Shown one piece after another: positions 1-64,000 of a stretch of DNA of 64,000 nucleotides (position 1 is the stretch's first letter; every line of letters starts with the position of its first letter). The notes below the pieces were generated by a model, which did not search any database, was not told where the DNA came from, and worked only from the letters and a program-made list of their open reading frames with translations. Made by a program: the position numbers and the translations under genes. Source of the stretch: Chitinophaga alhagiae (GTDB lineage: Bacteria; Bacteroidota; Bacteroidia; Chitinophagales; Chitinophagaceae); contig NZ_QXMH01000001.1 in the NCBI RefSeq assembly GCF_003568665.1, positions 2,418,001 to 2,482,000 on the forward strand, in the 5' to 3' direction.

Positions 1-1049
1 ACACCACGCGCATGCCGGCGGAAGTACTGCGGAAGATCAGGAAGCTGGTGCAGCAAGGCGCTACCGTGGTGGGCCCACGGCCGGAGCAAGACCCCGGTCT
101 CAAAGATTACCCTGCATGCGATGCTGATGTGCAAAAACTGGCAGCGGAAATATGGGGTAATTGTGATGGCGTGCAGGTTAAACGACACACTTTCGGCAAG
201 GGAAGAATATACTGGAACACGCCGCTACGGGACATCCTGCAACAAGATGGCGCCGGGCCTGATTTTGAACACAGCGGCGTCAATGCGTACATAGATTTTA
301 TTCACCGCACTACCCCGGAGGCGGAAATTTATTTTGTGGCCAACCGCCATAACCGGTTGGAGAAAATAAACTGCCAATTCAGGATCACCGGCCGCCGGCC
401 GGAAATATGGGACCCTGTATCTGGCAATATGTACCCCGCGGCGTATTCCGCTTCGGGTAACCAGGTAACGCTGGCTATGGAATTTGCGCCCTTTCAATCG
501 TTCTTCGTCATCTTCCCCCAACAGGCGCCTCAGAAGCCTGCGCAGCCGGTAAATTTCCCGGAGCTGACCAGGCTGATGGATATAGAGGGCGGCTGGAAGG
601 TGAAGTTCGATACGGCCTGGGGAGGCCCTGCGGAAGCGGATTTCCCAACGCTGCAAGATTGGACGCAACGGCCGGAAGAAGGCATCAGGTATTACTCCGG
701 TACGGCTACGTACGTGAAACAGTTTACGTTCAGCGGTACCGTGCAGCGCGGCAAAAAACTGTTCCTTGACCTGGGCGTGGTGAAGAACATTGCCGAAGTA
801 CGGTTGAATGGCCAGCCGCTGGGTATTGTATGGACGGCGCCCTGGCGGGTAGACATCACTTCTGCCCTCCGGCCCGGCAACAACCTGTTGGAAATAGCAG
901 TAGTGAACCTCTGGCCCAACCGCCTCATCAGGGATGCCGGCCTGCCGCCGGAGCAGCGCCTCACCAACACCAACATTGCGTTTAAAAGTGACGCGCCCCT
1001 GCTGCCTTCCGGCCTGCTCGGGCCCGTTACCTTCATGGGCTTGAAATGA
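1..1049 (+). CDS. GH106-like alpha-L-rhamnosidase, C-terminal part (5' end outside window)
   Basis: This is the C-terminal part of a large glycoside hydrolase. The reading frame (starting at base 3) is open to the window edge, so the ATG at 12 is internal. It aligns along its length with the C-terminal third of the GH106-type gene at 12630-15602, sharing IYFVANR, FAPFQSFFV, VWTAPW, NLWPNRLI and LLPSGL.GPVTF. The last 150 residues look like the GH2-type sugar-binding jelly roll found in this family (LDLG.VK...VRLNGQ.LG..WTAPW..DIT). GH106 enzymes remove alpha-L-rhamnose from rhamnogalacturonan. The gene converges on the minus-strand locus downstream. The catalytic region is not in the window, so activity is inferred only from the paralogue. 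Confidence 0.8.
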   Translation, partial: TTRMPAEVLRKIRKLVQQGATVVGPRPEQDPGLKDYPACDADVQKLAAEIWGNCDGVQVKRHTFGKGRIYWNTPLRDILQQDGAGPDFEHSGVNAYIDFIHRTTPEAEIYFVANRHNRLEKINCQFRITGRRPEIWDPVSGNMYPAAYSASGNQVTLAMEFAPFQSFFVIFPQQAPQKPAQPVNFPELTRLMDIEGGWKVKFDTAWGGPAEADFPTLQDWTQRPEEGIRYYSGTATYVKQFTFSGTVQRGKKLFLDLGVVKNIAEVRLNGQPLGIVWTAPWRVDITSALRPGNNLLEIAVVNLWPNRLIRDAGLPPEQRLTNTNIAFKSDAPLLPSGLLGPVTFMGLK

Positions 1050-1135
1050 GACCTGCCATATTGAAAAGAGCGCTGGCTGTGAGCATATCTTCCGCCGGTT
1101 GCAAGCGCCGCCCTCCGGCCAGCCAAACCCGGTAA
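1046..1135 (+). pseudogene. Possible remnant of a small lipoprotein gene
   Basis: An ATG overlaps the TGA of the preceding gene as ATGA and opens a 29-codon frame with a basic start, a short hydrophobic stretch and a lipobox-like end (SSAGC). It stops at 1133-1135. A neighbouring frame continues with a proline-rich sequence to about 1215, so the gene may be frameshifted. It could equally be chance; no homology is recognised. Confidence 0.2.
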
Positions 1136-1218
1136 CGCCGCCGCCAGATATGGAAACGGAACTGAACAGGCCTGGCCCGCCGCCGGGAGACTCTACGGTT
1201 GCGGTGATACCGGTATTT

Positions 1219-2700
1219 TTATGGCTTTACCGGCTGTCCGTTGATGTTGACGCCGGTTGACCTGCTGGCATGGTAGATATCTTTTTTCTCCGGTTCTTTT
1301 ACCGTAATACCCGTCATTTTACTGGTGTGTACATTGTCTATCACCAGCGCGGGCCTGAAGTCTTTTTTTGCGCAGGTCAGCGTAAGCCCGTCTACCTGTA
1401 TGTTTTTTGCATGGCGGATAAAGAAGCCCCAGGCCGGCAATTCCCTGAACATAGAAAACTCGGGGTACGCGGTGGCCCGGTCAGGTATCCGGCTAATGGT
1501 GTCAAGCGCTACTTTGGCCAACAGCGGGTTGCCGCCGCCAGGGTAGCTGATGGTGATGTTTTTGAGCGTAACGTTGGAGATGAGAGCGTCCGGCATGCCC
1601 ACTATGGCCGCCGGTGAAATATTGCGGGGCATGTCTTCTATGGGGCCTTCGTATTCATAGCCCGCATCCGGCTTGGTGGCCGGTATTTCCGCATAAAGAT
1701 TGGCGATGCGGATATTTTCCAGCCGTGCTTTTTTACCGGCCACCCGTTCACCAATGCGGAGGAATATAGCGTTGCCGGTGTTGTAGGCCTGCAGGCCGTC
1801 TACCTCCATATCTTCCAGGTAACCGCCGTCTACCGCCAGCAAAGCAATGGCGGAGCGGTAAGTATCGAACACCCTGATGTTCCGTATCCTGATATTGCCG
1901 AACCCACCGAGAGAAGCGGTGCCGAATTTGATGCCGTTTGCGCTGGAGCGTACGGTACAATTCTCGATCAGCACGTTTTTGCAGGCCTTTGCCGCATCGT
2001 GAGATTTGAGGCAGATGCCGTCATCATCAGCATCTATGTAAGAGTTGGTGATCTTTACGTCTTCGCAGTCTACAATATCAATTCCATCGTTATTCCAGTA
2101 GGCCTTGCTGTCTACCGTAATACTGTCCAGGTGCACGGTTTTGCACTGGTCATATGTCTGTACCCAGCTGGAAGAGTTTTTCAGGGTTACGCCGCGTACC
2201 AGCACGTTGCTGCAGCCGCGGAAGTTGATGAGCATGGGCCTGCTTTCGGCCTCGGGCCTGTCATAACGGAAGCCGTCTTTTATCAGCCCTTTATGGATCA
2301 TGTCTACAATATTACGCGCTATGTAACGCCCCCGTCCGTCAATGAAACCCTGGCCGGTAATGGCGATGTTTTCCTGGTCATATGCAAAAATGAGGGCGGT
2401 GAATATTTTCCGGTCATAGTCCCAGGGGTTCAGCGAGCCAATGAGGCCTGCGCCCTCCTGCAATTGTATGCTTACGTTAGACTTCAGATGAATAGAACCG
2501 GTGAGGTACCGGCCTACATGAAACACCAGCCTGCCGCCGCCGTTATTGTGGATGTAGTCTATGGCGTACTGGATGGAGCGGGTGTTGAGGGTAACGCCAT
2601 CTGAAAAAATACCGAACAGCGAAGCGGGATAATCTTTCGCCTGGAGTTTTGAAAAAGGTAACAGAAAAGCTAATACGATCAGTAATCTCTTGATATGCAT
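1219..2700 (-). CDS. GH28 family polygalacturonase-like glycosidase
   Basis: Predicted secreted right-handed beta-helix enzyme of family GH28, which hydrolyses galacturonic-acid-containing pectin backbones (polygalacturonan or rhamnogalacturonan). A Sec signal peptide covers residues 1-21 (ending KLQA). The GH28 acidic motifs are visible: NNDGID at 203-208 and DADDDGICLKS from 223, which supply the three catalytic aspartates. The usual GHG motif is replaced by SSANG near 252, a change seen in divergent bacterial members. It starts only 10 nt downstream of the GH106-like gene and is the last gene of the locus operon. The exact substrate cannot be read from the sequence; the rhamnosidase neighbours favour rhamnogalacturonan. 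Confidence 0.88.
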   Translation of the reverse strand: MHIKRLLIVLAFLLPFSKLQAKDYPASLFGIFSDGVTLNTRSIQYAIDYIHNNGGGRLVFHVGRYLTGSIHLKSNVSIQLQEGAGLIGSLNPWDYDRKIFTALIFAYDQENIAITGQGFIDGRGRYIARNIVDMIHKGLIKDGFRYDRPEAESRPMLINFRGCSNVLVRGVTLKNSSSWVQTYDQCKTVHLDSITVDSKAYWNNDGIDIVDCEDVKITNSYIDADDDGICLKSHDAAKACKNVLIENCTVRSSANGIKFGTASLGGFGNIRIRNIRVFDTYRSAIALLAVDGGYLEDMEVDGLQAYNTGNAIFLRIGERVAGKKARLENIRIANLYAEIPATKPDAGYEYEGPIEDMPRNISPAAIVGMPDALISNVTLKNITISYPGGGNPLLAKVALDTISRIPDRATAYPEFSMFRELPAWGFFIRHAKNIQVDGLTLTCAKKDFRPALVIDNVHTSKMTGITVKEPEKKDIYHASRSTGVNINGQPVKP

Positions 2701-2710
2701 ACGGCTGTTT

Positions 2711-5590
2711 TTAGATTCTTACATAAGGTGTATTCCCCTCTTCCGGGGCTACTTTTACCGGCCCTATGAGGCCCATGGATTGTATGGGCTGGTTCTTCCG
2801 GGCCTCGTTGGTCCAGTATTGGGCAACGCGGTTATCTTTGAGTGTTTTCATGTAGTTGCCCATGTTGGTGGTGATCTTTACCTCCAGGGCATTGGCGCCT
2901 GTTTTCAGATGTCCGCCCACGTAATAGAGGCGCCGGCCGTACCATTGCACCCCGCAGGATTGGCCGTTCACGAACACTTCTGAAATGCCGTGCGCCTTGC
3001 CCAGGTCCAGCCAGGCCATTCCCTGCTTATCTGTTACCTGCAAGGTGTGGCGGTACAGGATGGTGCCGGTGAAATGCCGGAAGGGCTCCATTTCTGCCAG
3101 GTCTTTCAGGGCTGCCATTTCTATTTCGTTGACGGCCCCGGTGAGATGCCTGAACTCCACTTTCCATGGCCCCGTCAGTGGTTCGCCGCCGCCGTTCAGT
3201 TGCAGCGGTTTGAGCGCCGGGCCTTTCCTGGTTTTGTCAAATACCAGCAACCGGGAGTCTGCCGGCCCCAGGTCAAGCCGGATGAAACCGGCGTAAGAGG
3301 GAATGTGATGCCTCTCCCCGTTATCGGGGTTCCATAGCCAGGCCTGCTTGTTGCGGCTTATGGCTTCGGAGATGTGGATGTCTATGGTATAGGCTTCGTC
3401 CATATGAGAATTGGTGAAAAATAATATTTCCGCATCATTTGCCTGGTAACGCACCTGCGTTATAAAAGGATGCGGGGCCTGGATATTCACGTACGGCGTG
3501 ATGTGATATTGTTCCTGCACATCCCTGTACCACTTGATAAAATCCTTTTCCGGCTTTTTAAGCAGGATGAAGCGGTCTGCATACGTTTTCATTTTGGCTA
3601 CCAGCGCCTGCACCTGTGCATCGCGCTGCGCGTGATCTTGCCAGCCGGTAGCTTTTTCAGGGCAGGCCTCTATGCAAAACACGCGGCCGCCGGCCTGTAT
3701 GAAATCATGCAGTTTCTGCAGGGTAGCGGGGGCCATGCTGCGCACCTCGATCATAAATATAGTGTGATATTTCCGGGGGCCATAATGCATATGGCCATTT
3801 TTCATAACGGCGTCCTGTATCACCCGCTCAGACACATAGTCACAGCCGCTCCCGTTTTTATGAATGGCTTCCCATACCAGCGTCTGGTAGGGCGGGTGGA
3901 TGATGTGGGGGAACGGCTCGTTCTGTGCGCTGTAAATGCTCCACATATCCGCTGTGGGCGGTAATACGGCAATATCCGCAAACATCTCGCCCTGCTGCAG
4001 CAGGGCTGACAGCCGCGCCTTGTAGTCTGTAAAATGGCGGAAGTAGGGCCACCAGGGATTTCTTTCATTATAAAACCCGCCATACCTGATCCAGCCGGGA
4101 AAAGGCGCATCTGGCGGCGAGTAGTTGAACCCGTGGAAGATGGGGTGCGTAACGCCGGAAATGGTGCTCTGGTCACCGGCTATTTTCAATATTTCAAGAG
4201 AATCGTTAAAGACCATATCGGTGTTGGTCAGCTCCTCGGCACTGATGTATTTTTTACCTTTCAGGTGGGCGGCGGAGGATACATATTTGTTGATCATGGT
4301 ATATGCCCTGCCCATGCGCGGGTCATCTTCCGGCATTTTTGTGCCGATGCCGTATTTCAGCCATGTTTCGCATTCCGGCAGGTCAAACGCAAAGCTGCCT
4401 TCCAGTAAAAAATATCCGCGGCCATAAGCCTGCACGCGGGATTTTACATTGTTTTTCCTGCACCAGTCCGCAAAGGGCTGTATAAACCTTTCTTCCAGCA
4501 GCTCGGCCTTGGTCAGTTCAAAATCATACCGCATCCGTTCGGCCATGTCTTTTAGTTCAGGGTTAAGGGCAACACCGTACGTATAGTCGTAGGTGTTACC
4601 CATGGATGATATCTTCAGCAGCACAAATGGCAGGTAGGGAAACAGGTTGTACCCCCGTCTTTTTTTGAACTCTTCCATCATGTCGCTGCACCAGTTGGCG
4701 CCTTCCAGCTCCATGCTGTCTGTAAAAAACGCCCGCACATAGCTGGAAAGCGGCCCTATCCGTTGCTGGATGGTGTCTGTCATGTGGTTGAGGTACTTGT
4801 TTACCGCCTCTTTGTTATAGTGATTGAGCACCGGGCCGTTTGCGCCGGGCGCTCCGTTGATCACTTCCATAAAGCCGTGTATCTTCACCAGCCCGTACAG
4901 GGCATATTTACCTTTCGGGATATGGATATAAAGATGATCGTGCTGCACCTGTGCCGTAACGTCCTGCACATCTTCCAGGTTACCAAGCGGGTCCGGCACC
5001 AGCATTACCTTTATCATTTCCATGGTACGGCCGGAAAAGGGCGAAGTGATGGCCGGGTCTGCTTCCCTGAACAGGTCGAACATGGAGGTTTCATATTCCA
5101 GCGGGCCCTCCAGCTTTTTAACCGCTATTACCACTACCTGCGAGCGTTCTTCATCTTTCAGGTATTCCGCGCCGAAGGGCCAGCCGGAGCCAACTATCAG
5201 GTCGGCCGTCATGCCGAGAGACCGCGCTTCTTTCAGGGCGGCCAGCAGCAGGTCGTTCCACTGGTCGCTGAGCCATATTACAGCTGCTTTGCCCATATCA
5301 TCTGTTCTGGCGGGGAATTTTATCGGGTTGATCTCCACGCCGCCGATGCCGTTCTCTTTCAATACGCGCAGCTCCCTGATCAGCTCGTCTTTTTCTATTT
5401 TATCGCCGTTCCACCACCAGCGCACAAAGGGGCGGTACACCGGCAGCGGGTCTTTGAACAATCCGTACAGGTCTTTGGCGGCGTTAACGGCGCGGTTTAC
5501 TGCGCCGCGCGCTATGCCGGGCAGCGTATGTAAAAAGGTATAGCCTGTTGTCAGAAGGGTACCCCTTAACAGAAAATCTCTTCTTTTCAT
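2711..5590 (-). CDS. GH106-like glycoside hydrolase, Tat-like signal
   Basis: A 959-residue secreted enzyme of the GH106-like group (alpha-L-rhamnosidase relatives). The N-terminus, MKRRDFLLRGTLL, has the twin-arginine pattern common in Bacteroidota glycosidases. The family opening motif is FVRWWWNGD near residue 57, followed by an N-terminal TIM-barrel region (GIGGVEINP). The C-terminal 150 residues form a GH2-like sugar-binding domain (WLDLGKAHGISEVFVNG, GLIGPVKV). It is clearly more divergent than the 12630 enzyme, so a different linkage specificity is likely. It sits between SusD (15 nt gap) and GH28 (10 nt gap), which implies co-transcription. Family assignment is firm at the clan level, less so for the precise family. 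Confidence 0.8.
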   Translation of the reverse strand: MKRRDFLLRGTLLTTGYTFLHTLPGIARGAVNRAVNAAKDLYGLFKDPLPVYRPFVRWWWNGDKIEKDELIRELRVLKENGIGGVEINPIKFPARTDDMGKAAVIWLSDQWNDLLLAALKEARSLGMTADLIVGSGWPFGAEYLKDEERSQVVVIAVKKLEGPLEYETSMFDLFREADPAITSPFSGRTMEMIKVMLVPDPLGNLEDVQDVTAQVQHDHLYIHIPKGKYALYGLVKIHGFMEVINGAPGANGPVLNHYNKEAVNKYLNHMTDTIQQRIGPLSSYVRAFFTDSMELEGANWCSDMMEEFKKRRGYNLFPYLPFVLLKISSMGNTYDYTYGVALNPELKDMAERMRYDFELTKAELLEERFIQPFADWCRKNNVKSRVQAYGRGYFLLEGSFAFDLPECETWLKYGIGTKMPEDDPRMGRAYTMINKYVSSAAHLKGKKYISAEELTNTDMVFNDSLEILKIAGDQSTISGVTHPIFHGFNYSPPDAPFPGWIRYGGFYNERNPWWPYFRHFTDYKARLSALLQQGEMFADIAVLPPTADMWSIYSAQNEPFPHIIHPPYQTLVWEAIHKNGSGCDYVSERVIQDAVMKNGHMHYGPRKYHTIFMIEVRSMAPATLQKLHDFIQAGGRVFCIEACPEKATGWQDHAQRDAQVQALVAKMKTYADRFILLKKPEKDFIKWYRDVQEQYHITPYVNIQAPHPFITQVRYQANDAEILFFTNSHMDEAYTIDIHISEAISRNKQAWLWNPDNGERHHIPSYAGFIRLDLGPADSRLLVFDKTRKGPALKPLQLNGGGEPLTGPWKVEFRHLTGAVNEIEMAALKDLAEMEPFRHFTGTILYRHTLQVTDKQGMAWLDLGKAHGISEVFVNGQSCGVQWYGRRLYYVGGHLKTGANALEVKITTNMGNYMKTLKDNRVAQYWTNEARKNQPIQSMGLIGPVKVAPEEGNTPYVRI

Positions 5591-5605
5591 CTGATTACGT
5601 TATTC

Positions 5606-7189
5606 CTAATAACCATTATTCTGTACCAGTTGTTTATTGTACTGCATTTCCCGGAAGGGGATGGCGTATACCAGCCGGTTGTTGTTGACATTATAAGAAG
5701 ACGGGTGCAGGTAGCCGTAATGTGCTTTCATGTAGGCGCCGTAGGCCGTGATGACGGGTATGGCCTGCTCTGTACGTACAAGGTCAAGCCAGCGGTGGTT
5801 CTCAAAAGCCAGCTCTATTCTCCTTTCGTGCGCAATGATGGCCCTGAGCTGCGCCTGGTCCGTGGTGGTTACGGCAGGCAGCCCGGCCCTGGCCCTTACG
5901 CGGTTCAGGTGAGGCAGTGCTTCCGCGGCGGCGCCGCCTTCATTGAGGCATTCTGCCAGCATCAGCAACACGTCTGCATACCTGAACACGGGCCAGTTGT
6001 CTCCGGTGTTGTTCACGGTAGTGTAGGGCGGATGCAGGTATTTCCTGATAAACCTTTTGGCAACCTTGCCCGCGGGCGGCCCAGGGTAGTTCACCACGCT
6101 CACTATTTTTTCCGGAACAAAGTCCGCGTTGGCATCCAGGCGGCCCTCGGCGATGGCCACGCTGGCGTCCATCCGTTTGTCGTTCAGCTCATAGGCCGCC
6201 ATCATATCGTCAGACGGCACGTTCCAGCCGCCATCGCTGTTGTTGTAAGAAATGTCCAGGATGGCCTTTGTATCCGGCGTTACCGGTATGAAACGGTAAA
6301 TGAGGTTGCCCTGCAGCCCTTCCGTGCCTTCCTTGTACTGGATCTCGAAAATAGATTCCCGGCTGTTCTCGTTGGCGGGAGTGAATATGGAGGCATAATC
6401 TGGCAGCAGGTCATAACCCATTTGCGTAACGCTTTGCAGCAGGGGCACGGCATCTGCAAATCGTTTACGCGTGATGTATACGAGGGCCAGTTCTGTGGCC
6501 GCCATGCCTTTGGTGACGTGGCCGGATTGCGGGAAACCGGCGGGCGGCCCCAGCAATGCCAGCGCATCTGTAAAATCCTGGATGATCTGTGCATAGACGG
6601 TGTCTGCACCCGTACGCGGGAGGAATGCGTCTGACACGGCCTTTACTTCATGCAGGTGGAGCGGCACAGCGCCATAGTGGCGCACCAGGTCGAAATAATA
6701 ATGTGCGCGGAGCGCTTTTGCTTCGCCTGTTATCATTTTCCGGTCTGCTTCGTCCATCTGGAAGCTGATGGCCGCTATCCTGTCCAGTATCACATTGGTG
6801 CGCGAAATACCTACATAGGCCGCCTGGTAGCGGCTGGCCACTACGCCGTTGGTAGCTTCGTCCATAAAATCCGCCAGTTGCTCATACCCGGCGCCGCCAC
6901 GGTCTTTGGCGTTATAATCATAATGTGTATTATCTGAACGCATTTCGTCCATAAAAAAGGCGATGTTGTTGATGCCTGAACCGGCTTCGTAGGTGCCGCG
7001 GGTGGGGTTGATGGCGCCTCGCAACGGAACATAAGCACCGGTCAGCGCCTGCTTGAAATCGTCTGTTGAAATGAAGAAATTGCCTTCGTTCAACTGTCCC
7101 TCCGGGTATTCATTCAGGAAATTATTTTTACAGGCAGTTACCAGCAGTGTAGCCGCCAGCAGTATTGCCATCCATCTGTTCTGTTTCAT
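5606..7189 (-). CDS. SusD/RagB-family outer-membrane glycan-binding lipoprotein
   Basis: Surface lipoprotein that caps the SusC transporter and binds the oligosaccharide being imported. The start chosen (MKQNRWMAILL) gives a compact lipoprotein signal with lipobox LVTAC; an ATG 33 nt further upstream (7222) would add 11 residues before it. SusD hallmarks are YPEGQLNEGNFF near the N-terminus, the tetratricopeptide-like RAHYYFDLVRHYGAVPL, the FENHRWLDLVRTE segment and the C-terminal IPFREMQYNKQLVQNNGY. Its length, about 527 residues, is normal. It follows SusC closely (stop at 7236) as in nearly all such pairs, and precedes two glycosidases. Confidence 0.96.
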   Translation of the reverse strand: MKQNRWMAILLAATLLVTACKNNFLNEYPEGQLNEGNFFISTDDFKQALTGAYVPLRGAINPTRGTYEAGSGINNIAFFMDEMRSDNTHYDYNAKDRGGAGYEQLADFMDEATNGVVASRYQAAYVGISRTNVILDRIAAISFQMDEADRKMITGEAKALRAHYYFDLVRHYGAVPLHLHEVKAVSDAFLPRTGADTVYAQIIQDFTDALALLGPPAGFPQSGHVTKGMAATELALVYITRKRFADAVPLLQSVTQMGYDLLPDYASIFTPANENSRESIFEIQYKEGTEGLQGNLIYRFIPVTPDTKAILDISYNNSDGGWNVPSDDMMAAYELNDKRMDASVAIAEGRLDANADFVPEKIVSVVNYPGPPAGKVAKRFIRKYLHPPYTTVNNTGDNWPVFRYADVLLMLAECLNEGGAAAEALPHLNRVRARAGLPAVTTTDQAQLRAIIAHERRIELAFENHRWLDLVRTEQAIPVITAYGAYMKAHYGYLHPSSYNVNNNRLVYAIPFREMQYNKQLVQNNGY

Positions 7190-7235
7190 TTGCAACTTGT
7201 TTATGTTGTGGTCAGAAGACATCGGAGATGCATTT

Positions 7236-10200
7236 TTAGAAATTGATATTGGCCCCTATCATGAACGTTCTGGGTATCGGGAAGGAGCCGTTGTCCAGGC
7301 CTGCGGTTATCTGCTGGTCCCGAGTATCATTCACCTCCGGGTTCTGGCCGGGGTATTTGGTGAATACAAAGGCCTGCTGCACGCTGGTGTAGAGCCGGGC
7401 GGACTGTACGTACTTCAGCCGCTTCAGGTCAAAAGTATAGCCCAGGGTAATGTTTTTGATGGTGAGGTAATCTCCGTCAAACACCCAGTTGCTGTTGCCC
7501 AGGCGGTATAGTTCCGTGGTGTTGGCCAGCGTTCGGGGCACGAGGCCGTTGCCCGGGTCTTCTGGAGACCGCCAGCGGTTGGCCATGTCTTTCGTTACGT
7601 TGAAAATACCGTCTATGTTCACCAGGTTCTGCATGTTGGTGTTCATGATCTTGTTACCTGCCTGGCCGGCCACAACAATGGAGCAATCGAAATTCTTGTA
7701 GCGCAGGTCGTTGGCCATGCCAAAAATGACGCGGGGGTTGGGATTGCCCAGGTATGTTCTGTCATCCGCATTGATCACGCCATTACCGTCTATGTCTTTC
7801 ATGCGGGTAGAGCCCACTGCGGAAGAAACGTGTTTGGGCTGGCGGTTAAATTCATCCTGTGTCATGTAAATGCCGTCAAATACATATCCCCACAGCTCGC
7901 CTATGCGCCTGTCTTGCGCAGTACGGTTAAAATCGCCGTAGGTGCCGGTGCCGCCGATGAAGCCGGGCGTTTGCAGTTCCGTTACCTTGTTATCGTTGAA
8001 GGCAACGTTGAAAGAGGTATTCCATTCCAGTTCTCCCGTGAGGTTGCGGGAGTTGATCTGCAGCTCGTGGCCCCACATGCGGAAGGTGCCTACGTTGTAA
8101 GCCACGTTTGCAAAACCGGAGGCCCATGGTACGCTCCACTGATAGAGCAGGTCTTCCGTTGTTTTGCGGTAGTAGTCGTAGCTGAAGGTGATCCTGTCTT
8201 TCAGCAGGCTCAGTTCCAGGCCGAGGTCCAGTTGCCTGGAGGTTTCCCAGGTGAGATCGTTATTGGCCATCTGGATAACCGACTGGCCGGGCGCGAGCGT
8301 GGAGCCGTTAAACACGTAGTTGGTAGCGTTCAGCAGCGCGGTCTGTGTATAGTTGCCGATGTTGTTGTTGCCGGTAAGGCCGTAACTGCCCCTTATTTTC
8401 AGGTGAGAGAGCGTGCCGGATTTGGGGAAGAATGGTTCCTCACTCACTATCCAGGCCGCGGAAGCGGAGGGGAAATAACCCCACTTCCGGTTACCGCCGA
8501 AGCGGGAAGAACCATCCCGCCGGATGTTGGCGGTCACGTAGTATTTATCGGCAAAGCCGTAGTTAAGCCTGCCGTACCAGGAGAGGAGCGACCATTGGTC
8601 GTTGTTGGTGCTGCCGGTAGTGGTGGCGGCGCCAGATATCCAGGGAATGCGGTCATTCGGAAAGTTGGCGCCGTTCACTACCCGGTTGTTCTGTTCATAT
8701 TTCTGGGCGCTGTAACCCGCCAGCAGATCGAAGTTGTGACTGCCGCCCAGCTTGAACTTGTACATCAGCATGTTTTCGCTCAACCAGGAAACAGCGTTGC
8801 TGGAAATAGCGCTGGCCGTGGCCGGTTGTGGCGGAGGGGCGCCAAAGCGCCCGGTGGTGGAAGGAGAGAAGCTGTTGAGATCTGCGTCTATCAGGTCTGT
8901 ATTGAAGGTGGTCCTGAAAGTGAGGCCGGGCAATAGTTCCAGCTCACCATAGATATTTGCCAGCAGGCGGAGCGTTTTCTGCTTGTGGTTCATGATCAGC
9001 AGCTGCTGGTAGAAGTTGGGCAGCTTGTACATGCCATAGGAGCTGGCGGATGTGGGCAAGGTACCGTCAGAATTAACCGCGGGGATCAGGGGCGAACTGA
9101 TGAGCGCCCCTGAAACCGCCTGCCGGTTGTTATCAAGCGTGGTGCTCCGTGTATTATTATCTTGCTGGTAAGTGGGCGCCAGGTTCAGGCCCAGCTTCAG
9201 TTTATCATTGGGCCGGAACTCGTTGTTGCTGCGCAGGGAGAAACGCTGCATGCCGGTATTGTACATCACGCCCTGCTGGTTGAAATAGGTGAGCGTGGTG
9301 CTGGACAGTACCTTTTCAGTTCCGGTAGAGATGTTCAGGGAATAATTGGAAATGGGGGCCGTTCTCAGCAAGGCATCGTACCAGTCTGTTCCTTCACCGT
9401 ACTGCAACGGGTTGGCGTAGTCTGCCGGTATTTCCGCCAGACCGGAGGAGGGGTCTTTCCAGTTTTCATATTTGATCTTGTCTTCATAAAAACCGCGCAT
9501 GAATCCGGCAAACTCCCGGGCGTTCATCATGTCTGGCCGGCCTCTTTGCGGAACGCTTTGCCAGCCGTAGTAGGTGTTGAAAGACATGGCAGTGCGCCCG
9601 GCCCGGGCCTGTTTAGTGGTAATGATCACTACGCCGTTAGCGGCGCGGGAGCCATACAGTGCTGTGGCAGACGCGTCTTTCAATACGCTGTAACTTTCAA
9701 TTTCATCCGGGTTGATCACGTTGATGTTATCTCCGGCTATAGGTTGGCCGTCTATCACTATCAATGGCTGGTTGCCGGAGCGGAGGGAAGAAGCGCCTCT
9801 GATCCGGAAGGTCATGCCCTGGCCCGGACGGCCTGATACCTGGCTCACCTGCAAGCCGGCCACGCGGCCCTGCAGTTTCTGGCCAAATTCCGCGGCGGGA
9901 ATGTCCTGCACGTCTTTTGTGCTGACCTTTGTAACCGAACCGGTAATGCTCCGCTGGCTTTGCGCGCCGTAGCTCACCACTACTACCTGCTCCAGGTTGG
10001 CGCCTACTTCCTCCAGTACCACGGGAATATCTGTGCGCCCGTTCACCGGCTCTTCTTTTGTGCCATACCCCAGGAAACTGAATACCAGTACGGCGTTGTT
10101 GTCAGGTACGTTGATGGTGTACCGCCCGCTGACGTCTGTGGTGGTACCACGGCCGGGAACGCCTTTTACCTGCACCGTTACGCCGGGCAGTGCCTCACCG

Positions 10201-10634
10201 GAACCTTTAATGGTTACCTGGCCCTGTACCTTCTTTTCCTGTATTACCGGGGCAGGAGGTTTAACAGCAGGGGGGCGCTGTTTGATAATGATGGTGTTGC
10301 CCGAAATAACATAGGTGAGCGGCTGGTCTTTCATGCAGATGTCCAGCACTTGCGTTACCGGCATGTTCTCTACATCCAGGTCTACTTTCCTGGCCTGTTT
10401 CAGCAGGTGGGTATTGTAGAGGAACTGGTAATTGCCCTGCTTCCTGATCTCCTCAAATACTCTTCCGAGGGAAACATTTTTACCCGAAAACGTGATGATC
10501 TGTGCTGATACATGTGCGCTCACCTGCATACAGGTTGCGGTGAGCAATACAACAAGCAGTTTCATGACAAGGAATATTTTACTTGACCTTCCGGCAATAG
10601 CAATTCCTCCTTTACATTTTGTACAGGAATCCAT
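7236..10634 (-). CDS. SusC/RagA-family TonB-dependent outer-membrane transporter
   Basis: A 1132-residue TonB-dependent porin for oligosaccharide uptake. Order of domains: a long signal region ending VSAQ near residue 45, an STN (secretin/TonB short N-terminal) domain up to about residue 120, a CarboxypepD-regulatory-like domain (VQGQVTIKGSGEALPGVTV), a plug (LQGRVAGLQVSQVSGRPG, then IRGASSL...PLIVIDGQPI), and a C-terminal beta-barrel ending in IGANINF. The STN domain is the part that talks to a FecR-type anti-sigma factor, and such a gene lies immediately upstream. This fits substrate-induced trans-envelope signalling. An internal start at 10565 (MKLLVVLLTA) is possible but the long N-region is usual in this family. 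Confidence 0.96.
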   Translation of the reverse strand: MDSCTKCKGGIAIAGRSSKIFLVMKLLVVLLTATCMQVSAHVSAQIITFSGKNVSLGRVFEEIRKQGNYQFLYNTHLLKQARKVDLDVENMPVTQVLDICMKDQPLTYVISGNTIIIKQRPPAVKPPAPVIQEKKVQGQVTIKGSGEALPGVTVQVKGVPGRGTTTDVSGRYTINVPDNNAVLVFSFLGYGTKEEPVNGRTDIPVVLEEVGANLEQVVVVSYGAQSQRSITGSVTKVSTKDVQDIPAAEFGQKLQGRVAGLQVSQVSGRPGQGMTFRIRGASSLRSGNQPLIVIDGQPIAGDNINVINPDEIESYSVLKDASATALYGSRAANGVVIITTKQARAGRTAMSFNTYYGWQSVPQRGRPDMMNAREFAGFMRGFYEDKIKYENWKDPSSGLAEIPADYANPLQYGEGTDWYDALLRTAPISNYSLNISTGTEKVLSSTTLTYFNQQGVMYNTGMQRFSLRSNNEFRPNDKLKLGLNLAPTYQQDNNTRSTTLDNNRQAVSGALISSPLIPAVNSDGTLPTSASSYGMYKLPNFYQQLLIMNHKQKTLRLLANIYGELELLPGLTFRTTFNTDLIDADLNSFSPSTTGRFGAPPPQPATASAISSNAVSWLSENMLMYKFKLGGSHNFDLLAGYSAQKYEQNNRVVNGANFPNDRIPWISGAATTTGSTNNDQWSLLSWYGRLNYGFADKYYVTANIRRDGSSRFGGNRKWGYFPSASAAWIVSEEPFFPKSGTLSHLKIRGSYGLTGNNNIGNYTQTALLNATNYVFNGSTLAPGQSVIQMANNDLTWETSRQLDLGLELSLLKDRITFSYDYYRKTTEDLLYQWSVPWASGFANVAYNVGTFRMWGHELQINSRNLTGELEWNTSFNVAFNDNKVTELQTPGFIGGTGTYGDFNRTAQDRRIGELWGYVFDGIYMTQDEFNRQPKHVSSAVGSTRMKDIDGNGVINADDRTYLGNPNPRVIFGMANDLRYKNFDCSIVVAGQAGNKIMNTNMQNLVNIDGIFNVTKDMANRWRSPEDPGNGLVPRTLANTTELYRLGNSNWVFDGDYLTIKNITLGYTFDLKRLKYVQSARLYTSVQQAFVFTKYPGQNPEVNDTRDQQITAGLDNGSFPIPRTFMIGANINF

Positions 10635-10765
10635 ACTTTTGTGGTGTTTGGGTGTTGTTAAAAAAATCGTGAACAGATAGTTTTGACATGCTGCCCAATT
10701 CCGGCAGGGGCGTGGCCGCGCTCCTGCTTTTCTGCAGCTTCTCTTTTGGTTGTTTTACCGGTTTA

Positions 10766-11920
10766 TCATTTCGCTGTTACGGTCACTTTCCGGCCTTCTA
10801 TCTTGAAAGACACTTCTTCTGTCAACTCCAGCATTTTCAATACTTCAGATATGTCAGACGCCCGGGAAATGTACCCGTCATAATCTTTCATGGTCATATT
10901 GCCTGCATACACCGGCTCTATATCGTACCAGCGTGCCAGCTGCTTCATAATATCCGTGATATTGTCTGCGCTGAAGCGGAAGTACCCGTTCTTCCACGCC
11001 ATTACCCGGTCAAGCTCCGGATGGGCTATAGAGAAGGCATTGCTACCGGTTTTCCATTGGGCCTGTTCTCCCGGCCTGATAGACACGCTTTCCGTGCCTT
11101 TGGTGAGCCGGACGGCCCCTTCCAGCAGCGTGGCGGCAAGGATGTTTTCATCCATATAGGCGTTCACGTTGAAGTGGGTGCCCAGTACTTCTATGGTCAT
11201 ATCGTTCACCGCTACCCTGAAGGGCCTGTGGGCATCTTTGGCAATTTCGAAATACGCCTCTCCTGTCATTTCCACCTTTCTTTCCCCGCCGGTAAATGCC
11301 GTGGGGAAGCGGATAGACGAGGCGGCATTGAGCCAGGCCTTGCTGCCGTCTGGCAGCGTTATTACAAACTGGCCGCCGCGGGGAGTGGAGAGGGTATTGT
11401 ATGTAACCGCTGCGTTGCCGTTGCCTGCCGTGTAAAGCAACTGCCCGTTGCGCTGGTTGATAACGGTGTTTCCCTGGCGGATCACCTGGTTGCCCGCGCT
11501 GTCTAGCGTTACTACAGACCCGTCTGCCAGTACCAGCGTGGCTTTGTTGCTGCCGGGCCGTATGCTTTCCATTTGCTGCGTGCCGGATGTCATGGCCGGT
11601 TGAGGTTTTTTAAGGGCCCACCATCCGGCTATCAGCAGGAGCATGGCCGCAGCGGCCGCTGTTGCGATACGCGGCCAGAGGGAGCGGCGCTTGGCGGGGG
11701 CAACAGCGGATTGTATGTTTGATAACAATGTTTCGCTTTGGGTATCCGTGAACACCTTTTCCCCGGGCTCAAAGGTGTTGTAGGCTTCTTCCATCAGGCG
11801 TTTTACCGCCTCTGCATTCTCCGGCCGGCTGGCCAGCAACGCCAGTTCATCCAGCTCTTCCCTGCTGGCGGTTTTCCCGAAGTACCGGAAAAATAGATAA
11901 GTCAGCCTCTCATTTGACAT
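10766..11920 (-). CDS. FecR-family anti-sigma factor
   Basis: Inner-membrane regulator that holds the adjacent ECF sigma factor and receives the signal from the STN domain of the SusC transporter. The 384 residues show a cytoplasmic N-terminal sigma-binding part (about 1-85), one membrane helix (IATAAAAAMLLLIAGWWAL, near 95-113), the FecR domain (TLSTPRGGQFVITLPDGSKAWLNA, near 215) and a C-terminal DUF4974-like domain (FSADNITDIMKQLARWYDIE). It lies between the sigma gene and SusC. The 131 nt before SusC are a plausible place for the sigma-dependent promoter, but no such promoter can be assigned. Confidence 0.95.
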   Translation of the reverse strand: MSNERLTYLFFRYFGKTASREELDELALLASRPENAEAVKRLMEEAYNTFEPGEKVFTDTQSETLLSNIQSAVAPAKRRSLWPRIATAAAAAMLLLIAGWWALKKPQPAMTSGTQQMESIRPGSNKATLVLADGSVVTLDSAGNQVIRQGNTVINQRNGQLLYTAGNGNAAVTYNTLSTPRGGQFVITLPDGSKAWLNAASSIRFPTAFTGGERKVEMTGEAYFEIAKDAHRPFRVAVNDMTIEVLGTHFNVNAYMDENILAATLLEGAVRLTKGTESVSIRPGEQAQWKTGSNAFSIAHPELDRVMAWKNGYFRFSADNITDIMKQLARWYDIEPVYAGNMTMKDYDGYISRASDISEVLKMLELTEEVSFKIEGRKVTVTAK

Positions 11921-11993
11921 GCGGAAAATTTAAGGATACTATACACTAAAGACACGCCGGGGTAAAAAAGGGGTAACGGGAGAGGAGGTTTTT

Positions 11994-12587
11994 TTAGCGA
12001 TGGAACAGTATCCATATCAATAGCAATAGCAGCGCGTTGATGTGTGCCCGTACATACTGCGTGATGGAACGCAGCGCCAGTTTCATGTGCTTTTTGGCGG
12101 TTTCTATGGAAATGCCCAGTTGTGCGGCAATTTCCTTGTGCTTCAGGTGCTGGTACCGGCTCAGAAAATACACTTTCTGCTGCTGGGGCGGTAGCTGGGC
12201 CACCGCAACGTCTATCAACGCCCGGTAATCTTCTTCCGGCGGTGGCGCATCCTGGGTAGTCACTTTTTCAAACTGGCTGGCCCAGCGCATTTGCCTTACC
12301 TGTTTGTTGGCTTTTTCGCGAAGGCAGTTAAAGGTGCGGTTCCGGGAGAGGATGAAGAGGTAATGAACAAAATTGTTTAGCTCCGGCAGCGTTTCCCGTT
12401 TCATCCAGAGCTTGATGAAAACATCCTGTACAATGTCTTCCGTCATCTCCTGCGATTCTGTGAGCCGGTGAACGTACTCCGCCAGTGGCTGATGGTATGC
12501 CCTGAACAGTTGTGCAAAGGCCTCCGGGTCTCCGAGCGAAACCTGTTTCAGTAGTAGCGGCTCATTATGTACCGGTTTTATGGCCAA
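11994..12587 (-). CDS. ECF-type RNA polymerase sigma factor
   Basis: Extracytoplasmic-function sigma factor of the Bacteroidota SusCD/FecR type. Region 2 includes FRAYHQPLAEYVHRLT and TEDIVQDVFIKLW. Region 4 is LPPQQQKVYFLSRYQHLKHKEIAAQLGISIETAKKHM, a normal helix-turn-helix. The last 15 residues (ALLLLLIWILF) are strongly hydrophobic, a C-terminal tail seen in a subset of Bacteroidota ECF factors that may keep it near the membrane anti-sigma protein. It is followed by FecR 73 nt downstream and preceded by GH106 only 42 nt upstream, so it may be read from the GH106 promoter as well as its own. Confidence 0.95.
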   Translation of the reverse strand: MAIKPVHNEPLLLKQVSLGDPEAFAQLFRAYHQPLAEYVHRLTESQEMTEDIVQDVFIKLWMKRETLPELNNFVHYLFILSRNRTFNCLREKANKQVRQMRWASQFEKVTTQDAPPPEEDYRALIDVAVAQLPPQQQKVYFLSRYQHLKHKEIAAQLGISIETAKKHMKLALRSITQYVRAHINALLLLLIWILFHR

Positions 12588-12629
12588 ACGGTTACTATTG
12601 GTTTGTTACTAAATTTAAAGAAAATAAAG

Positions 12630-15602
12630 TCACTTTTCATATTGAATGGTAACAGGCCCCATTAGTCCTGAAGGCAGCAGGGGCGAATCTTTTTTATAGG
12701 GATTACGTGTGGCAAAAGCGTATCGCCCGCTGGTGCGGGGCTTGCCTTCCAGCAGCCATGCCGGCCATTGCCCGTTCTTTACGCCATCGTCTGGCAGGGA
12801 GGCATCTCCAATGAGCCTGTTGGGCCAGAGGTTGGCCACTTCTATTTCCACCTGGTTGCTGCCTGGCCGGAGGGCGGCGGTAATATCCACGCTCCAGGGC
12901 GCTGTCCACACCACCCCGAGGTCTTGACCGTTCAGCCGCACACGGGCCATATGCTTCACTGCTCCCAGATCAAGATAAACTTTACGAGGCGCGGTCATGT
13001 CTGGCATATTGAATTGCTGTTTGTACACGGCTATGCCCGAATAATATTTGATGCCTGCTTCCCGGCGTTGCGTCCAGTCTTCCAGCTGATCAAAAGTTAT
13101 CGTGGCCGGCCCTCCCCACCTGGGGTTGAATGATACTGCCCACGGGCTTCCCAGTGTGGCGGCCACTTCACTTTCCGGGAAATTCAGAGAAGGGCCATTT
13201 GCCAGGGCGGGGCTTTTTTCGAAAACAACGAAGAAACTCTGGTAAGGTGCAAATTTCATAGGAATAGTTGTTTGGCCGTTGGCGGTATTAAACTCCGGTA
13301 ATGGCCGGATATCGCCGGTCAACGGGTCCCACAACGAGGGCGCGCCCTGCGTAGTGCGGAAAATGCAGTCGGTTTGCAGCGGCTGGTCTGTGCGGTTGGC
13401 CACAAAATAAATATCCCTGCCGGGCATGGTGCGGTGGGTACAGCGTACCGGCCCTGCGGATGTAAAATCTTCCATCAATCCTGTTTCCTGCAGTATTGCC
13501 GCAGTAGCAGCGTAGTCAGGGTAAAGCAGGTTCTCCGCGGGAGAGAGGTTGCCGCCCCAAATGATCTTCCCTTTTCCGTAGGGGCGTATGGTTTGCCGTA
13601 TGGGCGTGTTCAACCCGCCCCAGATGGTTTTGGCGGTGGAGCGAACTTTTGCATCAACAGCCGGGTAGCCGGAAAGGCCTGGAGCCCGTGTTGGCGGCGG
13701 CCCTATTATAGTAGCGCCATCGTGTATCAGCGCCCGTATTTTTTCCAGCAAAGCGGCAGACATCACTCCCGCATCCGGCAAAACCAGCAGGCGGTAGCTG
13801 GCGCCGCCGGGGAATACGATGTTGCCCTGTTCTACCTTTGCCGCGTATAACTGCCCCGGCGCGCATCCGTCAAAATTATACCCTTTCCTGTCAGGCAGCA
13901 CTGCGTCACCTTCAAGCGCGGACGCAGGCGGGCGGAATACATGCGGAGCGCCTTCCGGCGAGAGGTAGAGAATGTCAGCCACCGTGCGGCCCTGTTGTAA
14001 AATGTACTGGCACCGGGAAATATACCGGTGATAGCCGTCTGCCATAGGCCACCATGTTTGCCCACGGTCCCAATGCACACCATAGGGCCCCATGGTCATG
14101 CCCGGACGGAGGGAATCATTCAGCGCCTGGTTGATGAAAGTATGATACACCAGGCGGTTGATGCCGGCTGCAAAAGCCCAATCTCCCTGTTCCTTCATGG
14201 AGCCGGGGTATTGTTGCCAGGATTCCTTGTTCTGCGCGGTGAAAGCCTCTGCCGGTACAAGGGGAATGCCGTTCACATGCGCAATGGAAACCGCTTCAAT
14301 GCAACTGAACGAAGTATTAAAGCCGAAGCCTTTGCTCCAAAATTCGCACATGGGTATATCTGCCACGGCGCCCAGCTCCAGGTCTGCCGTGGGGTTCATG
14401 TCATATGGTTCAATGGAAAGCTGCAGGCCGTTGCGGTGGCTGTATTTTTTCAGGTGCTGCGCGTGGTTGGCTATCACTAGTTCCTGCAGGGTGAGGCGCA
14501 GGTCCCAGAGGAAGCGTTCGCTAATGGCCGGGTTTTCCACAATATGGCCTGCATAGACGGGAAAAAACGGCAACGGGTCATAGCCCCGTCGTTGCGCAAA
14601 AATCTTGCGGAAACCGGGCGTCCAGTTCTGGGCGCCCATTTCCCAACTGTCCATGTGCAGCGTTTTTAATCCCCCGGGTTTGGCCGGGTCAGGGGGGCCT
14701 ATGCGGCGCAAGAGCTTTCCCACATAGGCGTCAAGATGGGCATTCATGGCCACAGTATCCAGTTTGTCTGCTTCAAACCCCAGCCCCGGGAATGGCGCCG
14801 GCCGCGTTACTGCGCCGTTGTTGCGGACGCCAAAACGCATGATGGTCCAGTTGCCCGGTGGAACTTTCCAATGGAGCGTACCGTCTGGCCGCAGTTTGCC
14901 GGTAAGGTTGACGATCTGGTTTTTCCGGATGCCAGTTGGCTGCCTGGCGGTGTCAGGCGCAGGCAGGTACTGTTTAACGTTTGGCGCGGAGCTGTAGGGT
15001 GCGCGGTAGTAGAGCGCTTTTTCGTCAACGCCTGTTATTTTTTGTGCCGTTGCCGGCGCAGGGAAAGCCAGCACTGCCACATCTTCATAAAAATCATTCC
15101 ACTGTTTTTTCATGGCAGGCGTTAGCCCGCCTTCACCAAAGAAGGGTTTCCTGGGCGGCGGTACGGGGAGCTGTATTTTCTGCTGGTAAGCGCCTGATAC
15201 ATTGATGCTGCTTGCCACCAGATGCTGCATGGATTGGCCGGGCTGTACCCATGGCCCGCCACTACCGCTCCAGCCGGGACCTACGCCCAGGGTGACGGCA
15301 ATGTTCAGCCGTTCAGATTCCCGCATGGCATGGGTGAATAATTCCTGCCATTGCTCACTTAAAAAATCAACCGGCCCGCGCGGAATGCCTACGTTTACCT
15401 CCAGGAATACCACATAGCCGATGCCCGCCCGCTGCATAGATTCCAGGTCTGCCGTCATGGAGGCTTTTGACTGGTTGCCATCCATGAAGTACCAGTAAAC
15501 TCCCGGCCTGGCTGAGGGCGGTGGATTGCGGAAGCCTGTTTTCAAGCTATCTGACTGTGGGCTGCCGGCGAGTGCCAGCATTAAAAGCAGGAAATTCATC
15601 AT
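12630..15602 (-). CDS. GH106-family alpha-L-rhamnosidase
   Basis: Full-length GH106-type enzyme (990 residues), predicted to release alpha-L-rhamnose from pectic rhamnogalacturonan. A short signal sequence (MNFLLLMLALAGS) leads into the family opening motif PPPSARPGVYWYFMDGN. The TIM-barrel part includes GVGPGWSGSGGPWV and LHMDSWEMGAQNW, with conserved acidic residues. The C-terminal GH2-like domain carries VWTAPWSVDITAALRPG and NLWPNRLIGDASLP. It is the first gene of the minus-strand locus, and a perfect 7-bp inverted repeat lies 12 bp before its start codon. The partial gene at the left window edge is a paralogue. Confidence 0.9.
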   Translation of the reverse strand: MMNFLLLMLALAGSPQSDSLKTGFRNPPPSARPGVYWYFMDGNQSKASMTADLESMQRAGIGYVVFLEVNVGIPRGPVDFLSEQWQELFTHAMRESERLNIAVTLGVGPGWSGSGGPWVQPGQSMQHLVASSINVSGAYQQKIQLPVPPPRKPFFGEGGLTPAMKKQWNDFYEDVAVLAFPAPATAQKITGVDEKALYYRAPYSSAPNVKQYLPAPDTARQPTGIRKNQIVNLTGKLRPDGTLHWKVPPGNWTIMRFGVRNNGAVTRPAPFPGLGFEADKLDTVAMNAHLDAYVGKLLRRIGPPDPAKPGGLKTLHMDSWEMGAQNWTPGFRKIFAQRRGYDPLPFFPVYAGHIVENPAISERFLWDLRLTLQELVIANHAQHLKKYSHRNGLQLSIEPYDMNPTADLELGAVADIPMCEFWSKGFGFNTSFSCIEAVSIAHVNGIPLVPAEAFTAQNKESWQQYPGSMKEQGDWAFAAGINRLVYHTFINQALNDSLRPGMTMGPYGVHWDRGQTWWPMADGYHRYISRCQYILQQGRTVADILYLSPEGAPHVFRPPASALEGDAVLPDRKGYNFDGCAPGQLYAAKVEQGNIVFPGGASYRLLVLPDAGVMSAALLEKIRALIHDGATIIGPPPTRAPGLSGYPAVDAKVRSTAKTIWGGLNTPIRQTIRPYGKGKIIWGGNLSPAENLLYPDYAATAAILQETGLMEDFTSAGPVRCTHRTMPGRDIYFVANRTDQPLQTDCIFRTTQGAPSLWDPLTGDIRPLPEFNTANGQTTIPMKFAPYQSFFVVFEKSPALANGPSLNFPESEVAATLGSPWAVSFNPRWGGPATITFDQLEDWTQRREAGIKYYSGIAVYKQQFNMPDMTAPRKVYLDLGAVKHMARVRLNGQDLGVVWTAPWSVDITAALRPGSNQVEIEVANLWPNRLIGDASLPDDGVKNGQWPAWLLEGKPRTSGRYAFATRNPYKKDSPLLPSGLMGPVTIQYEK

Positions 15603-15614
15603 AACGGGGCAATT

Positions 15615-15638
15615 CGCTAACTAAGTTAATCGTTAGCG
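15615..15638. promoter_or_regulatory. Inverted repeat before the GH106 gene
   Basis: CGCTAAC and GTTAGCG form a perfect 7-bp inverted repeat with a 10-nt spacer, ending 12 bp before the start codon at 15602. On the minus strand the spacer region contains TAACTTAG, one base off the Bacteroidota -7 consensus TAnnTTTG. It could be an operator over the promoter or a hairpin in the 5' leader. Confidence 0.4.
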
Positions 15639-15738
15639 GTGGATTGGGCATCCTGTGGTTTCCTGCTTTATATGGGGGATGCCGGTAAAGCGGGGACCAA
15701 TGAACGGTCTTACTTATGCAGTTGGACAACCAACTATG

Positions 15739-16512
15739 CTATCGGTCGGATCGTTTCCTGATCTCATCAATTTCCCGCTGAAAATTTATCAATGATTCAT
15801 TTTGTCCTTTACACACTTCCCGCAATTCCCTTAGCTTTTTATCCTGTTGTATTACATATAGCGTCAATTCTTCTATCTTTTGCAATAGCCGCATGTTCAT
15901 CTCGCCTATATCCAAACCGTCTTTTTCTACTTCCGCTTCGGTGGGAATATTGGGTAAATGCTGATGTTGCCGGATAAACTGCTCCACCTCGCATAAGGAG
16001 GGCAGGTGATAATCAGGCTTCAATACAAAATCTGCCCAAGTGTTTTGTGTTACTTTCACCTTACGCGCTCCAATAGTACCTTCTACGGCCAGTTTGTTGG
16101 AGCCAGGGGTTGCAGTTCCGATGCCAACATTGCCCCCATTAATGAAACTGATACCATTTGACTGGAACTGTATTTTCAGCACCTGGGAATCCTGTTTGGG
16201 CGCATCATACATCCGCAATCCAGACACCAACAGACCTGAGCTGGAGCCGCCGGGCATTAAATGCAAAATATTGTGAGCGTAAACCCCCTGGCGGGTGCCC
16301 ATTATGAGATTGTGCCCGGACCAATGAAAATAACTGTGAAGAAGCCCGTTCTTCACTTCGCCACCATCCAGGTATATCCGTCCATTTTGCACATGCAGCT
16401 TCTCAATGGGATTAGTAGTGCCGATACCTACGGTATCCGGGGTTATCTTTTGTTGCGCTATTGTGGCCAGGGGCAGTAATGACGCCAGCCACAAAATGAT
16501 ACGAGTTTTCAT
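15739..16512 (-). CDS. Exported tail-fibre-like / intramolecular-chaperone-like protein
   Basis: A 257-residue secreted protein (signal MKTRIILWLASLLPLATIAQ) of a type widespread in Bacteroidota. It carries two VGIGT..P...L.V motifs (VGIGTTNPIEKLHV near 30 and VGIGTATPGSNKLAVEG near 134) of the kind found in phage tail-fibre shafts. The C-terminal part runs CEVEQFIRQHQHLPNIPT then MNMRLLQKIEELTLYVIQQ, resembling a reduced S74-type fibre tip followed by a trimeric coiled coil. There are no phage genes around it. Its function is unknown; a surface fibre or adhesin role is inference. It is transcribed toward the GH106 gene. Confidence 0.7.
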   Translation of the reverse strand: MKTRIILWLASLLPLATIAQQKITPDTVGIGTTNPIEKLHVQNGRIYLDGGEVKNGLLHSYFHWSGHNLIMGTRQGVYAHNILHLMPGGSSSGLLVSGLRMYDAPKQDSQVLKIQFQSNGISFINGGNVGIGTATPGSNKLAVEGTIGARKVKVTQNTWADFVLKPDYHLPSLCEVEQFIRQHQHLPNIPTEAEVEKDGLDIGEMNMRLLQKIEELTLYVIQQDKKLRELREVCKGQNESLINFQREIDEIRKRSDR

Positions 16513-17243
16513 GTCAGGGACTATTTTTTATAAATTTTTCAAAAAAATGACACAACCTGCTATTGATCAGGGCAAAATATTGATCAGGAAGTTCTTGTAA
16601 ATGTTGATGGGTACAGGGTCATATAGTAAAAAATATTACGAAGGCAGATAGACCTTTATGAGAACTAAAAATACTTCTTCTTTTGAGTGGTTGTATTATT
16701 TTTCACTATATCATTTTTCCAAAATGCTATCCGCAGGTTTGACAAAATCAGTAAGAGAATTGAAATGCGTATATCTAAAACAGGAACTCCAGGTGTAGGT
16801 ACATGAGGAGCGGGGCTTGTTGACTTAAGATAAAAAAAGGGGAAATCTTTTAGTTTCCCCTGTGTGCGGGAGACGGGAGGTGGTTAGAACTTTTTGGCAG
16901 ATTCTTGTCACCCTTGACAAAGTTACAAATGAGTCTGGAAAATTGATAATCAGTGAATTGCAAGATCGAAAGCCACAGAAATTGGCGAAAGAGCCAAAAG
17001 GTAGGCAGGACCTTATTGGGAAATCTTAAAGGCACTGACCCACTTTTGGTGGTTGAGTTTTCGACAGAGATATACTGATAGTCAACGACAAAAGTGATCT
17101 TCTGAAATCAGCACAAAGGGGTCAACCTCATCGGATTTTCCAACATTCTTTAAAGAGGGCTGGTTGACGAACCGTTCTCTTCTTATTTACTATTTTCTGT
17201 ATATTTATTTCGTAAAGCACCTTGATTTAGACACCACATTAAC
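16513..17243. other. Gene-poor, AT-rich stretch at the left edge of an island
   Basis: No convincing gene is present. It holds the upstream region of the fibre-like gene, a minus-strand terminator hairpin (16831-16860) with a tRNA-3'-end-like sequence directly beside it (16863-16880), and the promoter region of the ATPase-nuclease gene. A 61-codon minus-strand frame (16850-17035) runs into the terminator loop and has no recognisable family; it is not called. Composition turns AT-rich from here to about 19.95 kb. Confidence 0.6.
16831..16860 (-). terminator. Rho-independent terminator
   Basis: GGGGAAA (16839-16845) pairs with TTTCCCC (16854-16860) around an 8-nt loop, and the minus strand continues with a run of seven T. 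No intact minus-strand gene lies upstream, so it seems to be the terminator of a lost gene, perhaps a tRNA. Confidence 0.7.
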
Positions 17244-18383
17244 ATGACCTTTGACTTTGAAAGAGAATATAATCGAAATTTTATTGGGCGTGAAAAAGAG
17301 TTAGAATGGCTTGATGAACGTCTTTATAGACGTGATTATTCTTTCTCCCCAATTATTGTTTCAGGTCCAATCGGAGTTGGCAAAACTGCTCTTGTGAAAC
17401 AGTGGTTTTCTTCAAGGAGAATTTCATACACTCCATTATGGCTAGACCTTTCTTCAAATATTGACGACAATGCCATTGATAATTTGCTTATTGAAATTCG
17501 AAGGATAAGTGATGACAGATATGAGAGGGGAGATAGAGGGTTGACCATCGTCGTTGATGGAACTGATGTTTGGCCTCAAAAAAAACATGAAGAAGTCGCC
17601 GGAAAATTTTTTAACTATAAAATCGTTTCTTCACTTGTCTTTATTAGACAAAAGGAATTAAAATTTGCAAAAGGGCAACATTTATCGCTTCGGCCTCTAT
17701 CAAATTCCTCGACAGGAGATTTATTGCGGAAACTATTGTCGAGCGAGTTGACTGATGTACAAATCTCACAAGCTATTGAGACATCGAAAGGATTTCCACT
17801 CGCCCTTTCTATTTTAAGTAAACTAATCCAAGGTAACAATATCGACTCAATACTTTCTTCAACAAAGGAACCACTCTACGATATTCAAAATGACATTCTT
17901 CTTCCCAAAAGGCAAATCATCACCGCAACAAAACCAATCATAATCAGTGCAAATCATAAGTTGATTGAATTACTGAAAAAGCAGCCTGTTAATCTACGAA
18001 ATATAACACCAAGAGAATTTGAAGAGCTATTGGCTGACTTATTAAGAGATATGGGATGGGACGTCGAATTAACTAAACAGACAAAAGATGGTGGTTCTGA
18101 TATTCTTGCTTATCTGAATACAGAAGTTGGTAGATTGTTGTGCCTCGTGGAAGCAAAGCATTATCGTGAGGACAGAAAAATCGGAGTCGAGCTAGTGAGA
18201 ACATTATATGGAACACTTTGTGACGCCCAAGCTAATAGTGCTATGTTAGTTACAAGTTCATCATTTACCGCGGATGCTAAAACGTTCCAGCAGAAACACC
18301 AATATCAATTAACATTGAAGGATTATGCTGACGTTGTAGAATGGATAATGAAATTTGGAAGTAAGAAGAATAACTTCGCCTAA
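17244..18383 (+). CDS. P-loop ATPase fused to an Mrr-type restriction endonuclease domain
   Basis: A 379-residue two-domain protein. The N-terminal half is an AAA/STAND-like ATPase: FIGREKELEWLDERL at 13-27, Walker A GPIGVGKT at 41-48, Walker B LTIVVDGTD at 100-108. The C-terminal 120 residues match the Mrr-type PD-(D/E)xK nuclease fold: TPREFEELLADLLRDMGWDVE, then GGSD with D286 and V-E303-A-K305 (the D...ExK catalytic pattern). Such fusions act in phage or plasmid defence, where the ATPase senses or gates and the nuclease cuts. It lacks the long C-terminal repeat sensor of Avs proteins. AT-rich composition and the neighbours indicate horizontal transfer. Its stop codon lies in a GCCTAAC sequence shared with the end of the third island gene. 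The domains are clear; the role is inferred. Confidence 0.8.
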   Translation: MTFDFEREYNRNFIGREKELEWLDERLYRRDYSFSPIIVSGPIGVGKTALVKQWFSSRRISYTPLWLDLSSNIDDNAIDNLLIEIRRISDDRYERGDRGLTIVVDGTDVWPQKKHEEVAGKFFNYKIVSSLVFIRQKELKFAKGQHLSLRPLSNSSTGDLLRKLLSSELTDVQISQAIETSKGFPLALSILSKLIQGNNIDSILSSTKEPLYDIQNDILLPKRQIITATKPIIISANHKLIELLKKQPVNLRNITPREFEELLADLLRDMGWDVELTKQTKDGGSDILAYLNTEVGRLLCLVEAKHYREDRKIGVELVRTLYGTLCDAQANSAMLVTSSSFTADAKTFQQKHQYQLTLKDYADVVEWIMKFGSKKNNFA

Positions 18384-18417
18384 CAAGGGATTGTCAAAAA
18401 ACGTCAGCCACAATGCA

Positions 18418-19041
18418 ATGAAACGACAACAAACAGAAGATATTATCAAGTTTTTAAAGAACAATATTCAACCTTTGGAAGACAATGCTCATGGACTTAG
18501 CTATAGAGCATCGGTGTATCTGACAGACGGAACATTTTTGCCTTGCGTCATTTTTCGCAATACAAAACCTGTTGTGAATTTAGCTATTAGACGATTTAAA
18601 GAAGAACAAACTGGGAAAGGTATTTTTAGTCGTTCTTCAGGGTTCGGATACTATGAAATTGTTAAGACTTTTGTAGCCCACGGAAATTGCATTAATGACT
18701 ATGACATTGATAGAGTTGAGAAAAGTAGATTTGCGCTTCCCTTAGACATTCAAAAACAAATTCGTGGTGAAACAACAATGGGTTGGACAGGATTTGCAAC
18801 AAAAATGAAAGACGGAAAATACTTTGGTTTCGGGACGACTTTTCATTGGGAGTTTTTTCAAATGCCGGATGGTTGTTCTGCTGATGACATTGGAGAAATA
18901 ATAAGTCATAGTTACGTTTTGAAAACAGGCGAATTAAGAAATCATAAAGTCCCATTTTTTGAACATCATACTGACGATTATAAAGATGCAGTAATTCACC
19001 GAGAAAGACCGTTTTTTGAATGTTACATAGACAATATATGA
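18418..19041 (+). CDS. Hypothetical protein of the AT-rich island
   Basis: A 207-residue protein with no recognised family. The start at 18418 (MKRQQTEDIIKFLKNN) is preferred; an in-frame ATG at 18355 would overlap the previous gene by 28 nt and add an unlikely basic segment. Visible features are an N-terminal amphipathic helix, a central beta-rich region (YRASVYLTDGTFLPCVIFRN) and an aromatic, acidic C-terminal half (TTFHWEFFQMP, FFEHHTDDYKDAV). There is no signal peptide or membrane helix, so it is cytoplasmic. It sits between two nuclease-like genes with short gaps and the same AT-rich composition, so it is probably part of the same module. Confidence 0.65.
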   Translation: MKRQQTEDIIKFLKNNIQPLEDNAHGLSYRASVYLTDGTFLPCVIFRNTKPVVNLAIRRFKEEQTGKGIFSRSSGFGYYEIVKTFVAHGNCINDYDIDRVEKSRFALPLDIQKQIRGETTMGWTGFATKMKDGKYFGFGTTFHWEFFQMPDGCSADDIGEIISHSYVLKTGELRNHKVPFFEHHTDDYKDAVIHRERPFFECYIDNI

Positions 19042-19100
19042 CAGAGGGACAGAAATACAAAATAAAAATGCACTGTGGTTAACATTATATTGACAATACT

Positions 19101-19802
19101 ATGGACCAACATTACGAATTATTGACTAGACTTTATTTGAGGCTAAAAGGTTACGTTGCTTCAAATCTTATTTTTCACTCAGACCAGTGGGGAAATTCAA
19201 GGTCGGAGCTAGATCTAGTTGCAATACGAATGCCTCATCATTCACAAGAATATCGACAGGTTAATGTTCCTGATTATTTGGACTGTTCAGAAGCTAGAAT
19301 TGAAGTACTTATAGGAGATGTCAAGAATTATGCAAAGCTGGGCGATGTAAAGTTCAACAAGGGGCTTAGAAGAGATAGGGAAAGTATAAGACAACTTATA
19401 GATTGGCTTGGAATCTATGAAACTATAACCAACGAACAACTTGATAAGTTTGAAAGCAATTTGAACTTGCATAAAAACAAAGAATTAAATGGCTTTGCTG
19501 AATTCAACGAGGACTTACCTCTTGGGAAATTCAAATTTAAGTTTACGTTTTTCTGTCCTTCTTTGCCAGAATGGAGTGGAAAAGGATTCAAGTATATTCA
19601 TGGTAAAGAAATGATCGACTTTGCGTGGGAATGTTTGAACGAAACATCAAGAATAAAAACCTGTTCCAGGAGATATGGCTTTGACGGTTGGAATGAACTC
19701 GAATCTTATGTAAGATTCTTTAAAGACAAAACAGACAAGGTAACAATCGAAGATTTTGAAGAATACTGCAAGAACCCTTTACGTAAAGGTCCTTCCGCCT
19801 AA
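19101..19802 (+). CDS. Putative PD-(D/E)xK-fold nuclease-like protein
   Basis: A 233-residue cytoplasmic protein. The N-terminal third has the order expected of a restriction-endonuclease-like core: helix YELLTRLYLRLKGYVASN, then SELDLVAIR with D38, then a strand EVLIGDVKN with D73-V-K75, giving D...DxK. This is the Holliday-junction-resolvase/DUF-type nuclease pattern, read by eye. The remaining 130 residues are basic and aromatic and unrecognised. It is 59 nt downstream of the hypothetical gene, AT-rich, and ends with its stop codon inside CGCCTAACA. A DNA-cleaving role in a defence module with the ATPase-nuclease gene is plausible but inferred. Confidence 0.55.
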   Translation: MDQHYELLTRLYLRLKGYVASNLIFHSDQWGNSRSELDLVAIRMPHHSQEYRQVNVPDYLDCSEARIEVLIGDVKNYAKLGDVKFNKGLRRDRESIRQLIDWLGIYETITNEQLDKFESNLNLHKNKELNGFAEFNEDLPLGKFKFKFTFFCPSLPEWSGKGFKYIHGKEMIDFAWECLNETSRIKTCSRRYGFDGWNELESYVRFFKDKTDKVTIEDFEEYCKNPLRKGPSA

Positions 19803-19950
19803 CATAAGTTGGCAATGGTAACTATAATAATCGATTTCATAATGTAGGGAAAACTAACCAAAATATACCCGTAGTTCAAACATAGCCTCATGGGATTCGA
19901 GCTCTCCTTCAAACTTGATTTCCAATTAATTAAAAAAGGTCAAAAACACA

Positions 19951-19981
19951 AAGGAGCTATTTCTCTAAGAAATAACTCCTT
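19951..19981 (-). terminator. Terminator of tRNA-Leu
   Basis: On the minus strand AAGGAGTTATTTC and GAAATAGCTCCTT form a long hairpin just past the tRNA 3' end, followed by the T-rich TGTGTTTTTG. Confidence 0.8.
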
Positions 19982-19994
19982 CATTTTGATACTG

Positions 19995-20076
19995 TGCGGA
20001 TGAAGGGACTCGAACCCCCATGCCTCGCGGCACCAGATCCTAAGTCTGGCGTGTCTACCAATTTCACCACATCCGC
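19995..20076 (-). tRNA. tRNA-Leu (anticodon UAG)
   Basis: An 82-nt type II tRNA. The acceptor GCGGATG pairs with CATCCGC, the discriminator is A, the D-arm contains AAATTGGTAGACA, the anticodon loop is CTTAGGA (anticodon TAG), a variable arm TGCCGCGAGGCA is present, and the T-arm has GGTTCGAGTCC. CCA is not encoded. It borders the AT-rich island, whose genes lie on its 3' side, the usual geometry for tRNA-targeted integration. Confidence 0.97.
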
Positions 20077-20166
20077 AATAGCCTTTGAAAAAGGTCTGCA
20101 AAGGTATCTTTTTTTGCCAATTTTAAAAATATTTATAACATAACGTAAGCAGCCGGCGGCGGCGTT

Positions 20167-20731
20167 TCACGGTATGGCCCGACCGGTCATTTTTTCGTTA
20201 TTCAGCCCGGCGCCTTCATGCTGGGTAATTTCGGCAGTTGCCGCATCCCGGGAGAATGTTAGATCGAGTGTATACAGGTTGATGGCGCCTATGAGGTCCA
20301 ATTGCAGGTGAAGGGTTTGCGGGGTTGTCCACACAGCGGTGCATCCCTGCCGCAGCCGCGTAATGGGGTTGACGGAAAAAGCATTTGCCCCGTTCAGGCC
20401 AACGGGGCAGGTCATTTTTCTACCAGCCCATTGCATGGTGGCTTCATGCGGGTTTTGGAAGGTAAAGCGCAGGCTGTCCCAGGCCAGGGAATTAGCAGGC
20501 AGCTTGTATGTTTTACCGGAAACAGGCAGGGCTGTGGCATGGGCGGGCGGAGAAACGGAAGGGGCATCTGCAGCCTGGCGGATGTTAGCCTGCAGTTGCC
20601 GGAAGGCTTGTTTTCCATTTCCCTTTCTGTAGCATCAGCTGGCCAATACGCAGCATGTCATAGGAATGCAGCTGCAGCTTCTTTACTCCTTCGCTCAAAA
20701 CAGCATTTTCCCCACCGGGGCCACCTGGAAC
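20167..20731 (-). pseudogene. Truncated, frameshifted serine hydrolase (class C beta-lactamase family) remnant
   Basis: Minus-strand coding remnants in two frames. The first frame contains LHSYDMLRIGQLMLQKGKW, a segment typical of beta-lactamase-related serine hydrolases (the YDML..G.LML..GKW region), and then runs into a stop at 20585. Near 20615 the homologous reading continues in another frame as GKQAFRQLQANIRQ and stays open to the stop at 20167-20169 (C-terminus MTGRAIP). The catalytic S-x-x-K and Y-x-N part is missing at the 5' side. The gene is therefore both 5'-truncated and frameshifted. A sequencing error could explain the shift but not the missing N-terminus. Confidence 0.65.
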
Positions 20732-20803
20732 GGACCGCCACAGGAAACTAACCCCCTGAGTCTCAATCTCTTTCCGCCGCTTCTTATACTGCCGGCTATT
20801 TCG

Positions 20804-20811
20804 TAATTTTG
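20804..20811 (+). promoter_or_regulatory. Candidate -7 element of the Rel/SpoT gene
   Basis: TAATTTTG matches the Bacteroidota -7 consensus TAnnTTTG exactly and ends 8 nt before the start codon. Initiation there would give a leaderless or nearly leaderless mRNA. No good -33 TTTG is present. Confidence 0.35.
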
Positions 20812-20819
20812 GAGTTAGC

Positions 20820-23051
20820 ATGGAAACTGTGACCGTTCAAAAATATAACCTCAACGAAGAGCAGGAGAAGAAAGAGATAGTCCGGCATTACCGGGCCCTT
20901 TTACGAGCCCTCAAGCCCCGCCTCAAAAAAGGGGACAGGGAACTGGTTCGTACCGCCTTTGAAATGGCTGCCGATGCCCACAAGGATATGCGCCGCAAAT
21001 CCGGGGAGCCTTATATCCTCCACCCGCTGGCCGTAGCTCAGATCACCGTGGAAGAGATCGGCCTGGGGGTGCGCTCCGCCATCTGCGCGCTGCTGCACGA
21101 TACCGTGGAAGACACCGAGGTAACGCTGGAAGACGTGGAACGCGAGTTCGGCTCTGAAATAGCCCATATTGTAGACGGCCTCACCAAGATATCTACTGTT
21201 ATAGACTCCAATACCAGTACCGCCCAGGCGGAAAACTTCAAGAAAATACTCCTCACCCTGGCGGACGACCCCCGGGTGATCCTCATCAAGCTGGCCGACC
21301 GTATGCATAATATGCGCACGCTAGACAGCATGAGCCGGGAAAAACAACTGAAAATAGCCTCTGAAACGGTGTTTATTTATGCACCCCTGGCGCACCGGCT
21401 GGGCCTCTACATCATCAAGAGCGAGATGGAAGACCTGGCCATGAAGTATACCGAGCAGGACCAATACCGCGAAATTGCCCGCCGCCTCAAGGAAACCAAA
21501 CGCGAGCGCACCCGGTACATCAACGAGTTTATCAAGCCTATCAAGGAGGTGCTGCAGGAAGAAGGCTTCCAATTCGAAATATACGGCCGCCCCAAAAGCA
21601 TCCACTCCATCTGGAACAAGATCAAGACCAAGGGCGTGCAGTTTGAAGAGGTGTATGACCTCTTTGCCATCCGCATCATCCTGGATACGCCGCTGGAAAA
21701 GGAAAAGGCAGACTGCTGGAAGGTGTATTCCATCATTACGGACTTTTACCATCCCAGCCCCGAACGCACGCGAGACTGGCTGAGCAACCCTAAAAGCAAC
21801 GGCTATGAGGCCCTGCACGTAACGGTAATGGGCCCCAACGGCAAATGGGTGGAGGTGCAGATCCGCTCCAAACGTATGAACGACTATGCGGAAAAAGGCG
21901 TGGCCGCGCATTGGCGCTATAAAGAAGGCAACCAGAGCGTGCAGGAGTCCAAGTTTGAGCAGTGGTTCAGCCAGATCAGGGAGATCCTGAACAGCCCTGA
22001 TTCCAATACGCTTGACTTCCTGGCGGATTTCAAAAGCAACCTTTTTACTGAGGAAATCTATGTATATACCCCCAAGGGAGACCTCAAAATACTGCCGGTA
22101 GGCTCTACCGCCCTTGATTTTGCCTATTCCATCCACAGCGCCGTGGGTAACAAGTGTATCGGCGCCAAGGTCAACTACAAGCTGGTGCCCCTCAGCCATA
22201 AACTGCGCAGCGGGGACCAGGTGGAGATCATCACTTCCAACAAACAAAAGCCGTCTGAAGACTGGCTCAATTTTGTACTGACTGCCAAGGCCAAAAGCAA
22301 GATCAAGGACGCGCTCAAGGAAGAGAAGCGGAAAGTGGCCATGGACGGGAAGGAGCTGTTGCACCGCAAGCTGGATCACATGAAGGCCTCCCCCAGCCAG
22401 TATAACATCAACGAGCTGGTACAGTTCTACAAACAGCCGTCCCCGCTGGACCTGTACTACCAGATAGCCGTTCGCAACATAGACCTCAAGGAGCTGAAGC
22501 AGTTCCATGTGCTGGGAGACAAGCTGGAGCCGCCCAAGCCCGTGAAACCCCAGGAGCCGGTGGTGGAAGAGCACCACAAGCAACCCTCCAAAAAGGACGC
22601 GGAACTGATCATTTTCGGGGAAAGCTCTGACAAGATCGCCTACAAGCTGGCCAACTGCTGCCGCCCCATTCCGGGAGACGACGTGTTCGGCTTCATCACC
22701 GCCAGCGAAGGCCTGAAGATCCACCGCACCAACTGCCCCAACGCCGCGCAGCTGCTTTCCCACTACGGGCACCGGGTGGTAAAGACCAAGTGGGTGAAAA
22801 ACCGGGAAATCTCCTTCCTGACGGGCCTGCGCATCATCGGTATGGACGATGTGGGGGTCATTCACAAGATCACCAATATTATCTCCGGCGAGCTGAAGAT
22901 CAACATTGCCGGGCTCACCATTGAGTCAAGGGAAGGCCTCTTTGAAGGGCTGATCAAGGTATTTGTGCATGACAAGGACGAGCTGGACGAGCTGGTAGAG
23001 CGCCTTAAGGGCCTGGAAGGCATCCAGAGCGTAAGCCGGCTGGAAGATTAA
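20820..23051 (+). CDS. rsh: Bifunctional (p)ppGpp synthetase/hydrolase (RelA/SpoT family)
   Basis: Stringent-response enzyme that makes and degrades (p)ppGpp. Of 743 residues, the N-terminal hydrolase is an intact HD domain (LHPLAVAQ near 67, HDTVED at 93-98, LADRMHNMRTL near 160), so hydrolysis should be active. The synthetase follows (YGRPKSIHSIWNKI, VYDLFAIRII, then WVEVQIRS with the catalytic glutamate). The TGS domain starts IYVYTPKGD near 415. A conserved cysteine-histidine stretch (CCRPIPGD) and a C-terminal ACT domain complete the long RSH architecture. Bacteroidota usually have a single long RSH of this type. It stands alone, divergent from the broken hydrolase gene, with purA 75 nt downstream. 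Confidence 0.97.
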   Translation: METVTVQKYNLNEEQEKKEIVRHYRALLRALKPRLKKGDRELVRTAFEMAADAHKDMRRKSGEPYILHPLAVAQITVEEIGLGVRSAICALLHDTVEDTEVTLEDVEREFGSEIAHIVDGLTKISTVIDSNTSTAQAENFKKILLTLADDPRVILIKLADRMHNMRTLDSMSREKQLKIASETVFIYAPLAHRLGLYIIKSEMEDLAMKYTEQDQYREIARRLKETKRERTRYINEFIKPIKEVLQEEGFQFEIYGRPKSIHSIWNKIKTKGVQFEEVYDLFAIRIILDTPLEKEKADCWKVYSIITDFYHPSPERTRDWLSNPKSNGYEALHVTVMGPNGKWVEVQIRSKRMNDYAEKGVAAHWRYKEGNQSVQESKFEQWFSQIREILNSPDSNTLDFLADFKSNLFTEEIYVYTPKGDLKILPVGSTALDFAYSIHSAVGNKCIGAKVNYKLVPLSHKLRSGDQVEIITSNKQKPSEDWLNFVLTAKAKSKIKDALKEEKRKVAMDGKELLHRKLDHMKASPSQYNINELVQFYKQPSPLDLYYQIAVRNIDLKELKQFHVLGDKLEPPKPVKPQEPVVEEHHKQPSKKDAELIIFGESSDKIAYKLANCCRPIPGDDVFGFITASEGLKIHRTNCPNAAQLLSHYGHRVVKTKWVKNREISFLTGLRIIGMDDVGVIHKITNIISGELKINIAGLTIESREGLFEGLIKVFVHDKDELDELVERLKGLEGIQSVSRLED

Positions 23052-23060
23052 TTTAATTTC

Positions 23061-23092
23061 CTGGCACATGTCGTTCAATCGCCTTATTTTTG
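23061..23092 (+). promoter_or_regulatory. Candidate purA promoter
   Basis: TATTTTTG at 23085-23092 matches the -7 consensus TAnnTTTG; the -33 position shows only CTGG. Initiation would give a leader of about 30 nt. Confidence 0.4.
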
Positions 23093-23126
23093 CTCCTTCT
23101 TTTAAACCATAAATCACTTTTAAACA

Positions 23127-24389
23127 ATGGTAGATGTACTGCTGGGGCTGCAATGGGGCGATGAAGGCAAGGGCAAGATCGTAGACTATTTTGCGGGCAA
23201 ATATGACATTATAGCCCGTTTCCAGGGTGGCCCCAACGCCGGGCATACCCTGTATGTCAATAATCAGAAAGTGGTGCTGCACACCATCCCCTCCGGTGTG
23301 TTCCACGGCAATACCCTCAACCTCATTGGCAACGGTGTGGTGCTGGACCCCGTTACTTTCCGGAAAGAATGCCAAACGGTGGCCGCACTGGGCATTGACC
23401 TGAAAAAGAACCTTTTTATTGCGGAAAAGACCCATATTATAGTACCTACTCACCGGGCGCTTGACAAGGCTTCCGAGCTGGCCAAGGGCCATGAAAAGAT
23501 CGGCTCCACGCTCAAGGGCATAGGCCCCGCCTATATGGACAAGACCGGCCGTAACGGCCTGCGGGTGGGGGATGTGCTGCATCCTGATTTTGAGGTGCTG
23601 TACGGCAAGCTCAAGGCCAAACACCTGCAACTGCTGGCTAATTACGACTTTACGGAAGATATCACCGAATGGGAAAAAGACTTTTTTGAAGCGGTGGCCT
23701 TCCTCCGGGAAATGAACATCGTGAGCGGGGAATACTGGCTCAACAACCATTTGAAGGCCGGCAAAAAAGTGCTGGCGGAAGGCGCCCAGGGCAGCATGCT
23801 GGATGTTGATTTCGGTACCTATCCTTTTGTTACCTCTTCCAATACCATATCTGCCGGCGTTTGTACCGGCCTGGGTATTGCCCCCAAATGGATCCGCGAA
23901 GTGATAGGGGTCACCAAAGCGTACTGCACCCGTGTAGGCAGCGGCGCTTTCCCCACCGAGCTGGAAGACGAGACCGGCGAAACACTGCGCCAGGCAGGCC
24001 ACGAATTTGGCGCCACCACCGGCCGGCCCCGCCGTTGCGGCTGGATAGACCTGGTAGCGCTGGATTATACCTGCATGCTCAGCGGCGTTACCCAGCTGGT
24101 AATGACCAAGAGCGACGTGCTGGATGCTTTCGAAACCGTCAGTGCCTGCGTGGCATATGAAATCAACGGTAAGCAAACGAAAGAAATGCCCTTCCAGATA
24201 AACGGCCTTACCATCCAGCCCGTGCTGGAGAGCTTCCCCGGCTGGTCTGCCCCTACTGCTGCAAGCCGCCAATACAGTGCTTTGCCCGGTGAAATGAAAA
24301 ATTTCCTATCTTTTGTGGAGAGCTACCTTGGGGTACCTGTGCAATACGTGTCAAACGGCCCTGGCAGGGACCAGATACTCGAAAAGTAA
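23127..24389 (+). CDS. purA: Adenylosuccinate synthetase
   Basis: Catalyses the GTP-dependent joining of IMP and aspartate, the first committed step to AMP, in the cytoplasm. The signature LQWGDEGKGKIVDYF at residues 8-22 carries the GTP loop and catalytic aspartate; GGPNAGHT follows near 37 and GIGPAYMDKTGRNGLR near 132, with the GTP-base motif TKSDVLD near 329. At 420 residues it is full-length. It may share transcription with the Rel/SpoT gene upstream but has its own candidate promoter. Confidence 0.98.
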   Translation: MVDVLLGLQWGDEGKGKIVDYFAGKYDIIARFQGGPNAGHTLYVNNQKVVLHTIPSGVFHGNTLNLIGNGVVLDPVTFRKECQTVAALGIDLKKNLFIAEKTHIIVPTHRALDKASELAKGHEKIGSTLKGIGPAYMDKTGRNGLRVGDVLHPDFEVLYGKLKAKHLQLLANYDFTEDITEWEKDFFEAVAFLREMNIVSGEYWLNNHLKAGKKVLAEGAQGSMLDVDFGTYPFVTSSNTISAGVCTGLGIAPKWIREVIGVTKAYCTRVGSGAFPTELEDETGETLRQAGHEFGATTGRPRRCGWIDLVALDYTCMLSGVTQLVMTKSDVLDAFETVSACVAYEINGKQTKEMPFQINGLTIQPVLESFPGWSAPTAASRQYSALPGEMKNFLSFVESYLGVPVQYVSNGPGRDQILEK

Positions 24390-24485
24390 AGTCAAAAAAA
24401 TACAAAAAAAAGAGTCAAAAAAAAATTTGGCGAATCAAAAAAACTGTTAAAACTTTACCCTAGAATCTAATTGTAACGTACCATT

Positions 24486-25025
24486 ATGAAATCAAAATCT
24501 GATAAAGAAAAAGAGACTAAAAAAACTACTTCACCAAAGACTGACAAAGCCTCTGAGAAGAAGGCTGGTGCAAAGCCTAAAAAGGAAGTAGACGAGGATG
24601 AAGAGGAGGATGAGGAGGATGCTCCCCAGAAGTCTGCTGCTTCAAAAAAATCAGATAAGCTTGCGGCAAAATCCAAAAAAGAAGACGATGAGGAGGATGA
24701 TGACGACGGTGAGGATGATGACGATGCGCCGAAAAAAGGCGCCAGGAAATCAGCCAAAGCCGGCGGCAGAAAAAAGAAGGACGATGACGATGATGATGAC
24801 GAGGAGGATGATGACTTTGATGATGACGATGATGCCTGGGAAAAAGGTGAAGATGAGGACTATGATCCTGATTTTGAGGAGTTTGATATGCCCAAGCCCA
24901 AAAGCAAGCGTGGCCGCCCCGGTAAAAAGTCTGCCGATGACGACGATGACCTGGGCATAGATGACGAGTTCAAGGACATGGGCTTGTTTAATGACCGTTT
25001 TGACGACGATGATGATGATTTCTAA
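24486..25025 (+). CDS. Extreme mixed-charge, intrinsically disordered protein with an AT-hook-like motif
   Basis: A 179-residue protein composed almost wholly of Lys/Ala/Ser blocks alternating with long Asp/Glu runs. There is no predicted fold, signal peptide or membrane segment. The N-terminal 40 residues are lysine-rich, and the rest alternates acidic tracts (up to about 10 consecutive acids) with short basic islands. One island, KSKRGRPGKK near 140, contains the RGRP core of an AT-hook. The gene is real by its clean start, its position between purA and pabB and its own codon pattern, though low complexity blurs homology. It ends 9 nt before pabB. Function unknown; DNA- or ribosome-associated charge-block behaviour is inference. 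Confidence 0.75.
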   Translation: MKSKSDKEKETKKTTSPKTDKASEKKAGAKPKKEVDEDEEEDEEDAPQKSAASKKSDKLAAKSKKEDDEEDDDDGEDDDDAPKKGARKSAKAGGRKKKDDDDDDDEEDDDFDDDDDAWEKGEDEDYDPDFEEFDMPKPKSKRGRPGKKSADDDDDLGIDDEFKDMGLFNDRFDDDDDDF

Positions 25026-25034
25026 TCTGTAAAC

Positions 25035-26447
25035 GTGCCATCATACAGTTTTCCTGTAAATAATATAAGCGCATTCAAAGAACAAATGTTGAGCTGGGGT
25101 AACCGGTTCAACATTTGTTGTTTTTTGGACAATAATGAATACCGCCTTCCAGGCGGCAGCGCTGAAGCCCTGCTGGCCGCAGACGCCGCAGAAATATTGC
25201 AGTGCCCAGCTGGCACCGCGTTTCACCAGCTCCGGGAATGGCATGCCGCCTGCCCCGGCTGGCTCTTTGGCCACCTGGGGTATGATCTGAAAAATGAAAC
25301 AGAGAAACTGGCCTCTTCCCATGTAGACGGCATCGGTTTTCCCGACCTCTTTTTTTTCAGGCCGCGTTATTTGTTGCGGTTGCGGGAAGCGGAGGCCCCG
25401 CCCGTAACTGTATCGGGCACGCCGCCGGAAAATGTATCTGCATCTGCTGCAGATGCATTGCAGGACAAAACCGGTGTTGCCGGGAACTGTAACGGCCCTT
25501 CCCACACCGGCCAACTCACTATACAGGCAGACCACCTCACCGCATCCGAAGCACAGCAGATATTCAATGCCTGCCTGCGCGAGCAGCCCGGCGGCGGCCG
25601 TGTTGCACTGGCCAATGCAGGCCCGTTGCAGGCGCGGATGGACCGGGCGTATTATCTCAACGCCGTCAACGCCCTGAAAGAGCATATCCGCAAGGGGGAT
25701 TGTTATGAAGTGAACTTCTGCCGGGAGCAATTCCTGGAAGCGGACGTCAATGCCCCGCAACACCTGTTCCACCGGCTCAACCAACTGTCTCCCGCACCCT
25801 TTGCCGCCTACTACAAAGTGCATCACCGCTACCTTGTATGCTCCAGCCCGGAAAGGTTTTTGCAGAAAAAAGGCAGCCGCATTATTTCCCAGCCTATAAA
25901 GGGCACGGCTAAACGCGCTGCAGACCCGGCGCAGGATGCGGCCTTGCAGCAGGCCCTGCGCAGCAGCGCCAAGGAGCAGGCTGAAAATGTGATGATCGTA
26001 GACCTGGTGCGTAACGACCTTTCCCGTACCGCGGTACAGGGCAGCGTGCGGGTGGAAGAGCTGTTCGGCATATATACCTTCCCGCAAGTGCATCACATGA
26101 TCTCTACCGTGTCTGCCACGCTGGATGACCGTTTCCATTTCACAGACGCCATCCGCCACGCCTTCCCTATGGGCTCCATGACGGGCGCGCCCAAAGTACG
26201 GGTGATGGAACTGATAGAACAATATGAAAAAACGCGGCGCGGGTTGTTTTCCGGCGCTGTTGGCTACATCACGCCGGAAGGGGATTTTGATTTTAATGTA
26301 GTGATCAGGAGCATTCTTTATAACGCGGAACAAAAGTATATTTCCTTCCAGACCGGCTCTGCCATTACGTTCTACAGCGATGCGGAAAAGGAGTTCGAAG
26401 AATGCGGCTTGAAGGCAAAGGCCCTCTTAGCTGCGTTAGGGTTGTAA
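25035..26447 (+). CDS. pabB: Aminodeoxychorismate synthase component I (PabB-like)
   Basis: Chorismate-binding enzyme of the anthranilate/aminodeoxychorismate synthase family, converting chorismate to 4-amino-4-deoxychorismate for folate. C-terminal signatures are CSSPERFL, QPIKGTAKR, KEQAENVMIVDLVRNDLSR and GSMTGAPKVRVMELIEQYE, then RRGLFSGAVGYITPEGDFDFNVVIRSI. These favour PabB over TrpE. The start is a GTG 9 nt after the preceding gene; the in-frame stop at 25023 excludes a longer form and the next ATG would remove 17 residues. No trpG/pabA-type glutaminase is adjacent. Confidence 0.88.
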   Translation: MPSYSFPVNNISAFKEQMLSWGNRFNICCFLDNNEYRLPGGSAEALLAADAAEILQCPAGTAFHQLREWHAACPGWLFGHLGYDLKNETEKLASSHVDGIGFPDLFFFRPRYLLRLREAEAPPVTVSGTPPENVSASAADALQDKTGVAGNCNGPSHTGQLTIQADHLTASEAQQIFNACLREQPGGGRVALANAGPLQARMDRAYYLNAVNALKEHIRKGDCYEVNFCREQFLEADVNAPQHLFHRLNQLSPAPFAAYYKVHHRYLVCSSPERFLQKKGSRIISQPIKGTAKRAADPAQDAALQQALRSSAKEQAENVMIVDLVRNDLSRTAVQGSVRVEELFGIYTFPQVHHMISTVSATLDDRFHFTDAIRHAFPMGSMTGAPKVRVMELIEQYEKTRRGLFSGAVGYITPEGDFDFNVVIRSILYNAEQKYISFQTGSAITFYSDAEKEFEECGLKAKALLAALGL

Positions 26448-26461
26448 GACGGGAATAAGAC

Positions 26462-26519
26462 GCCTTGCCCCGGTAAAGTTTGTCCGGCAGCCGGCAAGGC
26501 CGCAGCGTACTGTTTTTTC
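26462..26519 (+). terminator. Possible terminator between convergent genes
   Basis: GCCTTGCC (26462-26469) pairs with GGCAAGGC (26493-26500) across a 23-nt loop, and a run of six T follows about a dozen bases later. The distance to the T-run makes it a weak candidate for ending pabB. Confidence 0.35.
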
Positions 26520-26544
26520 GTTAGATATGTTCCGCTGTTCCTGC

Positions 26545-27468
26545 CTATTGTTTCTCCCGCAGGATCTGCTCCATTGCTTCCGCCACCGTAGGGTAGGAGA
26601 ACTGGAAGCCTGTTTGCAGGATCTTCCCCGCGGATGCTTTCACGCTCTTCAGCACCTCCACGCTCATTTCCCCCAAAGCCAGCTTCAGTGCAAAAGCCGG
26701 TACATGCATGGTCACAAAACCATTGCCCTTGGCGGCCCGCGCCAGCGATGTAATGAGCTCATGATTGGTGGCGGGGTGAGGCGCTACGGCATTGTAAACG
26801 CCGTTCAGCCCGTCGTTCACCACCGCATTGAAATATAACCGTACCAGGTCTTGCAGGTGTATCCAGCTTACCCACTGCTCCCCGTTGCCCATTACGGTGG
26901 CAAAGCCCAGTCTGACGGGTTTGTAAAATTCCTTCAGTGCGCCGCCTTTCAGGCTCATCACCAGGCCCGTGCGTAGTATGATCACCTTTTTGCCGAGGTC
27001 TTCCATCTGCCGCACGCTATTTTCCCAGGCCTGGCAGGTAGTACCCAGGAAATCGTCTGCCGCAGGATCGTTTTCTGTAAAAATGCTGCCGGTATAGGGG
27101 CCGTAGTAGCCGGTGGCCGAAGCGCTGATCACCTGCCGTACTTTGTTGGGGTGAAGGCGAAGGTGATCGTACAGCAACTGGCTGCTTTGCACCCGGCTGT
27201 TGAGGATCTCCTGCTTGCGGGCGCTCGTCCACCGCCCCTGGGCCACATTGGCGCCGGCCAGGTGAATAATATGGTCTGCCTGCCGTAAGGCGGTGGTATC
27301 CAGTACCTTGCGGTCAAGGTCCCAGCGGGCGTACTGCAACTGGGGGTGGTCCGAGGCCAGTTTCCGGCGGGTGAGTACAATCACCTTGAATCCCCTTTCA
27401 ATAAGAAAGGCCGTTAGTGCCCTGCCTACAAGGCCAGTGCCGCCAGTAACCAATACCGTATCCATCAT
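26545..27468 (-). CDS. TIGR01777-family NAD-dependent epimerase (YfcH-like)
   Basis: A 307-residue short-chain-type epimerase of the TIGR01777/YfcH family. The Rossmann nucleotide loop is VTGGTGLVGRALTAFL (about 7-22), with HLAGANVA near 69 and SASATGYYGPY near 116 supplying the family's YYG motif. The C-terminal DUF1731 region reads GEMSVEVLKSVKASAGKILQ. The family is widespread and its substrate is unknown. The start may be either of two consecutive ATG codons. It converges with pabB and diverges from the exported protein at 27682. Confidence 0.9.
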   Translation of the reverse strand: MMDTVLVTGGTGLVGRALTAFLIERGFKVIVLTRRKLASDHPQLQYARWDLDRKVLDTTALRQADHIIHLAGANVAQGRWTSARKQEILNSRVQSSQLLYDHLRLHPNKVRQVISASATGYYGPYTGSIFTENDPAADDFLGTTCQAWENSVRQMEDLGKKVIILRTGLVMSLKGGALKEFYKPVRLGFATVMGNGEQWVSWIHLQDLVRLYFNAVVNDGLNGVYNAVAPHPATNHELITSLARAAKGNGFVTMHVPAFALKLALGEMSVEVLKSVKASAGKILQTGFQFSYPTVAEAMEQILREKQ

Positions 27469-27582
27469 ATAATTAACGCCAGCTTTTGGAAAAAATGATG
27501 GAATAAAATTACAGAATTAATTGCGCCTGTTTTAAAAACAATGTCCGTACAGCCCAAATATATGCCGTGCAACCCGTCAGGC

Positions 27583-27613
27583 TTTGCAATCACATAATTT
27601 TCGTGTAGGTTTG
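27583..27613 (+). promoter_or_regulatory. Promoter of the 27682 gene (Bacteroidota type)
   Basis: TTTG (27583-27586) and TAGGTTTG (27606-27613) match the -33 and -7 consensus exactly with a 19-nt spacer. A leader of about 60 nt follows. Confidence 0.7.
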
Positions 27614-27681
27614 AAGCAAGAGCTTGCATAAAATCGGGTATTACAGCGTTTATCCTATATCAAAATCTTAAATAATTATCC

Positions 27682-29196
27682 ATGCGCATTCGTCATATCG
27701 TACCAATTTGTGTGTTCGTGCTGTGCAGTACGATGGCCACTGCCCAAAAGATCACTTATTCAGAGCCGGAGCGGGACGATTATAAGACCACGGAATTTGA
27801 GATCATCGGCAGGGTTTCCGGGAACATTCTGGTGTATAAAGCCGACCGGGGCGAATATCATATCTCCGTATATGATAACGCTATGCAACTGAAAGATCGT
27901 GTGAAGCTGGACTTTTTGCCGAAAAAACTCATCAGTGTGGATTTTGTGAATTACCAGGACAAGGCGTTCATGATCTACCAGTTTCAGCGGAGAGACGCCG
28001 TGTACAGCTTCTGCGGTACCGTAAACGGAGATGGCCAGTTCCTGACCGCTCCCATCATGGTAGATTCCACCCGCATCGGCAACTTTTCACGGGAAAACAA
28101 AATATATTCTGTAGAAATATCGGAAGACAAGAACCGCATACTGGTCTACAAGATCAACCAGGACAAGGAAGACAACCATGTGTTCTACACCTTCCTGTAT
28201 GACAGTTCCTTCAACCTGGTGAATAACAGCCGCGTGTCTCTCCCCATGGAGGCTAAACGCCAGTTTCTCAGCAATTTTAACCTGAACAACGAAGGAGATC
28301 TCATCTTTACCAAGCTGGAGCGCACCAGCAACCGGGACTATATCGTTAACGGCAACGTGGTCATGAAACGGGCGGTGATAGACAGCTTTGAAGTATACCC
28401 CTTTGAAACCAAAAACCTGCTGCTGGACGAGGTAAAGCTGAAACTGAACAACCCGGAAAAACAGGCGCTCATTACGTCTTTTTATTACAAGCAGAAGCGG
28501 GGCAATGTGGAAGGGATGTACATGCTGCGGCTGGATTGTACCAACGGCTCCCGGTTGTTTGAAAGGGCTACCGCCTTCACCCCGCAGCTGAAGCAGAGCG
28601 CCCGGGGAGACGCTTCCACCGCCGCGGCCTTCAACGATTATTTTATCCGTAAAATAGTCAATACCCGTAACGGGGGCTTCCTGCTCACGGCAGAAGCATA
28701 TTACACCACCTCCCGCACCCAGCCCTGGAACCGCTGGAACTATATGTACGGCGGCTACGGGGGGTATAATCCTTACTACTATTCGCCCTACTCCCCGTAT
28801 TACTACAACCCTTACGGCTGGAACGACGGGCAGGGCACCCGTTATCACTACGACAACATTGCCATCCTGGCCTTTGACGAGCAGGGAGAGCTGCAATACA
28901 GCAATTTTGTACACAAAAGCCAGTTTGACGACGGGGCAGACCTGTACCTGAGCTACATGCTGGTGAACGTGGGCAGCGAGCTGCATTTCCTGTTCAACGA
29001 GCTGGACCGCCGGCAGTACGTACTGTCTGAGAACACCATTGGGCCGGACGGGAAGGTGAACCGCAAGCCTACCCTGCGCAACCTGGACAAAGGGTTTACC
29101 TGGATGCCCCGCTACGGCAAGCAGATCAGCGGGCGAAGTGTGTTGATACCCTGTATTTACAGGAATTATATTTGCTTTGCTAAAATTGACTTTTAA
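27682..29196 (+). CDS. Exported hypothetical protein
   Basis: A 504-residue protein with a clear Sec signal (MRIRHIVPICVFVLCSTMATAQ). The mature part is rich in beta strands with repeating D/K..RV and YDNAMQLKD-type units, suggestive of a propeller-like fold. Near residue 355-380 there is a Tyr/Asn/Gly/Pro-rich insert (MYGGYGGYNPYYYSPYSPYY). No catalytic motif is recognised. It ends 15 nt before the GTG of a DUF6427-like membrane gene and has an excellent promoter, so the two are likely co-transcribed. Function unknown. Confidence 0.8.
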   Translation: MRIRHIVPICVFVLCSTMATAQKITYSEPERDDYKTTEFEIIGRVSGNILVYKADRGEYHISVYDNAMQLKDRVKLDFLPKKLISVDFVNYQDKAFMIYQFQRRDAVYSFCGTVNGDGQFLTAPIMVDSTRIGNFSRENKIYSVEISEDKNRILVYKINQDKEDNHVFYTFLYDSSFNLVNNSRVSLPMEAKRQFLSNFNLNNEGDLIFTKLERTSNRDYIVNGNVVMKRAVIDSFEVYPFETKNLLLDEVKLKLNNPEKQALITSFYYKQKRGNVEGMYMLRLDCTNGSRLFERATAFTPQLKQSARGDASTAAAFNDYFIRKIVNTRNGGFLLTAEAYYTTSRTQPWNRWNYMYGGYGGYNPYYYSPYSPYYYNPYGWNDGQGTRYHYDNIAILAFDEQGELQYSNFVHKSQFDDGADLYLSYMLVNVGSELHFLFNELDRRQYVLSENTIGPDGKVNRKPTLRNLDKGFTWMPRYGKQISGRSVLIPCIYRNYICFAKIDF

Positions 29197-29211
29197 TCAC
29201 ACCTTTGCACC

Positions 29212-30192
29212 GTGATACGTTTTTTCCGATCAGGCAATCCCCTAACGGTATTGCTGCTGTTCATATACACCCTGTTCGTTAAATTCTACTATCTTCTCAA
29301 CCCGTCTGTTTACCTCGCAGACGGCTCTGAAGGGTTGGTATACAGTGCGTTAACGGCCTGGCTGGAAAGCCTGGTGGGCAAAAGCCCCATTTTTTTTACC
29401 ACCCTGGCCATTCTGCTGCAGTTTTTGCAGGCCCTGCTGCTCACCCGTATCATCAATAACCACCGCCTCTTTGCCAAGGATACGTACCTGCCGGCCATGT
29501 GTTTCCTGCTATTCACCTCCCTGCTGGAAAGCTGGAACGTATTTTCGCCGGCCGTGCTGGTCAATACCATCATGCTCTGGATATTTTCAGGCATTACAGA
29601 CCTGTACATGCGCACGTCCGCCCGGGATGTGGCCTTCAACATCGGGTTTGCCCTGGGCATATGCGGGCTGTTCTACTTCCCGGCCATCCTGTTTGTGGCC
29701 CTGCTCTTTATCAGCTTGCTCATCATGCGCGCTTTCCGGCTGGCAGAGTGGATCATTGGCTTGATGGGCCTGCTTTGCCCTTTTTACCTGCTGGGTACCT
29801 GGCTCTTTCTCACCAACCGGTGGGACGCCATTGAAACCCTGCCCCGCGTCAGCTTCCACCTGCCCATGATCACCAATTACAAGGTTTGGGGCGCCTTTGT
29901 GGTATCCCTGCTCTTTTTTGTGACCGGCTGGGTCATGCTGCAGCGTACATTCAACAAAATGCTCATACAGGGGCGCAAAATATGGTCTGCCATGGCCGTG
30001 TACGTGGTGGTGGCTATTTTCATCCCGTTTTTCAGCGCCAGCTTTACCCCCGCCTACTGGGTACTGGCCATATTGCCGCTGTCCCTTTTTGCCGGCAACG
30101 TGTTCTGGACCATTACCAACAATACCTTTGCCAATGCCCTGCACTTCCTGGTGCTGGCATATGTAATTATTATGCAATACTTTTCCCATTGA
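29212..30192 (+). CDS. DUF6427-like integral membrane protein
   Basis: A 326-residue polytopic membrane protein starting with GTG (MIRFFRSGNPLTVLLLF). About eight to ten hydrophobic helices span the protein, among them FFTTLAILLQFLQALLL, VAFNIGFALGICGLFYF, ILFVALLFISLLIM and VVAIFIPFFSA. The start RFFRSGNP and overall layout match a family seen in Bacteroidota and named DUF6427; its function is not known. It follows the exported protein by 15 nt. Confidence 0.8.
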   Translation: MIRFFRSGNPLTVLLLFIYTLFVKFYYLLNPSVYLADGSEGLVYSALTAWLESLVGKSPIFFTTLAILLQFLQALLLTRIINNHRLFAKDTYLPAMCFLLFTSLLESWNVFSPAVLVNTIMLWIFSGITDLYMRTSARDVAFNIGFALGICGLFYFPAILFVALLFISLLIMRAFRLAEWIIGLMGLLCPFYLLGTWLFLTNRWDAIETLPRVSFHLPMITNYKVWGAFVVSLLFFVTGWVMLQRTFNKMLIQGRKIWSAMAVYVVVAIFIPFFSASFTPAYWVLAILPLSLFAGNVFWTITNNTFANALHFLVLAYVIIMQYFSH

Positions 30193-30225
30193 TGTTATGG
30201 GAATCATAAAATCTGATGAGCGGTG

Positions 30226-30256
30226 ATTGGAAATTGCGTAATGGTCAGTAATTTTG
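30226..30256 (+). promoter_or_regulatory. purQ promoter (Bacteroidota type)
   Basis: TAATTTTG at 30249-30256 matches the -7 consensus; ATTG at 30226-30229 is a one-mismatch -33 element with a 19-nt spacer. The leader would be about 45 nt. Confidence 0.6.
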
Positions 30257-30305
30257 CTGTTTCCCGACAAACCATTAAAGCAGATATTCAAACAATTATA
30301 AAGAG

Positions 30306-30998
30306 ATGAAATTTGGAGTAGTTACATTTCCCGGTTCAAATTGCGATCAAGACATGCTTGATGCCCTTCAGTACGACCTGAACCAGGAGGTGATCTCCCT
30401 CTGGCATAAGGACAAAGATCTGAGCATGTTCAGTACGGAAGATTGCATTTTGCTGCCTGGCGGCTTTTCTTATGGCGACTACCTGCGCTGCGGGGCCATT
30501 GCCAAATTCAGCCCCATGATGCAGAGCGTGGTGGAATTTGCCAACAAAGGCGGCCGCGTAATAGGTGTGTGCAACGGTTTCCAGATCCTGTGCGAGGCCG
30601 GCCTGCTGCCTGGCGCGCTGCTGAAAAACCAGAACCAGCAGTTCATCTGCAAGAATATCTTCATGAAAAGTGAGAACCTGCATACGTCTATCACGAAAGA
30701 CGTGGCCGGCCGCCCGCTGATGATACCCATTGCTCACGGCGAAGGCAGGTACTATGCTGACGAGGCCACGCTGGACGGGCTTTTTAAGCACAATCAGGTG
30801 ATTTTCAGGTATTGTGATGAATTTGGCAATATAATTGAAGAAGCTAACCCGAATGGTGCCGTACGTAACATTGCCGGTATCAGCAACAAAGAGAAAAACG
30901 TGTTCGGAATGATGCCGCACCCTGAAAGGGCCAGCAACGAACTGCTGGGTAACCGGGACGGGCAGCTCATCTTCCAGAGCCTGATTAATAACAACTAA
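30306..30998 (+). CDS. purQ: Phosphoribosylformylglycinamidine synthase, glutaminase subunit
   Basis: Glutamine amidotransferase subunit of FGAM synthase, step 4 of purine synthesis. The 230 residues show the class I glutaminase triad: the nucleophile cysteine in GRVIGVCNGFQILCEAGLLPG (near 98), and the His and Glu in MPHPERAS near 211. Other family landmarks are FPGSNCDQDM at 9-18 and PGGFSYGDYLRCGAIAKFSPM near 57. A small PurQ implies a separate PurL elsewhere. It is preceded by its own promoter and followed by the DsbD-related genes. Confidence 0.97.
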   Translation: MKFGVVTFPGSNCDQDMLDALQYDLNQEVISLWHKDKDLSMFSTEDCILLPGGFSYGDYLRCGAIAKFSPMMQSVVEFANKGGRVIGVCNGFQILCEAGLLPGALLKNQNQQFICKNIFMKSENLHTSITKDVAGRPLMIPIAHGEGRYYADEATLDGLFKHNQVIFRYCDEFGNIIEEANPNGAVRNIAGISNKEKNVFGMMPHPERASNELLGNRDGQLIFQSLINNN

Positions 30999-31041
30999 GG
31001 TTTAAAAAACCGGATCAACCACCAACCAGAAAAAAAGGACT

Positions 31042-31497
31042 ATGAAGAAATTACTCGTTGCGCTGTGCATGTTCGCATTGCCCGTACTGGCGGTAGCCCA
31101 GGAAGAAAACCCTGTGAAATGGGATTTTTCAGCCAAGAACGTAGGCGGGCAGGTATATGAAGTGACTGCAACAGCTACTATCGAAAGAGGCTGGCACCTG
31201 TATGCGCAGGAAGCCGGAGAAGGGCCCATCCCTACCTCTATCAAGTTTACCAAAAACCCGCTGGTAACAGTGGCCGGTAAACCTAAAGAACAAGGCAAGC
31301 TCCATAAAGCATTTGACAAGAACTTCAACTCAGAACTGAAGTATTACGAAAATACCGTGTCATTTGTGCAAAAAGTGACCGTGAAAGGCAAGGCTGCCAC
31401 CAAGCTGAAAGGCAGCGTTGAGTTTATGGTGTGTGACGACCATCAGTGCCTGCCGCCCACCGAAATACCCTTTACCGTTAACCTGGGAGGAAAGTAA
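31042..31497 (+). CDS. Periplasmic DsbD N-terminal-domain-like protein
   Basis: A 151-residue secreted protein (signal MKKLLVALCMFALPVLAVAQ) that is a stand-alone version of the N-terminal (alpha) domain of DsbD. It shares WDFSAKNVG...Y.V..TATIE.GWHLY with the start of the mature DsbD encoded directly downstream (WDFAAEKKSEGVYLLHFKA). The C-terminal VCDDHQCLPPTEIPF supplies a CxxxxC pair corresponding to the redox cysteines of the alpha domain; the downstream DsbD has lost these cysteines in that position. It may therefore pass electrons on from DsbD in trans, which is inference. A terminator follows at 31540. Confidence 0.85.
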   Translation: MKKLLVALCMFALPVLAVAQEENPVKWDFSAKNVGGQVYEVTATATIERGWHLYAQEAGEGPIPTSIKFTKNPLVTVAGKPKEQGKLHKAFDKNFNSELKYYENTVSFVQKVTVKGKAATKLKGSVEFMVCDDHQCLPPTEIPFTVNLGGK

Positions 31498-31539
31498 AGG
31501 TGACCAATATCACAACGGATATCTTTCAGATATAACAGG

Positions 31540-31569
31540 AACGAGTTCTTTTTCAAGGAACTCGTTTTT
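31540..31569 (+). terminator. Rho-independent terminator
   Basis: AACGAGTTC pairs with GAACTCGTT, extended by TTCTT/AAGGAA, and is followed by TTT. It ends the short DsbD-domain gene transcript, partly insulating it from dsbD. Confidence 0.75.
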
Positions 31570-31662
31570 GCATGTACGTTTAGCATAGCCTGTTAAGTCT
31601 ATCGTACATATGAAATATTCCCGCTACCTGGCGGGTGTATGAAGGAAACAAGAAGAAAAACT

Positions 31663-33666
31663 ATGAAACAATTACTGCTCCTTATAACCAGCTTCCTGCT
31701 CATGTTCCGCCCCACGGCGCAGGCGCAGGAAGCGGATTCCATACCTAAGCTGGTGAGCTGGGATTTTGCGGCGGAAAAGAAAAGCGAAGGTGTATACCTC
31801 TTACATTTCAAAGCCACCCTGGGCGAAGGCTGGAGGTTGTTCTCCACCACCATGGGAGACGATGATCCCAACACGCGTATTGTGCTGGACAGCCTCAGCG
31901 CCACCCGCGCTTCCATTACCGGCATCACAGAGGCCGGCGAGCTAAAAAAAGCCGCGGAGCCTGTACTGGACAATATGGAGATCAAATACTTTGAAGGCGG
32001 GGTAGATATACAGGCCACCGTACAATACAGCGGCCCGGCAAAAGACATTAAAGGCATCCTTACCTACATGGTGATCAAAGGGGATGAGATCAACCCGGAA
32101 GAAACACCCTTCCGTTTCAATGCGGACGCGGCCGGCAACCTCACCGTGGGCAAAGGCGGGCTGCAGGCCTCCGCAGACAAGGCCAACGAACTGAAACGCG
32201 CTAACATAGACCTGAAAAACCCGGTCAACAAAGTAGGCGGCATCGGTAACGAAGGGGAGACCAACCCCTGGTTCATTTTCCTGCTGGGCTTCCTTGGCGG
32301 CCTTGTAGCGTTGATCACGCCCTGCGTGTTCCCCATGATACCGCTCACTGTTTCGTTCTTCACCAAGAGCGCGCAGGATAAAAAGAAAGGCATTTTTAAT
32401 GCCACCATGTACGGCTTTTTTATTTTCCTGATCTATGTGCTGTTCAGTGTGCCCTTCCATATTGCGGGCGCGGCTGAACCGGAAATATTCAATAACATCT
32501 CCACCAACGTGTGGCTGAACCTGTTCTTCTTTGCCGTATTCGTAGTGTTTGCTATCTCCTTCTTCGGGGTGTTTGACATTACCCTGCCCAGCGGGTTGGC
32601 CAGCAAGGCAGATTCCAAAGCCAACAAAGGCACGCTGGTAGGTATTTTCTTTATGGCCCTCACACTGGTGGTGGTATCTTTCTCCTGCACCGGCCCTATT
32701 TTGGGCTCGCTGCTGGCAGGCTCCCTCAACTCTGACGGCGGCGCCTGGCTGCTCACCGCCGGTATGGCCGGTTTCGGCGTATCCCTGGCATTGCCCTTTG
32801 CCCTCTTCGCCCTCTTTCCCAACTGGCTCAGCACCCTGCCCAAGTCAGGCGGCTGGCTTGGTTCCGTGAAAGTGGTGCTGGGGTATATTGAGCTGGCACT
32901 GGCCGTAAAATTCCTTTCCAACGCAGACCTGGTAACACACTGGGGCATTCTGCACCGGGAAACCTTCTTCCTCATCTGGATCATTATCGGCATTTGCCTC
33001 ACCATGTACCTGTTAGGCTTCAACTGGAAGCTGCAGCGTACCGGCGTAAAAATGAGCAAGGTAAGATGGTTCTTTGCCATCCTCTTCGGCGCTTTCACCA
33101 TTTACCTGCTGCCCGGTGTTACCAATACCAAATACGCCCGTCTGAAGCTCATGAGCGGCTTTGCGCCCCCCATGTCTTACAGCTGGTACGGCAACAATGC
33201 CCATGAAAAAGGCGCCGTGGAGCCAGACGTGATCAATGATTACGAAAAGGCCCTTGCGCTGGCTAAAGAGAAGAACAAACCCATTCTCATAGACTTCACC
33301 GGTTGGGCCTGCGTAAACTGCCGCAACATGGAAGAGAACGTGTGGACGGACCCCGAGGTGCATGCGCTGATCAAAGACAATTACATACTGGTATCGCTCT
33401 ATACGGACGACCGCGCCAAGCTCCCGGATGAAGAGCGTTTCCTGTATGAGTTCCCAGACGGCAAGAAGAAAGAGATCGTTACCATCGGGAACAAATTTGC
33501 CACCATGCAAACGGTTAACTTTATCAACAACTCGCAGCCGCTGTATGTACTGATCAGTCCTGACGAACAGCTGCTCACTTACCCGGTGGCTTATACGCCA
33601 GACATACCTACCTATGCCAACTGGCTCAAATCCGGGCTGGACGCGTTTGCGAAGCTGAAGAAATAA
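31663..33666 (+). CDS. dsbD: Thiol:disulfide interchange protein DsbD
   Basis: Membrane protein that carries reducing power from cytoplasmic thioredoxin to periplasmic proteins. The start at 31663 (MKQLLLLITSFLL) gives a standard signal peptide; an ATG at 31639 is possible. Order: an N-terminal alpha-like domain to about residue 190 in which the usual CxxxxC pair is not visible; eight membrane helices with the two key cysteines in ITPCVFPMIPLT and VVSFSCTGPILGSLLAG; a periplasmic thioredoxin-like gamma domain with active site WACVNCRNME. The missing alpha-domain cysteines may be supplied by the protein encoded just upstream. It ends at a strong bidirectional terminator. Confidence 0.93.
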   Translation: MKQLLLLITSFLLMFRPTAQAQEADSIPKLVSWDFAAEKKSEGVYLLHFKATLGEGWRLFSTTMGDDDPNTRIVLDSLSATRASITGITEAGELKKAAEPVLDNMEIKYFEGGVDIQATVQYSGPAKDIKGILTYMVIKGDEINPEETPFRFNADAAGNLTVGKGGLQASADKANELKRANIDLKNPVNKVGGIGNEGETNPWFIFLLGFLGGLVALITPCVFPMIPLTVSFFTKSAQDKKKGIFNATMYGFFIFLIYVLFSVPFHIAGAAEPEIFNNISTNVWLNLFFFAVFVVFAISFFGVFDITLPSGLASKADSKANKGTLVGIFFMALTLVVVSFSCTGPILGSLLAGSLNSDGGAWLLTAGMAGFGVSLALPFALFALFPNWLSTLPKSGGWLGSVKVVLGYIELALAVKFLSNADLVTHWGILHRETFFLIWIIIGICLTMYLLGFNWKLQRTGVKMSKVRWFFAILFGAFTIYLLPGVTNTKYARLKLMSGFAPPMSYSWYGNNAHEKGAVEPDVINDYEKALALAKEKNKPILIDFTGWACVNCRNMEENVWTDPEVHALIKDNYILVSLYTDDRAKLPDEERFLYEFPDGKKKEIVTIGNKFATMQTVNFINNSQPLYVLISPDEQLLTYPVAYTPDIPTYANWLKSGLDAFAKLKK

Positions 33667-33668
33667 AA

Positions 33669-33706
33669 AACGGGCCGCCTCTTAACAGGCGGCCCGTTCG
33701 CTTTTT
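33669..33706 (+). terminator. Bidirectional terminator between dsbD and the lipoprotein gene
   Basis: A 12-bp perfect stem (AACGGGCCGCCT / AGGCGGCCCGTT) with loop CTTAAC, followed by CGCTTTTT on the plus strand and a T-run on the minus strand. It serves both convergent genes. Confidence 0.92.
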
Positions 33707-33726
33707 ATGAATACGGTATGGAAACG

Positions 33727-34641
33727 TCAATACAGCATATCCCCGCAGCCTTTCAGCACTTTACCGTCTACCGTTACCGTTACTGTCATTTCATGCTTTT
33801 TACCGGCATCATCCGTACATCTTTGGGGTTCAAAGCGGGCGGAGAGGGTATGCCCGTTGCCGCTGGTGCTGAACTCCGCGGCATCTTTATTGCCTTTTTG
33901 CACATCTGCGTAAGGCAGCTCAAATTTGTCCGCCCCGTAGTTGCCGGTGAAAATGATCTTTTCGTGCGGGATAATGGCCAGCGACCAGCCCGGCTCGTTA
34001 CCCGTGGCCCAGTGGGAGGCGCCCAGCAGGCGCATTTCGTTGGCTACCTTGCTCAGGTCTTTTCGCTGGGAGCGCACGGCTGCCATCACTTGTGTGGCCA
34101 GGGTGTTCACTTCCGCCGGTTTCATGCGGTAGTCGTTTTCCGGGTAGGGAGATTTGTACGGGCCAAACTCCGCATCGTTCAGCGCTGCCAGGTCTGCCGC
34201 CACACGGCTTTCGGAATGGGCCAGGGCATCGCCTTTGTAGTAAAAACTGTTTTCCCTCACCTGGTTTGCTTCTTTCACCACTTCGCGGAACATAATGGGC
34301 TTGCCATTGAGCGTATCCAGGTAGATCCAGCTTTCCGTAGCGTTGCCTGACTGCTGGCTTTCCGGGTAGAGGTACAGGCGCAGCGGCTTGCCGGTAGACG
34401 AATAAATGGCTACCAGGCCGGACGAATTGTCCGCCACGGCAAAATCATGCGCGGTGAGCATACGCCCTCCCGTGCCCGCATAATCGTCTATGCCCTCAAT
34501 GTAGGCGCTGATGTTTGTAGTGTGCTCTATTTCAGTAACGGCGGAGGCGCTGTCTTCTTCTGCTGCTTTCTTTTCTGAGGAAGGGCCTGCGCATGCTGCC
34601 AGCAGGGCCATCCCTAACAATAGTACCGGATATGGTTTCAT
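33727..34641 (-). CDS. Lipoprotein with COG3650-like C-terminal domain
   Basis: A 304-residue lipoprotein (lipobox LLAACAG). The N-terminal half is unrecognised. The C-terminal 100 residues resemble the COG3650 family, with ATGNEPGWSLAI (the family's G.EPFW.LEI motif) and two cysteines in a CTDDAGKKH...VLKGCGDMLY frame that probably form a disulfide. It diverges from the response-regulator gene at 34800; the 158-nt intergenic region holds a perfect 11-bp tandem repeat, so the lipoprotein may be a third target of that regulator. A role in envelope homeostasis is inference. Confidence 0.75.
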   Translation of the reverse strand: MKPYPVLLLGMALLAACAGPSSEKKAAEEDSASAVTEIEHTTNISAYIEGIDDYAGTGGRMLTAHDFAVADNSSGLVAIYSSTGKPLRLYLYPESQQSGNATESWIYLDTLNGKPIMFREVVKEANQVRENSFYYKGDALAHSESRVAADLAALNDAEFGPYKSPYPENDYRMKPAEVNTLATQVMAAVRSQRKDLSKVANEMRLLGASHWATGNEPGWSLAIIPHEKIIFTGNYGADKFELPYADVQKGNKDAAEFSTSGNGHTLSARFEPQRCTDDAGKKHEMTVTVTVDGKVLKGCGDMLY

Positions 34642-34758
34642 ATTTATAGGTTTTACGGGCTGTATGCTTGCAAATCCTGTGCTAGATTAATGGGTCTTTG
34701 GTTTTCAATAGATTAAACATTAAGATAAGATTTTTTATCGACATTCTGTCCCGTTTGC

Positions 34759-34780
34759 CTTCAAATTTGCTTCAAATTTG
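34759..34780 (+). promoter_or_regulatory. Tandem 11-bp repeat, candidate response-regulator binding site
   Basis: CTTCAAATTTG occurs twice in direct succession (34759-34769 and 34770-34780), 20 nt before the regulator's start codon. Direct repeats with 11-bp spacing are the normal binding architecture of OmpR/PhoB-type regulators. A degenerate -7 (GTAATTTG) follows. Confidence 0.6.
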
Positions 34781-34799
34781 TGTGTAATTTGCGGAAATT

Positions 34800-35483
34800 A
34801 TGAAAGTGTTGCTGATAGAAGACAATCTGGAACTGGCCAGCAGTATATCCGAATTTCTGGCCAGGGAGGGATACATCTGTGAAGTGAGCTATAATATCCG
34901 CGATGCGCAGGACAAACTCATCTCTTTCCAGTATGACTGTGTGTTGCTGGACATTATGTTGCCAGACGGGAATGGCCTGCAGATATTGTCTTTCATGCGG
35001 CAGGAGCGTATCCAGAGCAGCATTCTCATCCTCTCCGCCAAAAACTCGCTGGACGATAAGGTGGCCGGCCTGGAAGAAGGGGCGGATGATTACCTGACCA
35101 AACCCTTTCACCTGCCGGAGCTGCATGCCCGCTTGCGGGCCATTTACCGCCGCAAGAAGCTGAACGGCAGCAACATGATCACCTTTAACGAGATCAGCCT
35201 TAACATAGATACCCTGGAAGCGCATGTGAACGAGACCCTGCTGGATGTGACGCGCAAGGAATTTGACCTGCTGCTCTATTTTATCGTGAACAAGAACCGG
35301 GTGCTTTCCCGCCAGTCTATAGCGGCGCACCTTTGGGGAGACTATACAGACAACCTCGCCAATTTCGACTTCGTATACCAGCATGTAAAAAACATCCGCA
35401 AGAAGATCAGCGCAGCCAAAGGAACGGACTATATAAGCACAGTGTACGGCCTGGGATATAAATTCAATACATCAAAACAGTGA
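34800..35483 (+). CDS. OmpR/PhoB-family response regulator
   Basis: A 227-residue two-component regulator. The receiver has acidic pair E7-D8, phosphoacceptor D51 in LLDIMLPDGNG, and lysine in LTKPFHLPEL. The C-terminal winged helix includes RKEFDLLLYFIVNKNRVLSRQSIAAHLWG and a recognition region YQHVKNIRKKIS. It is 48 nt upstream of its histidine kinase and shares the operon direction with the efflux genes that follow. The tandem 11-bp repeats before itself and before the efflux operon are its probable sites. It is a close paralogue of the regulator at 44946. Confidence 0.95.
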   Translation: MKVLLIEDNLELASSISEFLAREGYICEVSYNIRDAQDKLISFQYDCVLLDIMLPDGNGLQILSFMRQERIQSSILILSAKNSLDDKVAGLEEGADDYLTKPFHLPELHARLRAIYRRKKLNGSNMITFNEISLNIDTLEAHVNETLLDVTRKEFDLLLYFIVNKNRVLSRQSIAAHLWGDYTDNLANFDFVYQHVKNIRKKISAAKGTDYISTVYGLGYKFNTSKQ

Positions 35484-35531
35484 ATGACACATTCCCCGGA
35501 ATGTTCCTTCAGCCTCTAAAATAGTTGCAAA

Positions 35532-36857
35532 ATGAAACTTGTTGACAAGTTCACGCTCTGGTTCCTCGGCGTTACGCTGATCATTATTCCCATCAACAGC
35601 GTTATCACCTATCAGAGTATCAAGCGGGAAATAGACAAGGCGGCCATTGAACGGCTGAAGCATGTGAACGTGCGGGTGGCCGGCCAGCTGGAGAAAGGAG
35701 AGGTGCCGGGCGAATATACCCAGGGCTGCCGGATAAAGGTGGAAAGCATGTCCGGCCCCACGCCGGAAGGCCAGTACGCGATCACGGAGCGGGATGTGAC
35801 CCATGACCCGGAGCTGCGTGACAATGACCGTAAAATTACCGTAGCCTCTTACCATACCATCAACGGCAAACATTACCGCATCACCTCCGGAGACTATGTG
35901 TCCCGCTCGGAACAGATACTGGCGGGCCTTCGTACCTCTATTATGTGGAAACTGATCATCCTTATAGGCCTGGTGGTACTAACGGCGCGGCTGGCTTCCC
36001 GCATTGTATTGGCGCCGTTTTACAGTACGCTCAAAAAGCTGCAGCGCTTCAGCCTCAAATCAAAGAAAAAGCTGGTGCTGCCGCCTACGCGTGTCAAGGA
36101 GTTTAAGGAACTGAACTGTTTTGTAGGGAAAATGACAGACAAGGCGGTAGATGACTATCTTTCCCTGAAAGAATTTTCCGAAAATGCCTCCCATGAGCTG
36201 CAAACGCCCCTGGCCATTATCCGCAGCAAGCTGGAATTATTGTCTGAGTCAGACATACAGGGTGGCCAGGCGGCGCTGATCACAGACATGCAGAACGCAG
36301 TAGACAAGCTGACCCGTATCAACCGTTCGCTCATTCTGCTATCCCGGCTGGAAAACAACGAATATGAGACCGAGCAGGAAGTGAGCCTCAGCCGGTACGC
36401 CCAGGAGGCCGTCAACGCCTTCGGGGACCTGATAGCCCTGAAGTCTCTCCGGCTGGAATGCAGTATAGATCCGGATGTAGATGTAAAATTGCATGCCTCG
36501 CTGGCAGACATCCTGCTCAACAACCTTATCAGCAACGCCATTCGCCACAACATACCCCAGGGCTGCATAGAAGTGAGCCTTAACCGCCGCTGCCTGGTGA
36601 TCAAAAACACCGGCCGCCCGCCGGAAGGGCCTACGGAAGACATGTTCCAGCGCTTCAAAAAGGGCAGCCAGTGCAATAATTCCATTGGCATCGGTCTTTC
36701 TATTGTAAAACAGATCTGCGAAATAAATTCTTTCCAGATCCGCTACCACTACGCGTCTGAGCGGCATATTGTAGAGGTGGCCTTCCCCCAGGCAGGCGCT
36801 TCTTCAAAATTACTTCAAAATGATGAGCGCTATTTGCATGAGAAAATTCAGCTTTAG
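35532..36857 (+). CDS. Sensor histidine kinase (partner of the 34800 regulator)
   Basis: A 441-residue membrane kinase. TM1 is LWFLGVTLIIIPINSVITY (about 10-28) and TM2 is MWKLIILIGLVVLTARLA (about 138-155); the roughly 110 residues between them form a periplasmic sensor. The H-box is ENASHELQTPLAII, the N-box LLNNLISNAIRHN, and the G2-box GIGLSIVKQI. Its last codons contain the TTCAAAAT direct repeats thought to control the efflux operon. It is organised like the 45634 kinase, so the two systems arose by duplication. The stimulus is unknown; efflux substrates or envelope damage are reasonable guesses. Confidence 0.95.
   Translation: MKLVDKFTLWFLGVTLIIIPINSVITYQSIKREIDKAAIERLKHVNVRVAGQLEKGEVPGEYTQGCRIKVESMSGPTPEGQYAITERDVTHDPELRDNDRKITVASYHTINGKHYRITSGDYVSRSEQILAGLRTSIMWKLIILIGLVVLTARLASRIVLAPFYSTLKKLQRFSLKSKKKLVLPPTRVKEFKELNCFVGKMTDKAVDDYLSLKEFSENASHELQTPLAIIRSKLELLSESDIQGGQAALITDMQNAVDKLTRINRSLILLSRLENNEYETEQEVSLSRYAQEAVNAFGDLIALKSLRLECSIDPDVDVKLHASLADILLNNLISNAIRHNIPQGCIEVSLNRRCLVIKNTGRPPEGPTEDMFQRFKKGSQCNNSIGIGLSIVKQICEINSFQIRYHYASERHIVEVAFPQAGASSKLLQNDERYLHEKIQL
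36802..36823 (+). promoter_or_regulatory. 11-bp direct repeat before the efflux operon
   Basis: CTTCAAAATTA (36802-36812) is followed directly by CTTCAAAATGA (36813-36823), a direct repeat of exactly 11 bp inside the 3' end of the kinase gene and 73 nt before the TolC-like start codon. It resembles the perfect repeat before the regulator gene. Confidence 0.5.
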
Positions 36858-36895
36858 AGCTGCCATGCTATCATAACCGCTCATTTTAATCGAAG

Positions 36896-38293
36896 ATGAC
36901 AAGACGCTATCCTGTTCATCTGCTTCTACTGGTAACGTGTTTTTTGAGCGCCGCCGCCGCAAGGGGGCAGGTGCTGACCATGAAAGATGCCGTACAAACA
37001 GCGCTGAACAATTATGGGACGATCAAGGCCAAAGCCAACTACGCAAATGCTTCGAAAGCCACGGCAGAGCAAGCCCGCAGAGATTATTTACCTAACCTGA
37101 GCGTATCCGCCCAGCAAGATTACGGCACGGTAAACGGCCAGAACGGCCCTCTTTACGGCTTTGGTGGCCTGGGCGTAGCCTCCTCCGGCCTGCCGCTGCC
37201 AGACCAGAACTGGAACGCGGCTTTTGGGGCCTTGTACCTGGCCAATATCAATTGGGAATTTTTTGCCTTTGGCCGGGCCAGGGAAAAGATAAAAGCAGCG
37301 GAGTCAGTGGCCAGTCGTGACGAACATGACAGGCTGCAGGAGCAGTTCCGGCACGAAGTAAGGGTGGCGGCCAATTACCTGAACCTGCTGGCCGCGCAGC
37401 GCCTCACCCGCTCCTGGGAGCGCAACCTGGAAAGGGCCGATACCTTCAGGGCCGTAGTGAAGCGGCGGGCCGCCAACGGTCTCATTGCCGGCGTAGACTC
37501 TTCCCTGGCCAGCGCGGAAGTATCTAACGCCCGTATTGCCCTCACCCGCTCGCTGGATGTGGAACAGGAACAGGGCAACCAACTGGCCCAGTTCATGGGC
37601 GTGGCGCCCGGGCATTTTGTGCTGGACAGCGGTATACTCTCCCGCCTGCCCGCCCTGGTAACAGACACGGTTACGCTCAATACCGCCCGCCACCCGGTGC
37701 TGCAGTTCTATCAAAGCCGCATCAACCTGAGCCGGGAGCAGGAGAAATACATCAAGACCCTCAACTTCCCCGCCTTTTCATTTTTCAGCGTGTTGCAAAC
37801 CCGGGCCTCCGGCTTCAGCTCTTCCTACGCTACAGACCAGACGGCGTTCACCCATAATTATTGGGACGGGATAAAGCCCTCCCGCACCAATTACCTGCTG
37901 GGCATTGGCGTTACCTGGAACCTGACCTCGCCCCTGCGGGTAAAGCAGCAATCTGCCGCACAGGCATTTGCTTCCAAGGCGCTGCAGTATGAAATGGAAG
38001 TGGCGGACCAGCAGCTGAAAGCCCAGATGGTACTGGCAGACGTGAAAATGAAGAACGCGCTGAATAACTACCGCGAAGCGGATGTGCAGATCAGGTCTGC
38101 TTCAGAGGCCTACCTGCAGAAATCCGTAATGTACCAGAACGGCCTGGCCACGCTGGTAGACGTAACGCAGGCCCTGTACTCTCTGAACCGTGCTGAAACC
38201 GACCGGGACGTGGCCTACAGCAACGTATGGCAGGCCCTCCTGCTGAAAGCCGCTGCCGCCGGCAACTTTGAGATTTTTATCAACGAATTTTAA
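36896..38293 (+). CDS. TolC-family outer-membrane efflux protein
   Basis: A 465-residue outer-membrane channel of a tripartite efflux pump. A Sec signal ends near residue 25 (SAAAARGQ). The mature protein has the two-repeat OEP layout with long helices (VLTMKDAVQTALNNYGTIKAKA at the first repeat; VADQQLKAQMVLADVKMKNALNNY and NGLATLVDVTQALYSLNRAETDRDVAYSN at the second). It is first in the operon, followed 12 nt later by the RND pump. It starts 38 nt after the kinase stop codon. Confidence 0.94.
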   Translation: MTRRYPVHLLLLVTCFLSAAAARGQVLTMKDAVQTALNNYGTIKAKANYANASKATAEQARRDYLPNLSVSAQQDYGTVNGQNGPLYGFGGLGVASSGLPLPDQNWNAAFGALYLANINWEFFAFGRAREKIKAAESVASRDEHDRLQEQFRHEVRVAANYLNLLAAQRLTRSWERNLERADTFRAVVKRRAANGLIAGVDSSLASAEVSNARIALTRSLDVEQEQGNQLAQFMGVAPGHFVLDSGILSRLPALVTDTVTLNTARHPVLQFYQSRINLSREQEKYIKTLNFPAFSFFSVLQTRASGFSSSYATDQTAFTHNYWDGIKPSRTNYLLGIGVTWNLTSPLRVKQQSAAQAFASKALQYEMEVADQQLKAQMVLADVKMKNALNNYREADVQIRSASEAYLQKSVMYQNGLATLVDVTQALYSLNRAETDRDVAYSNVWQALLLKAAAAGNFEIFINEF

Positions 38294-38305
38294 TTATACA
38301 TCGTA

Positions 38306-41300
38306 ATGGGACTTATCAGAAGCGCGCTGGAAAAACCGATCACGGTACTGGTACTGGTGGCCGGCCTGTTTTTCTTTGGCATCAAGGCCGTACGGGACGT
38401 AAAGGTGGATATATTTCCGAAGCTGGACATGCCGGTGCTTTACATTGCGCACCCTTTTGGCGGGTACACGCCAAACCAGATGGAGGCTTTCTTCGCCAAA
38501 CAATACGTGAACATCCTGCTGTTTGTGAACGGCGTAAAATCTATAGAAACCAAGAATATTCAGGGCCTCACCCTCATGAAGCTCAGTTTCTATGAAGGCA
38601 CCAATATGTCTCAGGCCGCGGCAGAAGTATCCGCGTTCTCCAACAGGGCGCAGGCCATTTTTCCACCGGGCTCGCAACCGCCCTTCATTATCCGTTTTGA
38701 CGCGTCTACCCTGCCCGTGGGAGAGCTGGTGCTGAGCAGCGAAAAGCGCACCAACAACGAGCTGATGGACATGGCCAACGTATACGTACGGTCTTCCTTC
38801 ACCTCCATTCCCGGCCTGGTGGCCCCGCCGCCTTTTGGCGGCAACATCCGCACCGTGGTGATCAAGGCAGACCCCGTGGCCCTGCGCTCTCACCAGCTTA
38901 CGCCAGACCAGCTGGTAGAGGCCATCCGCTTCAACAACCAGGTGGCGCCTTCCGGCAACGTGCGCATTGGCGACAAAAACTATATTACTCCTACCAACAC
39001 CACTATCAAGAACATTAAGGATTTTGAGAACATACCCCTTTTCAAAGGAGGGGTGCAAACCCTTTACCTGCGTGATGTTGCCACGGTTGAGGACGGAGCG
39101 GACATCGCCGCCGGTTATGCCCTGGTGAACGGTAAACGTTCTGTATACCTCAACGTGGCCAAGTCCGCAGATGCTTCTACCTGGGAGGTGGTGCAAACAT
39201 TGAAAAAAGCCATTCCCCGCCTGCAGGCACAGCTGCCGGAAGATGTAACGCTCTCCTATGAATTTGACCAGAGCACCTATGTGATGAACGCTGTAAAAAG
39301 CCTCATCAGCGAAGGAGTGATAGGCGCGGTGCTGACCGGCCTGATGGTGGTGCTCTTCCTGGGAGACCTGCGCGGCGCGCTGATCGTGATCATGACCATT
39401 CCCGTATCCATCATTTCCGGGGTGCTGTTCCTGAGCCTGTTTGGCCAAACCATCAACATCATGACGCTGAGCGGCCTTGCCCTGGCCATTGGCATATTGG
39501 TAGACGAAAGCACGGTGACCATAGAGAACATACACCAGCACCTGGATATGGGCAAACCCAAGGCCCTGGCGGTCTGGGACGCGTGTAAGGAGATCGCTTT
39601 CCCCAAGCTGCTTATTCTTTTCTGTATACTGGCAGTGTTTGCGCCGGCCTTCACCATGAAGGGCATTCCCGGCTCGCTCTTTCTGCCGCTGGCGCTGGCC
39701 ATCGGGTTTTCCATGATCACGTCTTATTTCCTTTCACAAACCTTTGTGCCCGTAATGGCCAACTGGCTGATGAAGAGCCACCGCAAAAAAGATGTGCTGC
39801 CCAATGCCGCGGACGAGCATGATACCTGGGACCAGAAGAAACAACTGGTAGAGCGGGCAGACAGTAACCTGGACGGCAAGGTGAGCCGCTTCGAAAAATT
39901 CAGGGCGCGTTTCATGCGTTTCATCAACCGGCTCATGCCGCTGCGGGCGCCTGTGGTAATTGCCTACCTGGTGGTGATCAGCGGGTTGGCGGTGCTGCTG
40001 CTCAACAATATTGGCCGCGATGTATTGCCGAAAACCAACGGCGGCCAGTTCCAGCTCCGGCTGCGGGCGCCGGAAGGCACGCGTATGGAGCGTACAGAAG
40101 AAAAAACGCTGGTGGTGTTGCGTACCATTGAAGAAGTGGTAGGCAAGGAAAACGTGTCTATCTCTTCCGCCTACGTAGGCCAGCACCCGGCGCTGTTCTC
40201 CGTGAGCCCTATTTACCTGTTCATGCCCGGCCCGCATGAGGCGGTGCTGCAGGTAAGCCTCAGCAGGAACTATCATGCAGACCTGGACGAGCTGAAAGAG
40301 AAGATACGCGGGCGGCTGAAAGAGACTGCGCCAGACGTGCAGATCTCCTTCGAGCCTATTGAGCTGACAGACAAGATACTCAGCCAGGGCTCGCCCACAC
40401 CGGTAGAAGTGCGTATCAGCGGGCGTAATAAAAAGCTCAACGAAGAATACGCCAACAAGATCATTGCGAAACTGAAAGACGTTTCCTACCTGCGCGATGT
40501 ACAGTTGATGCAGTCTACCAAATACCCGGCCATCAAGATAGATATTGACCGTACCCGCCTGGCCCAGCTGGGAGCGGACATGACAGACGTAACCCGCTCG
40601 CTGATAGCCTCCACTTCTTCTTCCCGCCTTACGGAAAAGAACGTATGGGTAGATGAAAAGGCCGGCCTGAGCTATAGCGTGCAGGTACAGATACCGGAAA
40701 ACAAGATGAACAGCATGCATGAGATAGGGGAGATACCGCTGCTGAAAAACGCCGGCCGCCCCCTGCTCAGCGATGTGGCTACCATTACGCCAGATACCAC
40801 CTACGGCGAGAACGACAACCTGGGCGCCATGCCCATGATCTCCGTAACGGCTAACGTGAACAATAAAGACCTGGGCACTGCCAGCAAAGACGTACAGGCC
40901 GCCATTGCTTCCCTTGGCGAACTGCCCCGCGGCCTCACCATGGAGCCCATTGGCATGTCTGTTACGCTCAACGAAACGCTGGACAGTTTGCAGGCTGGCC
41001 TGCTGGTAGCCATTGTGGTGATCTTCCTCATGCTGGCGGCCAACTTCCAGAGTTTCCGCGTGTCTTTTGTGGTGCTCACCACCGTGCCCGCGGTAATACT
41101 GGGCTCGCTGCTGCTGCTGACCATCACCGGCTCTACCCTTAACCTGCAGTCTTACATGGGTATCATCATGTCTGTGGGCGTGTCTATCTCCAATGCGGTG
41201 CTGCTGATCACGAACGCGGAACATTTGCGGCGGCACAACGGGGATGCGCTGGCATCCGCCAAAGAAGCGGCGGCCTTGCGTTTGCGGCCCATCCTGATGA

Positions 41301-41551
41301 CCAGCCTGGCCATGGTGGCGGGCATGATGCCGATGGCCATCGGCCATGGAGAGGGCGGGGACCAGGTGTCTCCCCTGGGCCGCGCCGTAATTGGCGGCCT
41401 GGTGGCCTCTACTTTTGCCGCGCTGGTAATATTGCCGCTGGTATTTGCCTGGGTGCAGAAAAACGCTTCAATCGTTTCCGTATCCCTCAATCCTGAAAAC
41501 AAAGAAAGTAAACACTATATACCCTCGTTGTATGATCAGAATAACCAATAG
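38306..41551 (+). CDS. RND-family efflux transporter with an EF-hand loop in the central linker
   Basis: A 1081-residue AcrB-like inner-membrane pump of the tripartite type, proton driven. The N-terminal helix follows SALEKPITVLVLVAGLFFFG; the duplicated TM bundles surround two periplasmic porter regions. In TM4 the proton-relay pair, usually DD, reads D400-E401 (ILVDESTVTIENI). Between TM6 and TM7 the cytoplasmic linker is extended and holds a perfect EF-hand loop (D519 to E530). The C-terminal half contains SVGVSISNAVLLITNAEHLRR and the usual TM12. It overlaps the adaptor gene by 20 nt. Substrate is unknown. Confidence 0.95.
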   Translation: MGLIRSALEKPITVLVLVAGLFFFGIKAVRDVKVDIFPKLDMPVLYIAHPFGGYTPNQMEAFFAKQYVNILLFVNGVKSIETKNIQGLTLMKLSFYEGTNMSQAAAEVSAFSNRAQAIFPPGSQPPFIIRFDASTLPVGELVLSSEKRTNNELMDMANVYVRSSFTSIPGLVAPPPFGGNIRTVVIKADPVALRSHQLTPDQLVEAIRFNNQVAPSGNVRIGDKNYITPTNTTIKNIKDFENIPLFKGGVQTLYLRDVATVEDGADIAAGYALVNGKRSVYLNVAKSADASTWEVVQTLKKAIPRLQAQLPEDVTLSYEFDQSTYVMNAVKSLISEGVIGAVLTGLMVVLFLGDLRGALIVIMTIPVSIISGVLFLSLFGQTINIMTLSGLALAIGILVDESTVTIENIHQHLDMGKPKALAVWDACKEIAFPKLLILFCILAVFAPAFTMKGIPGSLFLPLALAIGFSMITSYFLSQTFVPVMANWLMKSHRKKDVLPNAADEHDTWDQKKQLVERADSNLDGKVSRFEKFRARFMRFINRLMPLRAPVVIAYLVVISGLAVLLLNNIGRDVLPKTNGGQFQLRLRAPEGTRMERTEEKTLVVLRTIEEVVGKENVSISSAYVGQHPALFSVSPIYLFMPGPHEAVLQVSLSRNYHADLDELKEKIRGRLKETAPDVQISFEPIELTDKILSQGSPTPVEVRISGRNKKLNEEYANKIIAKLKDVSYLRDVQLMQSTKYPAIKIDIDRTRLAQLGADMTDVTRSLIASTSSSRLTEKNVWVDEKAGLSYSVQVQIPENKMNSMHEIGEIPLLKNAGRPLLSDVATITPDTTYGENDNLGAMPMISVTANVNNKDLGTASKDVQAAIASLGELPRGLTMEPIGMSVTLNETLDSLQAGLLVAIVVIFLMLAANFQSFRVSFVVLTTVPAVILGSLLLLTITGSTLNLQSYMGIIMSVGVSISNAVLLITNAEHLRRHNGDALASAKEAAALRLRPILMTSLAMVAGMMPMAIGHGEGGDQVSPLGRAVIGGLVASTFAALVILPLVFAWVQKNASIVSVSLNPENKESKHYIPSLYDQNNQ

Positions 41552-42641
41552 AACGCTTTACCAGGCACTGATGGCTGCCGTAGTGCTGGCAGGTTGCGGC
41601 GTTTCGCAAAGCAAACCGGACAATAACCAAACGGCGGCGCCGGCCCCTGCCGGGGTGAAGGCCTTTGCGCTGGAGAAAGATATTTTTTCCGCCTCGCTGA
41701 AAATGCCGGGCGAGCTGGTTGCTTTTCAACAGGTAGACCTTTACGCCAAGGTGAACAGCTTTGTGCAGAAATTGTATGTAGACGTAGGCTCCACCGTTAC
41801 TGCCGGCCAGGTGCTGGCCACGCTGGAGGCCCCGGAGCTGAACGCCCAACTGGCCGGCGCGGAATCACGCCTGCATAGCCAGGAGGCGGTATACCTGGCC
41901 AGCAAGGCTAATTACGACCGTTTATATAAAACCAGCCAGACACCGGGTACCGTGTCTCAAAACGACCTTGACCTGGCGCTGGCCAAACAAAAATCAGACT
42001 ACGCCCAGCAGGAAGCTGCCCGCGCCGCCTACCGCGAAGTGGCAGACACCCGCAACTACCTGCAGATACGCGCTCCCTTCAGTGGTGTGATCAGTGCGCG
42101 TAACGTGAGCGCCGGCGCCTATGTTGGCCCCTCCGGCAGAGGGTCTGAATACCCGCTTTTTACCCTGCAGGAACAAAAGAAGCTGCGCCTGGTGCTGGCT
42201 GTACCGGAAGCCTATACCAGCTATCTGAAAAATAAAAGCGAGGTGAGCTTTACCGTAAAATCGCTGGCAGGGCAGGCGTTCAAAGCCAGCATTAACCGCC
42301 TCGCCGGTGCGCTGGACAGCCGGCTGCGCTCCCAGCGGGTGGAGATGGATGTTGCCAATAACGACAAAAAGCTGCTGCCCGGCATGGTGGCGGAAGTGAA
42401 TATTCCGCTGAACACCGCAGACAGTGTGTTTATAGTGCCCGTTACCGCGGTGGTCAACTCAACTGAAAAGATATTTGTGATACGGGTGAATCACCAGAAA
42501 GTGGAATGGGTAGACGTGCGGAAAGGGAGGGAAGCAGACGGAAAGGTGGAAATATTCGGGAATTTAACAACGGGAGATATGCTTATGGAAAAGGCCAATG
42601 ATGAGGTAAGGAACGGATCAGCAGTTACAGTAAACAAGTAA
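41532..42641 (+). CDS. RND periplasmic adaptor (membrane fusion) lipoprotein
   Basis: A 369-residue HlyD/AcrA-type adaptor that bridges the RND pump and the TolC-like channel. The start at 41532 gives a lipoprotein signal with lipobox VLAGCGVS; a longer frame from 41445 would run through pump-coding sequence. The lipoyl/barrel-sandwich halves are VDLYAKVNSFVQKLYVDVGS.V.AGQVLATLEAPEL and LQIRAPFSGVISARNVSAGAYVG, separated by a coiled-coil hairpin, with a C-terminal beta-barrel domain. Gene order channel-pump-adaptor differs from the common adaptor-pump-channel. A bidirectional terminator follows. Confidence 0.94.
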   Translation: MIRITNRTLYQALMAAVVLAGCGVSQSKPDNNQTAAPAPAGVKAFALEKDIFSASLKMPGELVAFQQVDLYAKVNSFVQKLYVDVGSTVTAGQVLATLEAPELNAQLAGAESRLHSQEAVYLASKANYDRLYKTSQTPGTVSQNDLDLALAKQKSDYAQQEAARAAYREVADTRNYLQIRAPFSGVISARNVSAGAYVGPSGRGSEYPLFTLQEQKKLRLVLAVPEAYTSYLKNKSEVSFTVKSLAGQAFKASINRLAGALDSRLRSQRVEMDVANNDKKLLPGMVAEVNIPLNTADSVFIVPVTAVVNSTEKIFVIRVNHQKVEWVDVRKGREADGKVEIFGNLTTGDMLMEKANDEVRNGSAVTVNK

Positions 42642-42666
42642 GACGGATCAATAGTGTGGAGAAGAA

Positions 42667-42708
42667 AAGGGAGCAACGCGGTGATAGGCGTTGTTCCCTT
42701 AATTTTTT
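42667..42708 (+). terminator. Bidirectional terminator
   Basis: A 13-bp stem (AAGGGAGCAACGC with GCGTTGTTCCCTT, one G-U pair) followed by AATTTTTT; the minus strand also ends in a T-rich run. It separates the efflux operon from the convergent receiver gene. Confidence 0.88.
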
Positions 42709-42717
42709 CAGGATGCC

Positions 42718-43104
42718 CTAGCTGAAATAACGACGCAGGATTTCCTTGAGAGAGGCCATGCTGTACTGTTTTACCACGTAGTCAGTAGCCCCCAGCGCTT
42801 TGGTTTCCCGTATGTCGCGCGGGTCTGAAGAGGTGGAATAGACCACCACCGGTACATCTGCCAGGTGAGGCATGCTGCGCAGGGCGGCCAGGCAGTCTTT
42901 CCCGCTCATACGGGGCATGTTCAGGTCAAGAAAAATGTAGCCGGGTATAAGGTTTGCATCGGCCTGCAGCATCTGCAGCCCTTCCATGGCATTGTCCGCG
43001 GTAATGCATACAATGTTTTCGTTTATATCCTGCAACGCTAGTCTGAATATCTCCTGGTCATCTTTGTCATCGTCAATCAACAAACATTTGAGATTTGCTT
43101 TCAT
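42718..43104 (-). CDS. Single-domain response regulator (Rcp1-like receiver)
   Basis: A stand-alone CheY/Rcp1-type receiver, about 128 residues from the preferred start MKANLKCLLIDDDKDDQE (an upstream ATG at 43134 adds a poor N-terminus). It has the DDD acidic cluster, phosphoacceptor Asp in YIFLDLNMPRMSGKDCL, Thr/Ser switch in VVVYSTSSDPRD and Lys in YVVKQYS. There is no output domain. No kinase is adjacent, so it is an orphan. Its partner may be the phosphorelay at 48.7-52.4 kb or another kinase. Confidence 0.9.
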   Translation of the reverse strand: MKANLKCLLIDDDKDDQEIFRLALQDINENIVCITADNAMEGLQMLQADANLIPGYIFLDLNMPRMSGKDCLAALRSMPHLADVPVVVYSTSSDPRDIRETKALGATDYVVKQYSMASLKEILRRYFS

Positions 43105-43173
43105 CAGGTGGTGCATAAAAATTTTACACTGCATCCAAAGTTAATCAAAAGATCATACGGTTGTGAACGGCAA

Positions 43174-43216
43174 ACGAAAAAGGGCGCAAACAAGTTAGTG
43201 AACCTGACTTTGCGCC
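43174..43216 (-). terminator. Terminator of the small lipoprotein gene
   Basis: On the minus strand GGCGCAAA and TTTGCGCC form an 8-bp stem around an 18-nt loop, followed by CTTTTTCG. It lies 50 nt past the stop codon at 43266. Confidence 0.7.
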
Positions 43217-43265
43217 AACTGTGATGATCTTTGGCTGGCAATCAAATCAATATGCAGCCCGGGAG

Positions 43266-43673
43266 CTATTTTTTCAGGCGGAGGTATTCGTATATGTTAT
43301 TACCTCGCCATCCCTGCAGGATAAGGGAATCTCCCTGTTGTGCATATTTGAAACTATGGACGGACAGGGAAGAAACGGAGCTGAAACCTTCCATGAAAAT
43401 ACTGTCTGCCCCACGGGTACTGAACTGGCCGGGCAGGCTGGGTGTAAACGTAATGGCCAGCTGAGGAGGGTTGTTGCTGGCATCTACCTGGAACTTGTTG
43501 CCGGAGAAAGTGACCTTTACCTGGGTATTGGCCGTGGCGCCATTATCTGTTTCCTTGTAATAAACGCCGGTATAGGTGCCCGCAAAAGGGCCGGGGGCAT
43601 CCTGGTTTTTCCTGTTCTTCTTACAGGCCAGGCAAAGCAGCAGCAAAGGGAGTACGAATATAGTGCGTGACAT
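43266..43673 (-). CDS. Small hypothetical lipoprotein
   Basis: A 135-residue lipoprotein with start MSRTIFVLPLLLLCLACKKNRK giving lipobox CLAC; the 13 extra codons upstream (43712) would spoil the signal. The mature part is a short beta-rich domain beginning GPFAGTYTGVYYKETDNG and ending WRGNNIYEYLRL, resembling lipocalin-like or DUF-type domains that start with G.Y.G. No function is recognised. It is 61 nt downstream of the endonuclease III gene on the same strand, with its own terminator. Confidence 0.7.
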   Translation of the reverse strand: MSRTIFVLPLLLLCLACKKNRKNQDAPGPFAGTYTGVYYKETDNGATANTQVKVTFSGNKFQVDASNNPPQLAITFTPSLPGQFSTRGADSIFMEGFSSVSSLSVHSFKYAQQGDSLILQGWRGNNIYEYLRLKK

Positions 43674-43734
43674 GTGGATGGGGATTTTGGTTGAAGGTGA
43701 AACGGGCCACACCGCCGAAAGGTTACAACCCTGG

Positions 43735-44367
43735 CTAATTTGTTTTTGTGCCCTGGTAATAGGCGCATACCGGGTTCATCAGGCATTCTCCGCATTTGGG
43801 GGTGGGCCTGCAGACCTCTCTGCCCAGGAAAGACATGGCCATGCCGGCATCCCACTCGTCTTGCGGCAACACCGCCATCAGCTGTTTCTCAATTTTGGTG
43901 GCGTCAGTACCCGTGGCAATGCCCAGCCTCGGGGCCACCCGTACAACGTGCAGGTCAACGATCACGCCTTCCGGCTTGACCCCCGCCTCCCGCATGATCA
44001 CATTGGCCGATTTTCTGCCAATGCCGGGCAGCGCCGTCAGCGTTTCCTGCGTGAGGGGGATGTTGGCGTCTTTTTTTACCTGCTGGGCTATGCCGGTCAG
44101 CCATTTGGCCTTGTTGCCAAAGTTGCGCACCTTGCTGATGTAGGGAGTCAGGTCATCCGGCGTGGCCCGGGCAAGCGCCTGCATGTTCGGGAAAGCGTGG
44201 AACAGCTCAGGGCCCAGTTTGTTGATGTTCCTGTCCGAGTCTTGCGCAGACAGTACCACCCCCACCACCAGTTGGTAGATGTTCTCATAATCCAGCGGGT
44301 GTTTGGTGCCTTTGTATTTTTTAAGCAGGGGTTTGATGGCCTCGGGCCAGTTGACAGCAGTGGGCAT
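43735..44367 (-). CDS. nth: Endonuclease III-type DNA glycosylase/AP lyase
   Basis: Base-excision-repair enzyme that removes oxidised pyrimidines and nicks AP sites. A 210-residue protein with the HhH motif LPGIGRKSANVIMREA carrying the catalytic lysine, and the catalytic aspartate in GVIVDLHVVRVAPRLG. The C-terminal 4Fe-4S cluster motif reads CRPTPKCGECLMNPVC, spacing 5-2-5 instead of the usual 6-2-5, so one residue is missing in the first loop. Sequence around it looks intact. Preceded upstream by a gene-free 344-nt region and the tRNA-Ala gene. Confidence 0.9.
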   Translation of the reverse strand: MPTAVNWPEAIKPLLKKYKGTKHPLDYENIYQLVVGVVLSAQDSDRNINKLGPELFHAFPNMQALARATPDDLTPYISKVRNFGNKAKWLTGIAQQVKKDANIPLTQETLTALPGIGRKSANVIMREAGVKPEGVIVDLHVVRVAPRLGIATGTDATKIEKQLMAVLPQDEWDAGMAMSFLGREVCRPTPKCGECLMNPVCAYYQGTKTN

Positions 44368-44516
44368 GTTGGTCGTGTTTAGGTAATAAAGCTACAGAAA
44401 AATCCGGATCAGGTTGAGAAATTGGGGAAGGCGTAAAAGAGCAGGACGGTATTATAGAGTATTGAGGATCATAACTATAATGATGGCTTAAATTTGACAT
44501 AGAAAGGGGCGGCCGC

Positions 44517-44604
44517 CTTCTTATCGGCTTGTTGTCGGCTTGGCACCCCGGGCTTATGGGCTTCTTATCGGCTTGTTATCGGCTTGGAACCCCCGGTTTA
44601 TCGC
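44517..44604. repeat. Tandem 44-bp imperfect repeat
   Basis: Units at 44517-44560 and 44561-44604 both begin CTTCTTATCGGCTTGTT and differ at only a few bases. Each unit contains the sub-repeat T(T)(A/G)TCGGCTTG twice. There is no coding context. Confidence 0.85.
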
Positions 44605-44671
44605 CTTTAAAAAGTATGCGGAAAGAAATTTGACTTGATCCAAGAAAAGATGGAGATGGTGGGGATAAAAA

Positions 44672-44704
44672 CAAAAAAAACCTTGCAATGATACTGCAAG
44701 GTTT
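44672..44704 (-). terminator. Terminator of tRNA-Ala
   Basis: On the minus strand AAACCTTGCA and TGCAAGGTTT form a 10-bp perfect stem around a short loop, followed by a T-run, 8 nt past the tRNA. Confidence 0.88.
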
Positions 44705-44711
44705 TGTTCTG

Positions 44712-44785
<74 letters not shown>

Positions 44786-44945
44786 TTGAATGGAGTGCAA
44801 ATTTAGCGGCTTTTTTGACAAAACAAAAAATATTTTTTTACAGCCGTCAGAAACCGTCTGCACGCACTATGCGCCTGGTTTTCACCGCATTTGCAGCGCC
44901 GCCGCCGGCCTTTTCGCCCGCAATTTCGTAATTTAAGGCCCAGGT

Positions 44946-45623
44946 ATGAAAATCCTCATCATCGAAGACGAATCAGCGCTCAGTAAAAGCATTGCCGCCT
45001 ACCTGGCCGCGGAGAACTACACCTGCGAGCTGGCGCCGGATAAAAAAACAGCGCTTGACAAAATAGAAACATTCGACTACGACTGCATCTTGCTGGATAT
45101 TTCATTGCCGGACGGGAACGGGCTGCAAGTGCTGGAAGCCCTGAAAGCCAACCATAAAACGGATGGCGTCATTATCATATCCGCCCGGGATTCCATAGAT
45201 GACCGCATACAGGGGCTGCAGCTGGGCGCAGACGATTACCTGACCAAACCGTTCCACCTTTCCGAACTGAGCGCCCGTATTGCCGCGGTGATACGCCGCA
45301 GGCGCTTTGCGGGCAACAATGTGCTGGAGGCGGAAGGGCTGCTGCTAGACCCGCAGGCGCGCACCGTCAAAGTGCGGCAAACGCCGGTAGACCTCACCAA
45401 AAAGGAATACGACCTGCTGCTCTACCTGCTCACCAACCGCAACCGCGTAGTGTCTAAACAGGCCATAGCAGAGCATTTGTCGGGAGACGGGGAGGGACTG
45501 TTCGATAACTATGATTTTATTTACGCCCATATGAAGAACCTGAAGAAGAAACTGCTGCAGGCGGGGTGGACAGACCGTGTCAAGGCCATCTACGGTATGG
45601 GCTATAAAATGGAAGTGCCATAA
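44946..45623 (+). CDS. OmpR/PhoB-family response regulator (HtrA-linked system)
   Basis: A 225-residue regulator paralogous to the one at 34800. Acidic pair E7-D8, phosphoacceptor D51 in LLDISLPDGNG, lysine in LTKPFHLSEL. The winged-helix domain includes TKKEYDLLLYLLTNRNRVVSKQAIAEHL and MKNLKKKLLQAG. Its kinase starts 10 nt downstream and an HtrA protease gene follows. A TTCAGAAT 11-bp repeat just before htrA is its probable target. This recalls envelope-stress systems such as CpxAR-DegP, but the link here is inferred from position. Confidence 0.95.
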   Translation: MKILIIEDESALSKSIAAYLAAENYTCELAPDKKTALDKIETFDYDCILLDISLPDGNGLQVLEALKANHKTDGVIIISARDSIDDRIQGLQLGADDYLTKPFHLSELSARIAAVIRRRRFAGNNVLEAEGLLLDPQARTVKVRQTPVDLTKKEYDLLLYLLTNRNRVVSKQAIAEHLSGDGEGLFDNYDFIYAHMKNLKKKLLQAGWTDRVKAIYGMGYKMEVP

Positions 45624-45633
45624 AAACAGGCTG

Positions 45634-46863
45634 ATGAAACTGCTGAACAAAACGGTGCAATATTATTTCCTGCTGTCAGTGATCCTGTTGCTGGTGGCTA
45701 TTCCCGTATTTTACGTGGTGTTGAAGAAAATAGTGATCGCCAATGTAGACGCGCGGCTGGTGGCCACCAAAACCCAATTGGTGCCACGCCTGCAGGTAAT
45801 GCAGTTCAGGAACGGGGAACCGGTGCTGGGAAATGATATCACTCTGGAAAAAGTAGGCCCCAACGCCGCGCGGGATTCCCTGTACACCGCAGACACTTAC
45901 CGCCTGCTCACCTCTCATCTCGTGATCAACCGGGAAACGTACCGCCTGCAGATCAAATCTTCCATTGCCAACCATGAAAGGCTCATCACCAGCATTATCA
46001 TCCTGCAGGTGCTGTTGCTGTCTTTCCTGCTGACGGGCCTGCTGCTGGTGAACCGCAGCCTCTCCCGGAAGGTGTGGGACCCTTTTTATAAAACGCTGCA
46101 AAAGCTCCGCGCCTACAAGGTAGATGACGCCGCCCCTCTGCAGCTGGCGCCCTCTTCCGTCAATGAATTTTCAGCGCTCAACACAGCCGTGGAGCAGCTG
46201 GCGGAGCGGAGCCGCCAGGCATATGTAGCCCAAAAGGAATTTGCAGAAAATGCCTCTCATGAAATGCGCACGCCGCTGGCCATTTTCCAGGGCAAGCTGG
46301 ACCTGCTGATGCAAACCGACCCGCTTTCCGAAGAGCAGGCCAGCCTCATCACGGACCTGGCTACCGCCAGTCAGCGCATGGCCCGGCTGAACAAAGGCCT
46401 TATTCTCCTCACCCGCATCCAGAACGGGCAATTCCCTGAAACCGGCCAGGTAGCCATACGCCCAACCATCGTCAACCTGCTGGAACAGTACCAGCCCCAG
46501 CTGCAACTGAAGGAGCTTACCCTGCAGCAAGACTGGGTGGAGGAAGTAACGGTCACCGCCAACCCCACGCTCATGGAGGTGCTGCTGGGCAACCTGCTGG
46601 CCAACGCCATCCGCCACAACGTGCAGCGCGGCAATATTATCATCCGGCTGGCCGCCGGCGTGCTCACCGTGCAAAATACCGGGCGGACGGAAGCGCTGCG
46701 GCAAGACCGGATATTTCACCGCTTCAGCAAACAGAGCACCGATGCAGACAGTATGGGCCTGGGGCTGGAAATTGTGCGGAAGATCTGTGACCTGTACGGT
46801 TTTGAGGTAACCTATCGGTTTGAAGCCCCACTACATACCTTCAGAATCGTAATGAAACATTAA
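45634..46863 (+). CDS. Sensor histidine kinase (HtrA-linked system)
   Basis: A 409-residue membrane kinase. The start at 45634 (MKLLNKTVQYYFLLSVILLL) puts TM1 at the N-terminus; a longer frame from 45577 overlaps the regulator. The sensor is about 100 residues, with TM2 at SIIILQVLLLSFLLTGLLLV. H-box ENASHEMRTPLAIF, N-box LLGNLLANAIRHN, G2-box GLGLEIVRKICDLYG. It lies 10 nt after the regulator. The final codons contain the first of three AATGAAA(C/T)(A/G)TTAAAA repeats found up to htrA. Confidence 0.95.
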   Translation: MKLLNKTVQYYFLLSVILLLVAIPVFYVVLKKIVIANVDARLVATKTQLVPRLQVMQFRNGEPVLGNDITLEKVGPNAARDSLYTADTYRLLTSHLVINRETYRLQIKSSIANHERLITSIIILQVLLLSFLLTGLLLVNRSLSRKVWDPFYKTLQKLRAYKVDDAAPLQLAPSSVNEFSALNTAVEQLAERSRQAYVAQKEFAENASHEMRTPLAIFQGKLDLLMQTDPLSEEQASLITDLATASQRMARLNKGLILLTRIQNGQFPETGQVAIRPTIVNLLEQYQPQLQLKELTLQQDWVEEVTVTANPTLMEVLLGNLLANAIRHNVQRGNIIIRLAAGVLTVQNTGRTEALRQDRIFHRFSKQSTDADSMGLGLEIVRKICDLYGFEVTYRFEAPLHTFRIVMKH

Positions 46864-47023
46864 AAGACGTCCCCCGCAGCCTGCAAGTCCTCTGGGCACG
46901 GCATTCCGTCCTCACACCCCGCCCCTTCCCATCTAATGAAATGTTAAAAGCACGCCGCGCCGCCCGGAAGGCGGGCGTTCCCGTTCCATCAATCGCCTTT
47001 CCCTCCTAATGAAACGTTAAAAA
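46851..47023 (+). repeat. Three copies of a 16-bp motif AATGAAA(Y)(R)TTAAAA(R)
   Basis: Copies are at 46851-46866 (overlapping the kinase stop codon), 46935-46950 and 47008-47023, all in the same orientation. They differ only at two central bases and the last base. They may be operators for htrA control or decayed repeats. Confidence 0.6.
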
Positions 47024-47043
47024 CAACCATACCACCCCATTTA

Positions 47044-47065
47044 TTCAGAATCTGTTCAGAATGCC
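47044..47065 (+). promoter_or_regulatory. 11-bp direct repeat before htrA, candidate regulator site
   Basis: TTCAGAATCTG (47044-47054) and TTCAGAATGCC (47055-47065) are consecutive 11-bp repeats 34 nt before the htrA start codon. The core differs by one base from the TTCAAAAT repeats of the paralogous system. A further TTCAGAAT is at 46840. Confidence 0.55.
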
Positions 47066-47098
47066 GGTACAATTTTATGGCATCTTAAACCAGATGAT

Positions 47099-48583
47099 AT
47101 GAATAAAAAGAAACGCTTTGCCGCTATTGCACTTGTAGCTGCAATTGTTGCCGGCGGCTTCGCCCTGAGCGGTAAATCCGGCAACCTATATCATACTATT
47201 ACAGGAGAGGAAAACGCCCCGCTGGTACGCACGGCTTACACCGGCCCGGTAAACAACCAGCCGGTGAGCTTTGAAGATGCGGCTTCCGCGGCCGTGCCCT
47301 CCGTTGTACATATCCGTACGGTAGTGAAGTACAAACAGGCGCGCCAGCAAAACCCCTTTGAGGGAATGGACGATGATATTTTCCGCCGCTTCTTTGGAGA
47401 CGGCGGCGCGCGCCAGTTCCGCCAGCCGCCTGAGCAACGGGCTTCCGGCTCCGGGGTTATCATCAGCGGGGATGGCTACATTGTGACCAATAACCACGTG
47501 GTGAACGGCGCTACAGAAGTAAACGTAACGCTCAGTAACGGTAAAAACTACAAAGCGGAGGTTGTTGGTACAGACCCTAATACGGACCTGGCGCTGATCA
47601 AGGTAGACGGTAAAAACCTGCCCGTGATGCCGGTGGGCAATTCTGACGATGTGAAGCTGGGCCAGTGGGTACTGGCCATAGGCTACCCGCTGAACCTGGA
47701 TGTAACGGTAACGCAGGGCATCATCAGCGCCAAATCCCGCAACATTGGCATTAACCGCCAGGCCGCCGCTCCCGTGGAATCTTTCCTGCAAACGGACGCC
47801 GCGGTGAACCCCGGCAGCAGCGGCGGCGCGCTGGTTACCACCAACGGGGAACTGATAGGCATCAACGCGGCCATTGCTTCTCCTACGGGTTCCTACGCGG
47901 GCTATGCATATGCCATCCCGTCTAACCTGATGAAAAAGGTGGTGAACGATATCAAACAGTTCGGCAGCGTTCAGCGCGGTTACCTGGGCATCAGCATGCC
48001 GCCCGAGAACCTGGACGAGGCGCAGAAAAAAGAGCTGGGCATCAAGTATGACGGCAACGGCGTGTACGTGGCCGGTATAGATCCCAGCGGCGCGGCTTCC
48101 GCGGCGGGCATACGCCAGGGTGACGTGATCACAAAAATAAACGGCGCCACCGTCAATTCCGGTGCGCAGCTTTCAGAGCAGATAGCCCGCCAGAAACCGG
48201 GAGACAAGCTGAAGCTCACCTACCTGAGAAACGGTGCCGAGCAAGATGTGGATGTAACCCTGAAAGGTAAAATGGGTGAAATTGCCGGCGGCCCTGCGGC
48301 TACCATACAGCAACTGGGGGCGGACTTTGCCACCCTTCCAGCAGCAGACGCCCGTAAAATGGGCATTGCCGGCGGTGTACAGGTAACGGCCATTAACGAG
48401 GGTGTGCTGGCAGACCAGACCAATATGAAAGAAGGATTTGTGATCACCCGCGTGGGCGGCATGGCCGTACGCACGGTAGATGAGCTGCGGGCCGCCATGC
48501 AGCGCCTGAGGGGCAACTTCCAGATAGAAGGCCTCTACCCGGGCAGCAGCAAGGTGTATTACTACGGTATTAACGACTATTAA
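47099..48583 (+). CDS. htrA: DegP/HtrA-type periplasmic serine protease
   Basis: A 494-residue envelope protease and chaperone (Do family). The N-terminus is a signal anchor (FAAIALVAAIVAGGFAL). The catalytic triad is visible: H133 in VTNNHVV, D163 in PNTDLALIKVD, S241 in NPGSSGGAL. Two PDZ domains follow (about 280-385 and 395-490). It removes misfolded periplasmic proteins. It lies 235 nt after a two-component system, with repeats in the gap that suggest control by it. A strong terminator follows. Confidence 0.96.
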   Translation: MNKKKRFAAIALVAAIVAGGFALSGKSGNLYHTITGEENAPLVRTAYTGPVNNQPVSFEDAASAAVPSVVHIRTVVKYKQARQQNPFEGMDDDIFRRFFGDGGARQFRQPPEQRASGSGVIISGDGYIVTNNHVVNGATEVNVTLSNGKNYKAEVVGTDPNTDLALIKVDGKNLPVMPVGNSDDVKLGQWVLAIGYPLNLDVTVTQGIISAKSRNIGINRQAAAPVESFLQTDAAVNPGSSGGALVTTNGELIGINAAIASPTGSYAGYAYAIPSNLMKKVVNDIKQFGSVQRGYLGISMPPENLDEAQKKELGIKYDGNGVYVAGIDPSGAASAAGIRQGDVITKINGATVNSGAQLSEQIARQKPGDKLKLTYLRNGAEQDVDVTLKGKMGEIAGGPAATIQQLGADFATLPAADARKMGIAGGVQVTAINEGVLADQTNMKEGFVITRVGGMAVRTVDELRAAMQRLRGNFQIEGLYPGSSKVYYYGINDY

Positions 48584-48625
48584 TAAAGATTTGAGTAACC
48601 AGGGGGTTAATTTTTAAGTGCGGAC

Positions 48626-48659
48626 AGGCTTCTTCATTTTTTATGAAGAAGCCTTTTTT
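48626..48659 (+). terminator. htrA terminator overlapping a convergent stop codon
   Basis: AGGCTTCTTCAT and ATGAAGAAGCCT form a 12-bp perfect stem with a T5 loop, followed by TTTTT. Its T-run contains the stop codon of the convergent receiver gene. Confidence 0.92.
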
Positions 48660-49074
48660 ATTGCTCCCTGAAAATACCTTCGATCACTTCCTTCAGCTCC
48701 TTGGGCTGCAACGGTTTTTTCAACAGCCGGATTACCAGCGGGTTGGCGTTGGTGCGGGAAATATCCCCGAAGTCGAGCGAAGAAGATACCATAATAATGT
48801 AGCACTGGTTCTTGATCTTTTTAGGGTAAGAATCAAAAGACCGCAGGAACTCGAAGCCGTCCATTTCAGGCATCTGTATATCCAGCAAGATGACCGTAGG
48901 GGGAATATGGGGGAGGGTGATGTTGCTGGACAGGAATTCGAGCGCTTTGTTGGCATTGCTGAATGACAAAATGGTTCTGCTGATCTGCTGAATGGAAATC
49001 AACCGTTCATGCAGCAGCAGATCGATATCGTTATCGTCGATCAGTATGACGCGCAGATCAGGTATCGAATTCAT
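48658..49074 (-). CDS. Single-domain response regulator, last gene of the E1/acyltransferase operon
   Basis: A stand-alone receiver of 138 residues from the preferred start MNSIPDLRVILIDDNDID; this start overlaps the upstream kinase gene by 17 nt, indicating translational coupling. Phosphoacceptor Asp in VILLDIQMPEMDGFEF, Ser switch in IIMVSSSLD, Lys in RLLKKPLQPKEL. No output domain, so it acts through protein contact or phosphotransfer. It is the terminal component of the local phosphorelay. Confidence 0.92.
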   Translation of the reverse strand: MNSIPDLRVILIDDNDIDLLLHERLISIQQISRTILSFSNANKALEFLSSNITLPHIPPTVILLDIQMPEMDGFEFLRSFDSYPKKIKNQCYIIMVSSSLDFGDISRTNANPLVIRLLKKPLQPKELKEVIEGIFREQ

Positions 49075-50155
49075 TTCTGTTGGGAATAGAGATTTCAAAT
49101 TGGGTGCCTTCCCCGTAGCGGGAGTCCACCCCAATGGTACCGCCAATTTTATTCAGGGCCTCTTTCACAATATACAACCCGATGCCGCTGCCGGGCTTGT
49201 TGTTGTTCTTGGAGCGGAAGAACATTTTAAAAATGTTGCTCAGGTGCTCGCTCAGTATGCCAATGCCGTTGTCTTCTATCCGGATGGTAGCCTTGTGCGG
49301 CTCCACTTTTACGGACAGGTTCACCTGCGGACTGGTTTCATCCGGCTTCTGGTATTTAACGGCGTTGGATATCAGATTGTTCAGGATCACGCTGATACGG
49401 AAAAAGTCGCCCTTGAACGGTACGGGCTGGTCAATTTTAGTATTGAAATGAATGGTGGTGTTCTGGTGCTTGAAAGTATCGATACAATCACTGATCAGCG
49501 CGGAAAAATCGATCTTTTCATATTCCAGTTCCAGCCGCGAGTTGCGGTAATATTCAATGATCTTCTGGATGAAGCTGTCCAGCCGGGTAATGCACACCTC
49601 TATCATGCCCATGTACCCCTGCGGGTCTGTCATGCTGTTGTCCAGCCGGCTGAGGTTGATGATGCCCTGTACGCTCATGAGCGGGGCGCGCAGGTCGTGA
49701 GAGGTGGAGTAGATGAAGCGGTTCAGCTCATCGTTCGTTTTTTCCAGCTCCAGCACTTTTTCCTTGAGCTGCTTGCGGGCGGAGTAGATCTCGTAGGCGT
49801 TATTGATGGTCTTGAACAGCTCGTGCTCGTCCCAGGGTTTTTTGATGTAGGAAAAGATATGTCCCTTGTTGATGGCGTCTATAATGTCTTCCACATCTGT
49901 ATAGCCGGTCAGCAGAATGCGGATGGGGTCAGGTAACAGGTCCTTGATCTCGTTGAAGAACTCTACGCCGGTGGTGGCAGGCATTTTCTGGTCCGCAATA
50001 ATGATATGCACTTCAATCCCCTTAAGCACCTGCATCCCTTCCGCGGCAGAACTGGCGGTATAGATCTCGTAACTCCGCCTGAAATTAGCGCGGAACGCAT
50101 TGAGGTTATGTACTTCGTCATCGATGTACAAAATTCTGATACGGTTATTTTTCAT
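49058..50155 (-). CDS. Receiver-histidine kinase hybrid (response regulator at N-terminus)
   Basis: A 365-residue soluble protein. The N-terminal receiver has RIRILYIDDEVHNL and phosphoacceptor Asp in IIIADQKMPATTGVEFF, with Lys in YIKKPWDEHEL. A coiled coil (QLKEKVLELEKTNDELNRFI) joins it to the kinase: H-box STSHDLRAPL, N-box ILNNLISNAVKY, G-boxes IRIEDNGIGI and GSGIGLYIVKEAL. This RR-HK order means the kinase is controlled by phosphorylation of its own receiver, probably by the 7TM kinase encoded 15 nt upstream. The lone receiver follows with overlap. Confidence 0.95.
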   Translation of the reverse strand: MKNNRIRILYIDDEVHNLNAFRANFRRSYEIYTASSAAEGMQVLKGIEVHIIIADQKMPATTGVEFFNEIKDLLPDPIRILLTGYTDVEDIIDAINKGHIFSYIKKPWDEHELFKTINNAYEIYSARKQLKEKVLELEKTNDELNRFIYSTSHDLRAPLMSVQGIINLSRLDNSMTDPQGYMGMIEVCITRLDSFIQKIIEYYRNSRLELEYEKIDFSALISDCIDTFKHQNTTIHFNTKIDQPVPFKGDFFRISVILNNLISNAVKYQKPDETSPQVNLSVKVEPHKATIRIEDNGIGILSEHLSNIFKMFFRSKNNNKPGSGIGLYIVKEALNKIGGTIGVDSRYGEGTQFEISIPNRNEFDT

Positions 50156-50170
50156 GAAGGGTCTTGTTAA

Positions 50171-52354
50171 TTAGGACATATGACTCTGAACACTGGGCAC
50201 TATTGGCACATGAAGTGGTAAATATATAATAAATTCCGCTCCTTTACCCGGCTCCGACTCAACGAGTATTCTGCCGTGGTGTTTCTCAATAATGCTGAAA
50301 ACAATAGAAAGCCCCAGCCCGGTGCCCTCACCTACGTCTTTGGTCGTAAAAAACGGTTCAAATATCTTTTCTTTTACCTTGTCCGTCATGCCCGTTCCGC
50401 TGTCTTTGATGCCGATGCTCACCTGTTTTTCCGCTTCATGGTAACGGGTGGTGATGGTGAGCTTTTCGTCCCCCTGTTCCGGTTTCATCTTGATGGCGTT
50501 CAGGGCGTTGTTGATGATGTTGAGGAACACCTGGTTCAGCTTGCCGGCAAAACACTCTATTTTGGGCAGTTCTCCGTAGTTATATACTACTTCCACGTTT
50601 TTGGGGATGTTATTGCGGAGCAGCACCATGGTGGAGTTCAGCCCTTCATGAATGTCAACGAACTTGAGGTCGCTCTCGTCCAGCCGGCTGAAGGTACGCA
50701 GGCCCTTTACAATTTCAGCGGTCCGGTTGGCGCCGTCTTCTATGCCTTTGATAAGGGTTTCTATTTCGCTATGCACATAATCAATATCTATCTGCTGCTT
50801 GAACTGCTCAATGTCTGCCAGTTTCTGCTGGATGTTGTCTGCCGGCCCGATGGCTTCATATTGCCGGAGCAGGCTTTTGAGGTCTTCGAAATCCAGTTTC
50901 AGCGGTTTGATATTGGATGTTACAAAGTTAATGGGATTATTGATCTCGTGCGCAATACCGGCCGTAAGCTGGCCGAGGGAGGCCATTTTTTCCGCTTCCA
51001 CCAGTTGCGTTTGGGCATTTTTCAGGTTGTTGAGGGCCTTGTTCAGTTCTACGTTGCTGTTTTGCAGGGCTTCCGTTCTTTCCGCCACCTTGGCTTCCAA
51101 TATCACGTTCTGCTCGCGCACCAGTTGCTCGTTTTCCTGTGATATGTGCAGGGCCAGGGCCTGTGATTCTTCTTTTTCCTTCCGGTAGATGTTGATCTTG
51201 TTGGCCAGGGCAAAAGACAGCAGGGTTACTTCGGCCGCGGAGCCTATCTGCAGGGCGTAATAGGTAAAGTCGTTATACGGCAGTATGTTGAAGTTGCGCA
51301 ATACAAAAACACATACGCTGGAAAGGAAGATACCCCAGGCCACCAGGAAGTACCGGGCCGGTATGAAGCCGCGGCGCGCTACCTTGTAACCCACAAAAAT
51401 GGCCAGCAACGAGGCGGCCATGGCCGTCATCTGCGCCATCATATTGGCCACAAAGTATTTGTCCAGGAAAGTGGGGATGAACACCAGGGAATACGCTATC
51501 ACCACGCCGGTAAGGATATGATGGCCGGTCCTGTACTTTTCCCGCGTATGCAGGAAAGACTGGATGAACAGGGCGGCCGTAATACCGTTGAGGATGGGGA
51601 TAATGAGCGTATCGTGCGTGGCCAGCCATATGTTGTTGGGCCAGAGGAAACGGAAAGTATAACCCTGCTGTGAGGCCTGGGTGAGGCCCACGCAGATGAT
51701 GTAGCTCACGTAAATGAGGTAGCTCCTGTCACGGATGCTGAGATAAATGAAAAGGTTGTACAGGGCCATTACGAGAATAATGCCGATGTACACGCCGAAA
51801 ATGAAGTTGCGTTCGGTGTTTTTCACGTTGAGCGACGTTTCGCCGCCCAGGTACATGGGCAGCTGCGCCTGTTCCCCGGCCTTTACCTTGAGGTAAAATT
51901 CCCTTGTTTCGCCACGTGCCAGGGTGAGCGGGAAAATATAGTTCTGGTGGTCATAAGGGCGGTAGCGGTAAGGCTGGAGCTGCCCCAGCTCCACCACCCG
52001 GTACCCGCCGGAAGGCAGTATCTCGTAGAGGGTGATCTCGTCTATGGTGGGGTATTCCACCTCCAGCAGCAGCCGGTTCAGGCCGGTCTCGTTGGTAATG
52101 GCAAAGCGGGCCCAGTTGCTGAAAGGGGATATCTGGAGGTTGGGTACGTCTGTTTTGGAAGAGGTGAAGGCCTGCCTGCGCACATCGTCTATTGTTAACC
52201 GGTTGGTATTGTCCCGGTACAGCTCCAGGTAACGGCCTACCTGCATGAGCTGCGTGCTGTCTTTAAATATCACACGCGGCGTTGCTGCAAAGGCGGCGCT
52301 TTGCCAGTGCAGGGCGAGGATGATCAAGGCAAAAAAGCGTATCAGCATCTGCAT
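50171..52354 (-). CDS. 7TMR-DISM sensor histidine kinase
   Basis: A 727-residue membrane kinase. After a signal sequence (ALHWQSAAFA) comes a periplasmic 7TMR-DISMED2-type beta domain (about 30-180), a fold that often binds carbohydrates or other small ligands. Seven membrane helices (about 185-395) follow, starting NFIFGVYIGIILVMALYNLF. A coiled coil leads to the kinase: H-box AHEINNPINFV, N-box VFLNIINNALNAI, G-boxes IKDSGTGM and GTGLGLSIVFSI. It should sense an extracellular ligand and feed the downstream receiver-kinase. It starts 51 nt after the acyltransferase-like gene. Confidence 0.94.
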   Translation of the reverse strand: MQMLIRFFALIILALHWQSAAFAATPRVIFKDSTQLMQVGRYLELYRDNTNRLTIDDVRRQAFTSSKTDVPNLQISPFSNWARFAITNETGLNRLLLEVEYPTIDEITLYEILPSGGYRVVELGQLQPYRYRPYDHQNYIFPLTLARGETREFYLKVKAGEQAQLPMYLGGETSLNVKNTERNFIFGVYIGIILVMALYNLFIYLSIRDRSYLIYVSYIICVGLTQASQQGYTFRFLWPNNIWLATHDTLIIPILNGITAALFIQSFLHTREKYRTGHHILTGVVIAYSLVFIPTFLDKYFVANMMAQMTAMAASLLAIFVGYKVARRGFIPARYFLVAWGIFLSSVCVFVLRNFNILPYNDFTYYALQIGSAAEVTLLSFALANKINIYRKEKEESQALALHISQENEQLVREQNVILEAKVAERTEALQNSNVELNKALNNLKNAQTQLVEAEKMASLGQLTAGIAHEINNPINFVTSNIKPLKLDFEDLKSLLRQYEAIGPADNIQQKLADIEQFKQQIDIDYVHSEIETLIKGIEDGANRTAEIVKGLRTFSRLDESDLKFVDIHEGLNSTMVLLRNNIPKNVEVVYNYGELPKIECFAGKLNQVFLNIINNALNAIKMKPEQGDEKLTITTRYHEAEKQVSIGIKDSGTGMTDKVKEKIFEPFFTTKDVGEGTGLGLSIVFSIIEKHHGRILVESEPGKGAEFIIYLPLHVPIVPSVQSHMS

Positions 52355-52405
52355 AAAAAAATTGCAATGTCAATTTACTGATGTTATGGCAGTAAACATA
52401 ACAGT

Positions 52406-53122
52406 TTATGGCACCATTTGGGGCAGCCCCAACTGGTAGCTTACTTCAAAGCTGCCTTTGGGGCCTGTTTCCGTGCGTATCTGGTTAGGTTGGGCCCTGA
52501 GGTTGAAGATCAGGTCTTTCTCCACCTGCTCTGCGCTGGACACTTCATGTATATCCCTGATAATCATTGCCGTAGCCACCAGGTCATCTTTCGGGTAGTA
52601 AAAAACGCCTTCGTTGCCCAGGGAGGTGTCTATGACCGCGCCCACTCTTTTGGCGCCGCGGGTGGTAATGGGCGCGCAAAGTACGTGTACGTTCTGAACG
52701 GGGAGCTGCGTCATCAGCGCCACGCATACGCGGCTCAGAATGAGACTGCCAATGCCCATGCCGGCTACTTCCTTGGAGTTCCACAAACCGCAGATCTCGG
52801 CGCTGCCCGGCATGTCTCCCTGGCGGGCCACCACATCTGTATAAATTTTCGGATCGTATTTGCCAATGGCCATCTCGATGGGCAGCGGCAGCACGCCATC
52901 TGCTATCTGCACGCGGGCGCCGCCATAGGTTTTGGTGCCCGTATCGTCTTCCACAATGACCACTACGGTATTTTTATGAGATATCCAGTCCTGGTTCCCG
53001 GACGTGATCTTGTTGATCCCGAAATAGATCTGCAGCAGCTTGCTGTGGCCTTCATAAAACCGCATGCATGCTTCCGGGTCATCCGGTGCAAAAAAAGCCC
53101 TTACATTGATCGGTGCGCTCAT
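52406..53122 (-). CDS. GNAT-fold acyltransferase-like protein
   Basis: A 238-residue cytoplasmic protein with a probable GNAT-type fold. YGGARVQIADGVLPLPIEMAI recalls the strand pair that opens the acyl-CoA/ACP site in autoinducer-synthase-like and N-acyl-amino-acid-synthase GNATs, and GLWNSKEVAGMGIGSLILSRVCVAL corresponds to the acyl donor-binding loop and helix (R/Q..G.G...L). The C-terminal 60 residues are unassigned. No signal peptide. It lies 27 nt downstream of an E1-like enzyme, which suggests the two act on one product. The fold call is by pattern only; substrate unknown. Confidence 0.55.
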   Translation of the reverse strand: MSAPINVRAFFAPDDPEACMRFYEGHSKLLQIYFGINKITSGNQDWISHKNTVVVIVEDDTGTKTYGGARVQIADGVLPLPIEMAIGKYDPKIYTDVVARQGDMPGSAEICGLWNSKEVAGMGIGSLILSRVCVALMTQLPVQNVHVLCAPITTRGAKRVGAVIDTSLGNEGVFYYPKDDLVATAMIIRDIHEVSSAEQVEKDLIFNLRAQPNQIRTETGPKGSFEVSYQLGLPQMVP

Positions 53123-53149
53123 TGATTGCTCTTTTAGTTTATAGGGGCA

Positions 53150-54253
53150 TTATTGAATAAGTTCATCAAAATCCACATAATACCTGCCTGACGCCTGTAG
53201 CTGGCCAAGCAGTATACGCCTGCAGGTATCCGCCACCATGGCGCCTCCCAGCATTACGGAAGATGCCAGCTGGGGCCAGGTAGTGATCGTTTTCCCGATC
53301 TCCCCCAAAGAATATTTCATGCGGGGGCTCATATTTGCCATACCTGCCATGGGGCCCAGGATGGGTATTTTTTCTTCATTGGTAAGGTGTTTGAGCGATC
53401 TCAGGTCTGCAATATCGGGTATCAGGCCGTGCAGCAGCGGGTAGGAGGGGTCCAGGTCATACCGTTCAATGTCCAGCATCCCCCTGTCATTGGTGTCCAT
53501 CACCACCGGTACCTGCATGGCTTTCGCTTTTTTGCGGCTCAGTATTTTCACGTCAATGCCGTCACACTCTTCCACCAGCACGTCCAGCTTGCCGCCGCCG
53601 GTCATAAACTCGTCCAGGTTCCCTTCCGTAGCGCCATCTGTAAAACATTTCACGGTGAGGAAGGGGTCCAGCTCGGCAATTTCCCGCGCGGCAATGATCA
53701 CTTTGGGCATGCCCAGGTTAAAAACGCCTGTCCGGAGCCGGTTCATGTTACTCAGTTCCACCGTGTCAAAGTCTGCCAGCCGCAGCTCTCCGCCAATGCG
53801 CTCCATGGCCAGCGTGAGCGCTATGCTCTGCCCCACGGAAAGGCCAATGATGCCTATTTTTTTTTGCTGCAGCAGGTCACGCTCTTCCCGGGTGATCTTG
53901 TGCAGGTTGCGGGAGGTACGTATGGCAATGAACTCTTCGCGGCCTGGTAAATGCACCAGTTTTTCCGCCCAGGGATAATACACCCACACCCCGTAGTCTT
54001 CTGGCGGGGTGCCGTTCAAGTGGCGCTCAATGGCCACCGTCAGTTCTTCCGGCGTCAATGCGCGGGCGGGGTTCAGGCTTTTTATCAGCTCTCTGAGCTG
54101 GCTGTACAGCTCGTCATAAACCCTGATCCGCGGATTGTTCCGCAGTAATTGCAGCAAGGCGGCCTTTTCGTCTCCATCTCCCGGATGGTAGAACACTGGC
54201 ATATGGGTCAGGTGCTCATGCCTTGTCTGCAGTACTCGTTCCTGAATAATCAT
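53150..54253 (-). CDS. E1-like (ThiF/MoeB-family) adenylating enzyme
   Basis: A 367-residue protein with an unusual 130-residue N-terminal extension before a ThiF-type Rossmann domain. The nucleotide loop is IGIIGLSVGQSIAL (G137-x-S-x-G141) and LRLADFDTVELSNMNRLRTG contains the conserved D-x-D...N-x-x-R of ATP-dependent carboxylate adenylation (D161-R172). LVEECDGIDVK matches the later D-containing motif. The CxxC zinc pairs of MoeB/ThiF are not seen, and no ubiquitin-like (ThiS/MoaD) gene is nearby. It resembles the N-terminal half of the mycobacterial Rv1355c type but lacks the nitroreductase half. Probably first in a five-gene operon; it may activate a peptide or small acid. Confidence 0.8.
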   Translation of the reverse strand: MIIQERVLQTRHEHLTHMPVFYHPGDGDEKAALLQLLRNNPRIRVYDELYSQLRELIKSLNPARALTPEELTVAIERHLNGTPPEDYGVWVYYPWAEKLVHLPGREEFIAIRTSRNLHKITREERDLLQQKKIGIIGLSVGQSIALTLAMERIGGELRLADFDTVELSNMNRLRTGVFNLGMPKVIIAAREIAELDPFLTVKCFTDGATEGNLDEFMTGGGKLDVLVEECDGIDVKILSRKKAKAMQVPVVMDTNDRGMLDIERYDLDPSYPLLHGLIPDIADLRSLKHLTNEEKIPILGPMAGMANMSPRMKYSLGEIGKTITTWPQLASSVMLGGAMVADTCRRILLGQLQASGRYYVDFDELIQ

Positions 54254-54927
54254 GCTGCTTCCAGACTGGTTTTTTACGGGTGAATGGATGTTGCCTTTTT
54301 CTAATGATGCCCGGTTACTGATCGTTAGGTTATTTTAAAGGGCCAAAGTACAAGCGCCTCACCAAAACTACGTTCACTGAAAGGGGGATTTTTCCCGCCT
54401 TCTTTCTCCAGATCATACATTAATAAGTATAAAAAGTGTTATAATAATTCTCTCATGGGCTGTATCCGGGCATAAACGGAAAAAATCTGAACCTCACCAA
54501 CCTCCGGGGCGAACTGTTCATCCGTGTCTACGGCATTTATTGTAAATGAGCTAAGATCAAACCAAAACTTCACCTCTCTGGCAAAGCGCGCATAACAGCT
54601 ATTGTTAAACAATTGTGGGGGATGGACGATATCCGGCAATCACCGGCGAAGACAGTATAGGGCTGCACCGGCCTTTGCAGGGCCGGGGCTGGGCAATTCC
54701 TCTTGCCTGGGATAAATAGCTTCATTTTTTAGAGAATGATTAGATATACGACAACAACACATGAATATAAAAGTAAAATAGCAATTTATTTCAAATTAAA
54801 CTATAACAAGCTGCTTTATTTTGCAGTTTTTGCAAAAATAGCGATTATATCAGGATTGAGATTGGTGTAATATTTGCAAGTAATTAGCCGCTATCTTTTA
54901 GATTTGTAGGAACTAATCATACCCATC
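54254..54927. other. Intergenic region between divergent E1-like and SOD genes
   Basis: No gene is supported. A 66-codon minus-strand frame (54439-54639) has no recognised family. A GC-rich hairpin CCGGCC/GGCCGG sits at 54668-54686 without a T-run. The right end holds the SOD promoter. The upstream control region of the E1-like operon must be here but no clear promoter was found. Confidence 0.55.
54873..54906 (+). promoter_or_regulatory. Superoxide dismutase promoter
   Basis: TTTG (54873-54876) and TAGATTTG (54899-54906) with a 22-nt spacer. The leader would be only about 16 nt. Confidence 0.55.
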
Positions 54928-55650
54928 ATGCATAAAAGAGAATTCCTCAAGGTGGCCGGTCTTGCCGGATTGGCTGCTATGGCCGATCCGAAAGGATTGT
55001 TTGCCGCAGAGGGGCGCGAAACCCTGTTAACGCAAAAAGCACCGTTCACGCTGCCTCCTTTACCTTACGCTCCGGATGCGCTGGAGCCCAATATAGACAA
55101 GCTGACCATGGAGATCCATCATGACAAGCACCATGGCGCCTACGTAAAGAACCTCAATGACGCACTGCAAAGCTCCGCACTGGCCAGCCTTTCGCTGGAA
55201 GGCATACTGGCCAAAGTAACCGCTAAAGACGCGGCCATCCGCAACAACGGCGGCGGCCATTACAACCACAGCCTGTTCTGGACGCTGCTCAGTCCTAAAC
55301 AGACCAGCCCCTCGGCCAAGCTCACCACCGCCCTCAATGGCGCGTTCGGCTCGGTAGACGCATTCAAGGAACAATTTGGGGATGCCGCCAAGAAAGTGTT
55401 CGGCTCCGGCTGGGCCTGGCTGATCGTGAAGAAAGACGGGAAGCTGGCCATTACCTCCACGCCCAACCAGGACAATCCCCTGATGACGCAGCTGGTAAAA
55501 GAGCCGGGTACGCCCCTGTTGGGACTGGACGTGTGGGAGCATGCCTATTATCTGAAACATCAGAACAAGCGGCCTGATTATATTGCTGCGTTCTGGAACG
55601 TGGTGAATTGGGACGAGGTGGAGAAACGCCTCAATGCGGCCAGGAAATAG
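54928..55650 (+). CDS. sodA: Exported Mn-type superoxide dismutase
   Basis: Superoxide dismutase of the Fe/Mn family (240 residues). The N-terminus [18 protein letters not shown] looks like a twin-arginine-type signal with KR in place of RR, so export is likely, unlike most sodA products. Metal ligands are in [18 protein letters not shown], and [24 protein letters not shown] (Gly in place of the Fe-type Gln) and the NQDNPLM glutamine favour manganese. It is monocistronic, with its own promoter and a bidirectional terminator. Confidence 0.93.
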
Positions 55651-55689
55651 ACACGATGTTGCCGCCCGGCGGGCGGCGCATATAAAAGC

Positions 55690-55727
55690 AAGGCGGGTGT
55701 ATCTGATACACCCGCCTTATATTTTTA
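55690..55727 (+). terminator. Bidirectional terminator between sodA and the glycosyltransferase gene
   Basis: A 13-bp perfect stem (AAGGCGGGTGTAT with ATACACCCGCCTT) with a 3-nt loop, then ATATTTTTA. The minus strand also continues into a T-rich segment. Confidence 0.88.
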
Positions 55728-55740
55728 AACGGCGCACCGT

Positions 55741-57369
55741 TTATTTCCGCTTGAAGAATACGAACCCGTTCTTTTCCCCGATCACCTCCAGGTTGGGGTG
55801 GGAGCGGTACGGCTCGCTGTCCGTAATGCGGCAAATGAAATAGGCCGGTTTGTCTATGGCGCCTTCCAGCAGCCATTGCTCCTTGTTCTTATAATATTCA
55901 GGGTTGGCGGAGGGCTGCTTGCGCGTATAATACAGGTGCGCATAGCTGAAATAGGCCAGCGGCCTTACGTATACGTCTTTTCCCTGGAACTGCTCAAAGA
56001 ACTCGATGGCCGCTGCCTGCGAGAACTTCTCCACCTTGGGCACAAAGTGCAGCACTGTTACCTGTATCATCAGTATGGTGCTGATAAAAAGGCAGAGCAT
56101 TCCCCGCCGCACCTTGCCGGAGAACAGCATCACGCAGCTGATCACCACCAGCAATATATAAATAAGGCCATAGGCCATTTCCCCGAAGCTGAAGGGCACA
56201 TCTGCCTGCAGGTTGGCCTGCGCAAACTTGTCTCCGATGTGGGGAATAAGATCGTTTTTATAAATGCCTACCAGCGGCAGCAGGCTGATGGCCAGGCCCA
56301 GCACCACGCCAATGAAAAGGATGAGGCTGATGTTCCAGCCCTTCAGGGTGAAACGGCCCTCCAGCAGGCGGTGTACCTGCAGGGCGGCCAGGTAGCTGAG
56401 CGGAAAGTAGCAGAGGGAGGAATAATGTACAATTTTCGTTTTCACAATGGAAAACAGCAGCAGTACCACCCAGAAGAGCACCCACATCCATACCTTGAAG
56501 TCTTTGGCCTCCGCCGGCTGGCTGAGGTAAATGGACTTGGCGCGGCTGGTCTGCAGGTAACTGAGCAAAAAGATGCTGGCCGGGAAGCAGCCCACCAGCA
56601 GCACTATCCAGTGGTAGAAGAAGGGGCCGCCATGGCCCGCGTCTGGCGTACTGAACAGCCTCCACTGGTAGATGAGGAACTCGTTCACGAACCACCAGCC
56701 GTGCATGATGATCTCATAACCGAACCAGAGGGCGGTGGTAAGCAGGGCGAACAGCACGATCCACAGCAGGTGCGCAATGCGGATATGGATGCGGAATTTG
56801 TTGTAGATCCAGTATACCAGCAGCACCAGCACGGCTATCAGGATGGCGGCCGGCCCTTTTGTGAGCACGGCCAGCCCCAGGCTGATGCCGCTGAAAATGG
56901 CCATACGAACGGGCTTGGGCGCATAACCTATCCTGTAGGCGAAGTAGATGGCCAGGAAAATAAAGTAGTTGAAAGTGGGGTCAATGATGCCTGATTTGAA
57001 ATAGAAGTGCGGCAGCCACGAACCCGCATATACGAGCGCCCACCAGAAGCCGAACTTTTCGTCTACCTGTTTTTTGCCGATGTGGTAAAAGGTCAGCAGG
57101 GTGACGATGCCTATCACGGCATTGGGAAAACGGGCCGCAAAGTCGTTAATACCGAAAAGCTGCATGCTGATGGCCTGCATCCAGATGAACAGGGGCGGCT
57201 TTTCCCAGAAGGGCGCAAAGTCTATCTGCACCTGGGAGTAATTGCCGGTTACGATCATTTCCCTGGCCGCTTCCGCAAAATTGATCTCGTCCCAGTCAAA
57301 TAAATGTACCGCGCCCAGGAAAGGAATGAACAACAGGGCCGCTACAACAGCTATCAACAGATACTTCAT
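55741..57369 (-). CDS. GT39/ArnT-like polyprenyl-phosphate-sugar transferase
   Basis: A 542-residue polytopic inner-membrane protein of the PMT/ArnT group, which moves a sugar from a polyprenyl-phosphate donor to protein or lipid A. The family opening LFDWDEINFAEAAREM (Asp-Glu in the first loop) comes directly after the first helix, followed by QIDFAPFWEKPPLFIWMQ, the typical W.KPPL motif, and about ten further helices. The C-terminal 100 residues are periplasmic. The acceptor is unknown. It and the next two minus-strand genes are all envelope-lipid related. Confidence 0.88.
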   Translation of the reverse strand: MKYLLIAVVAALLFIPFLGAVHLFDWDEINFAEAAREMIVTGNYSQVQIDFAPFWEKPPLFIWMQAISMQLFGINDFAARFPNAVIGIVTLLTFYHIGKKQVDEKFGFWWALVYAGSWLPHFYFKSGIIDPTFNYFIFLAIYFAYRIGYAPKPVRMAIFSGISLGLAVLTKGPAAILIAVLVLLVYWIYNKFRIHIRIAHLLWIVLFALLTTALWFGYEIIMHGWWFVNEFLIYQWRLFSTPDAGHGGPFFYHWIVLLVGCFPASIFLLSYLQTSRAKSIYLSQPAEAKDFKVWMWVLFWVVLLLFSIVKTKIVHYSSLCYFPLSYLAALQVHRLLEGRFTLKGWNISLILFIGVVLGLAISLLPLVGIYKNDLIPHIGDKFAQANLQADVPFSFGEMAYGLIYILLVVISCVMLFSGKVRRGMLCLFISTILMIQVTVLHFVPKVEKFSQAAAIEFFEQFQGKDVYVRPLAYFSYAHLYYTRKQPSANPEYYKNKEQWLLEGAIDKPAYFICRITDSEPYRSHPNLEVIGEKNGFVFFKRK

Positions 57370-57419
57370 CAGGATGTAAATATTATTTAAGCGAAGCGCT
57401 AAGTTCGCAAAGAAACCTT

Positions 57420-57442
57420 AATATTTAAAGGATTTAAATATT
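57420..57442. repeat. AT-rich 10-bp inverted repeat at the PAP2 stop codon
   Basis: AATATTTAAA and TTTAAATATT are perfect reverse complements with a 3-nt spacer (GGA), overlapping the stop codon at 57441-57443. There is no T-run, so it may be an operator for the downstream transferase. Confidence 0.5.
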
Positions 57443-58118
57443 ATGCCATCCCGGCCGGATTGGCGGCAACGGTGCCGTGCAGGCAGGTGGTGCCCGGCGT
57501 TTGGCTGCGCTTGTATTCAAACAGCCAGTAGATCATGGTGCTGCAAAGCGTTCCGATGATGCTGCCGAAGTATACGTCCGCAAAAAAGTGCTGGCTGAGG
57601 TACAGGCGGCTGTGAGCGGTGGAGAGCCCCAGCAGGAACATGAGCAGCCCCATTTTTTTGTTGTTCCAGATAAGGGCCAGGAAGCAGAACATGCCAAAGG
57701 CCGTGGAAGTATGGCCGGAAGGGAAGCTAAGCCCGCTGTGTACGCTGATCCAGGGCACAATGTGGAGCATTTCCGGGTCTGCAAAGTAGGCTATGGGCCG
57801 GGGATCGTTCACATAATGCTTGATGCTCTGCACCACCAGGGTAATGAACAGCAGGGAACCGGCGCCCATCAGGAACAGCCGCCAGCGGCGCATGATGAGG
57901 AAAACAGCCAGCATAACGCCAAAGGCAATACCATCTCCCAGGTAGGTGCTGGCGGTTACCAGCCAGTCTGCCAGGGTGCTGTGGGCGCCATTCACGCCAA
58001 GGAACAACTGATCTTTTGAGAAGAGGGATAAAAGGGTGCCGCCGGTAATAACCCATAGGAGGAACGGGACGTAAAAATAACGGTTAGACTGCACCAGTGC
58101 CGTCAGTGTTTTCAACAT
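57441..58118 (-). CDS. PAP2-family membrane phosphatase
   Basis: A 225-residue integral membrane protein of the PAP2/type 2 phosphatidic-acid phosphatase superfamily. The three motifs are complete: KHYVNDPRP (KxxxxxRP-like), PSGHTST with the histidine, and SRLYLSQHFFADVYFGS (SRxxxxxHxxxD). It has five to six membrane helices. Family members hydrolyse lipid phosphates or undecaprenyl pyrophosphate or modify lipid A. Located 42 nt before the LptF/G-type gene upstream on the same strand. Confidence 0.92.
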   Translation of the reverse strand: MLKTLTALVQSNRYFYVPFLLWVITGGTLLSLFSKDQLFLGVNGAHSTLADWLVTASTYLGDGIAFGVMLAVFLIMRRWRLFLMGAGSLLFITLVVQSIKHYVNDPRPIAYFADPEMLHIVPWISVHSGLSFPSGHTSTAFGMFCFLALIWNNKKMGLLMFLLGLSTAHSRLYLSQHFFADVYFGSIIGTLCSTMIYWLFEYKRSQTPGTTCLHGTVAANPAGMA

Positions 58119-58160
58119 GCAAGTAAAAGTTGTAGGTCCGTAAATATTGCTCAGAAGGGG

Positions 58161-59609
58161 CTATATGCTTACTTCGTGTTTGTTACGCCGCTTCTGTATG
58201 TATTTTTTGATTTTTTGATAAGATCTGTAATAAAATTCCTTGTTAAACAGCTGGGAGTCGTTCATCGCTTTGTATACGAGGAAACCGGCAATAGGGAGCA
58301 ATACCAGGTTGGCTAACCACATCCCGCTCCAGGATGCCATTACGTCTTTCCGGGCCATTTTCTCCCCTAACATAAAGAATATATTGAAGATCACAAAGAA
58401 TATAACGGCAAAAACGAGCGGTGTCCCTAGTCCGCCTTTACGAATAATGGACCCCAGCGGGGCGCCTATCAGGAATAATACGATGCAGGCGGCGGCCAGG
58501 GAGAACTTGCGCTGCCATTCCACCTTGAACAGGGAGCGTTTGGCATAGTTGTCCGCGTACTCCTTGGCGGTGCTGGACAGGGAGCTTTCCGTTTCCCGCA
58601 GGTTGGACTCCACCCTTTCCACCACGTAGCGCTGGGCAGCGGCGGGGATGATCTGTATAAAGCTGTCTACCGCCAGTTGGGGCGCGCTGGCCAGCCAGCC
58701 GGTGTCTTTCCATTTATAGAAGGGGTAGCGGCTGGTCACGTAGGCGTTTGTGCTGCGGATATAATTGGAGTCCCGTTTGTACAGGGAGTCAATGCCATAG
58801 TCCAGCTGCCGGATGTTCAGCATTTGCTGGTTATCGGCAAAGAGGCCCATATCCAGCCGGCTGAAGGCCAGCTTTTCCAGGTTAAAGGGCATCACGTACT
58901 TTCTGAAGCCCATGCGCAGCAGGTCGTTATTATTGTTGCCGCGGGCCTCCGCATTGTCTTCGTACCGCCAGCCGTTCTCCAGGGTAAAGTTGAGGAAGCG
59001 CTTGTCTGCGGAAAGCTCCATGATGCCTTTCTCGGCCAGTATCAGCCGGTCTTTGCCGCCGCCGCCCGGCGTGCGGTCATAGATCATCACCTGGTGAATG
59101 GTGCGGTTATCCGGATCTTTGCGGCCTACCTTGATCACATAGTCGTCAAGGTCCGTATAGAACACGCCCTGTTTGATGTTGAAGGCGGGCTTGGCATTGG
59201 TGATGTCGTACAGCAAGGATTTGGCGCGGAGGTTGGCGATGGGTATCACGTAGTTGGAAAACAGGAAGGCGCCCAGCGCAATAATAGCGGAAAAGATGAA
59301 CAGCGGGCGGATGAAGCGGAGCAGGGAGATGCCGGCAGACTTGATGGCCACCAGCTCGAAGCTCTCGCCCAGGTTGCCGAAGGTCATGATGGAAGAAAGC
59401 AGCACGGCCAGCGGCATGGCCAGGGGCACCAGGCTGGCGCTGGTATATATCAGCAGCTCTACGATCACGGGCGTATCCAGCCCCTTGCCCACCAGGTCGT
59501 CAATGTACTTCCATACAAACTGCATGATCAATACAAAGAGGGTCACGAAGAAGGTGGCCACAAAGGGTCCCACAAAGGTCTTGATGATCAGTTTATCGAG
59601 TTTCTTCAC
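58161..59609 (-). CDS. LptF/LptG-family lipopolysaccharide export permease
   Basis: A 482-residue YjgP/YjgQ family protein, the membrane part of the LPS-extracting ABC transporter at the inner membrane. It starts MKKLDKLIIKTFVGPFVATFFVTLFVLIMQF, the usual LptF/G opening, with three helices before and three after a large periplasmic beta-jellyroll (about 110-370). The C-terminal helices include LAAACIVLFLIGAPLGSIIRKGGLG, a family hallmark. Longer than the E. coli proteins because of the enlarged middle domain, as is common in Bacteroidota. Its partner is not in the window. Confidence 0.92.
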   Translation of the reverse strand: MKKLDKLIIKTFVGPFVATFFVTLFVLIMQFVWKYIDDLVGKGLDTPVIVELLIYTSASLVPLAMPLAVLLSSIMTFGNLGESFELVAIKSAGISLLRFIRPLFIFSAIIALGAFLFSNYVIPIANLRAKSLLYDITNAKPAFNIKQGVFYTDLDDYVIKVGRKDPDNRTIHQVMIYDRTPGGGGKDRLILAEKGIMELSADKRFLNFTLENGWRYEDNAEARGNNNNDLLRMGFRKYVMPFNLEKLAFSRLDMGLFADNQQMLNIRQLDYGIDSLYKRDSNYIRSTNAYVTSRYPFYKWKDTGWLASAPQLAVDSFIQIIPAAAQRYVVERVESNLRETESSLSSTAKEYADNYAKRSLFKVEWQRKFSLAAACIVLFLIGAPLGSIIRKGGLGTPLVFAVIFFVIFNIFFMLGEKMARKDVMASWSGMWLANLVLLPIAGFLVYKAMNDSQLFNKEFYYRSYQKIKKYIQKRRNKHEVSI

Positions 59610-59785
59610 AACCGCTATATAAAAATAACATTCGTAAAATGTAAAACTGCCTGGTTTTCAATATACTTTTGCAGACAGGCCCTGCAAAGTTAACACGAAT
59701 CCCCCAAGCACGGAAGGATGCCTGTTACAAAAAAGCGTTAATTTATAATGAACCCCGCCTGCCGCGGCGGACAAACCGGGAACCG

Positions 59786-60379
59786 ATGGGAACATACAAA
59801 CTGAGCACAATAGAACAGAGCACGGTGCTGGACGCTGATTTTCTCCTGCGCAAGAACAGGATCATAGAAAAGGTGTTTTTGCTGTTCGGTGAGCTGCAAA
59901 CGGCCATGGCGGCGGAGCCGGCCATTGCGGGGGTGCAGTTGCCGGGAGGGCAGCCCGCCAAGATATCCAAAGGGGAGCAGTACCAGGGCCTGCCTTATGT
60001 GGTGCTGGATTACCCCCGGCTGTTTGGCCGGGAAGATATTTTTGCCTGCCGCAGCTTTTTCTGGTGGGGCCGTTTTTTCAGCATTACCCTGCACCTGGCC
60101 GGCGCCTCGCTGGATGCCTACCGCGCCCGGCTGGCCGGTATGCGGGAGCAGCTGGGAGACTGGCACGTTTGTGTGCAGGAAGACGCCTGGGAGCATCACT
60201 TTGAGGCAGACAACTACCGGGCGGCCACCTCCCTTACCGCCGGGGAATGGGAGGGCCTGATGCAGGGGGCCTTTGTGAAACTGGCAAAAAAATACGCGCT
60301 GCAGGATTGGGAGAACGTTGTTCCCAATGCCGTGGCCGATTATACGGTCCTGCTAAAAATGCTGGGAAAAAGAAGGTAG
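59786..60379 (+). CDS. Hypothetical cytoplasmic protein
   Basis: A 197-residue protein from start MGTYKLSTIEQSTVLDADFL (an upstream frame to 59669 is not favoured). No signal or membrane segment. Visible features are a Trp-rich SFFWWGRFFSITLHLAGASLDAY and WHVCVQEDAWEHHFEADNY near the middle, and a C-terminal basic helix. It is of a type found in Bacteroidota with no known function. TACTTTTG at 59664-59671 matches the -7 consensus and could be its promoter. It converges with the START-like gene. Confidence 0.65.
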   Translation: MGTYKLSTIEQSTVLDADFLLRKNRIIEKVFLLFGELQTAMAAEPAIAGVQLPGGQPAKISKGEQYQGLPYVVLDYPRLFGREDIFACRSFFWWGRFFSITLHLAGASLDAYRARLAGMREQLGDWHVCVQEDAWEHHFEADNYRAATSLTAGEWEGLMQGAFVKLAKKYALQDWENVVPNAVADYTVLLKMLGKRR

Positions 60380-60411
60380 GTTATTTACTAGCTGCTGATC
60401 TGAGCCACGGC

Positions 60412-60792
60412 CTAGTTGCCGATACGGTGGAAAAGATCTTTGATCTGGTAATCCCAGAGCTGGCTCTGGTCCGCCACTTCTTTTTTCTCGGCGAAATCCT
60501 TGATCACCAGTATGGTCATATTGGTAACTTCAGATATCTGGATCCTGAATTCAAAAAATTCATTTTTGGGAGCGTGTAACCAACGTAAACGGATATATTC
60601 GTCATCTTCCTGTTCCAGCACTTCCGCCTCTTCGGCAGAACCATTCCATGAAAATGAAAAAACATTGTCCCTGAAATCTACTTTATCTGCAAACCATTCC
60701 TGTAAGCCTGCGGGGGTGGATAGAAATTCATATAAAATACTTGGAGAGCACCGAACCGGATATTCTAACTCATATTGCACTTTCTTTGACAT
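60412..60792 (-). CDS. START-like/AHSA1-type domain protein
   Basis: A 126-residue soluble protein with the START/Bet v1-like fold of the Bacteroidota START-like group: YELEYPVRCSPSILYEFLSTPAGLQEWFAD at the N-terminus, alternating strands, and a C-terminal helix WDYQIKDLFHRIGN. These domains have a hydrophobic pocket for lipids or other ligands, but the ligand here is unknown. It is transcribed away from the primary sigma gene. Confidence 0.85.
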   Translation of the reverse strand: MSKKVQYELEYPVRCSPSILYEFLSTPAGLQEWFADKVDFRDNVFSFSWNGSAEEAEVLEQEDDEYIRLRWLHAPKNEFFEFRIQISEVTNMTILVIKDFAEKKEVADQSQLWDYQIKDLFHRIGN

Positions 60793-61184
60793 CGCACAGA
60801 ATTATTAAGAAATCAAAATCATCTGCCTGCAATTATAGAAAAATATTTAGTCTATCAAAATAAATTTTGATTTTTTTTCGATATATTAACTAAACCGCTC
60901 CCAGAACTGAATTTATTTTAAAATATATGGTTTTTAAACTATGTATATAGCGGTATTTGACTGCTTTATTCCCGCAGTTACCCCTTCAACCCATCTTGAT
61001 CCGCTAAAACAGCATTAGCAGCGGACTTGCACACCTACCACTAAAGGTTTATAGGGCAACAATCGATTTAGCTTAAAAAGGTTTTAACAGGATATTATTT
61101 TTTTTGGGTGGTATCTAAAAAAAGTTATTTTTGTCTAGCATTCTTCTAAATTAACTATTATTAACCTGTAACTGTTCCCGTGCT
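60793..61184. other. Divergent intergenic region between the START-like gene and the primary sigma gene
   Basis: AT-rich and gene-free. It contains a perfect 8-bp inverted repeat (ATCAAAAT AA ATTTTGAT, 60854-60871) followed by T8, and the sigma promoter at 61103-61133. Confidence 0.7.
61103..61133 (+). promoter_or_regulatory. Primary sigma factor promoter (Bacteroidota type)
   Basis: TTTG (61103-61106), a 19-nt spacer and TATTTTTG (61126-61133) fit the -33/-7 consensus exactly. The leader is about 50 nt. Confidence 0.75.
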
Positions 61185-61190
61185 ATGTCA

Positions 61191-62060
61191 ATGCGTCAAC
61201 TCAAAATCACGAAGTCGATCACCAATCGTGAGTCACAGTCGCTAGAAAAGTATCTGCAGGAGATCGGCAAAGTGGATCTCATTACGCCGGAGGAAGAAGT
61301 GAATCTGGCTATCCGCATTAAACAGGGAGACCAGCGTGCTTTAGAGAAGCTAACCAAAGCCAACCTGCGCTTTGTGGTATCTGTTGCCAAACAGTACCAG
61401 AACCAGGGCTTGTCCCTTTCAGACCTTATCAACGAAGGCAACCTGGGCCTCATCAAAGCCGCCCAGCGCTTTGACGAAACCCGCGGTTTCAAGTTCATTT
61501 CCTACGCCGTATGGTGGATACGCCAGTCTATTTTGCAGGCATTGGCAGAACAGTCCCGCATTGTACGCTTGCCGCTCAATAAAGTAGGCCTTTCCAACAA
61601 GATCAGCAAGGCATACTCCCTGCTGGAACAGGAATTTGAAAGAGAGCCGTCTCCTGACGAGCTGGCCACCATCCTCGAGATCAATACAGAAGAAGTAGAA
61701 GCTACCTTGGGCGTGGCCGCGCGCCACGTATCTATGGACGCGCCCTTTATAGACGGGGAAGACAACTCCCTGCTGGACGTGCTGGAAAACCCCAACGCCG
61801 TTAGCGCGGATGAGGAGCTGGACCACCATGATTCCCTCCGCCGCGAGATAGAACGGTCGCTTTCCACACTCACAGACCGCCAGAAAGACGTGATCATGCT
61901 GTATTTCGGCATTGGCGTAGAACACCCCATGTCCCTGGAAGATATCGGAGAAAAATTCGGCCTCACCCGCGAAAGGGTACGGCAGATCAAAGATAAAGCC
62001 ATCACCAAACTCCGCACCACTTCCCGCAGCAAGCTGCTGCGCAACTACCTGGGTGGCTGA
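61191..62060 (+). CDS. rpoD: Primary RNA polymerase sigma factor (short Bacteroidota type)
   Basis: Housekeeping sigma-70 of the short Bacteroidota kind (289 residues), lacking region 1.1. The start [22 protein letters not shown] is the family's usual one; an ATG two codons upstream is also present. Regions visible: 1.2 ([21 protein letters not shown]), 2 ([46 protein letters not shown]), 3 ([19 protein letters not shown]), 4 ([23 protein letters not shown]). This factor reads the TAnnTTTG promoters found across the window. A terminator follows. Confidence 0.97.
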
Positions 62061-62085
62061 GCCGCGTGAAAACGAAACTTTTTTG

Positions 62086-62121
62086 AAATGGTGAATATTC
62101 CTGCATATTCACCATTTTTTA
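62086..62121 (+). terminator. Terminator of the primary sigma gene
   Basis: AAATGGTGAATAT and ATATTCACCATTT form a 13-bp stem with a 6-nt loop, followed by a T-run. Confidence 0.9.
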
Positions 62122-62150
62122 TTGGATGCCTTTTAGTTTTCTTAACTTTG
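62121..62150 (+). promoter_or_regulatory. ffh promoter
   Basis: TAACTTTG (62143-62150) matches the -7 consensus; ATTG at 62121-62124 is a one-mismatch -33 element with an 18-nt spacer. Confidence 0.55.
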
Positions 62151-62190
62151 CCATCCTGTTATTATTTTTACTTTATTACTTTTTATTACA

Positions 62191-63510
62191 ATGTTTGAAT
62201 CATTATCGGAGCGGCTGGAGTCGGCCTTCAAGCAGCTGAAAGGCGAAGGGCGTATCTCGGAGATCAATGTGGCCACTACTGTGAAGGAAATTCGCAGGGC
62301 GCTGGTAGACGCGGACGTGAACTATAGAATTGCCAAGGAATTTACAGACAGGGTCAAAGATAAAGCCATGGGCGAAAAGGTGCTCACCGCCATTTCCCCC
62401 GGCCAGCTCATGGTAAAGATCGTGAAAGACGAGCTGGTGGAGCTGATGGGCACCACCGAGGAGGAACTGGACCTGAAGGCCAACCCCACCGTGATCCTCA
62501 TTGCCGGCCTGCAGGGTTCCGGTAAAACCACCTTTTCCGGCAAACTGGCCAATTTCCTCAAAACCAAAAAGAACAAGAAACCCTTGCTGGTGGCGGCAGA
62601 CATCTACCGCCCCGCGGCCATTGACCAGTTGAAGGTGCTGGGCGGGCAGATAGGGGTGGAAGTATACAGCGAACCGGAGAACAAGAACGCCGTGCAGATC
62701 GCTGAAAATGCCGTAAAAGAGGCTAAAGCCAACGGCTATAACGTGGTAATTGTGGATACCGCCGGCCGCCTGGCCGTAGATGAGGCCATGATGACCGAGG
62801 TCAGCAATGTGCGCAATGCCGTAAAACCGCAGGAGGTCCTCTTTGTGGTAGACTCCATGACCGGCCAGGACGCCGTGAACACCGCCAAGGCGTTTAACGA
62901 GCGGCTTGACTTTTCCGGCATTGTGCTTACCAAGCTGGATGGCGATACCCGCGGCGGTGCGGCCCTGACCATTACCTACACCGTGCAGAAGCCCATCAAG
63001 TTCGTGAGCATGGGCGAAAAGCTGGATACGCTGGACGTATTTTACCCCGAGCGGATGGCCCAGCGTATCCTGGGAATGGGAGACATTACCACCCTCGTGG
63101 AAAGGGCCCAGGCGCAGTTCAATGAAGAACAGGCTAAAAAGCTGGAGAAAAAGATCCGGCAGAACCAGTTCGATTTTGACGACTTCAAGGAACAGCTGCA
63201 GCAGATCAAAAAGATGGGCTCCATCAAAGACCTGCTGGGCATGATACCCGGCGTAGGCAAGGCCGTGAAGGACCTGGACATCAGCGACGATTCTTTCAAG
63301 GGCATTGAAGCCATCATCAACTCCATGACGCCGCAGGAAAGGGGCAACCCGGACCTTATTGACGGCAGCCGCCGCAAACGTATTGCCAAAGGCGCCGGCA
63401 AGGAGATACAGGACGTGAACCAGTTCATGAAGCAGTTTGAGCAGATGAGACAGATGATGAAAATGATGAATAAAATACCCGGCGGGGCCAGGGGGCTGAA
63501 AATGCGGTAA
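62191..63510 (+). CDS. ffh: Signal recognition particle GTPase Ffh
   Basis: Protein component of the signal recognition particle, which brings nascent membrane and secreted proteins to the Sec translocon. The 439 residues contain an N domain (MFESLSERLESAF...), a G domain with the P-loop GLQGSGKTTFSGKLA near 105, DTAGRL and TKLDGDTRGGA, and a methionine-rich M domain that binds SRP RNA and signal sequences (MKQFEQMRQMMKMMNKIPGG at the C-terminus). The SRP RNA gene was not found in the window. The next gene is rpsP. Confidence 0.97.
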   Translation: MFESLSERLESAFKQLKGEGRISEINVATTVKEIRRALVDADVNYRIAKEFTDRVKDKAMGEKVLTAISPGQLMVKIVKDELVELMGTTEEELDLKANPTVILIAGLQGSGKTTFSGKLANFLKTKKNKKPLLVAADIYRPAAIDQLKVLGGQIGVEVYSEPENKNAVQIAENAVKEAKANGYNVVIVDTAGRLAVDEAMMTEVSNVRNAVKPQEVLFVVDSMTGQDAVNTAKAFNERLDFSGIVLTKLDGDTRGGAALTITYTVQKPIKFVSMGEKLDTLDVFYPERMAQRILGMGDITTLVERAQAQFNEEQAKKLEKKIRQNQFDFDDFKEQLQQIKKMGSIKDLLGMIPGVGKAVKDLDISDDSFKGIEAIINSMTPQERGNPDLIDGSRRKRIAKGAGKEIQDVNQFMKQFEQMRQMMKMMNKIPGGARGLKMR

Positions 63511-63675
63511 GCAGGGCCGGCAGGGCAGGCATGAGGATTTGTGACATATGTGATACGGCTGATGCCTGAAAATGCCCGGATCAAAAAAGAGGTGAATGGA
63601 TGCAAACTGAGAATCATTTATAATAGTTTAAGGATCAGTCTGCAACCTGTAACCAGTAATTTGAAATTGAAAAAA

Positions 63676-63707
63676 TTTGGGCAATTTGAATTTATGGGCT
63701 ACATTTG
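63676..63707 (+). promoter_or_regulatory. rpsP promoter (Bacteroidota type)
   Basis: TTTG (63676-63679), a 20-nt spacer and TACATTTG (63700-63707) fit the consensus exactly. The leader would be about 50 nt. Confidence 0.7.
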
Positions 63708-63764
63708 CTGCCCCAATAGAAACAATATTTTTTAACAACTCGCAAGAAATAATTCGACTTATTT

Positions 63765-64000
63765 ATGCCAGTAAAGATCAGATTACAGAGACACGGCGCT
63801 AAAAAGAGACCTTTTTATTTTATTGTTGTGGCTGATGCCCGCGCGCCCCGGGATGGTAAATTCATCCAGAAAATCGGTACCTACAATCCTTTGACCGTAC
63901 CGGCCTCTATCAACATCGATACGCAGAAAGCGCTCCGCTGGCTGCAGAAAGGTGCACAACCTACCGATACCGTTAGAAGGATCCTGTCATTCAAAGGAGT
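63765..64000 (+). CDS. rpsP: 30S ribosomal protein S16 (3' end outside window)
   Basis: First 78 codons of ribosomal protein S16. The start [20 protein letters not shown] is the family signature, followed by [23 protein letters not shown]16 binds 16S rRNA early in small-subunit assembly. The gene is cut by the window end and is preceded by an exact Bacteroidota promoter. In many genomes it is followed by rimM and trmD. Confidence 0.97.

Follow-up and report, generated by a model that had tools for sequence, protein, structure and literature searches.

A candidate signal synthase-sensor operon in Chitinophaga alhagiae combining a ThiF-type cyclase, a FeeM-fold acyltransferase and a 7TMR-DISM kinase

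The genome of Chitinophaga alhagiae contains, in a stretch of 64,000 nucleotides (hereafter the window), a compact operon in which an adenylating enzyme and a GNAT-like protein adjoin a membrane sensor kinase, raising the question of whether the enzymes make a molecule that the kinase senses. The best explanation in our view, towards which we lean without relying on it, is that of a signal synthase-sensor operon, where the GNAT makes an N-acyl amino acid, the ThiF protein closes it to an azlactone and the 7TM kinase senses the product. In simpler terms, the product of this gene set is probably a small amino acid-based molecule with a fatty tail, which the adjoining membrane sensor probably detects.

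Gene content of the operon

The five genes all lie on the minus strand. The ThiF-type adenylating cyclase (53150..54253, 367 aa; PF00899, E 2e-16) is separated by 27 nt from the GNAT-fold N-acyl amino acid synthase candidate (52406..53122, 238 aa), a designation based on an AlphaFold2 model, a fold match to FeeM and the conservation of its family (A3). After 51 nt follows the 7TMR-DISM sensor histidine kinase (50171..52354, 727 aa), consisting of a DISMED2 ectodomain, a 7TM part and a kinase, and after another 15 nt a receiver-histidine kinase hybrid with REC-HisKA-HATPase architecture (49058..50155, 365 aa). The stand-alone receiver (48658..49074; PF00072 above cut-off) has 138 aa and shares 17 nt with the hybrid gene, provided that the ATG at 49074 is its start. 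These ORF coordinates confirm the layout described in the first-pass annotation, and its assignment of a ThiF protein, a 7TM DISM kinase, a receiver-kinase hybrid and a lone receiver was borne out by the Pfam scan. A superoxide dismutase gene is located divergently upstream of the operon, with homologues in 21 of the 93 related loci searched. Between positions 48000 and 55500 no Rfam family matched at its gathering score, and the promoter-like and terminator-like sites are near chance numbers (8 vs 7.1 and 12 vs 8.5, respectively).

The ThiF protein matches NF005901, the model of the Rv1355c family, with an E-value of 2.3e-141 over profile positions 4-339 of 722 and protein residues 10-366. 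The score was 472.5 bits, and 476.6 bits in a second scan with one stop read through, for a full-length cut-off of 476 bits. Rv1355c is TrzS, and the Rv1355c/TrzS family makes oxazolones in actinobacteria (PMC12856293). Judging from the profile alignment, the window ThiF is the N-terminal (cyclase) half of this family, without the nitroreductase-type desaturase half. Indeed, the protein stops at 367 aa, the adjoining ORFs are other genes, and no match to the desaturase half was found anywhere else in the genome of the window. The operon presents features of the oxazolone synthetases (OxzAB, TyzACB and TrzAS), namely an N-acyltransferase of FeeM/LuxI fold adjoining the ThiF gene and a ThiF cyclase domain that belongs to the Rv1355c family and keeps the adenylation residues, which are common to six actinobacterial homologues. 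Nevertheless, it is a ThiF-only variant that we do not file as a member, because the desaturase is neither fused nor adjacent. Like the window, TrzAS of mycobacteria and Rhodococcus (Rv1356c-Rv1355c; PMC12856293) combines an acyltransferase with a ThiF cyclase covered by the same NCBIfam model, but there the desaturase is fused. Similarly, TyzACB of M. tuberculosis and OxzAB of Pseudoalteromonas rubra couple N-acylation to ThiF cyclisation, as proposed for the window, although they have a desaturase; no sensor kinase is mentioned for them in the available part of that article (PMC10404671). Natural fusions, of ThiF, desaturase and GNAT in locus L116 and of an acetyltransferase and ThiF on a Streptomyces plasmid, join the predicted acylation and ThiF steps and are counted in favour of a synthase pathway.

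The GNAT-like protein matched no Pfam or NCBIfam family. In contrast, its AlphaFold2 model (mean pLDDT 92.1) has the N-acyl amino acid synthase FeeM (PDB 2g0b) as its first match both by Foldseek (E 6.0e-07) and by VIA-align (Z 16.5, rmsd 3.0, 179 aligned), where small GNATs occupy the second and third ranks less than 1 Z below. LasI, BjaI and RpaI are also among the top fold matches, LasI below FeeM. The GNAT fold that the first-pass annotation had supposed, proposing precisely this check, was thus recovered, as a FeeM/LuxI fold, although the identity to FeeM in structural alignments is only 9-17%. The model of TyzA resembles FeeM and BjaI as well (PMC10404671). The sequence link between the window GNAT family and actinobacterial acyltransferases is weak (4 of 9 loci, E 9e-5 to 5e-4), which counts against the synthase-sensor explanation, and homology to the actinobacterial TrzA candidates was dropped as proof on this ground.

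These assignments bear on the idea that the substrate of the ThiF and GNAT proteins is a protein or peptide, in the manner of E1-like or peptide-tailoring systems. ThiF-fold enzymes do include E1 proteins, and candidate E1-E2 defence models matched weakly, as did PaaA (E 0.00015); however, the match to the Rv1355c family is far stronger, FeeM is the best match of the GNAT, and the gaps in the operon (≤51 nt) are too small for a carrier gene, leaving this idea very improbable. A reading of the locus as a defence system was discarded, as the only matches, to candidate E1-E2 and PDC models, were weak.

The sensor fulfils the criteria of a 7TMR-DISM sensor kinase, with the DISM 7TM region (PF07695, 183 bits), the DISMED ectodomain (PF07696, 112 bits) and HATPase_c (85 bits) all above cut-off, and HisKA at 27.0 bits for a cut-off of 26.9. 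The structure of its sensor half was predicted with a pLDDT of 93.6, and the DISMED2 ectodomain fold is common to RetS of Pseudomonas aeruginosa (3jyb; Z 16.2, rmsd 2.3, 135 aligned), for which we know of no synthase partner. The His of the 7TM kinase lies in the motif GIAHEINNP and the Asp of the lone receiver in LLDIQMP. Kinship of the 7TM part with GPCRs or rhodopsins is not claimed: many matches have Z of 12-15, which helical bundles reach by their common arrangement. In the hybrid, PF00072 and PF02518 are above cut-off and PF00512 (HisKA), with 26.4 bits, is just below 26.9. The Pfam scan, limited to the five operon proteins, found no Hpt, DNA-binding or other output domain. The "complete phosphorelay" of the first-pass annotation was therefore overstated, as these five proteins contain two histidine kinases and two receivers without an Hpt or output domain, although other loci of the genome could encode such domains.

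Linkage across genomes

The adjacency of enzyme and kinase genes is far beyond chance. Sampling 294 genomes of the family, we found the GNAT in 89; in 86 of these 89 loci the kinase gene is on the same strand within 4.5 kb, and the remaining three end at a contig edge. Enzymes and kinases are thus rarely apart, the opposite of what would have refuted the initial proposal; outside the family sample, four loci lack the kinase (L040, L041, L113 and L115). The block is also present in a C. pinensis genome (L043). Among 395 genomes of the phylum, ThiF was found in 11 and the GNAT in 13, and all 11 ThiF genomes also carry the GNAT (Fisher 1e-19; 2e-18 after removing the genome of the window and three seed genomes). 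However, the constant partner of the GNAT is the 7TM kinase rather than ThiF. In relatives, the tailoring gene codes for ThiF-desaturase, for ThiF alone, for one or the other of two methyltransferases or for an FAD oxidase, or is missing, so that the GNAT-7TM kinase pair is constant and the tailoring enzyme exchangeable across the family.

No tailoring gene at all was seen in nine loci. A methyltransferase acting in trans was predicted for them and rejected, since in a search of 37 genomes these nine showed no unlinked ICMT of the operon type: the operonic ICMT scored 166-469 bits in the ten genomes that have one, the nine lacking tailoring reached 86 bits at most or had no match, and scores in the remaining 18 were ≤92 bits. 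Both results count against the synthase-sensor explanation.

The neighbourhood lists contain no further recurring gene of the block, a weak result as most flanking genes are unannotated. With the same caveat, they contain no constant transporter or immunity gene, as might be expected if the operon made an antibiotic N-acyl amino acid derivative that the kinase senses for autoinduction or self-protection. Antimicrobial N-acyl tyrosine derivatives are known from Stieleria (PMC12856293), for which related gene sets have been proposed (PMC12479983), but we consider an antibiotic role here improbable.

Co-divergence of synthase and sensor

In 18 non-overlapping pairs of loci, GNAT identity tracks the identity of the 7TM part (partial 0.63, p 0.0022) and of the ectodomain (partial 0.66, p 0.0016) after removing kinase and hybrid identity. 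In contrast, it does not track the kinase half given hybrid identity (0.22, p 0.19). By these identities, the putative synthase and the sensor half diverge together and the kinase half does not follow, although a joint exchange of neighbouring genes could mimic this pattern.

This result is relevant for the possibility that the acylated product belongs among the membrane lipids or stress metabolites, that the kinase reads the state of the envelope or membrane, and that their co-location reflects shared regulation. Such a role would agree with the finding of C12:0-tyrazolone only in cell pellets (PMC10404671), with the association of the tyz genes with oxidative stress (PMC10404671; PMC12856293) and with the divergent superoxide dismutase gene. 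Nevertheless, we regard it as unlikely, though not negligible, given that the sensor half diverges with the synthase and the kinase half does not, and that the five proteins have no DNA-binding domain through which the kinase could act on operon transcription.

Whether the sensor also follows the tailoring class is less clear. The paired test was not significant (p 0.44; 2 differing pairs among 18 non-overlapping), and sensors can differ strongly where the tailoring is the same, as in several of the pairs (e.g., L234/L266, GNAT 80% and 7TM 35%). Between L031-like and L257-like relatives, the 7TM part is 38% identical and the hybrid kinase 93%. On trees, the tailoring class changes 11 times for the 7TM part, 15 for the GNAT and 17 for each of the ectodomain, kinase half and hybrid. 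For the ectodomain and the kinase half these are the counts on careful trees, quick versions having yielded 15 and 18 changes, respectively. This five-way comparison covers 73 of the 89 loci, as those with short, cut or missing genes or a class that could not be assessed were dropped (among others, 7 of the 8 soluble-methyltransferase loci). Dropping the loci without tailoring gene and merging the ThiF classes, a grouping chosen after the data were seen, the changes in 300 of 1000 bootstrap trees were 3 for the 7TM part (the least possible), 4 for the ectodomain, 5 for the GNAT and around 8 for the kinase half and hybrid. These counts suggest that the tailoring class fits the 7TM tree best, and remain only suggestive because of the non-significant paired test. 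A tree with two sensor paralogues of the same genome as outgroup was uninformative regarding ancestry, with very long branches and the paralogues apart.

Proposed mechanism and significance

In the synthase-sensor explanation, the GNAT would acylate the amino group of an amino acid with a fatty acyl chain, as inferred from its fold, and ThiF, on the precedent of TrzS, TyzB and OxzB, would adenylate the carboxylate of this N-acyl amino acid and close the ring. The resulting 5(4H)-oxazolone (azlactone) would carry no charge and resemble an AHL. Without the desaturase half, the product would be a saturated azlactone. From linkage and co-divergence, we infer that the 7TM-DISM kinase would detect it with its sensor half and then autophosphorylate; the domains imply that the phosphate could pass to the receiver of the hybrid kinase and to the lone receiver, and output would be by protein contact, since a DNA-binding domain is absent. 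The chemistry named here rests on analogy with TrzAS and TyzACB, and product, ligand and output are all inferred, no product or ligand having been shown. The view of the first-pass annotation that the enzymes build a small molecule sensed by the kinases in one module is hence supported by linkage and fold, whereas sensing of the product is still an inference. Moreover, the saturated form of an azlactone is expected to be labile in water, which counts against this explanation, as does the higher abundance of tryptazolones inside cells than in the medium (PMC12856293). Oxazolones are also altered by acid and by methanol (PMC12856293).

In LuxI-type AHL and two-component quorum sensing, a small acylated signal is likewise made beside its sensor, and the LuxI fold is common to the window GNAT; however, the window synthase has not been shown to use SAM, and the receptor would be a 7TM-DISM kinase. 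Of quorum sensing, which would require an extracellular signal and a density-dependent response through a cognate receptor, only linkage and co-divergence are shown here. Since the tailoring step varies around a constant synthase-sensor pair, it is probable that one type of signal is used in versions that differ between species. We tentatively extend this, with more doubt than conviction, to a new class of Bacteroidota cell-cell signals: N-acyl amino acids with exchangeable carboxylate caps (a ThiF azlactone with or without desaturation, the product of a membrane ICMT-type or soluble methyltransferase or of an FAD oxidase, or none), forming dialects read by co-diversifying 7TM-DISM kinases.

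Our literature searches found no report of a synthase-7TM kinase pairing. To our knowledge, few ligands of 7TM-DISM kinases are known, glucose-6-phosphate for SagS being a listed example, so that a matched synthase-sensor pair would also help ligand assignment in that field. The physiological role of N-acyl oxazolones has been called a major unresolved question, and their resemblance to cell-cell signals has been noted (PMC12856293). The tie between an oxazolone-type synthesis gene and a membrane sensor kinase across Bacteroidota offers a candidate receptor and a candidate signal class. If true, the dialect reading would give oxazolones their first receptor, and the operon would represent an unreported signalling mode in soil bacteria related to Chitinophaga.

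The kinase is not a general companion of these enzymes: nine actinobacterial ThiF loci have no such 7TM kinase, and therefore related enzymes work without it, a point against the synthase-sensor explanation. Unlike the window operon, none of the nine actinobacterial plasmid stretches read contains a 7TM kinase. Three Rhodococcus ThiF stretches adjoin a GGDEF gene.

Gene content and predicted folds of the operon

The first-pass annotation had described a minus-strand operon at 48658-54253 of five genes, for a ThiF-type adenylating enzyme, a GNAT-like acyltransferase, a 7TM-DISM sensor kinase, a receiver-histidine kinase hybrid and a lone receiver, and our reading of the open reading frames in the window found all five at the coordinates given, with the gaps of 27, 51 and 15 nt and the 17-nt overlap. 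The contig that holds the window is 2.66 Mb long, in a genome of 6.1 Mb, and the closest named relatives of its ThiF protein belong to Chitinophaga (74% identity). By Pfam, the block encodes a ThiF protein, a kinase of the 7TMR-DISM type whose ectodomain is DISMED2, a receiver-kinase and a receiver; neither Pfam nor NCBIfam has a family that matches the GNAT-like protein. The phosphoacceptor histidines and receiver aspartates are in place, judged by their motifs.

For the model of the GNAT-like protein (mean pLDDT 92.1), the best match among solved structures is FeeM (2g0b). The AHL synthases MesI, BjaI, RpaI, LasI and TofI also rank high, and small GNATs, in second and third place, score within one Z unit of the top match, so the substrate cannot be read from the fold alone. 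The sensor half was modelled with a mean pLDDT of 93.6; its ectodomain matches RetS structurally (Z 16.2, rmsd 2.3, 135 aligned), and its 7TM part shows a likeness to GPCR bundles that the structure-search tool graded uncertain. The sensor's best paralogue within the genome is only 26% identical.

Around the operon, a plus-strand stem-loop followed by T (48626-48654) lies 3' of a convergent open reading frame (47099-48583) that presumably encodes a Do/HtrA-like protease. An Fe/Mn superoxide dismutase gene (54928-55650; PF00081, PF02777) is divergent from the operon, and homologues were found in 21 of the 93 related loci searched (L042-L060, L062 and L078), mostly Chitinophaga-labelled. Further away, a low-GC stretch (16000-20080; 0.38 versus about 0.53) adjoins a tRNA-Leu gene and encodes, at 17244-18383, a protein in which an Mrr-type nuclease domain is joined to an AAA ATPase domain; it is probably a genomic island carrying a defence gene.

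Linkage of the acyltransferase to the kinase and exchange of the tailoring gene

Linkage was surveyed in four sets of genomes: order, named genomes, phylum and family. The order set (149 genomes) has the GNAT in 13 and ThiF in 11; at its 13 loci besides the window, the DISM kinase comes next in nine (in a single run at eight; at L031 320 nt intervene), a contig edge ends two (L037, with a kinase fragment, and L039), and the kinase is missing at two (L040 and L041). The named-genome loci were picked as the 80 closest ThiF relatives and are therefore not a random sample; one duplicates an order locus, leaving 79, and the kinase lies in the same run at 72. It is further on at L073 and L119, whose GNAT frame is split or unrecognised; L061, L065 and L110 stop at contig edges, and Dyadobacter flavalbus (L113) and Brevibacillus thermoruber (L115) lack it. 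At 52 of these 79 loci the block contains or adjoins one more stand-alone receiver (REC2), in most cases divergent; its homologue in the window's genome (68% identity; L175, G000 C1 2648675-2649121) lies about 176 kb from the operon.

Across the 395 genomes of the phylum set, ThiF occurs in 11 and the GNAT in 13, all 11 being inside the 13 (Fisher p 1e-19, or 2e-18 once the window's genome and three seed genomes are left out), and the kinase comes next at 9/9 new loci. The GNAT was found in 89 of 294 genomes of the family set, with a same-strand kinase gene within 4.5 kb in 86; the three loci without a visible kinase (L212, L276 and L285) are all cut at a contig edge. This count is not built in, because the GNAT profile came from loci picked by ThiF and not by the kinase.

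The GNAT-kinase pair is constant, whereas ThiF can be exchanged. The tailoring gene beside the GNAT at the 89 family loci is ThiF-desaturase in 38 (34, three with desaturase fragments, and the double-GNAT locus L240), ThiF alone in 18, an ICMT-type membrane methyltransferase in 10, a class I SAM methyltransferase in eight and an FAD_binding_4 oxidase in three; nine have none and three could not be assessed. At the eight soluble-methyltransferase loci, a short receiver replaces the hybrid kinase in six, one has the hybrid and one is cut. Whether by ring closure through ThiF or by carboxyl methylation, the free carboxylate of an N-acyl amino acid would be capped, a shared logic that we infer, the methyl acceptor being unknown. 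In L240 (G600), the two GNAT genes are in tandem between ThiF-desaturase and the 7TM kinase.

The window's ThiF protein scores 472.5 bits against NCBIfam NF005901, the Rv1355c family, in an alignment to profile positions 4-339 of 722, and shares its adenylation residues with six actinobacterial homologues. Rv1355c is the enzyme TrzS, which uses ATP to cyclise N-acyl tryptophan to an oxazolone and subsequently desaturates it (PMC12856293). The window's genome lacks the desaturase half. Searching the window's genome with NF005901 gave a strong match to the N-terminal half only, plus two weak ThiF-type matches, and a relative's desaturase half used as query, without a positive control, retrieved nothing from this genome. 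A profile made from the desaturases of relatives does, however, pick up 7/9 actinobacterial loci. The genome does contain two ordinary nitroreductases (open frames of 213-222 aa). In a tree that joins 97 ThiF domains of the loci read with five from actinobacteria, there are at least eight gains or losses of the desaturase, three of them forced by well-supported branches; in the window's supported clade, 32/32 rows lack it.

Divergence of synthase and sensor

Alignment A3 combines the window's GNAT with its homologues at 36 of the loci from the named-genome scan. Over 18 locus pairs sharing no member, median identities were 85 for the hybrid, 81 for the kinase half, 70.5 for the GNAT, 66 for the 7TM domain and 38.5 for the ectodomain. 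With kinase and hybrid identity removed, GNAT identity tracked that of the 7TM domain (0.63, p 0.0022) and of the ectodomain (0.66, p 0.0016); given hybrid identity, it did not track that of the kinase half in these pairs (0.22, p 0.19).

On the same 73 loci, tailoring class must change 11 times on the 7TM tree, 15 times on the GNAT tree and 17 times each on those of the ectodomain, kinase half and hybrid, and bootstraps keep the 7TM domain lowest. In 296/300 bootstrap trees of the 7TM domain, but in 0/300 for every other part, the three FAD-oxidase loci group as a single clade. One of them, L278, has a GNAT and hybrid kinase like those of loci without the oxidase, and a sensor half closest to the two other FAD-oxidase loci. 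In a second striking case, L031 (ThiF-desaturase) and L257 (no tailoring gene), from one genus, have hybrid kinases 93% and 7TM domains 38% identical. Nevertheless, a direct paired test of sensor against tailoring class was not significant (p 0.44), with only two differing pairs; several same-class pairs have 7TM domains less than 50% identical (e.g., L234/L266, with GNATs 80% identical), and L219 violates a strict rule, being a ThiF-desaturase carrier whose 7TM domain is yet closest to FAD-oxidase loci (54%). Joint exchange of neighbouring genes is also possible.

On the most likely reading, GNAT and ThiF would make a signal, the 7TM kinase would sense it and the stand-alone receivers would be the output. 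The analysis shows gene content, predicted folds, linkage, co-occurrence and co-divergence; the product, the ligand, the direction of phosphate flow and this output are inferred.

Related systems and occurrence outside Bacteroidota

We found no description of a GNAT/ThiF-7TM kinase pairing in titles and abstract openings, in a search that mostly left out the subscription literature; that no such description exists is therefore unproven. The oxazolone-making TyzACB is described in PMC10404671. In Pseudomonadota and Planctomycetota, genes for ThiF and nitroreductase proteins are reported next to those for N-acyl amino acid synthases, and sensor kinases do not figure in the part consulted on these gene sets (PMC12479983).

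Within the sets surveyed, we saw the link to the kinase in Bacteroidota alone, the material from elsewhere being plasmids and not chromosomes of other phyla. Thirteen plasmid records have a ThiF relative, and none of the nine stretches read had a DISM or hybrid-kinase match. On one Streptomyces plasmid (L129), a GNAT gene comes after the gene for a 388-aa ThiF. Another (L128, 5164-8078) encodes a 622-aa acetyltransferase-ThiF fusion, weakly FeeM-like (below the cut-off), with a ketoacyl-ACP synthase III gene coming after it; this fusion could possibly be an oxazolone maker without desaturase. The L115 stretch, from the Bacillota-labelled genome of Brevibacillus thermoruber 423, contains neither GNAT nor DISM kinase. 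Its ThiF relative is 55% identical to that of the window, transfer or mislabelling being unresolved, and adjoins a YebC/TACO1-type gene.
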